In this document: positions 1 to 40,723 of the stretch, one piece after another
How positions within the stretch are numbered: position 1 is the stretch's first letter
How the letters are laid out: each line of letters starts with the position of its first letter
Assembly (NCBI GenBank): GCA_015487015.1
Contig: WFQP01000118.1
Span: 1-40,723 of the forward strand
Source of the DNA: Thiomicrorhabdus sp.
GTDB lineage: Bacteria > Pseudomonadota > Gammaproteobacteria > Thiomicrospirales > Thiomicrospiraceae
Reading direction: 5' to 3'
Length of the DNA: 40,723 bases
The notes under the pieces: model-generated
Told to the model about the DNA's origin: nothing
Database searches by the model: none
The model's input: only the letters and a program-made list of their open reading frames with translations
Program-made: the position numbers and the translations under genes

Positions 1-439
1 ATAAGAGACAGATATTGACAACGACAACGCTCCGAAGAAGTTCATTTTGCCAACGCACAGGTTTCAAACCGATAGGGAGCTTTTGTTTCAAGCGATGCAT
101 AATGGTTAAAATCAGAGCATCATCATTAAGATCAACTAAACAAACATAGTGAATTGGCTTATCACCTACTTTCCCTTCTGCCCAACGGTATAAAAAAGTA
201 TCTTTATACTTCCACGCTAAATCTGAATAAAACTCTTTTTTAACTTTTGCATTAGGATGGGTGTAGTCTTTTACCTCAACAAACAGCCAATCATGTTCAC
301 GCTCCACAATAAAATCAACGGATTTCATACAATGAGTCAATCCATGATAATTCGGTGATGCATTATCTACTTCATCAAACTTAAACGCTTGAATGGCATT
401 TGAAAAATCAAATTCAAGCTCCCCCTCCGTTAAAACCAT
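1..439 (-). CDS. PD-(D/E)XK nuclease-like protein, partial (C-terminus beyond window)
   Basis: This is an open frame of 146 codons read from an ATG at 439 and cut off by the window edge. It starts 3 nt after the stop of the ATPase gene, and a GGGAG sequence at the end of that gene can serve as its ribosome binding site, so the two are almost certainly one operon. Around residues 41-58 there is an aspartate (D42, in VDFIVE) followed 13 residues later by E-V-K (E55, K57, in LFVEVKDY). This is the D-(x)n-ExK pattern of PD-(D/E)XK nucleases, set between predicted beta strands. The family assignment rests on this short motif only, so a nuclease role is inference. It would be the effector partner of the upstream ATPase. 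The rest of the protein is not visible. Confidence 0.7.
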   Translation of the reverse strand, partial: MVLTEGELEFDFSNAIQAFKFDEVDNASPNYHGLTHCMKSVDFIVEREHDWLFVEVKDYTHPNAKVKKEFYSDLAWKYKDTFLYRWAEGKVGDKPIHYVCLVDLNDDALILTIMHRLKQKLPIGLKPVRWQNELLRSVVVVNICLL

Positions 440-442
440 GCC

Positions 443-1486
443 TTAACTCCCACCCATGGAACGTGTAATCTCTCGATCCACCAAATCCCCAAACGTTTCA
501 TCAATCGCATTGGGGCTAATATCTAAATAATGATCAGTGCTGTTTACCACAATTTCAGCACTTGATTCATCGCGCGAAAAAGCATGGTATTTAACGCTGT
601 CCTTTTTTTCTGTTTGTAGATCTAACTCTTTAAGAATGACATAATCATGCGTCGATAAAAACACCTGAACGCCCATTCGTTGTAATTCAATTAAAATTGA
701 AATAACGGTCTTCATTAAGCGAGGGTTTAAATTGGTTTCAGGCTCATCCCAACAAAGTATTGATCCTTTCAGCAACGTTCCGTTCTGAATTAAAACCCAA
801 AGAAGCGCCAGCTTACGAATGCCTTCGGCTAATAACGTAAATTCAAGCTCTCCTTGTTTGTTTTTAAGAAAAAACTCCTCATTTTTGGTAATCACCTTAC
901 CCTCCATCGCTTCTTGCAACAGAGTTAGTATTTTCTTTCTCTCTTTAAGGGGTTGTCCTTTTAACGGGGGGATAAAAACACGGTCAATAATATCAGAATA
1001 GACCTCTTCAAAATGAATATGGCGCTGAGAATACAGTGCACGAAACCCCGGTGCATTTGCCATCATGTCTTTTACGGGAATATAAACTGAGTCCAACGGC
1101 ATTTCCACCCAACGTTTAGGCGATCCTGAGAGCGTTGCTTTATTAGCCTCTTTAGTATGATTCGTCATCGAAAGACGTACTTTAAGCGCTTCTGGCTCAT
1201 TACCTTTTACATTATTTTCTCGCACCCACTCAATAAACCCTTTGCTGCTTTTACTAGAGCGCTTTACCAAACGCCCTATCTGCTCTTGAGAGGGTAAAAA
1301 AACTTTATTCACTTTTTCAGCAAGCCCTTTTTTACTCCGAGTAATATCACTCGCCGCGTAAATCAGCTTTAATATATGAGTTTTACCTGTGCCATTCGCA
1401 CCCACAAAAATATTTATTCCAGGTGAAAAATACATTTCAAGCTGATCAAACGCCGTAAAATTTTTTATTTTGAGTGACTTATACAT
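443..1486 (-). CDS. AAA/ABC-type ATPase (AAA_15/AAA_21-like), probable defence ATPase
   Basis: This 347-residue ATPase is of the SMC/RecF/OLD type. It has a Walker A at residues 29-36 (GANGTGKT), a signature-like segment LAEGIRKL near 219-226, a Walker B with catalytic glutamate at 243-248 (ILCWDE, followed by PETNLNP), and a switch histidine in STHDY at 278-282. The start at 1486 is supported by a perfect AGGAGG 5 nt upstream. No nuclease domain is fused to it. The gene immediately downstream carries a PD-(D/E)XK-like motif, so the pair resembles the ATPase-plus-nuclease cassettes common in bacterial defence islands, where the ATPase senses or assembles and the partner cuts. It is divergent from the retron. 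The ATPase fold is clear; the defence role is inferred from partner and context. Confidence 0.85.
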   Translation of the reverse strand: MYKSLKIKNFTAFDQLEMYFSPGINIFVGANGTGKTHILKLIYAASDITRSKKGLAEKVNKVFLPSQEQIGRLVKRSSKSSKGFIEWVRENNVKGNEPEALKVRLSMTNHTKEANKATLSGSPKRWVEMPLDSVYIPVKDMMANAPGFRALYSQRHIHFEEVYSDIIDRVFIPPLKGQPLKERKKILTLLQEAMEGKVITKNEEFFLKNKQGELEFTLLAEGIRKLALLWVLIQNGTLLKGSILCWDEPETNLNPRLMKTVISILIELQRMGVQVFLSTHDYVILKELDLQTEKKDSVKYHAFSRDESSAEIVVNSTDHYLDISPNAIDETFGDLVDREITRSMGGS

Positions 1487-1694
1487 CCATGCCTCCTAAG
1501 TAATAGCCCCATTTTAGTTTAAATTGATTATTGGGTTTTAAATTTTCATTTTTTATTTGAAAATCGATTTTTTTAGAGTCAAGGAAAATGATGCAATCTC
1601 CGTAGGCAAAGCTCAAAAGCCATTTTTTTCGCATCCGTGAGAGGCAAGTTTGACGCTTAACCCACTGCCCGTGTGAGTTTTGCAAGAGCCTCAT
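1479..1694 (-). CDS. Small ORF overlapping the ATPase start, doubtful
   Basis: This is a 71-codon frame whose last codons overlap the ATPase start (ATGTATAA arrangement), which would suit translational coupling. The predicted product is basic and has no recognised domain. No ribosome binding site is visible in front of the ATG at 1694, and a candidate minus-strand promoter (1696-1723) would start transcription at or after that ATG. The stretch may therefore be only the 5' leader of the ATPase mRNA, or a shorter ORF beginning inside it. It is listed because it fills the space between the ATPase and the retron, not because coding is proven. Confidence 0.3.
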   Translation of the reverse strand: MRLLQNSHGQWVKRQTCLSRMRKKWLLSFAYGDCIIFLDSKKIDFQIKNENLKPNNQFKLKWGYYLGGMDV

Positions 1695-1695
1695 T

Positions 1696-1723
1696 AAATT
1701 ACTTTAAATTGAATCCCCTGCAA
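1696..1723 (-). promoter_or_regulatory. Candidate promoter of the ATPase-nuclease operon
   Basis: On the minus strand TTGCAG (1723-1718) and TAATTT (1701-1696) are separated by 16 nt. The match to sigma70 is moderate. The elements are interleaved with those of the retron promoter on the other strand (1709-1737), so the two transcription units would compete for polymerase or share regulation. Confidence 0.35.
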
Positions 1724-1737
1724 AACATTGGTATATT
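1709..1737 (+). promoter_or_regulatory. Retron promoter (sigma70-like)
   Basis: TTGAAT (1709-1714) and TATATT (1732-1737) are separated by exactly 17 nt. A start 6-7 nt after the -10 falls at 1743-1744, which is the first base of the a1 arm of the retron RNA. The agreement between the promoter geometry and the independently found RNA end supports both. Confidence 0.7.
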
Positions 1738-1742
1738 CGTTG

Positions 1743-1876
1743 GTGGTTTATGGGCAGATTTTGGATCGCGTATCGCGATCAGTGAAAAAAATATCCGTTT
1801 GGATTGCCCTTAACAATGACGCTGTTGCAGATTCTTGACAGTCTCATTGCAGTGCGTAAGAGTGCCCGTAAGCCAC
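1743..1876 (+). ncRNA. Retron msr-msd RNA (Ec67/Eco2-like)
   Basis: This is the template-primer RNA for the adjacent retron reverse transcriptase. Arms a1 (1743-1756) and a2 (1863-1876) form a 14-bp stem with two G-U pairs and no mismatch. Right after a1 is G1757, the expected branching guanosine that would carry the 2'-5' bond. The msr holds a perfect 7-bp hairpin with a TAT loop (1764-1770/1774-1780) and a 4-bp hairpin (1793-1796/1801-1804). The msd is a long interrupted stem: 1809-1812/1857-1860, 1814-1819/1844-1849, 1822-1825/1838-1841. The order of elements, the GGCAGATTT context after a1, and the CAGTG after hairpin 1 match retron Ec67 as I remember its sequence. It ends 23 nt before the RT start codon. 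Structure was paired by eye, not folded. Confidence 0.88.
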
Positions 1877-1899
1877 ATTCAAGGATAGCTTATAAAATA

Positions 1900-3660
1900 A
1901 TGGACAAACTAAAAGCTCTTAAACAAGTTACCACAAAATCTCAACTCGCGGCATTATTAGGGGTAAAGCCTCAGCTTTTGACTCATGTTCTATATATATT
2001 ACAGCCAAAAACTCAATACAAACAATTCACAATACCCAAAAAAAATGGAGGTATTCGTACTATCTTCGCCCCATCTGAACGGTTAAAAAGCCTACAATCA
2101 AGCCTGTCTAACTTATTACTAGATTGTATTGATGTCATAAACAAAATCAATCAAAAAAAATACACTTATAAACACGCTTTGTCACATGGCTTTGTACGAG
2201 AAGCCTCTATCATGACCAACGCGGTGATGCACTTGAACCAAAAAAATGTGCTTAACATTGATTTAAAAGATTTTTTTGATAGTTTTAACTTTGGTCGCGT
2301 TAGAGGCTTTTTTATCAAAAATAATCATTTCAAATTAGATCCTAATATTGCAACAGTCATTGCACAAATTGCCTGTTATGACAACAAACTCCCGCAAGGT
2401 AGCCCATGCTCACCAGTTATTACCAACCTAATAACCCACTCGTTAGACATTAAGCTTGCATCACTAGCTAGAAAGCACTCTTGCATATATTCAAGATACG
2501 CTGATGATATGACCTTCTCTACACGCAAGTTGGTATTTCCTCCACAAATTATGCAACAGAAAGACGGTAAATTTATTACAGGAAAAAAGCTTACAAATGA
2601 AATAAAGCGAGCAGGTTTTTTTATAAATAATGAAAAAACACGCATTCAGTTCAAAGATTCCAGACAGGATGTAACAGGCTTAGTTGTTAACAAAAAACCC
2701 AATGTAAAAAAAGAATATTGGCGAACAGTAAAATCTCAGTGCCATAGTTTATTTCATACTGGCACTTTTATTAAAAAAACAGATGAAGGTGATGTTAATG
2801 GTAATATTAATGAGCTAGAAGGCCAGTTAAACTTTATCGATCAGGTTGATCGTTTTAATCGTTTGCGAAAAAAACCACCATTAAACCCTAAATACCAACA
2901 TGCAAAATATGGCATTAATAAAACTCCTTTACTCAGTGGCAGAGAAAAAACTTTTAGTAAATTCTTATATTATCGCTGGTTTTACGCCAATACCAAACCA
3001 ACCATACTTTGTGAAGGAAAAACCGATAATATTTACCTGAAATCTGCAATTAAAGTATTGGGAGAAAACTACCCGAACCTTGCTCGTGCTGAAACTAAAG
3101 ATAGTACCTATAAACTACTCATCCGCTTTATCGAGTATTCGAAGCGCACACGATTTTTATTAGGATTAGATGGTGGAACGTCATACCTAACCTATTTTAT
3201 ACAGGAGTTTGATAACCACTATAAGTTTTATAAAGCCTCAAAACCTCAATACCCCGTGATTATCGTGTTAGATAATGACTCAGGGTTTTCAGGTACCAGA
3301 AATCAACTTAAAAAAATTGATTCGGTAATGGTACACCCGACTACATTGACAAAAAGTGATTATCCTAATGCTGATTTCATTTATGTAATTCACAATCTCT
3401 ATGTTGTACTAACACCATTAGGCTCAAAAAATAAGAATACCGATATAGAGTATCTCTTTGATAAAAAAACACGGCTAACACAGCACAATGGCAAGTGTTT
3501 TAATACCGCTAATAAACGAGATGATAAAACCGACTTAAGCAAAGAAGCCTTTGCGAATCACATTATTAAAGCACAAAAAAATTCTATTGATTTTAACGGT
3601 TTAAAACCACTGTTAGACCGCATTGTTGCCGCCATGACACATTACGATTCAATTAAGTAA
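1900..3660 (+). CDS. Retron reverse transcriptase fused to TOPRIM domain (Ec67/Eco2 type)
   Basis: This 586-residue protein makes msDNA from the RNA encoded just upstream. Retron RT hallmarks are present: NAVMH (107-111, the NAxxH motif of region X), LNIDLKDFFDS (118-128), QGSPCSP (166-172), the catalytic YADD (200-203) and the VTG triad (258-260). The C-terminal part carries a TOPRIM fold with the glutamate motif CEGKTD (E372) and VLDND (D458, D460). The TOPRIM part is likely the toxic nuclease effector restrained by msDNA, as proposed for RT-TOPRIM retrons (often listed as type I-C). The frame stays open back to a TTG at 1804, but that part is the msd of the RNA, and starting at ATG 1900 gives the length I recall for the Ec67 RT. 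An AAGGA lies 14 nt before it, longer than ideal. Confidence 0.93.
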   Translation: MDKLKALKQVTTKSQLAALLGVKPQLLTHVLYILQPKTQYKQFTIPKKNGGIRTIFAPSERLKSLQSSLSNLLLDCIDVINKINQKKYTYKHALSHGFVREASIMTNAVMHLNQKNVLNIDLKDFFDSFNFGRVRGFFIKNNHFKLDPNIATVIAQIACYDNKLPQGSPCSPVITNLITHSLDIKLASLARKHSCIYSRYADDMTFSTRKLVFPPQIMQQKDGKFITGKKLTNEIKRAGFFINNEKTRIQFKDSRQDVTGLVVNKKPNVKKEYWRTVKSQCHSLFHTGTFIKKTDEGDVNGNINELEGQLNFIDQVDRFNRLRKKPPLNPKYQHAKYGINKTPLLSGREKTFSKFLYYRWFYANTKPTILCEGKTDNIYLKSAIKVLGENYPNLARAETKDSTYKLLIRFIEYSKRTRFLLGLDGGTSYLTYFIQEFDNHYKFYKASKPQYPVIIVLDNDSGFSGTRNQLKKIDSVMVHPTTLTKSDYPNADFIYVIHNLYVVLTPLGSKNKNTDIEYLFDKKTRLTQHNGKCFNTANKRDDKTDLSKEAFANHIIKAQKNSIDFNGLKPLLDRIVAAMTHYDSIK

Positions 3661-4006
3661 TTTACTCTGCCCTTAAAGCAAGCAACACATCAAAACAATC
3701 TGGAGTCCATTAGGAAGATCGCCGTCCATCATCCATAACAAGCCTTTACCAAGCTTGATTTTGATTTACCAAAATTCTAAATTGTGCCTCCCGTTTATTT
3801 CGCACTTTAACGCGAAAAACTCTCTTGGCATTGTTTGCTTTCTGAGGCGGCTTTAAGTAACTCTTACTCACTGTTTTTTCTTCTCAACATAAGTGGCGTT
3901 ATGAGTAAATAATTTAGTTTTTTTATTCAATAGGAATGCCTTAAAAAAAACTATCCAGAAAAAACATATCACCCTAAAACATAAAAACAGCTTATCTAAA
4001 TGAGTC

Positions 4007-4065
4007 TTACCCAATATTTCTTTTTTTAATTTATAATGACTCCTTTCGTAAACTTAATTGGGTAA
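4007..4065 (+). promoter_or_regulatory. Candidate hslU promoter flanked by a 9-bp inverted repeat
   Basis: A perfect TATAAT lies at 4032-4037. The best -35 (TTACCC at 4007-4012, 19-nt spacer) is weak. A 9-bp inverted repeat, TTACCCAAT (4007-4015) and ATTGGGTAA (4057-4065), has its left arm on the -35 and its right arm just after the expected transcription start. This could be a pair of operator half-sites about five helical turns apart. No sigma32-like CTTGAA/CCCCAT pair was found, although hslU is heat-inducible in E. coli. Confidence 0.35.
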
Positions 4066-4099
4066 TTTCAAGCCTTTTAAATAGGTTTAAAATTTTTCT

Positions 4100-4107
4100 C
4101 CCCCCCC
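4100..4107. repeat. C8 homopolymer in the hslU leader
   Basis: Eight consecutive cytosines lie about 10 nt before the ribosome binding site region of hslU. Runs this long are prone to slippage and could alter leader spacing. Confidence 0.9.
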
Positions 4108-4133
4108 TATGTCATGAAGGAAACCCGTAACAA

Positions 4134-5453
4134 ATGATGACCCCTAAAGAAATTGTGCACAGCTTAGATTCACACATTGTAGGCCAAGCCGATGCAAAGC
4201 GTGCCGTTGCCATTGCCTTGCGTAATCGCTGGCGTCGTAATCAACTGTCTGATGAATTGCGTCATGAAGTGACCCCCAAAAACATTTTAATGATTGGGCC
4301 AACAGGGGTTGGAAAAACCGAAATTGCGCGCCGCTTAGCTAAACTGGCGAATGCACCCTTTTTAAAAATTGAGGCCACTAAGTTTACCGAAGTGGGTTAT
4401 GTGGGACGTGATGTGGACTCTATTATTAGAGACCTAATGGAAAATGCCATGAAGATCACGCGTGAACAAGCGATGAAAGGCCTGCAACGCAAAGCCGAGG
4501 ATGCGGCCGAAGAGCGTATTTTAGATATTTTACTCCCCCCTGCTCGCGGTCGCGAAGAGGAGAGCCATGACAATATGGCCGATACGCGCCAAAAGTTTCG
4601 TAAAAAACTGCGTGAAGGTCAGTTGGACGATAAAGAGGTTGAGCTGGATTTAAATGCCGCACCCAAACAAGTTGAGATTATGGCCGCCCCCGGTATGGAG
4701 GAGATGACTCAACAACTGCAAGGCATGTTTGAAGGTTTAGGCCAAAACAAAAAAGAGAAGCGTAAACTGACCATTAAAAAAGCGCTCAAAGCCCTCACTG
4801 AAGAGGAAGCGCAAAAGCTTATTAATCAAGACGATATAAAAGCCCAAGCGATTGAGAGTGTTGAACAAAACGGCATTGTCTTTATTGATGAAATTGATAA
4901 GGTCGCCAAACGCCAAGATGCGGGCGGTGGCGATGTTTCTCGTGAAGGGGTACAACGTGATTTACTGCCTTTAATTGAAGGGAGCACCGTCAGCACTAAA
5001 TACGGCATGATCAAAACCGATCATATTCTGTTTATCGCCTCAGGTGCGTTTCACCTGTCTAAACCGTCAGATCTTATTCCTGAACTACAAGGGCGTTTGC
5101 CAATTCGCGTTGAGTTGCAATCGCTACGTGTTAAAGATTTTGTGCGCATCTTAACCGAACCCACGGCTTCCCTGACGCAACAAGCCGTCGCCCTAATGAA
5201 AACCGAAGGGGTTGACTTGGTCTTTACCAATGAAGGCATTCAGCGTTTGGCGGAGATTGCTTTCCAAGTAAATGAAGGCACTGAAAACATTGGGGCACGT
5301 CGTTTACACACGGTATTAGAACGTTTGTTGGAAGAGGTCTCTTTTGACGCGCCTAGTTTGGCTGGATCAACCTTTGAAGTGACCCAACAGTTTGTTGAAG
5401 AGCGTTTGGGTGAGCTCGCTGTAGATCAAGACCTTTCACAATATATTTTATAA
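4134..5453 (+). CDS. hslU: ATP-dependent protease ATPase subunit HslU
   Basis: HslU (ClpY) is the cytoplasmic AAA+ unfoldase that feeds proteins into the HslV peptidase. At 439 residues it is of normal length and intact. Walker A is at 55-62 (GPTGVGKT), the pore loop GYVG at 88-91, the inserted I-domain at about 110-240, Walker B at 248-253 (IVFIDE), the sensor/arginine-finger region with NIGARRL follows, and the C-terminus ends SQYIL, the tail that docks in HslV. Two ATGs in tandem (4134 and 4137) are both possible starts, with AAGGA at 4117-4121. hslV normally precedes this gene in one operon but is missing here, so either it lies elsewhere or the retron island separates the two. It heads a run with the DUF971 and ubi genes. 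Confidence 0.97.
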
Positions 5454-5465
5454 AGAGAAAGCCCC

Positions 5466-5888
5466 GTGCCAAGCTTAATCCCAACACACATTAAACTGCA
5501 TCAAACTTCACGTGTATTAGAAGTTCATTTTAACAATGAGAGTGATACACAAGGGGGGGGGGAAATATTTAAACTCCCCTGTGAGTTTTTGCGTGTGTAT
5601 TCACAGTCGGCCGAAGTAACAGGACACGCCCCCGGGCAAGAAGTTCTACAACTAGACAAGCAAGAGGTAAATATTACCGACATTACGCCCGTAGGAAACT
5701 ATGCCATTAAACTGCATTTTGACGACGGGCACGACACGGGTATTTACACATGGGAACGCCTCTACGACTTAGGAAGCCATCAAACCGATTATTGGACCGA
5801 CTACCTCAGACGTTTAATGCGCGCAGGCCACAGCCATCCCGATTTAACTAAATTAAAAGCCGCACACGGCCAATCATCTATCGACTAA
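5466..5888 (+). CDS. DUF971 / gamma-butyrobetaine hydroxylase-like N-terminal domain protein
   Basis: This small protein (140 aa) has the DUF971 domain, also found at the N-terminus of gamma-butyrobetaine hydroxylases. The conserved core [16 protein letters not shown] (about 36-51) and the later [20 protein letters not shown] segment are clear, the latter ending in the family's D-G-H-x-T-G-I-Y-x-W pattern. In many gammaproteobacteria it sits between hslVU and ubiE, as it does here; its biochemical role is not established. The start is a GTG, 12 nt after hslU. The gene contains a run of ten G (codons 30-33), which makes a glycine triplet and is a potential frameshift site. Confidence 0.92.
5553..5562. 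repeat. G10 homopolymer inside the DUF971 gene
   Basis: Ten consecutive G encode Gly30-Gly31-Gly32 and the first base of Glu33. A gain or loss of one base would shift the frame early in the 140-codon gene. It may be a phase-variable tract or simply hard to sequence. Confidence 0.9.
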
Positions 5889-5901
5889 AGAGTGCATCAT
5901 T

Positions 5902-6654
5902 ATGAGTCAAACGAAACCCACCATTGATTTTGGATTTACAGAAGTTCCGCTTCAAGAAAAAGTGAAAAAGGTCAAAGGCGTTTTTGACTCGGTTGCAGGA
6001 AATTATGACATTATGAACGATGTTATGTCGCTGGGCGTGCATCGACTTTGGAAGCGCCACACCATTGAACTCAGTGGTATTCGCCCCGGTAAAGTGGTAT
6101 TGGATTTAGCTGGTGGTACTGGCGATTTAACCAAAGAGTTTGCCAAGCGTGTGGGTAAAGAGGGCAAAGTGGTCTTGGCCGATATTAACGAAAGCATGGT
6201 ACGTGTGGGGCGTGATCGTCTCATTAATGCTGGCATTGCAGGTAATGTGGAGTATACCATTACCAATGCCGAAGCCTTGGCGTTTCCCGATAATACCTTT
6301 GACTTGGCCACCATTGCCTTTGGCTTGAGAAATGTAACCAATAAAGACAAAGCATTAGAAGAGCTGTACCGTGTATTAAAACCCGGTGGGCAACTGATGA
6401 TTTTAGAATTTTCAAAAGTCACACAACCTCTGTTTGCGAAGTTTTATGACTTTTACTCGTTTAATATTTTACCTAAAATGGGCAAACTGATTGCAAATGA
6501 TGAGGCCAGCTATCAATACTTAGCGGAATCCATTCGAATGCACCCAGACCAAGAAACGCTAAAACAGATGATGCTCACCGCAGGGTTTGATAAAGCCGAG
6601 TACCTTAATATGAACGAAGGCATCGTGGCACTGCACCGAGGCTGGAAATATTAA
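5902..6654 (+). CDS. ubiE: Ubiquinone/menaquinone C-methyltransferase UbiE
   Basis: This class I SAM-dependent methyltransferase adds the C2 methyl group of the quinone ring (2-polyprenyl-6-methoxy-1,4-benzoquinol step). The 250 residues match the family length. The N-terminal [17 protein letters not shown] (28-44) and HRLWK segments are typical, the SAM-binding motif is [11 protein letters not shown] (65-75), and the conserved end [12 protein letters not shown] is intact. It is 13 nt after the DUF971 gene and followed closely by the ubiJ-like gene and ubiB, the usual ubiE-ubiJ-ubiB operon order. Confidence 0.97.
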
Positions 6655-6670
6655 TGTTGGAGGTTGTCGT

Positions 6671-7318
6671 ATGAGTCATAACACGAATGAAACACATGCA
6701 TCGGATCAACGCACTAATTCGGAGCTTGATCTGCCGCTATTATCCCTCTCTAAAACCATTGAGTCTGTATTAAATACCGCTGTTCGACTGGATGAAATGG
6801 AGGGACAAAGCTTTTTGTCCTTAGAAGACAAAGTCATTGCCGTAACCCTTAGCCCCATTAAACAACCGCTGTATTTTCTGTTTACAAAAAGCATGATTGC
6901 AGTGCAAAGCAGCCTTGTGGGCGAAGCGGATGCGAGTATTCAAACTCATCTATTAGACTTTGTTCGCTTGCCCCTTAACCACGCCCTACCCAATACGACA
7001 CTGTCGGGAGACACTCAGCTTGCCCAGTACTTTATTGATGCACTCTGTTCATTAGATATTGACTGGGAAGAGCAGCTCTCCCACTACACGGGGGATTTAA
7101 TCGCCTTTAAAGTCGGTCATGGCATTCGCTCTCTTTTCAATACTCAACAGGGCGTTAAAGACACTGTTTCACAAACACTCAAAGAGTTTTTGCAATTTGA
7201 GATCGAAGCCGTTCCTACCCAAAGCCAAGTCAAACGATTTTGCCAAGGAGTAGATGACATCACCACTCAAACCAATGTACTTGAAGCACGAATCAACACT
7301 CTGCTAACAACCTCTTAA
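6671..7318 (+). CDS. ubiJ: UbiJ-like accessory factor of ubiquinone biosynthesis (SCP2-type domain)
   Basis: The 215-residue protein sits between ubiE and ubiB, the position of ubiJ (yigP) in E. coli. UbiJ carries an N-terminal SCP2-like lipid-binding domain and, with UbiK, organises the soluble Ubi enzyme complex around its hydrophobic intermediates. Sequence identity is low in this family. Features that fit are the N-terminal half with alternating hydrophobic residues and the stretch ALCSLDIDWEEQLSHYTGD, which resembles the family's DPEEELARWTGD-like segment. The C-terminal part is helical. The assignment relies strongly on gene order. Confidence 0.85.
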   Translation: MSHNTNETHASDQRTNSELDLPLLSLSKTIESVLNTAVRLDEMEGQSFLSLEDKVIAVTLSPIKQPLYFLFTKSMIAVQSSLVGEADASIQTHLLDFVRLPLNHALPNTTLSGDTQLAQYFIDALCSLDIDWEEQLSHYTGDLIAFKVGHGIRSLFNTQQGVKDTVSQTLKEFLQFEIEAVPTQSQVKRFCQGVDDITTQTNVLEARINTLLTTS

Positions 7319-7330
7319 AAGAACTTATAA

Positions 7331-8953
7331 ATGAAGCACCTTAAACAACTCTTTCGCATGATCAAAATCAACCGTGTTCTCACCTATTATCAAATTGATA
7401 AAATGGTGCTGACCGACACTAAGTACGCTTGGCTTATTTGGTTTAACATGGTGTTGCCGTGGAATTGGCGTGGTAAGTCATCTGGCAGTCGTGGCGAAAA
7501 TATTCGCTTGGCACTGGAAGAGCTTGGTCCTATTTTTATTAAGCTGGGGCAAGCGCTCTCTACCCGTAAAGATTTACTGCCACCCGATATCTCCGTCGAA
7601 CTGATTAAACTGCAAGACGACTGCCCCCCTTTTGATGCCGAACACTCCAAGCAGTTGGTTGAAGAAGCCTTGGGTAAAACAACCGAAGAAGCCTTTGCAG
7701 AGTTTGATACCGAGCCAATGGCCTCCGCTTCCATTGCTCAAGTACATGCCGCTAAACTGCATACAGGCACCGATGTAGTGGTGAAAGTGGTTCGCCCTGA
7801 CATCAAGCCCATTATTGAACAAGATGTGGCAATTATGTTTATGCTGGCACGCTTGCTCGAAGCCGCCGTTAAAATTGCCAAACGTCTCCACCCTGTCGAT
7901 GTAGTGGCTGAATTTGAAAAAACCATTTTAGACGAATTAGACATGATTCGTGAAGCTGCCAATGCTACACAACTCAGACGTAATTTTGAAGATTCTGACC
8001 TGCTGTATGTACCTGAAATTTACTGGTCACACACTGCAGAGCGCGTAATGACGATGGAGCGTATTTACGGTATTCGCATCAGCGAAACAGAAAAATTGAT
8101 GGAAGCGGGCATCTCGCTCACCAAGCTTTCTGCCAAAGGGGTGGTGATCTTTTTTACCCAAGTGTTTAAACACAACTTTTTTCATGCTGACATGCATCCA
8201 GGCAATATTTTTGTACTGCCCGACGGCCGTTATGCCGCCATTGATTTTGGCATCATGGGCACGCTCGATCCCGAAGACCAACGCTACTTGGCTGAGAACT
8301 TTTTAGCCTTCTTTAATCGTGATTATTTACGCGTTTCTGAACTGCACATAGAGTCTGAATGGGTTCCTAGAGACACGCGTGTAAATGAGCTAGAGTCTGC
8401 TATTCGCTCCGTTTGCGAGCCGATTTGGGACAGACCGTTAAAAGACATCTCTTTTGGTTTGGTGCTAATGCGCCTCTTTCAAACCGCACGACGCTTTGGT
8501 ATGGAGGTACAACCACAACTGGTTTTGTTACAAAAAACACTGCTCAATATTGAAGGGCTAGGTCGCCAAATGGATGATGAACTCGATCTTTGGGATACCG
8601 CCAAACCTTTCTTAGAAGAGTGGATGCATGACAGAATGGGGCCAAAAGGCTTTGTTAGAAACGTTAAAAGCAACCTCCCCTTCTGGATGGAGAACGCCCC
8701 AGAAATGCCAAGGCTACTTCATGCAAGCCTTAATAAATTGGCTCATGCTGATTTTGGCGGACAAGCGGAACAGATGGCGCGCTTAGAAAAACAAATCGCA
8801 GAACAAAATCGCGCACAACGAAATAGAACCATCGGCGTATTACTGATTGTCTTTGCTTTATTACCGGGAATCATTGATCAAGAGTGGATTAATGAAAGCA
8901 TGCTACAAGTCATTTTGGTGGTCATTGGTGGCTGGTTGATTGTACGGAAGTAA
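7331..8953 (+). CDS. ubiB: Ubiquinone biosynthesis ATPase/kinase-like protein UbiB
   Basis: UbiB is a membrane-anchored protein-kinase-like (ABC1/ADCK) ATPase needed for ubiquinone synthesis, probably helping extract lipid intermediates from the membrane. The 540 residues include the KxGQ motif (IFIKLGQALSTR), an alanine-rich loop MASASIAQVHAA in place of the kinase glycine loop, the catalytic FFHADMHPGNI and the metal-binding AIDFGIMG. Two hydrophobic helices close the protein (TIGVLLIVFALLPGI and the final MLQVILVVIGGWLIV). It is the last gene of the hslU-ubiB run. Confidence 0.96.
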   Translation: MKHLKQLFRMIKINRVLTYYQIDKMVLTDTKYAWLIWFNMVLPWNWRGKSSGSRGENIRLALEELGPIFIKLGQALSTRKDLLPPDISVELIKLQDDCPPFDAEHSKQLVEEALGKTTEEAFAEFDTEPMASASIAQVHAAKLHTGTDVVVKVVRPDIKPIIEQDVAIMFMLARLLEAAVKIAKRLHPVDVVAEFEKTILDELDMIREAANATQLRRNFEDSDLLYVPEIYWSHTAERVMTMERIYGIRISETEKLMEAGISLTKLSAKGVVIFFTQVFKHNFFHADMHPGNIFVLPDGRYAAIDFGIMGTLDPEDQRYLAENFLAFFNRDYLRVSELHIESEWVPRDTRVNELESAIRSVCEPIWDRPLKDISFGLVLMRLFQTARRFGMEVQPQLVLLQKTLLNIEGLGRQMDDELDLWDTAKPFLEEWMHDRMGPKGFVRNVKSNLPFWMENAPEMPRLLHASLNKLAHADFGGQAEQMARLEKQIAEQNRAQRNRTIGVLLIVFALLPGIIDQEWINESMLQVILVVIGGWLIVRK

Positions 8954-8959
8954 AAGAAT

Positions 8960-8981
8960 CTCCCTCTGTAAAAAGAGGGAG
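8960..8981. terminator. Possible terminator after ubiB
   Basis: An 8-bp stem CTCCCTCT/AGAGGGAG with a 6-nt loop follows ubiB and precedes the convergent proB stop. It has no clear U tract on either strand, so termination is uncertain. Confidence 0.45.
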
Positions 8982-9001
8982 GGAAAAGACAAGCTAAATC
9001 G

Positions 9002-10141
9002 TTACTGTTGTTCAGACTCACGCGATAACACCATATTATCGCCCTGCATTAAAGACTCCTCGCCTACATAGCCTAAAATAGATTCTACTTGGTCACAGGG
9101 CTTTCCTAGAAGCTGACGTAATTCTGATGCAGAATAATTGACCAAACCTCTTGCCACCTCTTGCCCTAACTCGTCGTAGCACACGACCATATCGCCACGT
9201 TGAAAATCACCTGTTTGAGAGACCACGCCAAAAGGCAGTAAGCTTTGTCCAGAATGTTGAATCATAGCCACAGCACTCTCATTTAACACCAAAGAACCTT
9301 TGACCTGTAAGTGTCCTGCTAACCATTGCTGATGCGCCGTTAAAGGCTCTAAATCAGGAACCAACAAGGTGCCCAATACATCCCCATTTAATAATTTAGG
9401 GAGAATATTCTTCTCTCGCCCCGAAGCGATCAGCGTAGCGGTGCCTGAACGTGCGGCACATTTAGCGGCCATCACTTTTGTATACATCCCCCCTTTGCCC
9501 AAGCGCCCCCCTTCTGAGCTAGCCATCGCTTCAATCTCACGACTGCTGACCTGTACCTCTGAAATCAAAGATGCCTCTGGATTCTCTCTTGGGTTTTCTG
9601 TGTACAGACCATTTTGATCGGTCAGTATCACAAGAACATCGGCTGAAATTAAATTGGCGGTTAAGGCGGCAAGGGTATCGTTGTCCCCAAAACAAATTTC
9701 GTCGGTAACGACAGTATCATTTTCGTTAATAATGGGGATAACATTGTATTTTAGAAGTGTTTCAATGGTACTTTTGATGTTTAGATAGCGCTTACGGTTG
9801 GAAAGGTCATCGTGCGTCATTAAAATTTGTGCGGTGTGTAGATCAAAGACTGAAAACTGAGATTCATACGCTTGAATCAATCCCATTTGCCCCAGCGCGG
9901 CTGCCGCTTGCAATTCATTGAGCGCCGTAGGCCTTTCGTGCCAACCTAAGCGCGTCATCCCTTCCGCAATGGAACCCGACGAGACAAGCACCACCTCAAT
10001 GCCTTGAGAATTAAGCATGGCCATCTGAGCGACCCACTGGCTTAATGCTTGGGTGTTTAGCCCCTTACCATCGTCGGTTAACAGCGCACTGCCAATTTTA
10101 ATGACCCAGCGCTTGGTTTTCTTTAGATCAGTACGATTCAT
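9002..10141 (-). CDS. proB: Glutamate 5-kinase ProB
   Basis: This enzyme phosphorylates L-glutamate to glutamyl 5-phosphate, the first step of proline synthesis. It has 379 residues, with an amino-acid kinase domain (WVIKIGSALL at 12-21, VLVSSGSIAEG near 52-62, INENDTV near 140, RLGKGGMYTKVMAA near 217) followed by a C-terminal PUA domain (from about residue 285). It is 13 nt downstream of obg, in the usual rplU-rpmA-obg-proB arrangement. Confidence 0.96.
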   Translation of the reverse strand: MNRTDLKKTKRWVIKIGSALLTDDGKGLNTQALSQWVAQMAMLNSQGIEVVLVSSGSIAEGMTRLGWHERPTALNELQAAAALGQMGLIQAYESQFSVFDLHTAQILMTHDDLSNRKRYLNIKSTIETLLKYNVIPIINENDTVVTDEICFGDNDTLAALTANLISADVLVILTDQNGLYTENPRENPEASLISEVQVSSREIEAMASSEGGRLGKGGMYTKVMAAKCAARSGTATLIASGREKNILPKLLNGDVLGTLLVPDLEPLTAHQQWLAGHLQVKGSLVLNESAVAMIQHSGQSLLPFGVVSQTGDFQRGDMVVCYDELGQEVARGLVNYSASELRQLLGKPCDQVESILGYVGEESLMQGDNMVLSRESEQQ

Positions 10142-10154
10142 CTAATCACCGTAA

Positions 10155-11261
<1,107 letters not shown>

Positions 11262-11299
11262 TCAAACACATAAGGGGGGGAGAATTATTTTATACAAAC

Positions 11300-11329
11300 A
11301 AAAACGCCCCGTCAAAGCGGGGCGTTTTT
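11300..11329. terminator. Bidirectional intrinsic terminator between rpmA and obg
   Basis: A 12-bp perfect stem (AAAAACGCCCCG/CGGGGCGTTTTT) has a 6-nt loop, with T runs on both strands. In the direction of transcription it ends rplU-rpmA and would keep ribosomal-protein levels of expression out of obg-proB. Confidence 0.9.
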
Positions 11330-11349
11330 AAATAAGCAGAAACTGAATA

Positions 11350-11607
11350 TTATTCAGAAACAATCGTTACGTAAGTACGTAATGGCTTACCTTTTGATAC
11401 AAATGCAACCGCACCGTCTGCTTTTGCAAACAATGTATCATCTTTACCGCGACCAACGTTTACACCTGGATGAAACTTAGTTCCACGCTGACGAACAATA
11501 ATGCTGCCTGCTGAAACTACCTCACCACCAAATGCTTTAACGCCTAGGCGCTTGGCATTGGAGTCGCGACCGTTTTTAGTACTACCTGCTGCTTTCTTAT
11601 GAGCCAT
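11350..11607 (-). CDS. rpmA: 50S ribosomal protein L27
   Basis: L27 sits near the peptidyl transferase centre, with its N-terminus reaching toward the tRNA ends. The 85 residues are complete: [16 protein letters not shown], the basic core [20 protein letters not shown], and the usual length. It follows rplU, and a GGACAA sequence precedes the ATG. Confidence 0.98.
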
Positions 11608-11677
11608 GGTATTGTCCTTTTGTTAACAGTGTTAGCCCCTACTCAGAGCTAACAACTGTTTTAAATTTCATTTATGG

Positions 11678-11992
11678 TTAAGCTGAAATTGTACCGATTT
11701 TAACTTCGGTATAGTTTTGGCGGTGGCCTTGCTTAGTCTTCGATCTGTTCTTACGACGACGGAATTTGATGATAGTCACTTTTTTGCCACGACCGTTTGA
11801 TTCAACAGTTGCGGAAACTTTAGCGCCTTCAACATAAGGTGCACCAACTTTAATGTCAGCTCCTTCACCCACCATCAATACTTCGTCAAACTCTACCGCA
11901 TCACCTGCTTCAACATTCAAAGACTCAACGCGTAATACTTGACCTTCTCGAACTCGATACTGCTTACCACCGGTTTTAATTACCGCATACAT
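11678..11992 (-). CDS. rplU: 50S ribosomal protein L21
   Basis: L21 binds 23S rRNA. The family start [14 protein letters not shown] lies at ATG 11992 with a GGGAG just upstream, giving 104 residues, the normal size. The frame extends 31 codons further upstream to 12085, but that part has no family similarity and overlaps the promoter region, so it is excluded. It is the first gene of rplU-rpmA. Confidence 0.97.
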
Positions 11993-12026
11993 GGAACTTC
12001 TCCCGGATTCTAAAATTCTGTTTTCA

Positions 12027-12032
12027 ATTATA
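12027..12032 (-). promoter_or_regulatory. Candidate -10 element for rplU
   Basis: On the minus strand there is a perfect TATAAT 35 nt before the rplU start. No good -35 is seen at 16-18 nt, where the region instead holds a CCGCC/GGCGG inverted repeat (12034-12055). Confidence 0.35.
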
Positions 12033-12248
12033 GCCGCCAATTGCGACAAAGGCGGAATTATATAGACTTTTAACACCAAGGTCAAAATAAATTAAACTTT
12101 TTATAGCCTACGCTTCCGATAGGAATGTAATAAAAAAGATCTTTTAGCACTCAAGCGCATGAAAACACTGGCGTCACTTCATTATTCGTACTAAAATTAG
12201 TTTTTTCTCTGTATGGCCAAATGGGTTAAAACCCATAATGATCTCATA

Positions 12249-13214
12249 ATGACTTTATCCGAAATCCAATCTCTTGTTCAAAATGACATTCAAGCTGTTG
12301 ATCAGCTTATTTTAAAACGTCTTGCGTCTGATGTAGTGCTCATCAACCAAATTGGCCACTACATTATTAATAGCGGCGGAAAGCGTTTGAGGCCGTTACT
12401 GGTTTTATTGTCAGCACGTGCCTGTGGTTATCAAGGAACAGATCATTGTTTAATGGCTGCTGTAATTGAGTTCATTCATACCTCTACCCTGCTTCATGAT
12501 GATGTCGTAGATGAGTCGGATACGCGTCGTGGTAACCAAACAGCAAACGATGTTTGGGGAAATGCCGCCAGTATTTTAGTGGGGGATTTTCTCTACTCAA
12601 GATCTTTTGAAATGATGGTTGAGCCAGGCAATATTCGTATTATGCAGGTCATGTCCGAAGCAACCAATGTGATTGCCGAAGGTGAAGTGTTACAGCTTCT
12701 CAACTGTCATGATGCCAACACCACCAAAGAGCGTTACATGGAGGTTATTCACCGTAAAACAGCCAAGCTCTTTGAAGCCGCCACCCAAATGGGACCAATA
12801 CTGGCAAACAAGCCAGGGCTCGAAACTGCATTTATTCATTACGGCCGCCATTTAGGTGCCGCCTTCCAGTTAATTGATGATGTACTAGATTACACCGCTG
12901 ATGAAACGGAACTAGGCAAGAATGTTGGAGACGATTTGGCAGAAGGGAAGCCGACTCTTCCGTTAATATACAGCTTAGAAAATGGTTCAGATGAAGAAAA
13001 AGCAATCATTCGTCGAGCCATTGAATCAGAGGGCGCCTCCTTACTTAAAGAAGTGACTCAAATTATTGAACGCTCTGGTGCCATTGACTACACTAAACAC
13101 ATTGCACAGCAAGAAGCTGATTTAGCAAAGTCGGCACTCAAGCCCCTCCCCGAGAGTCAGCTAAAAGTTGCTTTATGCGCCTTAGCCGATTTAGCGGTCA
13201 ATCGCTCACATTAA
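12249..13214 (+). CDS. ispB: Octaprenyl diphosphate synthase (all-trans polyprenyl synthase)
   Basis: This trans-prenyltransferase elongates FPP with IPP units to make the side chain of ubiquinone, linking it to the ubi genes nearby. It has the first aspartate-rich motif LLHDDVVDESDTRRG, the second QLIDDVLDY, and the substrate-binding GGKRLRPLL. The frame is open from ATG 12213, but E. coli IspB aligns from the MTLSEIQ start at 12249, giving 321 residues; neither start has a strong ribosome binding site. Chain length (C40) is inferred from the family. It is transcribed divergently from rplU. Confidence 0.94.
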   Translation: MTLSEIQSLVQNDIQAVDQLILKRLASDVVLINQIGHYIINSGGKRLRPLLVLLSARACGYQGTDHCLMAAVIEFIHTSTLLHDDVVDESDTRRGNQTANDVWGNAASILVGDFLYSRSFEMMVEPGNIRIMQVMSEATNVIAEGEVLQLLNCHDANTTKERYMEVIHRKTAKLFEAATQMGPILANKPGLETAFIHYGRHLGAAFQLIDDVLDYTADETELGKNVGDDLAEGKPTLPLIYSLENGSDEEKAIIRRAIESEGASLLKEVTQIIERSGAIDYTKHIAQQEADLAKSALKPLPESQLKVALCALADLAVNRSH

Positions 13215-13242
13215 ATACTGAGCTTCCAAATAAAAAATAGAG

Positions 13243-13857
13243 TTACCGCACCTTTCTGCGCTTAGTTTTATTTTTGACGTGCGCTTCATAAGCTTGCTGA
13301 ACTCGCTCCTTCTCTTCTTCAGCTAACGCAGCATTCATTTTTGCCTCAGCCTCTTCTTGTAACTCTTGATGATAACGACGATAGAGCTCTAAATTCACCA
13401 ACTTTGTTTTGCTCCAATCGACTCGTCGCATAATCCAACGAATCAAAAAACGAATCACATGGCATTGATCCAAGCTACAGTAAAGTAATTCAGGCTTCGG
13501 ACGTATTCCATGCATTCGCTCTACAATAATTAATTGCAACTCTCTATCTGCTCTAACTCGAATAAACCCAGTATTTTCATCATCAAAACTTGTACTGTAA
13601 AAAATACGAATCACTTGGCTCATACTAAAAATCGCTTTAGCAAGAATGGTTGACTCTTTTTTGCCATTTTGACCAACGGTATAAATAAAAATATTTTGAG
13701 ACATGATTTGCTTAAAAAACAAATCCACTTCATCAAATTGAATTTCTTGATTTAATCGTGATTTATCTAACTGCTCAAGCTGAATTTCAGCCGAGCGTTT
13801 CTCAAGCAATTTAATAAAATATCGCGCAGAAGGGGAAATCGGTTTTGGATTATGCAT
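13243..13857 (-). CDS. Conserved-looking protein of unknown function, helical
   Basis: I do not recognise this 204-residue protein. It has a basic, helix-rich character. A mixed alpha/beta centre (about 50-135) includes FIYTVGQNGKKES and a run ending ELLYCSLDQCHVIRFLIRWIMRRV, and a long charged coiled-coil-like tail (from 150, rich in E, A, K) ends in basic KNKTKRRKVR. There is no signal peptide. It is downstream of, and on the same strand as, the GGDEF-EAL gene, 106 nt away. A 6-bp hairpin (13864-13883) covers the AGAGGT ribosome binding site. A nucleic-acid or ribosome-binding role is conceivable from charge only. Confidence 0.75.
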   Translation of the reverse strand: MHNPKPISPSARYFIKLLEKRSAEIQLEQLDKSRLNQEIQFDEVDLFFKQIMSQNIFIYTVGQNGKKESTILAKAIFSMSQVIRIFYSTSFDDENTGFIRVRADRELQLIIVERMHGIRPKPELLYCSLDQCHVIRFLIRWIMRRVDWSKTKLVNLELYRRYHQELQEEAEAKMNAALAEEEKERVQQAYEAHVKNKTKRRKVR

Positions 13858-13863
13858 GTATAA

Positions 13864-13883
13864 ATACCTCTATGAATAGGTAT
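13864..13883 (-). promoter_or_regulatory. Hairpin over the ribosome binding site of the 204-aa gene
   Basis: ATACCT and AGGTAT form a 6-bp stem with an 8-nt loop. The 3' arm contains the GAGG-type ribosome binding site 7-8 nt before the ATG at 13857, so folding would hide it. Confidence 0.4.
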
Positions 13884-13963
13884 CGGCCGATTTTAAAAAA
13901 GTTGAATCCCTTTGGTGCCTTTTATCGTACAAAGACACCTATTTTAAAATAGACAGTGCAGTG

Positions 13964-16027
13964 TTATACATTATCCCTTAAAAAGACCTCAAATTCATCG
14001 GCAGGCAAGGGACGGCTTAATAAATAACCTTGAACGTACTCACAGCCCTGAGCACGCAAAAATGTAAGCTGAGCATCTGTTTCAACCCCTTCTGCAACTA
14101 CATCTAATCCCAGCTTATCTGCCAACAAGATTACCACTTCAACAATGGCAGCATCATCTGAATTTGGGGTTAAGTCCATAATAAAAGAACGATCAATTTT
14201 AAGAGTATTCATTGGAAACTGCTTTAAATACCCTAAAGAGGAGTACCCTGTTCCAAAATCATCAATCGCCAATCTTAAACGACAGTCTCTAAAGTCCTTC
14301 ATGGTTTGCAGAGCCTTCTCTACATTTTCCATAACGCAACTCTCGGTGATTTCAAGTTCAATATTTTTCGGATCAAGCTGAAAAGTATCTAATGTATTTT
14401 GAATCGTTCTTAATAAATTTTCGGATTTAAATTGCTTAGCAGACAAATTAACCGCAACCACAAGCTTATCATCATACTTTTTAACCCACTCTGCCGTAGC
14501 ACGACAAGCTTCTTGTAAAATCCACTCTCCTAAAGAGATAATTAAACCACTCTCTTCGGCCAGAGGAATAAATTTATCTGGTGGAATCAATCCCTTTTCA
14601 GGGTGAATCCAACGAACGAGCGCTTCCATTCCCGTAATTTTATTCGTGGCTAAAGAAATTTTAGGCTGATAATACAGGGTAAACTGCTGATTAAGAATGG
14701 CATGACGCATTTCCTCTTCCATTTCTAATTGCTCAAAAACGGCATCTTGCAACTCTTGACTGAAGTACTGGTAAGTATTACGTCCTTGCTCTTTCGCTTT
14801 ATATAAAGCCAGTTCTGCACGCTTAATAAGCCCATCGACATCTGCTCCATCACTTGGAAAAATAGAGACACCAATACTCGCGCCAATATTAATACTGTGC
14901 CCGCCAAAACAAAAGGGTTCCTGTAATGAGTCAATGAAGTTTTGTGCAACCACTGAGGCATCTTCTGCACTGCTTAATTCAGGCAGTAATACAGCAAATT
15001 CATCCCCCCCTAAACGAGCGACGGTATCTGACTCTCGCCCTAAGGTTAAAAAACGCTGTGCAATCAATTCGAGTAATTCATCACCCACATTGTGACCCAA
15101 TGAATCATTCACAACTTTAAAGCGATCCAAATCAATTAATAATACCGCAAGTAAGTGCTTTTCTCGCTTAGCAATCGAAACACCGACTGAAAGGCGGTCA
15201 TGAAATAGAACTCGATTCGGTAAGTGGGTAAGTGGGTCATAAAAAGAGAGTTCTTCCAGCTTTTCCTCAGCCTTTTTTTGATCCGACAGGTCGCTAAAAA
15301 TACCCACATACCCTGTCGCATTCCCTTCTTCATCCATCATGGCGTTAATCATTAACCACTTGGGGTAAATTTCACCATTTTTTCGTCGATCCCAAACCTC
15401 ACCACTCCAATGCCCTTGAGCTCTAATTTGAGCCCACATGGCTTGATAAAAATTGCGATCATGTCTTCCTGACTTAAGTACATTTGGATTTTTACCAATT
15501 AACTCTTCTCTCTGATAACCAGTAATTGTTTGGTATGCATTATTCACATCTAAAATCAGACCTTGAGCATCTGTGAATACTACGGCTTCGGAAGAGTTTT
15601 CAATTACTTTTTGCGCTAGGCCATAATTTTTTTCTAGCCACTTTACGTGTGTCACTTCCGTTAACATACATCCAATACCACAAACTTGATTCTGCGATGT
15701 TAACCAAGGGAATTTAATTAAAACAAAAGAGCGTAACTCTTCCTTAATGAAAACTTCAATCTCCTTTTCAAAAAAGTCTGATTGCTCAACAATGCCTTGA
15801 TCAATCTTGTTGACATCCTCTGAGGTATCTAATTGAAAAATATCCACTTCCATTTTTCCAATCACGTCTTGCTCTGTTAATTCAAATAGGTGGCAAAACT
15901 TTGAATTCACTCGCACAAACTGACCAGATAAGTTTTTAAATGCGGCACAAGAAGGGGAGTACTTTAGTACTGAATCAAGCAAAATGGAGTCTACTTTAGA
16001 TAACTCACATAAATCCAATGTCTGCAT
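13964..16027 (-). CDS. PAS-PAS-GGDEF-EAL cyclic-di-GMP signalling protein
   Basis: The 687-residue cytoplasmic protein has no membrane segment. Two PAS domains come first (about 15-120 and 135-250, the second with AVVFTDAQGLILDVNNAYQ and ending in a PAC segment GYVGIFSDLSDQKKAEE). A GGDEF domain follows (about 255-420), with intact RLGGDEF and an RESD inhibitory I-site 5 residues before it, then an EAL domain (about 430-680) with MEALVRW, ITESCVMEN, DDFGTGYSSLGYL, KIDRSF and VAEGVET. Both catalytic motifs look complete, so it could synthesise and degrade c-di-GMP in response to a PAS-sensed signal; which dominates cannot be read from sequence. Confidence 0.95.
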   Translation of the reverse strand: MQTLDLCELSKVDSILLDSVLKYSPSCAAFKNLSGQFVRVNSKFCHLFELTEQDVIGKMEVDIFQLDTSEDVNKIDQGIVEQSDFFEKEIEVFIKEELRSFVLIKFPWLTSQNQVCGIGCMLTEVTHVKWLEKNYGLAQKVIENSSEAVVFTDAQGLILDVNNAYQTITGYQREELIGKNPNVLKSGRHDRNFYQAMWAQIRAQGHWSGEVWDRRKNGEIYPKWLMINAMMDEEGNATGYVGIFSDLSDQKKAEEKLEELSFYDPLTHLPNRVLFHDRLSVGVSIAKREKHLLAVLLIDLDRFKVVNDSLGHNVGDELLELIAQRFLTLGRESDTVARLGGDEFAVLLPELSSAEDASVVAQNFIDSLQEPFCFGGHSINIGASIGVSIFPSDGADVDGLIKRAELALYKAKEQGRNTYQYFSQELQDAVFEQLEMEEEMRHAILNQQFTLYYQPKISLATNKITGMEALVRWIHPEKGLIPPDKFIPLAEESGLIISLGEWILQEACRATAEWVKKYDDKLVVAVNLSAKQFKSENLLRTIQNTLDTFQLDPKNIELEITESCVMENVEKALQTMKDFRDCRLRLAIDDFGTGYSSLGYLKQFPMNTLKIDRSFIMDLTPNSDDAAIVEVVILLADKLGLDVVAEGVETDAQLTFLRAQGCEYVQGYLLSRPLPADEFEVFLRDNV

Positions 16028-16103
16028 ACCATCCCCAATTAAAAATAATTAAAACTCTCATGCTATGATACCTACATTTTATACTCAATATTGAAATTAA
16101 ACT

Positions 16104-17462
16104 ATGCGAGTTACTCCCTATTTACTTTTCATATATGCACTACTCTTTATTCTGTCTGGGTGCTCTTCTTATGGCACGGTACACAATCAGAAACAAACAG
16201 GCCATGAACCAACGATACCCCCTAATTTTTCAATTACCTCTAAACTTAAATCTCGCCCAAGAGGCGAAATTACGCTCGCTATAGCTTTTTCTGGTGGAGG
16301 TACGCGTGCTGCAGCTCTTGCCTATGGCGTACTTAAAGAACTCGAACACACCACTCTCATCCATAAACAAAAAAACTACCGTCTCATTGATGAAATTGAC
16401 ATTATTAGTGCGGTTTCTGGCGGTAGCTTTATTGCCGCCTATTATGGTTTGCATGGCAAAAAAACATTTAAGAACTTTAAAAAAGCAATGTTACAGCAAA
16501 ATATTGAGGACAACATTATCACAAGTATCCTCAGTCCCTTTAGTTGGTTTTTAACCACAGGAAGAACTGAAATTGCCATCCAAATTTACAACAACACTCT
16601 CTTTAAACATGCCACATTCAAAGATTTGAACACACCTAATAGCCCACTCATTTTGATCAATGCATCCGACCTAGGCAATGGCGTACGCTTTTCTTTTGTA
16701 CAAGAGTATTTTGATCTCATCTGTTCAAACATCAATGATTACCCTATTGCACGCGCCGTTGCAGCCTCTGCCGCAGTACCCGTTGCCTTTAATCCTGTTG
16801 TTGTTCAAAACTTTCAACCTTGCGAAAACCATGCCCAACAAAAACTCCAACAAGCCATGAAGCATGCTCAACAAAATGACGACTTAAAACAAGCTGTAAA
16901 AGGACTAACGGACTATATTGACACCCAATACCCCTATTTACATCTGGTTGATGGCGGAATTACCGACAACCTTGGTTTACGTGCCATCTATGAGGCTGTT
17001 GAGCTCTCTGGCGGAGCACAGCACTTTACCAAGCGTATTGGTAAACCACCCGCAAAATGGCTTGCTGTCATTTCTGTTGATGCCTCAACTCAAGCAGCAC
17101 CAGAGTTTCGCCTTTCAAATAAGGTTCCCAGTATTACAGAAAGCATTGAAGCAATAACGGACATTCAAATACACCGCTACAATGTCAGCACTCTTAGTCT
17201 TTTTTCTGAAGCGCTTAAAAAATGGAGCATTGAACTCTCCACACCTAATCATCAAGTTACCCCTTTTTTTATTAAATTAAATTTCAATCAACTCAGCACA
17301 CCAGAGCTTCGAACTGAACTCAATCAAATTCCCACCAGCCTTTCACTGTCTGAGCCTGAAATAGACAAACTTATAAGTGCAGGACGCTCTTTACTTAGAA
17401 ACCACCCAAGCTTTCAAAAACTACTTAAAAGTATTAATGCAACACAAAAATTGAACCCATAA
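16104..17462 (+). CDS. Patatin-like phospholipase, lipoprotein
   Basis: The 452-residue protein begins with a lipoprotein signal peptide (LLFIYALLFILSGC, lipobox LSGC), so it is probably anchored to a membrane facing the periplasm. The patatin fold follows: oxyanion-hole glycines in IAFSGGGTRAAALAYGVL, the nucleophile serine in SAVSGGSF, and the catalytic aspartate in LVDGGITDNLGLR. The nucleophile elbow reads A-V-S-G-G rather than the textbook GxSxG, a form seen in bacterial patatin-like proteins. Substrate is unknown, but lipid acyl hydrolysis is the family activity. It is divergent from the GGDEF-EAL gene, with only 76 nt between them, and is followed by a terminator. Confidence 0.92.
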   Translation: MRVTPYLLFIYALLFILSGCSSYGTVHNQKQTGHEPTIPPNFSITSKLKSRPRGEITLAIAFSGGGTRAAALAYGVLKELEHTTLIHKQKNYRLIDEIDIISAVSGGSFIAAYYGLHGKKTFKNFKKAMLQQNIEDNIITSILSPFSWFLTTGRTEIAIQIYNNTLFKHATFKDLNTPNSPLILINASDLGNGVRFSFVQEYFDLICSNINDYPIARAVAASAAVPVAFNPVVVQNFQPCENHAQQKLQQAMKHAQQNDDLKQAVKGLTDYIDTQYPYLHLVDGGITDNLGLRAIYEAVELSGGAQHFTKRIGKPPAKWLAVISVDASTQAAPEFRLSNKVPSITESIEAITDIQIHRYNVSTLSLFSEALKKWSIELSTPNHQVTPFFIKLNFNQLSTPELRTELNQIPTSLSLSEPEIDKLISAGRSLLRNHPSFQKLLKSINATQKLNP

Positions 17463-17463
17463 A

Positions 17464-17489
17464 AAAAGCCCTTATTAATAAGAGCTTTT
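17464..17489. terminator. Terminator between the patatin gene and ssb
   Basis: AAAAGC/GCTTTT arms enclose the self-complementary CTTATTAATAAG with one mismatch, giving A and T runs on both sides. It serves the two convergent genes. Confidence 0.75.
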
Positions 17490-17527
17490 AAATAGATCAA
17501 ATTTTACACTATAGCATTAGGTACGAC

Positions 17528-18076
17528 CTAAAACGGCACGTCATCATCATCAAAATCATTTGGAGCATACGCAGGAGCTTTTTGTTGCGGTGCTTGCTGA
17601 GAAGCTGGTTGACCCATCGGTGCTTGGTTCTGTGCAGGTTGCTGAAACTGATTTTGTTGGCGAGGTTGCTGTTGACCCATAGGGGCTTGATTAAAACCTC
17701 CTTGATCAAAAGAGGTGTCGCCACCTTGACGGTTTCCACCTAACATTTGCATAGTACCGTCAAAACCACTTAACACGACTTCGGTGGTATAACGATCTTG
17801 ACCATTTTGATCTTGCCATTTACGCGTTTGCAACTTACCTTCAAGATACACTTGAGAGCCTTTTCTTAGATATTGTCCTGCAATTTCGGCCAACTTCCCA
17901 AAAATAGTCACACGATGCCACTCAGTCTTTTGTTGCTTTTGACCTGAGCTTTTATCGTTCCACTCTTCGCTGGTTGCCACACTTAAGTTTGCAATAGCAT
18001 TACCGTTAGCTGCAAACTTAACATCTGGATCGGCTCCTAAGGTGCCGACTAAAATTACTTTATTAATACCGCGCAT
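17528..18076 (-). CDS. ssb: Single-stranded DNA-binding protein
   Basis: SSB coats single-stranded DNA in replication and repair. The 182 residues comprise an OB fold (1-110: [63 protein letters not shown]), a flexible linker rich in Q, N, P and G, and the acidic tip DFDDDDVPF that recruits partner proteins. It lies downstream of the yajR-like gene, 40 nt apart on the same strand. Confidence 0.98.
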
Positions 18077-18116
18077 ATATTTCTCTCTTTTCTTTCAAAA
18101 ATATTTTAAATTTAAT

Positions 18117-19502
18117 TTATCGACTTTTCTCTATGTAGTCAATCAAAGCCGCTTCATTTACAATTTTTCGATCCACTTTAAAGTAAGCACGTTGCTCACT
18201 AGGTAATACAACAGCTTCATACACACCCTCATAAGCCAGTAATTTTTGTTCAATGGCCTTCATATCACTCTCATTAACCCCCTTTAACGGTACCGATGCA
18301 ATGCTTAATGGCAGTGGGTTTTCCATTGTCATGGCGGCAATCAGCCAAATCCCACCAATCACAGCTGTAAAGATAAAGACGCCATTAAACCCATAATACT
18401 GATAGAAAAACCCTCCTAATACCCCACCCACCGCGGCTCCTAAAAACTGGCTGGTTGAGTAAATACCACTGGCAGTTCCTTTTTTATCTGCAGGCGACAA
18501 CTTCACCACAAGCGAGGGTAAAGACGCCTCAAGCAAATTAAATGCTGTAAAGAAAATAAGCAGCAACACAAATAAAGACCAAAATGTATTTTCGATACCT
18601 GCAAAGGCAAGCTGTACTAAGGTGATGGTAGCTACCGCACCCACAAACATATGTTTCATTCGGCCTCGGCTCTCAGCCTGAATAATAAAGGGTACCATCA
18701 GTGCAAAAGAGAGCAGCATAACGGGTAAGTAGATGATCCAGTGGCTCAATACATCCAGCCCTGCATTATCTCTTAAGCTAAGAGGTAACACGATAAACAT
18801 CGCCGTTAACATCGCATGTAATACAAATACGCCTAAATCAAGTCTTAAAAGTTGCTTGTTTTTTAAAATTTCTCGAAACTGGCTGGGGTCGGCTTGTGCT
18901 TCTCGTTGAAACTCTTGCTTTTCAATATTTGGCATTGCAAATTTAACCAATAACATGCCAAGCACTGCTAAGCCTGCAATAACCCAAAAGATACCTCTTA
19001 CACCAAACCAAGAGGCCAAAACTGGACCCGCAATTAAGGATAAGGTAAAGGATAACCCAATGGTAATTCCCACGATGGACATCGCTCGCAATCGAAACTG
19101 TTCGGTCACCAAATCGCCAACCGATGCCATCAAGACAGCTGCAACGGCACCCATACCCTGAATGGCTCGCCCTAGAATCATCATTTCCATCGATTCTGCG
19201 ACGGCACAAATCATGGAACCGATCATGAAGACAATCATACCTGCAACGATCAGTGGCTTTCGGCCGTATTTATCCGATAACATCCCATAAGGAATTTGCA
19301 AAAAAGCTTGGGTTAGACCATAAATCCCCATTGCAATACCAATTTGCATCCCCGTTACATTTGCAAATTCATCCTCTGCAAACAATGCGAATACGGGAAA
19401 GATCATAAACAATCCCAGCATTCGAGTTGAAAAAATACCTGCAATGGAAAAGGCGGCTCGGCGTTCGACGGGGCTCATGGCGTTAGGTTCAGGAAAAGAC
19501 AT
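18117..19502 (-). CDS. MFS transporter, YajR-like with C-terminal ferredoxin-like domain
   Basis: The 461-residue protein has about twelve hydrophobic segments and the MFS signature loop YGMLSDKYGRKPLIVAG between helices 2 and 3. After the last helix a soluble tail (about 398-461: GVNESDMKAIEQKLLAYEGVYEAVV...DYIEKS) resembles the small YAM domain on E. coli YajR. The substrate is unknown. The order yajR-like then ssb near uvrA recurs in gammaproteobacteria, which supports the assignment. Confidence 0.9.
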   Translation of the reverse strand: MSFPEPNAMSPVERRAAFSIAGIFSTRMLGLFMIFPVFALFAEDEFANVTGMQIGIAMGIYGLTQAFLQIPYGMLSDKYGRKPLIVAGMIVFMIGSMICAVAESMEMMILGRAIQGMGAVAAVLMASVGDLVTEQFRLRAMSIVGITIGLSFTLSLIAGPVLASWFGVRGIFWVIAGLAVLGMLLVKFAMPNIEKQEFQREAQADPSQFREILKNKQLLRLDLGVFVLHAMLTAMFIVLPLSLRDNAGLDVLSHWIIYLPVMLLSFALMVPFIIQAESRGRMKHMFVGAVATITLVQLAFAGIENTFWSLFVLLLIFFTAFNLLEASLPSLVVKLSPADKKGTASGIYSTSQFLGAAVGGVLGGFFYQYYGFNGVFIFTAVIGGIWLIAAMTMENPLPLSIASVPLKGVNESDMKAIEQKLLAYEGVYEAVVLPSEQRAYFKVDRKIVNEAALIDYIEKSR

Positions 19503-19667
19503 ATGTGGTGATAATCCTACAAGTAAAAGTAAACGAACTTCTTATCATTTGAAGAAGTCCTTTTAATGATATAAATCAAAAAAATTAAGCGACAAATTAT
19601 AACACTGCTAATAAATAGGCTACGCTATAATCTCGTGAAACCCTTAAAAATATTCAAGGAATTTACC

Positions 19668-20423
19668 ATGTTATATTTTACCCCCCCCTCTACCAAGCAA
19701 ATTTTTACACAATTAACCCTTTGGCTAATTTGTATAACCACGCCTGTTTTAGCTAGTCAAGACTTTCTCCCCCCCCCTCCTCACACTTCCGAAACGGCAT
19801 TAATGGGCAATAAGGTTTACTTTTCAATCTCTGAGTCTCAAGAAATGGACAATGATATTAGCGTTGTGACGTTAAATGCCTCTGCTCAAGCCCGTTCAGC
19901 CAAGGTGGTGATGGAAAAAATTAATCAAAAAATGCAAACGGCACTCTCTATCCTTAAAAAATACCCTGTGATCGATGCCAAAACCGCACAATATCAAGTT
20001 CACCCTATTTATCAAAAAGACAGAGTCATTCGCCATTGGAATGGCAGTCAATCTTTGGTTATTACGTTGGATGCCGAGTCAAAACAATTTCAGGTATTAG
20101 CAGCACTGCAAGAACAGTTGGTTTATCAATCGATGCAATTTAAGGTTTCAACCGAAAAAAAACAAAAAGTAATGCAACAACTCACATTAAACGCTTTGCA
20201 AACATTTCAGAAACAAGCCAAATTAATTGCAAACGAGTTTGGCACGGTTGAGTTTAAAATATTAGAGACTCGAATCAACTCTCCTTTTCCTTCTTTCAAT
20301 ACACAAAAAATGAACTTTGGTAATCGAATGGTTATGGCTGAAAGCATGGCTGCTCCAGCTATGAAGGCGGGAAAAAGCACCTTAAACGTAAATGTATCAG
20401 GGGTATTGCTACTTTCCTATTAA
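19668..20423 (+). CDS. SIMPL (DUF541) domain periplasmic protein
   Basis: This predicted secreted protein has 251 residues from ATG 19668, which is preceded by AAGGA at good spacing; the frame also runs back to a GTG at 19635 without such support. A signal peptide (TLWLICITTPVLAS) is followed by a SIMPL/DUF541-like domain: alternating strands with VVTLNASAQARSAKVVMEKINQKMQ near the start and the closing KSTLNVNVSGVLLLSY. The family function is unclear. Two cytosine runs (8 and 9) lie in the signal peptide and just after it. Confidence 0.82.
   Translation: MLYFTPPSTKQIFTQLTLWLICITTPVLASQDFLPPPPHTSETALMGNKVYFSISESQEMDNDISVVTLNASAQARSAKVVMEKINQKMQTALSILKKYPVIDAKTAQYQVHPIYQKDRVIRHWNGSQSLVITLDAESKQFQVLAALQEQLVYQSMQFKVSTEKKQKVMQQLTLNALQTFQKQAKLIANEFGTVEFKILETRINSPFPSFNTQKMNFGNRMVMAESMAAPAMKAGKSTLNVNVSGVLLLSY
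19681..19777. repeat. C8 and C9 homopolymers at the start of the SIMPL gene
   Basis: Eight C at 19681-19688 and nine C at 19769-19777 both fall in the first 40 codons (the second encodes a Pro4 stretch). Slippage at either would abolish the product and could turn it on or off. Confidence 0.9.
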
Positions 20424-20665
20424 CTCACGTAGCAATAATAAGTTTCCTTTACGCATCCTAAGGAGCCTATGTAAGATTCTATGGGTTATCGGGACTCAGG
20501 CGTTAAAGGCCGTTACAAGGTCTAGGCATTGCTTCAGTCATTTGCCTTGATGCTGGTAAAATAGCGTTGTCAGAAATTAAGGGGCTTGTTCAGTAACTCC
20601 CTAAACAATTAATAGGCATTATCTTGCTATAATGACCCCTTTGATTCAAAATTAATGGGCAAGGC
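20424..20665. other. Gene-free region upstream of uvrA
   Basis: The 242 nt contain no credible ORF. A TATAAT lies at 20628-20633, 33 nt before the uvrA start. I found no CTGT-N8-ACAG LexA-type box. Confidence 0.6.
20628..20633 (+). promoter_or_regulatory. Candidate uvrA -10 element
   Basis: A perfect TATAAT sits at a suitable distance from the uvrA ATG at 20666. The -35 region is poor (ACAATT at an 18-nt spacer is the best seen). Confidence 0.4.
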
Positions 20666-23476
20666 ATGCTAGAAAATATCATTATCCAAGGGGCACGAAC
20701 ACACAATTTAAAAAACATTGATGTGACACTGCCTCGTGATAAATTAATTGTGATTACAGGGCTTTCTGGTTCTGGAAAATCCTCCCTTGCTTTTGACACC
20801 ATTTATGCGGAAGGTCAGCGCCGCTATGTGGAGTCACTTTCATCTTATGCGCGCCAGTTTTTATCCATTATGGAAAAACCGGATATCGATCATATTGAAG
20901 GTCTCTCTCCAGCCATTTCCATTGAACAAAAATCCACCTCGCACAACCCTCGATCTACCGTAGGAACGGTTACTGAAATTTATGACTATCTACGATTACT
21001 ATTTGCTCGCGCAGGAACACCACGCTGTCCACACCATGGTTGTGATTTAGAAGCGCAAACCGTCAGTCAAATGGTCGACCATACCTTAACTCTGCCCGAA
21101 GGTACAAAATGCTTATTAATTGCCCCCATTATTCGAGGCAAAAAAGGTGAGCATATTCACCTTTTAGAAGAGCTGCAAGCGCAAGGGTTTATTCGCGCCC
21201 GAATCAACGGTCAAGTACAAGACTTAGATGGCAGCATTCTATTAGAAAAGAACAAAAAACATACTATTGAAGTTGTGGTCGATCGCTTTAAAGTTCGAAC
21301 TGACTTAAAACAGCGCTTAGCAGAATCATTTGAAACCGCATTACGTTTAGCCGAAGGGATTGCACAAGTGCTTCCAATGGATGAACAGGATGACTTTGAA
21401 CTGCTTTTTTCTGAAAAATTCTCCTGCCCTCGTTGTGGTTACAGTGTGTCAGAACTTGAACCCCGAATTTTTTCATTCAACAACCCTCATGGGGCATGTT
21501 CAAAGTGCGATGGGTTAGGTGTCAAAGAGACCTTTATTCCTGAACGTGTGATTACACACCCTGAACTTAGCTTAGCGGGTGGCGTAATTAGAGGCTGGGA
21601 TCGTCGCCACAAGTATTATTACGATCTCTTAAAAGCCGTAGCAGATCACTACCAATTTGATATTGAAACGCCATGGGAAAACCTTTCAAAGGTTCATCAA
21701 ACTATTATTTTATTTGGTTCTGGTAAAGAAAAAATCCCCCTTCCTCATGGGAAATACAGTGATGTTCGACGTTTTGAAGGCGTCATTCCTAATATGGAAC
21801 GCCGCTTTGCCGAAACGGAAAGCAAAACTGTTCGAGATGAACTAGATAAATACCGCATTAGCCAACCCTGCTCTAGCTGTCATGGTACACGCCTGAATGA
21901 AGTGGCACGCCATGTCTTTATAGATAATCATAGCTTACCCTCATTAACAGAGCGTCCCATTGGGGAATTACACAAAATTTTTAGCCTGCTTTCACTAAAA
22001 GGGGCTAAAGGACAAATTGCCAGCAAAATCATCAAAGAAGTGTATGATCGCCTCTCTTTTTTAGTCAATGTTGGCTTAAATTATTTAAGTCTTAACCGCA
22101 GTGCAGATACACTATCGGGTGGCGAAGCACAGCGTATTCGTTTGGCCAGTCAAATTGGGGCTGGGCTGGTAGGCGTAATGTATGTATTAGATGAACCCTC
22201 AATAGGCTTACATCAACGTGATAATGACCGCTTACTTTCCACCTTAATTCATTTACGAGATTTAGGAAATACCGTCATTGTGGTTGAGCACGATGAAGAT
22301 GCGATTCGTGCAGCCGATCATGTGTTGGACATTGGCCCTGGCGCTGGTATTCATGGTGGACGAATCATGTCACAAGGTACGCCTGAACACATCATGGCAG
22401 ATCCAAATTCATTAACAGGGCAATATCTCAGCGGTACTCGTGAAATTGCTGTGCCTAAACAACGACTTGCGCCACAAGATGATAAATGGCTTGTGATTGA
22501 AGGGGCACGAGGCAATAACCTTAAAAATGTCACCTTAAAAATTCCAGCTGGCTTACTCACCTGTGTAACAGGCGTCTCTGGCTCAGGAAAGTCCACACTC
22601 ATTAATGGTACACTTTCGAAGCTGGCCGCCAATATGCTTAATAAAGCCATGCATACGCCCGCCGAACACTCCACTGTCCATGGTATGGAGCACTTTGACA
22701 AATCCGTTAATATCGACCAAAGTGCCATCGGAAGAACGCCACGGTCAAACCCCGCAACTTATACAGGGTTGTTCACGCCTATTCGAGAGCTACTGTCTGC
22801 GACACCAGAATCCAGAGCAAGAGGCTATACACCTGGGCGATTTAGCTTTAATGTGAAAGGTGGGCGTTGTGAAGCCTGCCAAGGTGACGGTGTCTTGAAA
22901 GTCGAAATGCACTTTTTACCTGATGTATACGTTGCTTGTGATGTTTGCAAAGGTGCACGTTACAACCGAGAAACCCTGCAAATACAGTACAAGGGTAAAA
23001 ACATCCATGAGATTTTAGACATGACCATCGAGGATGCCCGCGCCTTTTTTGATGTCATTCCTGTTATTTCTCGTAAATTGCAAATGCTCATGGAAGTTGG
23101 ATTGGGTTATATTAAATTGGGTCAAAGTGCGACCACTCTTTCAGGCGGTGAAGCACAACGAGTCAAGCTTGCCAAAGAACTGTCAAAAAGGGATACAGGC
23201 AATACACTTTATATTCTTGATGAACCTACAACAGGGTTACATTTTCATGATATCGAACTGCTGCTCAAGGTCATCGGCTACCTGCGTGATCAAGGCAATA
23301 CGATTGTAATCATTGAACATAACCTTGATGTCATTAAAACAGCTGATTGGGTTGTTGATTTAGGGCCCGAAGGTGGCTCACTTGGAGGAGAGATTATTGC
23401 AACCGGTACACCCGAAAAAATTGCCGATTCAAAGCTGTCACATACCGGTCGTTATATTAAAAAATTATTACAATAA
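20666..23476 (+). CDS. uvrA: UvrABC excinuclease ATPase subunit UvrA
   Basis: UvrA scans DNA for damage and loads UvrB in nucleotide excision repair. At 936 residues it is full length. There are two ABC ATPase halves: Walker [10 protein letters not shown] (about 31-39) and GVSGSGKST (about 639-647), signatures [12 protein letters not shown] and [12 protein letters not shown], and Walker [10 protein letters not shown] and LDEPTTGLH. Zinc-binding cysteines are present in CPRCGYSV...CSKCDG and CEACQGDG...[10 protein letters not shown]. It ends with the short tail [11 protein letters not shown]. Confidence 0.98.
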
Positions 23477-23578
23477 AGAAATATTGATTGATATCAACCC
23501 TCCCACAACTTGGCTGTGCATAATGCATGCATTGAACTAAAACATACGTACTCTCTTGGCTCTTAGGATCAGAAAGAA

Positions 23579-24388
23579 ATGATAATATCGACTTTAATTA
23601 AACGAATACTACTGCTAGGTTCTTTAATTTTACTCTCAACACAAAGCCTATCCATGCAAGAAGCTTCTCTTAAGCAATGGCAAAATAAACAATATATCCA
23701 AAGTGCTTTTAATGAAATTGCACTCAAAAATGAGTATCGTTCAACGGATCAACGAGTATTAAAATGGAAAAAGCCTATTCGCTATAAATTTGTTTATCAC
23801 AACATGAAAACAAACCCCCTCGTTGAAAGACTCTTTGATGCCCACTTAAGCCATCTTCAAAATATCACTGGGCACTCCATTCAACCCCATAAATCCTCCC
23901 ACAAAGGCAAAGCTAACTTATCCATACACCTTACTCCTGATATAGACTATAAAAAAGTAATTCAAGCCGTTTCAAAAAATCAAGTCAAAAACATTGCTAA
24001 AAAAAGCCACTGTATGGCAAGTTTTAAACGAAACACAAAAAATGCCATCGTCGAAGCACAAGTTGTTTTACCTGTTGATCATGTATTTAGTAGAGGGCTA
24101 CTCATCACTTGTATTGTCGAAGAAACCACTCAAATACTCGGTCTTCCCAATGATTCTAATTGGGTTAATCCAAGCATTGCAAACGATGCTAGTAAAATAG
24201 AGCTTTTAACAGGACTAGATTATCTTTTATTAAAAATACTCTACGATAAAAGCTTAAAAGCAGGCGCTCCTTATCCTCAAAATCAACAAGCAATTAAACG
24301 AGTAATCAAAAGATTAGAATCGGATGGAGAAATTAAGCACGCCAGTAAAACAATCAACCAAACAGGGCTTTTTCCTCTTCTCAACTAA
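23579..24388 (+). CDS. DUF2927 family protein, probably secreted
   Basis: The 269-residue protein has an N-terminal hydrophobic signal (LLLGSLILLSTQSLS). The C-terminal half has the DUF2927 look: a strand-rich RWKKPI-like start (KWKKPIRYKFVYH), and CIVEETTQILGLPNDSN with conserved cysteine, paired glutamates and G-L-x-N-D. Family function is not known; the E-E-x-x-Q helix suggests a metallopeptidase-like fold, which is speculation. It lies 102 nt after uvrA on the same strand. Confidence 0.82.
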   Translation: MIISTLIKRILLLGSLILLSTQSLSMQEASLKQWQNKQYIQSAFNEIALKNEYRSTDQRVLKWKKPIRYKFVYHNMKTNPLVERLFDAHLSHLQNITGHSIQPHKSSHKGKANLSIHLTPDIDYKKVIQAVSKNQVKNIAKKSHCMASFKRNTKNAIVEAQVVLPVDHVFSRGLLITCIVEETTQILGLPNDSNWVNPSIANDASKIELLTGLDYLLLKILYDKSLKAGAPYPQNQQAIKRVIKRLESDGEIKHASKTINQTGLFPLLN

Positions 24389-24390
24389 GA

Positions 24391-24410
24391 GGCTTATCAA
24401 GCCATTTTAT
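24391..24410 (+). terminator. Weak terminator after the DUF2927 gene
   Basis: GGCTT/AAGCC forms a 5-bp stem with a 3-nt loop, followed by ATTTTAT. It is short but well placed between convergent genes. Confidence 0.35.
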
Positions 24411-24417
24411 TGAGTGC

Positions 24418-25161
24418 CTATCCATTAGGCTTCGCCAATAATGAAATAACTTTTCCGGCAAGCATTAAGCCAAAAATTCCTGGCATATAGCTAGCAGTTC
24501 CATTTACCACTCTACCACGTGCGCCTTCAATAGCTTCCATTGGTCCTGGTGCATTAGGTACCTCGGTGGAAAATACCGTAATGAGCCCTTTTTTAATCCC
24601 CTGTTTCTTTAATCTCTGTCTCATATTGCGTGCCAATGCACAGCCATGTGTTTTAGAAATATCGGCTAAAACAATCTTAGAAGGATCTGTACGGCGACCC
24701 GCTCCCATACTCGAAACAATCGGAAATCCTTTATTTAAAGCGGTGACGACTAAAGCCACTTTACAATTCAAACTGTCAATGGCATCGATGACAAAGTCAT
24801 AAGAAGGGGATAAAATATCATCCATATCATCAGGCCGAATAAATTGATAAGAGACCGTTACTTGGCAATCTGGATTGATATCCAAAATACGCGCCTTCAT
24901 AACATCTACTTTTTTTAAACCAATCGTTGAGCTTAAAGCAACCAACTGGCGATTCTTATTAGAGCCACTCACCTCATCATGATCTAACAAGGTTAATGCG
25001 CCTACGCCAGCCCTTGCTAAGGCCTCGGCAACAAAGCCTCCAACACCACCAATACCGGCAATTAAAACGTGCGAATTCTGTAGCTTTAAAAGCCCTTCAT
25101 TTTCAAAAATTAATAGGCTACGCTCAAATAAAGGGTCATCTAATTTCAAATTATTTGTCAT
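24418..25161 (-). CDS. tcdA: tRNA threonylcarbamoyladenosine dehydratase TcdA (CsdL)
   Basis: TcdA converts t6A37 in tRNA to its cyclic form, using ATP, in an E1-like reaction. The 247 residues have the N-terminal RSLLIFENEGLLKLQNS, the nucleotide-binding loop IAGIGGVGGFVAEALARAG, the DHDEVSGSNKNRQ segment and MGAGRRTDP. A hydrophobic C-terminal helix (GIFGLMLAGKVISLL) fits membrane association reported for the family. Its ATG overlaps the end of the tatD-like gene by 11 nt, so the two are translationally coupled. Confidence 0.95.
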   Translation of the reverse strand: MTNNLKLDDPLFERSLLIFENEGLLKLQNSHVLIAGIGGVGGFVAEALARAGVGALTLLDHDEVSGSNKNRQLVALSSTIGLKKVDVMKARILDINPDCQVTVSYQFIRPDDMDDILSPSYDFVIDAIDSLNCKVALVVTALNKGFPIVSSMGAGRRTDPSKIVLADISKTHGCALARNMRQRLKKQGIKKGLITVFSTEVPNAPGPMEAIEGARGRVVNGTASYMPGIFGLMLAGKVISLLAKPNG

Positions 25162-25930
25162 CTAACATTCCATGTAAATTAAAAAGTTGGTGCGTATTTT
25201 GAGCCATCTGCTCCAATACTTGATCCAAAGAAATATGTAAAAGAGAGGCTACTTTTTGAGCAACCAATAGAATATCGCTCAACTTAGGACTATTTAATAA
25301 ATCTATTTTAACATGAGGAAAATCTGTCTCCAAAACCAAATGCTCTAAACCAACATACCTTACTAACTCATGATAACGCCGTGCATTATCGCGAACAATG
25401 ATGCCATTAACGCCAATTTTAAAGCCCAGATCAATATACCTTCTAACAACCTCTTTACTGGCCCCTAAGCCATGAATAACTCCACTTACACAAGCCCCTG
25501 ACAATAAGCTAAACATTTCATTATGTGCCTTTCTGACATGTATCGAAACAGGCTTTTCAATACGGCTTGCTAAATCAAGCTGCTGACTCAAAATTTCAAT
25601 TTGTAATAATCTATTTTTTTTATAAGAAGGGCTAAAATCTAAACCAATTTCTCCAAAAGCAACCACTGAGCTTATTGTCATTAACTTCTTCAGCTCCAGT
25701 AAATGCTCAAAACTAGATGACTCCACATACCAAGGATGAATCCCTAATGCACAATACACATGATTAAATTTTTGCGTAAGTTTAATTTGAGCTTGCCAAT
25801 CCTCAGGCATTGTAGACATCGTAATAAAAGAAGACTTAATCTCTGAATGAAGGGAGGACGAATAGGATATTAGAAAAGAAGTAGGGGGGGAAGAAAATGA
25901 TTCTAAGTGGCAGTGACTATCAATAATCAT
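25151..25930 (-). CDS. TatD family metal-dependent hydrolase (DNase)
   Basis: The 259-residue TIM-barrel amidohydrolase-type protein has the metal ligands in IDSHCHLESF (3-12), a glutamate in FGEIGLDFSP, histidines in PVSIHVRKAH and GVIHGLG, and the aspartate in VLETDFPHVK. TatD-type enzymes are Mg-dependent deoxyribonucleases in DNA repair or turnover; which paralogue (YcfH, YjjV, TatD) this is cannot be told, though YjjV-like brevity fits. It carries a 7-base G/C run near its start. Confidence 0.88.
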   Translation of the reverse strand: MIIDSHCHLESFSSPPTSFLISYSSSLHSEIKSSFITMSTMPEDWQAQIKLTQKFNHVYCALGIHPWYVESSSFEHLLELKKLMTISSVVAFGEIGLDFSPSYKKNRLLQIEILSQQLDLASRIEKPVSIHVRKAHNEMFSLLSGACVSGVIHGLGASKEVVRRYIDLGFKIGVNGIIVRDNARRYHELVRYVGLEHLVLETDFPHVKIDLLNSPKLSDILLVAQKVASLLHISLDQVLEQMAQNTHQLFNLHGMLDDK

Positions 25931-25946
25931 AAGAAAATTTAAAGAT

Positions 25947-25975
25947 AAAAAAAGCCAGCTTAAAGCCGGCTTTTT
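25947..25975. terminator. Terminator of the alpha ribosomal operon
   Basis: An 8-bp AAAAAGCC/GGCTTTTT stem extends by two G-C pairs after a mismatch, with A/T runs on both sides. It ends the transcription unit after rplQ. Confidence 0.85.
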
Positions 25976-25984
25976 AAATGCTGA

Positions 25985-26371
25985 TTATTCAGCTGCTTCT
26001 GTCTCATCGGCAACCGGACGGTCAACCAATTCAACAATAGCCATTGGTGCATTATCACCAGGACGAAAACCGCATTTTAAAATACGAATATATCCACCTG
26101 GACGAGTTTGGTAACGAGGACCAAGCTCTGTAAATAATTTTGCAACCGCTGCTTTATCACCTAATCGTGCAAAAGCAGTACGACGATTGTGTACGCTGTC
26201 TACTTTAGCTAACGTAATCAATGGCTCAGCAACTCCACGAAGTTCCTTTGCCTTAGCAACCGTAGTACGAATCACTTCATGATCGATAAGCGAAGCAGAC
26301 ATGTTTTTAAACATTGCCTTACGGTGCGAGCTGTTACGATTTAACTTACGACCTGTTTTACCATGACGCAT
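25985..26371 (-). CDS. rplQ: 50S ribosomal protein L17
   Basis: L17 lies near the peptide exit tunnel of the large subunit. The 128 residues start with [17 protein letters not shown], and the [22 protein letters not shown] core is intact, with a short acidic tail. It is the last gene of the alpha operon, 15 nt after rpoA. Confidence 0.98.
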
Positions 26372-26386
26372 GATAGCTTCCTTATT

Positions 26387-27370
26387 TTATGCTGACTCTT
26401 TACTCACCAAACTTGCTGGTGGCCAGTTATCTAATTTAGTACCTAAGCTTAATCCTCTTTGAGCAAGAACATCTTTAATTTCTTGCAAAGATTTTTTACC
26501 TAAGTTTGGAGTTTTCAGTAAGTGAGGTTCTGCTCTCTGTACTAAATCACCAATATAATAAATTTGCTCTGCTTTCAGACAGTTTGCTGAACGAACCGTT
26601 AACTCTAAATCATCAACAGGTTGCAAGAAGATAGGATCAAACTCATTATCTTCTTCCTCTGGTGCAATAACTTCTTTATGCTTAAGATCAACAAAAGCAT
26701 TAAGTTGATAATGAAGAACCGTTGCTGCTTGTTTAATAGCATCCTCTGGATCTAAAGTACCATCTGTTACAACATCAATAATTAACTTATCCAGATCTGA
26801 ACGTTGTTCAACACGAGCATTTTGAACTTCATAACTTACGGTATGAACCGGGCTATAACTCGCATCTAAACGAAGAACACCTATTTGGGAGTCCTCTTCA
26901 GATCTGACTGCAGCTTGATATCCCATTCCTGAACGAACTTGCAGGGTCATATTTAACTCTGCACCTTCAGCAATATGAGCAATAACAAGATCAGGATTTG
27001 CAATTTCAACATCATGATTTAACACAATATCAGAAGCTCGCACAATCGCTGGACCTTTTTTGCTTAACGTTAATTCAGCACTGTCTGTTGCATTGAGTTT
27101 TACAGCCACTTCCTTAAGGTTTAAGAGAATTTCTAAAACATCTTCTCTTACTCCCTCAATAGAAGAGTACTCATGTAAAACACCTTCAATTTGGGCTTGT
27201 ACAATAGCCCCACCAGGCATAGAAGATAATAAAATACGTCGAAGTGCATTCCCTAATGTGTGTCCAAAACCACGTTCAAGTGGCTCTAGAGTAACACGAC
27301 TATGGAAATCACTCTTACGTTGTATATCAACTAAACGAGGCGTTAACAACTGTTCTAACATCTCTTGCAT
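26387..27370 (-). CDS. rpoA: RNA polymerase subunit alpha
   Basis: Alpha dimerises to nucleate polymerase assembly and contacts UP elements and activators. The 327 residues have the N-terminal domain (with [21 protein letters not shown] near 33-53), an acidic linker ([11 protein letters not shown]) and the C-terminal domain starting [12 protein letters not shown], including the DNA-contacting arginine. Length and ends are nearly those of E. coli. It stands between rpsD and rplQ as usual. Confidence 0.99.
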
Positions 27371-27394
27371 TAGAGGTTATCTCCGTATCAAATT

Positions 27395-28015
27395 TTACTT
27401 AGAGTAAAGCTCAACAATTAAGTTTTCTGAGATATCAGAAGAAAGATCCGAACGATCTGGAGCATTTTTAAATGTTCCTTCAAACGCAGACTTATTCACT
27501 TCAACCCAGCTAACAGTACCTGCTTGAGCATTTAAATCTAATGCTGTCGCAATACGTGTTTGATTACGAGATTTCTCTCTAATAGCAACGATATCGCCAG
27601 CACCTACTTCATACGAAGGAATGTTAACAGACTTGCCATTTACTAAAATTGATTTATGAGACACCAACTGACGCGCTTCCGCTCGTGTTGATGCAAACCC
27701 CATACGATATACTACGTTATCTAAACGACTCTCAAGGATTTGCAACAAGTTAACACCTGTTGAACCTTTACGTCGATCAGCTTCTTTGTAGTAAAGACGG
27801 AATTTTTTCTCTAAAACGCCATATATACGACGTACTTTTTGTTTCTCACGAAGCTGTAAACCGTATTCTGTTACGCGCTTACGACCTGCACCATGTTGTC
27901 CAGGTAACTGATCAATTTTACATTTTGAATCGATGCTACGAACACCACTTTTCAAAAACAGATCAGTCCCTTCACGACGGGCAAGCTTACACTTTGGACC
28001 AATATATCTAGCCAT
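27395..28015 (-). CDS. rpsD: 30S ribosomal protein S4
   Basis: S4 is a primary 16S rRNA binder that starts 30S assembly and, in E. coli, represses the alpha operon. The 206 residues include [38 protein letters not shown] and the S4 RNA-binding segment [20 protein letters not shown], ending LIVELYSK. All landmarks are intact. Confidence 0.99.
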
Positions 28016-28029
28016 GATTACCTCAAATA

Positions 28030-28419
28030 TTAAACGCGACGTTTCTTAGGTGGACGGCAACCATTATGAGGAATCGGTGTTACATCAGAAATTGATATAA
28101 TTTTGAATCCTGCACTATTTAAGCCTCGAACTGCAGAGTCACGTCCAGGACCAGGGCCCTTAACCATAACTTCTAAGTTTTTGACGCCATAGTCGTGTGC
28201 CATTTGACCACATCGTTCAGCAGCAACCTGTGCAGCAAAAGGCGTACTTTTACGTGAACCGCGAAACCCGCTTCCACCTGAAGTTGCCCAGCACAGAGCA
28301 TTGCCCTGACGATCTGTAATAGTAACGATTGTGTTATTAAAACTAGCATGCACATGTGCAACAGCATCTGTGACAACTTGTTTTACTTTCTTTTTAACAC
28401 GCGAACTTGCTTTAGCCAT
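28030..28419 (-). CDS. rpsK: 30S ribosomal protein S11
   Basis: S11 forms part of the 30S platform next to the E site. The 129 residues contain [40 protein letters not shown] and the conserved end [15 protein letters not shown]. It lies 14 nt before rpsD. Confidence 0.99.
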
Positions 28420-28440
28420 ATCTATTCTCGCAATTATGCA

Positions 28441-28797
28441 TTATCGCTTAATAGGTCTCACTGGACCTTTACGAGTACGTGCATTAGTTTTGGTACGTTG
28501 CCCTCTAAGAGGCAAACTACGACGGTGACGAATTCCTCGGTAGCACCCCATGTCCATTAATCGCTTAATGTTCATAGATACTTCACGACGAAGATCACCT
28601 TCTATTTTAAATTTTGTTACTTCTGAACGAAGTGATTCTAACTGCTCTTCAGTTAGTTCTCGAACTTTGGTTGAAGGTTCCAAGTTAGCCGAAGCACAAA
28701 TGGCTTTTGCTGTAGTTGAACCAACTCCGTAGATCGAAGTCAAGCCGATAACAATATGTTTGTTAACGGGAATGTTTACGCCGGCAATACGTGCCAT
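28441..28797 (-). CDS. rpsM: 30S ribosomal protein S13
   Basis: S13 is in the 30S head and contacts the 50S subunit and P-site tRNA. The 118 residues start [19 protein letters not shown], have the helix-two-turn-helix segment, and end with the basic [18 protein letters not shown]. It is the first gene of the alpha operon. A GGGAGC precedes the ATG. Confidence 0.99.
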
Positions 28798-28834
28798 AGT
28801 GCGCTCCCTTTAATCCATCTACTGAAAAGCGAGG

Positions 28835-28863
28835 ATTATACCTGCCTTTCACATAAAATACTA
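28835..28863 (-). promoter_or_regulatory. Candidate alpha-operon promoter
   Basis: On the minus strand TAGTAT and a perfect TATAAT are separated by 17 nt, in the 85-nt gap between secY and rpsM. The predicted leader is only about 30 nt, too short for an E. coli-type S4 pseudoknot before rpsM. Confidence 0.5.
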
Positions 28864-28882
28864 GAACAATAACTTATTTAAG

Positions 28883-30193
28883 TTATTTACTCTTGAGTTT
28901 TGATTTTTTCATCATGCCTTCATACTGGTTAGACTGCATTTGAGCTTGAATTGAAGTCATGAAATCCATAACAACAATTACAATGATCAGCAGTGATGTT
29001 CCACCAAAATAAAATGGAACATTCCAGTAAAGAATTAAGAACTCAGGCAATAAACAGACGGCTGTAATATAAATAGCACCCGCTAGTGTTAAGCGTCCCA
29101 TAATGCCGTCAATATGACGTGCAGTTTGAGCTCCTGGTCTAATTCCCGGTAGATAAGCACCCGATTTTCTTAAATTATCTGCTGTTTCACTAGGATTAAA
29201 AACAATCGCTGTATAAAAGAAACAAAAGAATATAATTGCCAATGCATATAACAAAACATACAGCGGTTGACCTGGTGAGATTGTCGTCGCAATATCAGCT
29301 AACCAACCCATCCCTTCTGCTGAACCAAACCAGCCCCCCAATGTTGCAGGGAAAAGGATAATACTGGAAGCAAATATTGGAGGAATAACACCTGCCATAT
29401 TTAACTTTAATGGCAAATGAGACTCTTGACCACCGTACAATTTGCGACCACGCATTTTCTGTGCGTAGTGAACAGGTATTCTACGCTGTCCTCGCTCAAC
29501 AAAAACAACAAATGCAATCACTGCAAACACTAACATCAATAAAATAAATACTGTTATTGCGTGAAGTGCACCCGTATTAACTTGTTCAAAAGTTCCACCT
29601 AAGGCAGAAGGAAGACCCGCTACAATACCTGCAAAGATAATGATTGAAATACCATTACCAATACCACGCTCTGTAATTTGCTCTCCTAGCCACATCAGAA
29701 AAATAGTTCCTGAAACAAGTGTTACCACAGCTGTTATCTTAAATAACAAGCCAGGATCAATAACAACGGGCATACCATTAATGTTTTGAGACTCTAACGC
29801 AATTGCAACACCCAGCCCTTGAAAGGTCGCCAAGACAACGGTTCCCATCCGAGTATACTGAGTTATTTTTCGCCGACCCTGTTCGCCATCCTTTTTTAAC
29901 TGCTCTAGAGTTGGAGAAACCACCGTCAATAACTGCATAATAATTGATGCAGAAATATAAGGCATAATCCCTAAAGCAAAAATAGACAGCCGCTCAAGCG
30001 CTCCACCAGAGAACATGTTAAACATGTCTAAGATAGTACCCTTTTGCTGTTCAAACATTGCAGCCAACGCAATCGGATCAATTGAAGGAACAGGGATATG
30101 AGTCCCCAACCTAAAAACAATGATCGCGCCTAGAACGAATAAAATCTTACTTTTTAAATCACTCATACCTGTTGATGCAATTGAACTATTCAT
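28883..30193 (-). CDS. secY: Protein translocase subunit SecY
   Basis: SecY is the channel of the SecYEG translocon in the inner membrane. The 436 residues have ten hydrophobic helices, an N-terminal plug segment after helix 1 (IPVPSIDP onward), and the conserved cytoplasmic loops with [10 protein letters not shown] and a basic RGQRRIPV loop. It is 5 nt after rplO. The next gene in E. coli (rpmJ) is missing here. Confidence 0.98.
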
Positions 30194-30198
30194 ATTTT

Positions 30199-30633
30199 TT
30201 AAGCTTCTACAGTTCCGCCAGCTGCTTCGATAGCCGCTTTAGCGCCTGCAGTAGCTTTAATTCCAGATAATTTAACGGCCTTAGTCAATTCACCAGAGTT
30301 AATCACTTTAACAACTTTGATTTTTTCACCGATAAGATCGGCGGCTTTCAAAGAGGCAAGATCAATAACATCTGCATCAATTTTAACTAACGCATCAAGG
30401 CGAACTTCTGTTGCATAAGCAGATTTTCTAGAAGAAAACCCAACCTTAGGCAACCTTTTTTGAAGAGGCATTTGACCACCTTCAAAACCGATCCTAGGCA
30501 TACCACCTGATCGAGACTTCTGACCTTTATGACCGCGTCCACCCATCTTACCCCAGCCAGATCCCTGACCACGTCCGACACGCTTTCTAACAGAAGTTGA
30601 ACCTTCTGCTGGTTTTAGAGTATTAAGCTGCAT
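30199..30633 (-). CDS. rplO: 50S ribosomal protein L15
   Basis: L15 is a late-assembly protein of the large subunit. The 144 residues begin [20 protein letters not shown], with the glycine-rich [20 protein letters not shown] extension, and a globular C-terminal half ending GGTVEA. It lies between rpmD and secY. Confidence 0.98.
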
Positions 30634-30634
30634 A

Positions 30635-30823
30635 TTATGCTTCCTCTACCTTAAGTAAATAGGAAACCTTATTAATCATCCCTCTATTTTCAGGAGTATC
30701 AATAACGCTAACTGTTTGGTGCATCTTTCTTAAGCCAAGGCCAGATACACATGCTCTGTGGGCTGGTAAACGACCAATAGTGCTTTTTACCAGTGTCACT
30801 GTGACATATTTTTTATCTGACAT
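30635..30823 (-). CDS. rpmD: 50S ribosomal protein L30
   Basis: L30 is a small 23S rRNA binding protein. From ATG 30823 it has 62 residues, with [20 protein letters not shown] and [11 protein letters not shown] typical of the family. The frame also allows a GTG start at 30832, inside the end of rpsE; the ATG is preferred because the AGGTGAG in the rpsE tail is correctly spaced from it. Only one base separates it from the rpsE stop. Confidence 0.96.
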
Positions 30824-30824
30824 A

Positions 30825-31328
30825 TTACTCACCTAAAATTTGTTCGACAGTTTTGCCGCGTTTAGCTGCAATATAATCAGGGCTTGAAATACCAGACAAT
30901 GCATTAACAGTTGAACGAACAACGTTCACTGGACGCGTAGTACCGATACACTTAGAAAGTACATTTTTAACACCTGCCGCTTCTAATACCGCACGCATTG
31001 CTCCACCCGCAATAACACCCGTACCTTCAGAAGCAGGAAGCATAACAATGTTAACTGCACCCTGTTTAAAGTTAATTGGGTATTGAATGGTTCCATCATT
31101 AAGATGAACATCTCTCATATTGCGTCGAGCTTTTTCCATCGCTTTCTTGATCGCGACAGGCACTTCACTGGCTTTACCACTACCATAACCTACGCGACCA
31201 TCTCCATCTCCAACGACTGCTAGAGCTGAAAAACCAAATACTCGTCCACCTTTGACCACTTTGGCCACACGACGAACATTTACTAATTTTTCAATCATTC
31301 CGTCGTCTTGTAATTCACGTGAAGACAT
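30825..31328 (-). CDS. rpsE: 30S ribosomal protein S5
   Basis: S5 helps translational accuracy at the decoding site. The 167 residues include the double-stranded RNA-binding-like N-terminal domain ([39 protein letters not shown]) and the C-terminal domain with [20 protein letters not shown]. Confidence 0.99.
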
Positions 31329-31343
31329 ATATAAATCCTTCCT

Positions 31344-31697
31344 TTAAAATTCAAGACCGTTTTCACGGGCTGAGTCTGCTAATTGTTGGATACGACCATG
31401 ATATTTAAATCCTGAGCGATCAAAAGCAACGGCTGTGACACCTGCTGCTTTTGCTTTTTCAGCGATCAACTTACCGACCGCTGCAGCAGCATCTTTATTA
31501 CCAGTGTTGCTGATTTCTTTTTTAACGTCCGCTTGAACCGTAGAGCTCGCTGCAATCACCTCTGCTCCATCAGCAGAGATTAACTGAGCATAGATATGCT
31601 GAGAAGTACGGTGTACGCACAATCTTGGCACTCTAAGCTCTGTAATTTTAGCGCGAGTTTTCTTAGCTCTACGAAGACGGGCTGTTTTCTTATTCAT
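31344..31697 (-). CDS. rplR: 50S ribosomal protein L18
   Basis: L18 binds 5S rRNA and joins it to the large subunit. The 117 residues have a basic N-terminus ([18 protein letters not shown]), the core [20 protein letters not shown], and the end [20 protein letters not shown]...GLEF. Confidence 0.98.
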
Positions 31698-31711
31698 ATC
31701 AACTTCCAGCT

Positions 31712-32245
31712 TTATTTCTTCTTAGCTTCTTTACGTAAAATGCGTTCATCAGCATACTTAACACCTTTGCCTTTATATGGCTCAGGTGGACGGTATGCAC
31801 GAATTTCAGCAGCAACCTGTCCAACAGCTTGCTTATCTGCACCTTTTACAACAATTTCAGTCTGAGATGGCGTCTCAACGCTAACCCCTTCAGGCAACGT
31901 ATAATTTACTGGATGTGAGAAACCCAATGTCAGATTCAGTACATTTCCGGCAGCTTTCGCACGGTAACCTACACCAACTAACTGAAGTTTTTTCTCATAA
32001 CCATTTGTAACACCAATAACCATATTATTAATAATTGAACGTGCAGTACCCGCTTGCGCCCAACCTCCTGCTACACTAGAAACAGGAGAACAAATAATCT
32101 GATCATTCTCTGATTTAAACTCTACGGCTTTATTAAACACCTTAGTCAAGGACGCTTTAGAGCTTTTTACAGTGACTTCTGTACCATTAAATGTAATCTC
32201 AACACCAGCTGGTATGCTCACAGGAGCTTTTGCAATTCTAGACAT
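31712..32245 (-). CDS. rplF: 50S ribosomal protein L6
   Basis: L6 stands near the factor-binding site of the large subunit. The 177 residues form two repeats of the same fold: [19 protein letters not shown] at the start, [17 protein letters not shown] in the second, and the conserved end [16 protein letters not shown]...RKEAKKK. Confidence 0.99.
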
Positions 32246-32255
32246 AATATTTTCC

Positions 32256-32651
32256 TTATGCTACGTAGCAAATAACTTCACCACCGATACCCGCTTTACG
32301 AGCATCGTGATCCGTCATAATACCTTTCGATGTTGAAATAACAGCGATACCAAGACCACCAATAACTTTAGGCAACTCATCTTTGTTTTTATAAACACGT
32401 AACCCTGGACGGCTCACACGCTTAATCATATCAATAACAGGTTTCCCATCAAAATACTTTAGATCAACTGAAAGTTCAGTTTTTCCACTACTCTCATTAA
32501 TACTGAATGCAGAAATAAAACCTTCATCATTTAGAACCTTAGCTAACGAAAGCTTTAGTTTTGAAGAAGGCATCAACACCTTCGAATGGCCAGCCATTTG
32601 GCCATTACGAATGCGAGTCAACATATCAGCAACTGGATCAGACATACTCAT
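32256..32651 (-). CDS. rpsH: 30S ribosomal protein S8
   Basis: S8 is a primary binder of the 16S central domain and, in E. coli, the repressor of the spc operon. The 131 residues include [18 protein letters not shown], the [17 protein letters not shown] segment and the end [15 protein letters not shown]. The start at 32651 gives the usual MSM N-terminus. Confidence 0.99.
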
Positions 32652-32663
32652 AGATAATCATCC

Positions 32664-32969
32664 TTACCAACTAGCTTTTCTTAAACCAGGAATATCACCC
32701 TGCATTGCTAACTCTCTTAGCATATTGCGTGATAAACCAAACTTTTTATAAACACCATGCGGGCGCCCTGTTAAACGACAACGATTACGTTGACGAACAG
32801 GAGATGCATTACGTGGAAGAGCCGCTAGCTTTTCCATTGCATCCATACGCTCTTCATAGCTCTGTGTCATATCAACCGATGCTTTTTTTAAAGCATCACG
32901 TTTGACTGCAAACTTAGCCACTACTTTTGCACGTTTCTTTTCGCGCTCAATCATTGATTGCTTAGCCAT
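32664..32969 (-). CDS. rpsN: 30S ribosomal protein S14 (zinc-free type)
   Basis: S14 is a 30S head protein. The 101 residues are of the long form and lack the CxxC zinc ligands of the short form. [40 protein letters not shown] and [19 protein letters not shown]...KASW are diagnostic. Confidence 0.99.
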
Positions 32970-32979
32970 TAGAAAACCT

Positions 32980-33519
32980 CTATTTCTTAAATGGAAAATT
33001 AAAGGCTTCTAAAAGAGCTTTCGCCTCATCATTTGAGTTCGCTGTTGTAACAAAATTAATATCCATTCCTCGGATTTTATCAATTTTTTCAAACTCAATT
33101 TCAGGGAAAATAATTTGCTCTTTAATGCCTAAGTTATAGTTTCCACGACCATCAAATGCTTTCGGATTTACACCACGAAAATCTCTTACACGAGGTAGAG
33201 AGACATTAATTAAACGATCAAGGAATTCATACATCTTAGCTCCTCTTAGGGTCACTTTACACCCTAAAGGATAACCATCTCGCACTTTAAAACTAGCAAC
33301 CGACTTGCGAGCTAATGTTTTAACTGCTTTCTGACCAGCAATCGCTTCCATATCAGAAACGGCATGATCTAACACTTTTTTATCACCAATTGCTTCACCA
33401 ACACCCATATTGATCGTAATCTTTGTGAGCTTTGGCGCTTGCATTGGTGACTTATAACCAAACTGCTCCACTAACTTGGAAACAATTTCGTCCTTATAAA
33501 CTACTTGTAATCTTGCCAT
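32980..33519 (-). CDS. rplE: 50S ribosomal protein L5
   Basis: L5 binds 5S rRNA and contacts P-site tRNA and the small subunit head. The 179 residues include [46 protein letters not shown] and [20 protein letters not shown]. Confidence 0.99.
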
Positions 33520-33533
33520 CTTTCTACCCTATA

Positions 33534-33848
33534 TTAAGCGTCAACCGCTTTACCAGTAGATTTAAAAAAGCGTACTTTAGAACCTTCTTCAACTTTAAAA
33601 CCAATCTTTCCAGCTTTATTTGTCTCAGGATCAACCAACGCAACATTTGAAGCGTCGATAGGCATTTCCTTAGAAAGGATTCCACCTTGCACTCCCGTTT
33701 GAGGGTTTGATTTGGTATGCTTTTTAACCAAGTTGATACCATCAACCAAAACCTTACCGTTATCAAGAACAGAAGAAACAGAACCTCGCTTCCCTTTATC
33801 TTTCCCTGAAATAACGATAACTTCATCACCATTTTTTAAACGATTCAT
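33534..33848 (-). CDS. rplX: 50S ribosomal protein L24
   Basis: L24 is an early assembly initiator at the tunnel exit. The 104 residues have the KOW motif ([19 protein letters not shown]) followed by [20 protein letters not shown]. It lies 10 nt after rplN and 14 nt before rplE. Confidence 0.98.
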
Positions 33849-33858
33849 ATCTTTTTCC

Positions 33859-34227
33859 TTATAGTACTTCAGGAGCTAAAGAAACTATTTTCATAAATCT
33901 CTCATTGCGAAGCTCGCGAGTTACAGGTCCAAAAATACGGGTTCCAATAGGCTCAAGCTTTGCATTTAGGATAACTGCTGAGTTACCATCAAACTTAATC
34001 AAAGAACCATCTGGACGTCTTACACCTTTAGCAGTACGAACTACTACGGCATTATAAACATCACCTTTTTTCACTTTACCACGTGGCGTCGCTTCTTTAA
34101 CGCTCACTTTAATCACATCACCAACACTGGCATAACGACGTTTTGACCCGCCTAATACCTTAATGCATTGAACGCGTCGTGCTCCGCTGTTATCAGCAAC
34201 ATCAAGCACTGTTTGCATCTGAATCAT
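33859..34227 (-). CDS. rplN: 50S ribosomal protein L14
   Basis: L14 sits at the subunit interface and binds 23S rRNA. The 122 residues begin [20 protein letters not shown] and end [13 protein letters not shown], exactly the family length. It is the first gene of the spc operon, with its own promoter upstream. Confidence 0.99.
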
Positions 34228-34291
34228 GGTGGTACTCCATCCATAAAAAATAAAAATTACTACAGCACAAAAACCACTTAAAAAAGCAGTT

Positions 34292-34307
34292 CCTAATAAT
34301 TATTAGG
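34292..34307. repeat. 16-nt perfect palindrome in the spc leader
   Basis: CCTAATAATTATTAGG lies between the spc promoter and rplN, about 35 nt after the expected start of transcription. It could be a dyad operator or a small leader hairpin. Confidence 0.6.
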
Positions 34308-34341
34308 CTTACTCTTTAGAGCGGTTTCAATCATTCCGTCG

Positions 34342-34350
34342 ATTATAACA
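34342..34350 (-). promoter_or_regulatory. spc operon promoter, extended -10
   Basis: On the minus strand TGTTATAAT is a perfect extended -10 (TGn plus TATAAT). The -35 is weak, as expected when the extended element is present. It lies in the 149-nt gap between rpsQ and rplN, the place of the spc promoter in E. coli. Confidence 0.65.
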
Positions 34351-34376
34351 AAACAATTTGTAAAATGCTATAAAAG

Positions 34377-34640
34377 TTAAATTTTAGCTTTACTATCAAT
34401 ACTGACTAAAGTCCAAGACTTGTTTTTTGACATCGGCTTACACTCTTCAATAGTGACTGTATCGCCAACACTACAAGAATTTTCAGCGTCATGCGCCATT
34501 ACTTTAGTTGATTTTCTAATAAACTTTTTATATTTAGCATGCTTAACAAAACGAGCCGTTAACACGACTATTGAGTCCTGCATGCCGTTACTTACAACAA
34601 CACCCTGAATTGTACGGGCTTTTTTATCTTGACCAGCCAT
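34377..34640 (-). CDS. rpsQ: 30S ribosomal protein S17
   Basis: S17 is an early 16S rRNA binding protein with an OB fold. The 87 residues include RTIQGVVVSNGMQDSIVV, KYKKFIRKSTKVMAHD and GDTVTIEECKPMSKNKSW. It is the last gene of the S10 operon. Confidence 0.98.
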   Translation of the reverse strand: MAGQDKKARTIQGVVVSNGMQDSIVVLTARFVKHAKYKKFIRKSTKVMAHDAENSCSVGDTVTIEECKPMSKNKSWTLVSIDSKAKI

Positions 34641-34642
34641 CT

Positions 34643-34834
34643 TTAGTTACTCACTTTTTGACGAATGATAGTTTTAACTCTAGCAATAGTACGACGTACT
34701 TTTTTTAATTGCGACGAGTTGGATAACTGACCAGTTGCATTCTGCATTCTAAGATTAAACTGCTCTTTTAATAACCCAAGCAATTCAACCTTTAGCTCTT
34801 CAACTGACTTTTCATTTAGTTCTTTTGCAGTCAT
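34643..34834 (-). CDS. rpmC: 50S ribosomal protein L29
   Basis: L29 is a small helical protein at the tunnel exit, part of the docking site for trigger factor and SRP. The 63 residues ([51 protein letters not shown]) are complete. It is adjacent to rplP and 2 nt before rpsQ. Confidence 0.98.
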
Positions 34835-35248
34835 TTACATCACCGTTTTCGTTACAACTTGTGTTTTAAAAGGCAGTTTAGCGGCTGCTAGCTCAAAAGC
34901 TTCACGAGCTAAGGCCTCATTTACACCTTGAATTTCATATAAAACACGTCCAGGCTGAATTTGAGCAACCCAGTATTCTACACTTCCCTTACCTTTACCC
35001 ATTCGAACCTCTAAAGGCTTATTGGTAATTGGCTTATCAGGAAACACTCGAATCCAAATTTTAGCACCACGCTTAACATGACGAGTCATAACTCGACGTC
35101 CAGCTTCAATTTGACGTGAAGTCATTCTTCCGCGCTCAAGAGCTTTAAGACCGAAATCACCGAAGCTAACTTTGTTTCCGACTTGCGCCAGACCACGATT
35201 ACGTCCTTTGTGTACCTTTCTGAACTTAGTACGTTTAGGCATTAACAT
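34835..35248 (-). CDS. rplP: 50S ribosomal protein L16
   Basis: L16 shapes the A-site tRNA corridor of the large subunit. The 137 residues begin [19 protein letters not shown]; this start is chosen because the family begins with M-L-x-P-K-R-T. [20 protein letters not shown] and [17 protein letters not shown] are diagnostic. Confidence 0.99.
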
Positions 35249-35262
35249 AGTTAGTTATCCTT

Positions 35263-35943
35263 TTATTTACGGCCTTTTTTGCCCTTAGACGGATTGTTAT
35301 CAGCTAACGATAACTTCCCTAATTTTTCACCTTTAAAGATCCACACCTTTACGCCAATTTTACCGTAAGTGGTGTCAGCTTCATACGCTGCATAATCAAT
35401 ATCGGCACGAAAAGTATGAAGAGGAACACGCCCCTCTCTATACCACTCACCACGTGCGATATCAGCACCGTTTAAACGACCCGATACAGCAACTTTAATA
35501 CCCTCAGCGCCTAAACGCATAGCATTACCAACGGCACGTTTCATTGCTCTACGAAACTGAATACGCTTCTCTAGCTGCTGAGCAATTCCCTCACCAACTA
35601 ACTTCGCATCCAATTCAGGTGTTTTAATCTCTTCAATATTGATATTCACTTGCATACCAGTTTTAGCAGCTAGTGATTTTTTCAACTTCTCAATATCTTC
35701 ACCCTTCTTACCAATAACAACACCAGGACGAGCCGTATGGATCGTTACACGAATACCATTTGCAACGCGCTCAATGTTGATTTTACTGATAGAAGCATGT
35801 TTTAACTTACCATTTAACTCGTTACGGATTTCAACATCACTGATAAGAAAATCAGAAAAGTTCTTACTATCCGCATACCAACGTGCATTCCAATCTTTAC
35901 TTATACCAAGACGGATACCAATAGGATGTACTTTTTGACCCAT
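35263..35943 (-). CDS. rpsC: 30S ribosomal protein S3
   Basis: S3 lines the mRNA entry channel. The 226 residues have [19 protein letters not shown], a KH domain with the [15 protein letters not shown] loop, and the C-terminal domain with [20 protein letters not shown] and [13 protein letters not shown]. Confidence 0.99.
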
Positions 35944-35954
35944 TCTGATTCTCC

Positions 35955-36287
35955 TTACTTATCGCCAACCGTAACAGTAATATGACTGATACGTTTTAAA
36001 ATACGATTACCGCGACCTTTTGCACGAGCGCGCATACGCTTCATGATTGGACCTGCGTCCACAAATGCTGCCGTAACAATTAGCTCATCAATATCAGCGC
36101 CTTCATTATTTTCAGCGTTGGCAATTGCCGAGTTTAAAACCGATTTAATTAAATCGGCCGCTTTTTTATCACTAAACGACAATAAGTTAATTGCTGTTTC
36201 AATGTCTTTACCACGGATTTGGTCAATCACTAAGCGCGCTTTCTGAGGGGAAATACGGGCAAATTTATGTGTTGCACTTACTTGCAT
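35955..36287 (-). CDS. rplV: 50S ribosomal protein L22
   Basis: L22 has a beta-hairpin that lines the exit tunnel, a known site of macrolide resistance mutations. The 110 residues include [38 protein letters not shown] and the hairpin [16 protein letters not shown]. Confidence 0.99.
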
Positions 36288-36299
36288 ATCACTCTCCTT

Positions 36300-36575
36300 T
36301 TAACGCTTAGATTTCTTATCAGCAGCATGACCGCGATAATAACGAGTTAATGAAAACTCACCTAGCTTATGACCAACCATGTTCTCAGAAATGAAAACTG
36401 GAATGTGCTCTTTTCCATTATGAACTGCGATTGTTAAACCAATCATATCAGGAAGAATCATAGATCTTCTTGACCAAGTTTTAATGGGACGTTTATTACC
36501 AGATTCTTGTGCCTCGACCACTTTTTTATACAAGTGGCCATCAACAAAAGGTCCTTTTTTAACTGAACGTGGCAT
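36300..36575 (-). CDS. rpsS: 30S ribosomal protein S19
   Basis: S19 is in the 30S head and forms a complex with S13. The 91 residues [39 protein letters not shown] and [20 protein letters not shown] are characteristic. Confidence 0.99.
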
Positions 36576-36587
36576 CAGTGTCCTTCC

Positions 36588-37418
36588 TTATTTTTTATTT
36601 CGACGACGTACGATCATTCCATCAGTACGCTTATTACTACGGGTTTTCTTACCTTTGGTTGGAACACCCCAAGGTGTACAAGGATTACGACCACCAGAAG
36701 TTCGACCTTCACCACCACCATGCGGGTGATCAACAGGGTTCATTGCAACCCCTCGAACTGTTGGACGAACACCGCGCCAGCGCTTCGCCCCAGCCTTTCC
36801 AAGCTTACGCAAACTATGCTCTGCATTACCAACTTCACCAATCGTAGCCTTACACTCTGCCAAGATTTTACGCATCTCTCCTGAACGAAGCTTAAGCAAA
36901 ACGTAAGCACCATCACGACCCGCAATAGAAACAGAAACACCCGCACTACGAGCAATCTGAGCCCCCTTACCTGGACGCATCTCAATATTATGAATAATAG
37001 TTCCTACTGGAATATTACGCAAAGGAAGACAGTTACCCACTTTGATTGAAACATTATCTCCAGCTTCAACCACATCACCGACAACCAAATTCTTCGGTGC
37101 GATAATATAAGCACGCTCACCATCTGCATACTTCAACAATGCAATATGAGCAGAACGGTTTGGATCATACTCTAAACGCTCAACTGTTGCAGGAACACCC
37201 ACTTTCGAACGCTTAAAATCAACCATACGGTAATGTTGCTTATGCCCACCACCATGATGACGAACGGTAATGCGACCGTTATTATTACGGCCACCTGTTT
37301 TAGATTTCTTTTCTAGTAATGCTGAGTGAGGCTTGCCTTTATGCAAAGTTGGCTCAACTACACTTACAACAAAACGACGACCTGGTGAGGTCGGCTTTGA
37401 TTTCTTAATAATAGCCAT
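36588..37418 (-). CDS. rplB: 50S ribosomal protein L2
   Basis: L2 is among the most conserved ribosomal proteins and is needed for subunit joining and peptidyl transfer. The 276 residues carry the [19 protein letters not shown] segment and the essential [16 protein letters not shown] loop near the end. Confidence 0.99.
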
Positions 37419-37429
37419 GTTGAAACTCC

Positions 37430-37726
37430 TTACTCAGCAACTGAAAAATCAATTTCTTGACCGGAAGCCAAACGAACAACAGCCTTACGGATGCCATTAC
37501 GCTGACCTTGACGACCCTTAAAGACCTTTCGCTTACCTTTGATATTAATCATGTTCACAGACTGAACCTTAACATCAAACAATGACTCTACGGCCTGTTT
37601 AACTTCAGACTTAGTTGCTGTTGGAACAACCTTAAACACATACTGCTCTTTTGTATCGGCAAGTAACGCTGCTTTCTCAGAAATGTGTGGGGCAAGCAAA
37701 ACCTTCAGAATTCTTTCTTCATTCAT
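37430..37726 (-). CDS. rplW: 50S ribosomal protein L23
   Basis: L23 at the tunnel exit is the main dock for trigger factor and SRP. The 98 residues include [32 protein letters not shown] and the extended loop [19 protein letters not shown]. Its ATG overlaps the rplD stop by 4 nt. Confidence 0.99.
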
Positions 37727-38346
37727 GCCAATTGCTCCTCTAGTTGCTTCACAGCCGCTTGCGTGATTACAATTGTCTGAAAGCCAATCAAGCTAACAGG
37801 GTCAATAGATGAAACATCACAAACATCTGCACTATAAAGGTTACGCGACGACAAATACAAGTACTCATCAAAACCTTCTGTAACCACCAGCGCATCTTTC
37901 ACATTCAACTGCGCAAGCTTCGCTTTAAACTCTTTTGTTTTAGGCGCATCTACTTTAAAGTCATCTACAACAACAAGTCGACCACTACGATTTAACTCTG
38001 CAACAATTGAACGCATCGCTCCGCGATACATCTTTTTATTCACTTTTTCAGAAAAATCACGATTATGCCCAGGAAATGCACGACCACCACCGATCCAAAT
38101 AGGACTACGACTTGTACCCGCTCGAGCACGACCCGTTCCTTTTTGATTCCAAGGCTTTGCACCACCACCACTTACTGCAGCACGGTTCTTTTGACCTTTT
38201 GTACCAGCACGACCACCATTCATATAAGCGGTAACGACCTGATGCACAAGCGCCTCATTAAACTCTGTACCAAATAAAGCATCTGAAACAGAAACTGCTC
38301 CACTCTCTTTACCTGTTGCTAATTCAATTAATTTTAATTCCATCAT
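37723..38346 (-). CDS. rplD: 50S ribosomal protein L4
   Basis: L4 reaches into the exit tunnel and, in E. coli, represses the S10 operon. The family start M(M)ELKLIEL lies at ATG 38346 (or the adjacent 38343), preceded by AAGGTGG; the frame stays open a further 21 codons into rplC, which is not counted. About 207 residues, with [39 protein letters not shown] and [10 protein letters not shown]. Confidence 0.98.
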
Positions 38347-38353
38347 GCCCACC

Positions 38354-38992
38354 TTACTTAACAGCTTTACGAACAATGACAGTACTATTTTTAGCACCAG
38401 GGACTGCACCCTTAATCAATAACAAACCATTTTCTGTATCGACTTTAACTAAACTTAAGTTCTGTGTTGTTTGACGAACATCACCCATGTGGCCGGACAT
38501 TTTCTTACCTTTAAAAACGCGACCAGGCGTTTGGTTTTGACCAATCGACCCGTTAGAGCGATGAGAAATAGAGTTACCATGTGTCGCATCCTGCATCGTA
38601 AAATTATGACGCTTAATACCACCTTGAAAACCCTTTCCTTTCGTTGTTCCTGTGACATCCACAACAGAAATATCGTTAAAACGCTCAGCCGTAAGCTCTC
38701 CACCTACAACCAAACCTTCAACTTCTGAAGCTGAGTCAACACGAAACTCCCAAAGACCTCTACCAGCATCAACACCTGCTTTTGCAAAATGCCCTGCTTT
38801 TGGCTTAGAAACTCGACCCGCATGCACCGACCCTGTAGTAACCTGAACCGCTGAATACCCATCAACCTCAAGTGTCTTAATTTGAGTAATGCGATTTGCA
38901 CCCACCTCGACAACCGTCACAGGGGTAGAAACACCATTCTCATCAAAAACACGAGTCATGCCGATTTTTTTACCAATGATACCAATACTCAT
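38354..38992 (-). CDS. rplC: 50S ribosomal protein L3
   Basis: L3 begins large-subunit assembly near the peptidyl transferase centre. The 212 residues start [20 protein letters not shown]; the loop with [20 protein letters not shown] includes the glutamine that PrmB methylates in E. coli. It lies 7 nt before rplD. Confidence 0.99.
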
Positions 38993-39053
38993 ATCATTTC
39001 CTCATTATTATTTATCCATTAGTCATAACGATTGACGACTAACTAAACTACGA

Positions 39054-39365
39054 TTAACGTAATTCTAACTGAACATCTACACCCGCTGCCAAATCTAGCT
39101 TCATTAACGCATCAACAGTCTTTTCTGTTGGATCAACGATATCTAACAGACGCTTATGCGTACGAATCTCGTACTGATCACGAGCATCTTTATTGACGTG
39201 AGGCGAGATTAAGATAGTGAAACGCTCTTTACGAGTTGGCAATGGAATTGGACCACGAATCTGCGCCCCTGTTCTTTTTGCTGTTTCCGTAATTTCACGA
39301 GCAGACTGATCAATCAAACGATGATCAAACGCTTTTAAACGAATACGAATATTCTGAGTTGCCAT
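39054..39365 (-). CDS. rpsJ: 30S ribosomal protein S10 (NusE)
   Basis: S10 belongs to the 30S head and also acts with NusB in transcription antitermination and coupling. The 103 residues include [37 protein letters not shown] and [19 protein letters not shown]. It is the first gene of the S10 operon, with its own promoter and a tuf terminator upstream. Confidence 0.99.
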
Positions 39366-39431
39366 AATCTCTGTCTCATTTATTTAATAAAAAGCATGCA
39401 CAAAACCAAACCGTGCAAACCAAGGGAGCGG

Positions 39432-39460
39432 ATTATAGCAACATACTTGAATTAAAACAA
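39432..39460 (-). promoter_or_regulatory. S10 operon promoter
   Basis: On the minus strand TTGTTT (39460-39455) and a perfect TATAAT (39437-39432) are separated by 17 nt. Transcription would begin near 39425, about 60 nt before rpsJ. Confidence 0.75.
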
Positions 39461-39481
39461 CCCCTTAAACACAAACATAAA

Positions 39482-39506
39482 AAAAGGGAGCACAGAGCTC
39501 CCTTTT
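39482..39506. terminator. Terminator after tuf
   Basis: A 10-bp perfect stem AAAAGGGAGC/GCTCCCTTTT with a 5-nt loop, and T runs on both strands. It separates tuf from the S10 operon. Confidence 0.92.
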
Positions 39507-39532
39507 CATCAAACAGTATTTTTTACTCAGAA

Positions 39533-40723
39533 TTAATCTAAAATCTTAGCAACAACACCCGCTCCAACCGTACGACCACCTTCACGAATAGCGAAGCGTA
39601 AACCTTCATCCATCGCGATTGGATTGATTAGCTCAACCTTCATCTGTACGTTATCACCAGGCATAACCATTTCTGTTCCTTCTGGTAAAGTACAAGCTCC
39701 TGTTACATCCGTTGTACGGAAGTAGAACTGTGGGCGGTAACCTTGGAAGAAAGGAGTATGACGCCCCCCTTCATCTTTTGATAATACGTACACTTCTGCT
39801 TCGAATGTAGTATGAGGCTTGATTGTTCCTTTATGTGCCAGAACTTGACCACGCTCGATCTCTTCACGCTTTGTCCCACGTAGTAAGATTCCAACGTTAT
39901 CACCAGCTTCACCTTGGTCAAGCAGCTTACGGAACATTTCAACACCGGTTACAGTTGTAACGGTTGTATCTTTGATCCCAACGATTTCGATCTCTTCACC
40001 AACTTTGATGATTCCTGTCTCAATACGTCCTGTTGCTACTGTCCCACGCCCTTGGATTGAGAAGATATCTTCTACAGGCATCAGGAAGTCTTTGTCTGTT
40101 TCACGTACTGGATCTGGAATGTAAGTATCCAACGCTTCTACTAAACGACCAATTGAAGGGGCACCTAACTCTGACTCGTCACCTTCGATTGCTTTCAGTG
40201 CTGAACCAATGACTACTGGTGTATCGTCACCTGGGAACTCATACATATCTAGAAGCTCACGAACTTCCATCTCTACAAGCTCAAGCAACTCTTCATCATC
40301 AACCATGTCTGCTTTGTTCAAGAAAACAACGATGTATGGAACACCAACCTGACGTGAAAGAAGAATGTGTTCACGTGTTTGAGGCATTGGCCCGTCTGCA
40401 GCTGAACATACTAAAATTGCACCATCCATTTGTGCTGCACCAGTAATCATGTTTTTAACATAATCGGCGTGACCTGGGCAATCTACGTGTGCGTAGTGAC
40501 GCGTGTCTGATTCATACTCTACGTGCGAAGTTGAGATTGTGATCCCACGATCTCTCTCTTCAGGTGCGTTATCAATTGATGCAAAATCTTTGATATCTCC
40601 ACCGAACTTCTTACCTTGTACAATGGTTAACGCTGCTGTAAGAGTCGTCTTACCGTGATCTACGTGACCAATCGTTCCAACATTTACGTGCAACTTGCCA
40701 CGTTCAAATTTTTCTTTTGCCAT
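39533..40723 (-). CDS. tuf: Elongation factor Tu
   Basis: EF-Tu brings aminoacyl-tRNA to the ribosome with GTP. The 396 residues are complete, the ATG being the last three bases of the window. G1 GHVDHGKT (19-26), the switch I region with RGITI, G3 DCPGH, G4 NKAD and G5 SALK are intact, and domains 2 and 3 follow ([28 protein letters not shown]). Probably the tufB-type copy after rpsL-rpsG-fusA, but that lies outside; its promoter is not seen. Confidence 0.99.

What the first reader, a model, noticed from the sequence alone, without database searches (positions are those of the whole stretch)
1804..1899. The apparent N-terminus of the RT gene is the retron msd, not protein
The RT frame is open back to a TTG at 1804, adding 32 codons. 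That stretch coincides with the msd stem and the a2 arm, and starting at ATG 1900 leaves 586 residues, the size I recall for the Ec67 RT. Automatic pipelines would likely call the longer protein and so mask the RNA gene.
Basis: partly seen in the sequence, partly recalled or inferred. Interest (0 to 1): 0.6.

Follow-up and report, generated by a model that had tools for sequence, protein, structure and literature searches.

The report
Retron RNA misread as protein start
The first 32 codons of this reverse-transcriptase reading frame are really the RNA template and leader of an Ec67-type anti-phage retron, and the same kind of false extension stands in public records of the prototype, Ec67, itself.

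Summary
The finding holds. Window 1804-1899 is open in frame with a 586-codon RT-Toprim gene (1900-3660) but is not protein: it is most of the msd template (1793-1861 by homology to Eco2), the a2 arm (1863-1876) and a 23-nt leader. Evidence: a1/a2 pairing unbroken over its inner 12 pairs in 32 distinct relatives, six pairs with compensatory changes; a covariance model finds the RNA 5' of the RT in 96 of 96 loci, 63 not used to build it; the RT frame is open no more often than the other two (9 of 65 against 14 and 11); frame-breaking length changes in 6 of 6 nearest relatives; two retrons 97% alike over 5.4 kb whose only indel, 1 bp in the leader, puts three stops in the extension frame. The forecast about pipelines is true of the prototype: 13 of 13 RefSeq copies of Ec67 carry 626- or 646-aa proteins that swallow its msd. 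It failed in 4 of 4 other annotated relatives with a start inside the RNA. The element is an ordinary type I-C retron.

The parts
1709..1737 (+). Promoter-like site TTGAAT-N17-TATATT; would start the RNA near 1743-1745, i.e. at a1
   Evidence: 9 of 12 matches, TG before the second hexamer; 6 sites found in 1480-4140 against a mean of 9.5 in shuffles, so the match alone is not significant; its position is the argument
1743..1756 (+). a1 arm of the ncRNA
   Evidence: pairs with 1863-1876; the inner 12 pairs are formed in all 32 distinct sequences; the two outermost are unpaired in 22 and 17 of 32
1757..1757 (+). Branching G (priming 2'-OH), in CAGA context as in Eco2
   Evidence: Homology to rG15 of Eco2 (PMC12405507; CAGA in PMC6868368); alignments
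1764..1780 (+). msr stem-loop, 7 bp with a 3-nt loop
   Evidence: 98.2% of cells paired, two pairs with changes on both sides
1793..1861 (+). msd template, 69 nt by homology (Eco2: nt 52-118, 67 nt)
   Evidence: Landmarks from PMC12405507 checked on the Ec67 sequence, transferred by alignment; ends not measured
1793..1804 (+). Possible small hairpin at the start of the msd; the T of TTG 1804 would be its last paired base
   Evidence: 95.3% of cells paired, no compensatory change; in the window's own minimum-energy fold but RNAalifold on the 33 sequences did not choose it
1814..1849 (+). Central msd hairpin (contains the in-frame ATG 1816)
   Evidence: minimum-energy structure; one covarying pair in a 13-sequence subset; DNA fold z only -1.72
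1863..1876 (+). a2 arm of the ncRNA
1877..1899 (+). Untranslated leader with Shine-Dalgarno-like AAGGA at 1881-1885, 14 nt before the ATG
   Evidence: Direct reading; a2-to-start gap is 6-57 nt in 88 loci
1900..3660 (+). RT-Toprim gene, 586 aa (YADD, NAxxH, VTG; Toprim E372, D376, D458, D460, E517)

Best explanation
The window holds a complete Ec67/Eco2-type (type I-C) retron. One transcript, probably started near 1743, carries the ncRNA (a1, branch G, msr, msd, a2) and then the RT-Toprim message, translated from ATG 1900. The RT binds the msr, primes from the 2'-OH of G1757 next to the a1/a2 duplex, and copies the template from about A1861 back to about A1793, giving an msDNA of about 69 nt that stays bound to the RT-Toprim. 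By analogy with Eco2 the complex is an autoinhibited trimer; when a phage nuclease attacks the msDNA the Toprim RNase is freed and infection aborts. The 32 codons before ATG 1900 are open by chance. Shown here: sequence homology, RNA structure conservation, no sign of coding constraint. Inferred from Eco2: msDNA ends, trimer, trigger, RNase action.
For: Protein: NF038237 763.7 bits over residues 36-614 of the long form; best PADLOC model RT-Toprim_I-C 3.9e-231 from residue 31; Eco2 chains 9lm3/9i2f 1e-145 from residue 34; the five best PDB fold matches of the model are Eco2 chains. RNA: a1/a2 inner 12 pairs unbroken in 32 distinct sequences, six with changes on both sides; covariation score of the whole structure 0.146 against 0.090 in shuffles (0 of 500) and 0.025-0.051 when slid; covariance model finds the RNA 5' of the RT in 96 of 96 sources at E <= 5.2e-5, 63 of them not in the training set. 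No coding: 9 of 65 open in the RT frame against 14 and 11; branch-G-to-ATG distance differs from the window's by -4, -4, -10, -14, -1 and +16 nt in the six nearest relatives, none a multiple of three; a2 lies in all three phases to the RT frame (42, 24, 22 of 88); L046/L047, 97.2% over 5384 columns, single 1-bp indel in the leader, three stops in L047's extension frame, RT open in both.
Against: With host-trained codons the extension is not distinguishable from coding: 21% of in-frame RT windows score as low, and only 23% of off-frame RT windows score as high. With RT-trained codons it scores below every RT window, but those windows are the training data. Three weaker PADLOC models of other retron types start inside the extension (RT_II-A at residue 15, RT_IX at 18, RT_III-A at 29). 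Nothing was measured in the host. Rfam has no match to the RNA. The long msd hairpin of Eco2 is not evident across this clade. AAGGA is 14 nt from the ATG, further than ideal.
Confidence: 0.95

Rival explanations
1. The extension is a real, lineage-specific N-terminus of the RT, started at TTG 1804 or ATG 1816.
For: The frame is open; ATG 1816 is an ordinary start; the host-trained codon score is not diagnostic.
Against: None of the 6 relatives at 66-75% identity keeps the frame; the NCBIfam model, the type I-C PADLOC models and the Eco2 chains do not cover it; its start codons sit inside a conserved RNA whose arms covary; model confidence is under 50 for residues 1-32 (weak evidence, as no other row of that alignment reaches these columns).
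Confidence: 0.03
2. Dual use: the RNA is a retron template and is also read by ribosomes now and then, giving a minor long RT or tuning how much RNA is left for reverse transcription.
For: In 20 of 88 loci a start codon inside the RNA is contiguous with the RT frame; in Ec67 the frame is open through the whole RNA.
Against: Openness is no commoner in the RT frame than in the other two; a2 is read in all three phases in different relatives; a review reports that Ec67 RT placed 5' of its msr-msd in yeast made more msDNA, so the RT works without translation through the msd (PMC6868368, passages).
Confidence: 0.04
3. The retron is a decayed copy that makes no msDNA.
For: Five other loci in the set carry RT frames that end early (L042, L043, L107, L116, L033), so decay happens.
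Against: The window's ORF is whole; of 16 functional residues of Eco2 compared, 12 are identical and four are changed (R70 to S, R184 to K, R332 to K, S513 to D); the ncRNA is canonical.
Confidence: 0.06

Closest known systems
Retron-Eco2 (Ec67), E. coli S10 (NZ_CP010229.1; PDB 9lm3, 9i2f, 9s1f)
   Same: 586-aa RT-Toprim fusion, 259 identical of 572 aligned residues; ncRNA of the same plan, model match E 8.5e-13; CAGA branch context; RT frame also open into the msd
   Different: The msd sequence differs and does not show Eco2's strong single hairpin; R70, R184, R332 and S513 of Eco2 are S67, K185, K336 and D515 here; Eco2's frame is open through the whole RNA, the window's for 38 codons
RT-Toprim retrons in MAGs titled Gammaproteobacteria (L038, L054), Kangiellaceae (L039), Zetaproteobacteria (L040) and Methylophilaceae (L042); 70-75% protein identity
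   Same: Near-identical msr and a1/a2, same ncRNA-RT order
   Different: A stop in the RT frame after 6-20 open codons upstream of the ATG; L042's RT frame ends after 60 codons
RT-Toprim retron on Shewanella baltica plasmid pSBP2_mcr4 (L031)
   Same: 60.5% protein identity, same ncRNA plan
   Different: In-frame stop after 8 open codons upstream; the record starts the CDS at the short ATG

Membership tests
Retron type I-C (RT-Toprim, Ec67/Eco2 family) | RT with YADD, NAxxH and VTG motifs | tested here: met
   YADD at 200, NAVMH at 107, VTG at 258 of the 586-aa protein
Retron type I-C (RT-Toprim, Ec67/Eco2 family) | C-terminal Toprim effector fused to the RT, with metal-binding acidic residues | tested here: met
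   Near-full-length family matches; Eco2 E374, D378, D460, D462, E515 are E372, D376, D458, D460, E517; S513 is D515. The published K562 did not fall on a lysine in my numbering of Eco2 and was not used
Retron type I-C (RT-Toprim, Ec67/Eco2 family) | ncRNA 5' of the RT: complementary a1/a2, branch G next to a1, msr stem-loop, msd before a2 | tested here: met
Retron type I-C (RT-Toprim, Ec67/Eco2 family) | msd folds as one long DNA hairpin | tested here: inconclusive
   Window msd DNA z -1.72; mean -0.50 over 33, 2 of 33 below -2; one covarying pair in a 13-sequence subset
Retron type I-C (RT-Toprim, Ec67/Eco2 family) | Makes 2',5'-branched msDNA | not testable with these tools
   Needs msDNA extraction
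Retron type I-C (RT-Toprim, Ec67/Eco2 family) | Anti-phage defence by RNase activity released when msDNA is cut | not testable with these tools
   Reported or proposed for Eco2 (PMC12405507); inferred here

The most novel reading that the evidence does not exclude
In retrons whose RT frame is open into the ncRNA (20 of 88 here, and the prototype Ec67), ribosomes sometimes start inside the msr-msd and make an N-terminally extended RT, so that translation and reverse transcription compete for the same RNA.
Probability: 0.04. Interest if true: 0.6.

Novelty: new member of a known kind. Interest (0 to 1): 0.35.

Why it matters
The retron is ordinary. The lesson about annotation is useful: about a quarter of the RT-Toprim retrons examined (20 of 88) have an in-frame start inside the ncRNA, and for the prototype Ec67 all 13 RefSeq E. 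coli copies found have the msd annotated as protein. An RT cloned from such a record would carry part or all of the RNA as an N-terminal fusion, and a search restricted to intergenic DNA would miss the RNA (both inference). My literature searches (open PMC subset only, listings) showed no title or abstract that reports this; I read passages or sections of four papers and none whole, so absence from print is not established.

Tried and rejected
Rfam: no match to the retron RNA at the gathering threshold over the whole window or at E <= 10 in 1650-1950. Viral contigs: one scan with the single RT protein, which reaches close relatives only, found none. Phage records: 42 with a match, one covering 80% of the RT or more; not pursued. 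Long msd hairpin as proof of msd: rejected, mostly not better than shuffled DNA. Codon usage: host-trained codons do not discriminate; RT-trained codons do, but the comparison windows are their training data. AlphaFold of the 618-aa form: low confidence for residues 1-32, but nothing else in the alignment covers them. I first took 4, then 11, annotated relatives as showing that pipelines choose the short start; the Ec67 records overturned that generalisation, and both are reported. The RT counts of L038/L042 are meaningless because L042's RT is frameshifted, and were not used. Rows set aside: one search kept the best 80 of 177 relatives; one search used the 65 relatives whose protein match starts at residue 1, of 87 (the other 22 start at residue 3-7); alignment A2 took the 33 sequences at 54% identity or more, window included, of 88 (L002 stood in my list without a measured identity and was left out; it is 43%). 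The 96 sources include identical or nearly identical RNAs (L035/L036/L139, L133/L137, L087/L088, L046/L047); the 11 annotated relatives include two such pairs (L133/L137, L035/L139). For the 22 loci not starting at residue 1, guessed the start codon by rule; phases do not depend on it, the gap and the 20-of-88 count do.

Full report
What is there. The longest ORF at the left end of the window runs 1804-3660 (+), TTG start, 618 aa; from ATG 1900 it is 586 aa. The frame is open for 38 codons upstream of 1900. The protein is an Ec67-type RT-Toprim: NF038237 (retron Ec67 family) 763.7 bits, cut-off 450, from residue 36 of the long form; best PADLOC model RT-Toprim_I-C 3.9e-231, from residue 31; the solved Eco2 chains 9lm3 and 9i2f at 1e-145, from residue 34; and the five best PDB fold matches of its AlphaFold model are Eco2 chains. 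The methionine coded at 1900 is residue 33. Other PADLOC type I-C models start at 33-46; three weaker models of other retron types start inside the extension (RT_II-A at 15, RT_IX at 18, RT_III-A at 29).

The RNA. 1735-1900 folds to -55 kcal/mol, z -4.0, none of 200 shuffles as good. The outer helix is a1 1743-1756 with a2 1863-1876. The Eco2 paper (PMC12405507; abstract, two of three parts of the Results, the Discussion and search passages seen) gives rG15 as branch point, a stem-loop at 20-42, and an msd of 67 bases. On the Ec67 sequence of E. coli S10, whose RT coordinates I took from a table passage of PMC8934634, these landmarks give msd = nt 52-118. Transferred to the window: branch G1757, msd template 1793-1861, 69 nt. 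A promoter-like TTGAAT-N17-TATATT at 1709-1737 would start the RNA at about a1; as a consensus match it is not significant by itself.

Conservation of the RNA. 33 upstream regions, the window's and those of RTs at 54% identity or more, were aligned. RNAalifold found the a1/a2 helix and the msr stem unprompted, but not the small hairpin at the start of the msd. Counted on 32 distinct rows, the inner 12 a1/a2 pairs are formed in every row, six of them with changes on both sides; the two outermost pairs are unpaired in 22 and 17 of 32. For the whole structure the covariation score is 0.146 against 0.090 in shuffles (0 of 500 reach it) and 0.025-0.051 when the partner is slid; of the five measures only the number of further pair types (67 of 500) is not beyond the shuffles. 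Related sequences can exceed such shuffles, so the slid control and the next test matter more. A covariance model built from these 33 finds the RNA on the RT's strand in 96 of 96 sources searched, 63 of them not in the training set, at E <= 5.2e-5; the best match elsewhere in the window is E 0.076, and matches to the opposite strand of the same RNAs reach E 0.006. The Ec67 locus itself matches at 8.5e-13.

Against the msd as a strong stem. Folding the msd DNA of the same 33 gave z -1.72 for the window, mean -0.50, and 2 of 33 below -2. A 13-sequence subset shows one covarying pair in a central stem (C-G 7, U-A 4, U-G 1, one gap). In this clade the msd is identified by its position between conserved flanks, not by a long hairpin.

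Is the extension protein? (a) In the 65 relatives whose match starts at residue 1, the 32 codons upstream are open in the RT frame in 9, and in the two other frames in 14 and 11; at 54% identity or more in 4, 3 and 5 of 32; at 66% or more in none of 6 in any frame. (b) The branch-G-to-ATG distance in the six nearest relatives differs from the window's by -4, -4, -10, -14, -1 and +16 nt. (c) a2 stands in all three phases to the RT frame: 42, 24 and 22 of 88; the conserved stretch before and in a2 is read as RKSARKP in the window but as CVGVP or CVRVP in some others. (d) L046 (Stutzerimonas stutzeri) and L047 (Pseudomonas indica) carry the same retron, 97.2% over 5384 columns with one gap: a 1-bp change in the leader, which puts three stops in L047's extension frame while both RTs stay open, with 20 differences in 608 residues. 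(e) By codon position, substitutions in the 96 nt upstream, pooled over L046/L051, L048/L049 and L048/L053, are 4, 10, 5; in the first 900 nt of the RT 62, 38, 208 (L048 is used twice). (f) Codon usage is equivocal: with host-trained codons 21% of in-frame RT windows score as low as the extension and 23% of off-frame windows as high; with RT-trained codons the extension is below every in-frame window, which are however the training data.

What pipelines do. In 11 annotated relatives the CDS starts 3' of a2 in all 11, including 4 (L133, L134, L136, L137; L133 and L137 near-duplicates) that have an in-frame start inside the RNA. The prototype is different. A BLAST of the Ec67 locus finds 13 E. 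coli genomes, of 5426, with at least 80% of it. In 13 of 13 the RefSeq CDS is longer than the 586-aa protein: 5 at 626 aa, whose ATG is ncRNA nt 50-52, at the msr/msd junction, and 8 at 646 aa, starting 10 nt upstream of the RNA and so covering all of it (start positions checked by script for S10 and 7 more; the other 5 by their coordinates). The protein described in the literature has 586 residues (PMC12405507; PMC6868368, passages). Across the 88 loci, 20 have a start codon inside the RNA contiguous with the RT frame, and 3 have no in-frame stop anywhere between the RNA's 5' end and the RT. How a pipeline annotates the window itself I could not see.

How it works. Shown here by sequence: a whole RT-Toprim gene with 12 of 16 compared functional residues of Eco2 identical, behind a conserved retron RNA. 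Inferred from Eco2: G1757 primes, the RT copies 1861 back to about 1793, the msDNA and RT-Toprim form an autoinhibited trimer, and attack on the msDNA by a phage nuclease frees the Toprim RNase. The extension plays no part in this.

Verdict. A new member of a known kind. The PADLOC web server already searches for msr-msd elements with covariance models (PMC9252829, passages), so a remedy exists.

Noticed in passing
window 2-1486 (-): Beside the retron, divergently oriented: an ATPase (443-1486) matching PADLOC HEC-02A and a second gene (2-442, cut by the contig end) matching HEC-02B, a candidate defence pair.
   Followed up: partly
window 3991-4134: DNA from 3991 on matches the region upstream of the next gene (hslU, named by recall) in same-genus genomes (L120, L121), where the other neighbour reads as dapF (also by recall); the defence genes therefore look inserted beside hslU. 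An HslV match lies on another contig of the same genome.
   Followed up: partly
L046 and L047: The same retron region, 97% alike over 5.4 kb, stands in Stutzerimonas stutzeri NT0128 and Pseudomonas indica NBRC 103045, which suggests recent transfer.
   Followed up: no
L042, L043, L107, L116, L033: RT frame ends early (60 to 504 codons after the match start) although the ncRNA is still found in each.
   Followed up: no
L138: A second Ec67-like retron in E. coli 13E0725, near a phage portal gene; its CDS ends early, at 500 aa.
   Followed up: no
window 28765-28856 (-): Alpha operon ribosome binding site (RF00140), 39.3 bits against a gathering score of 38.
   Followed up: no
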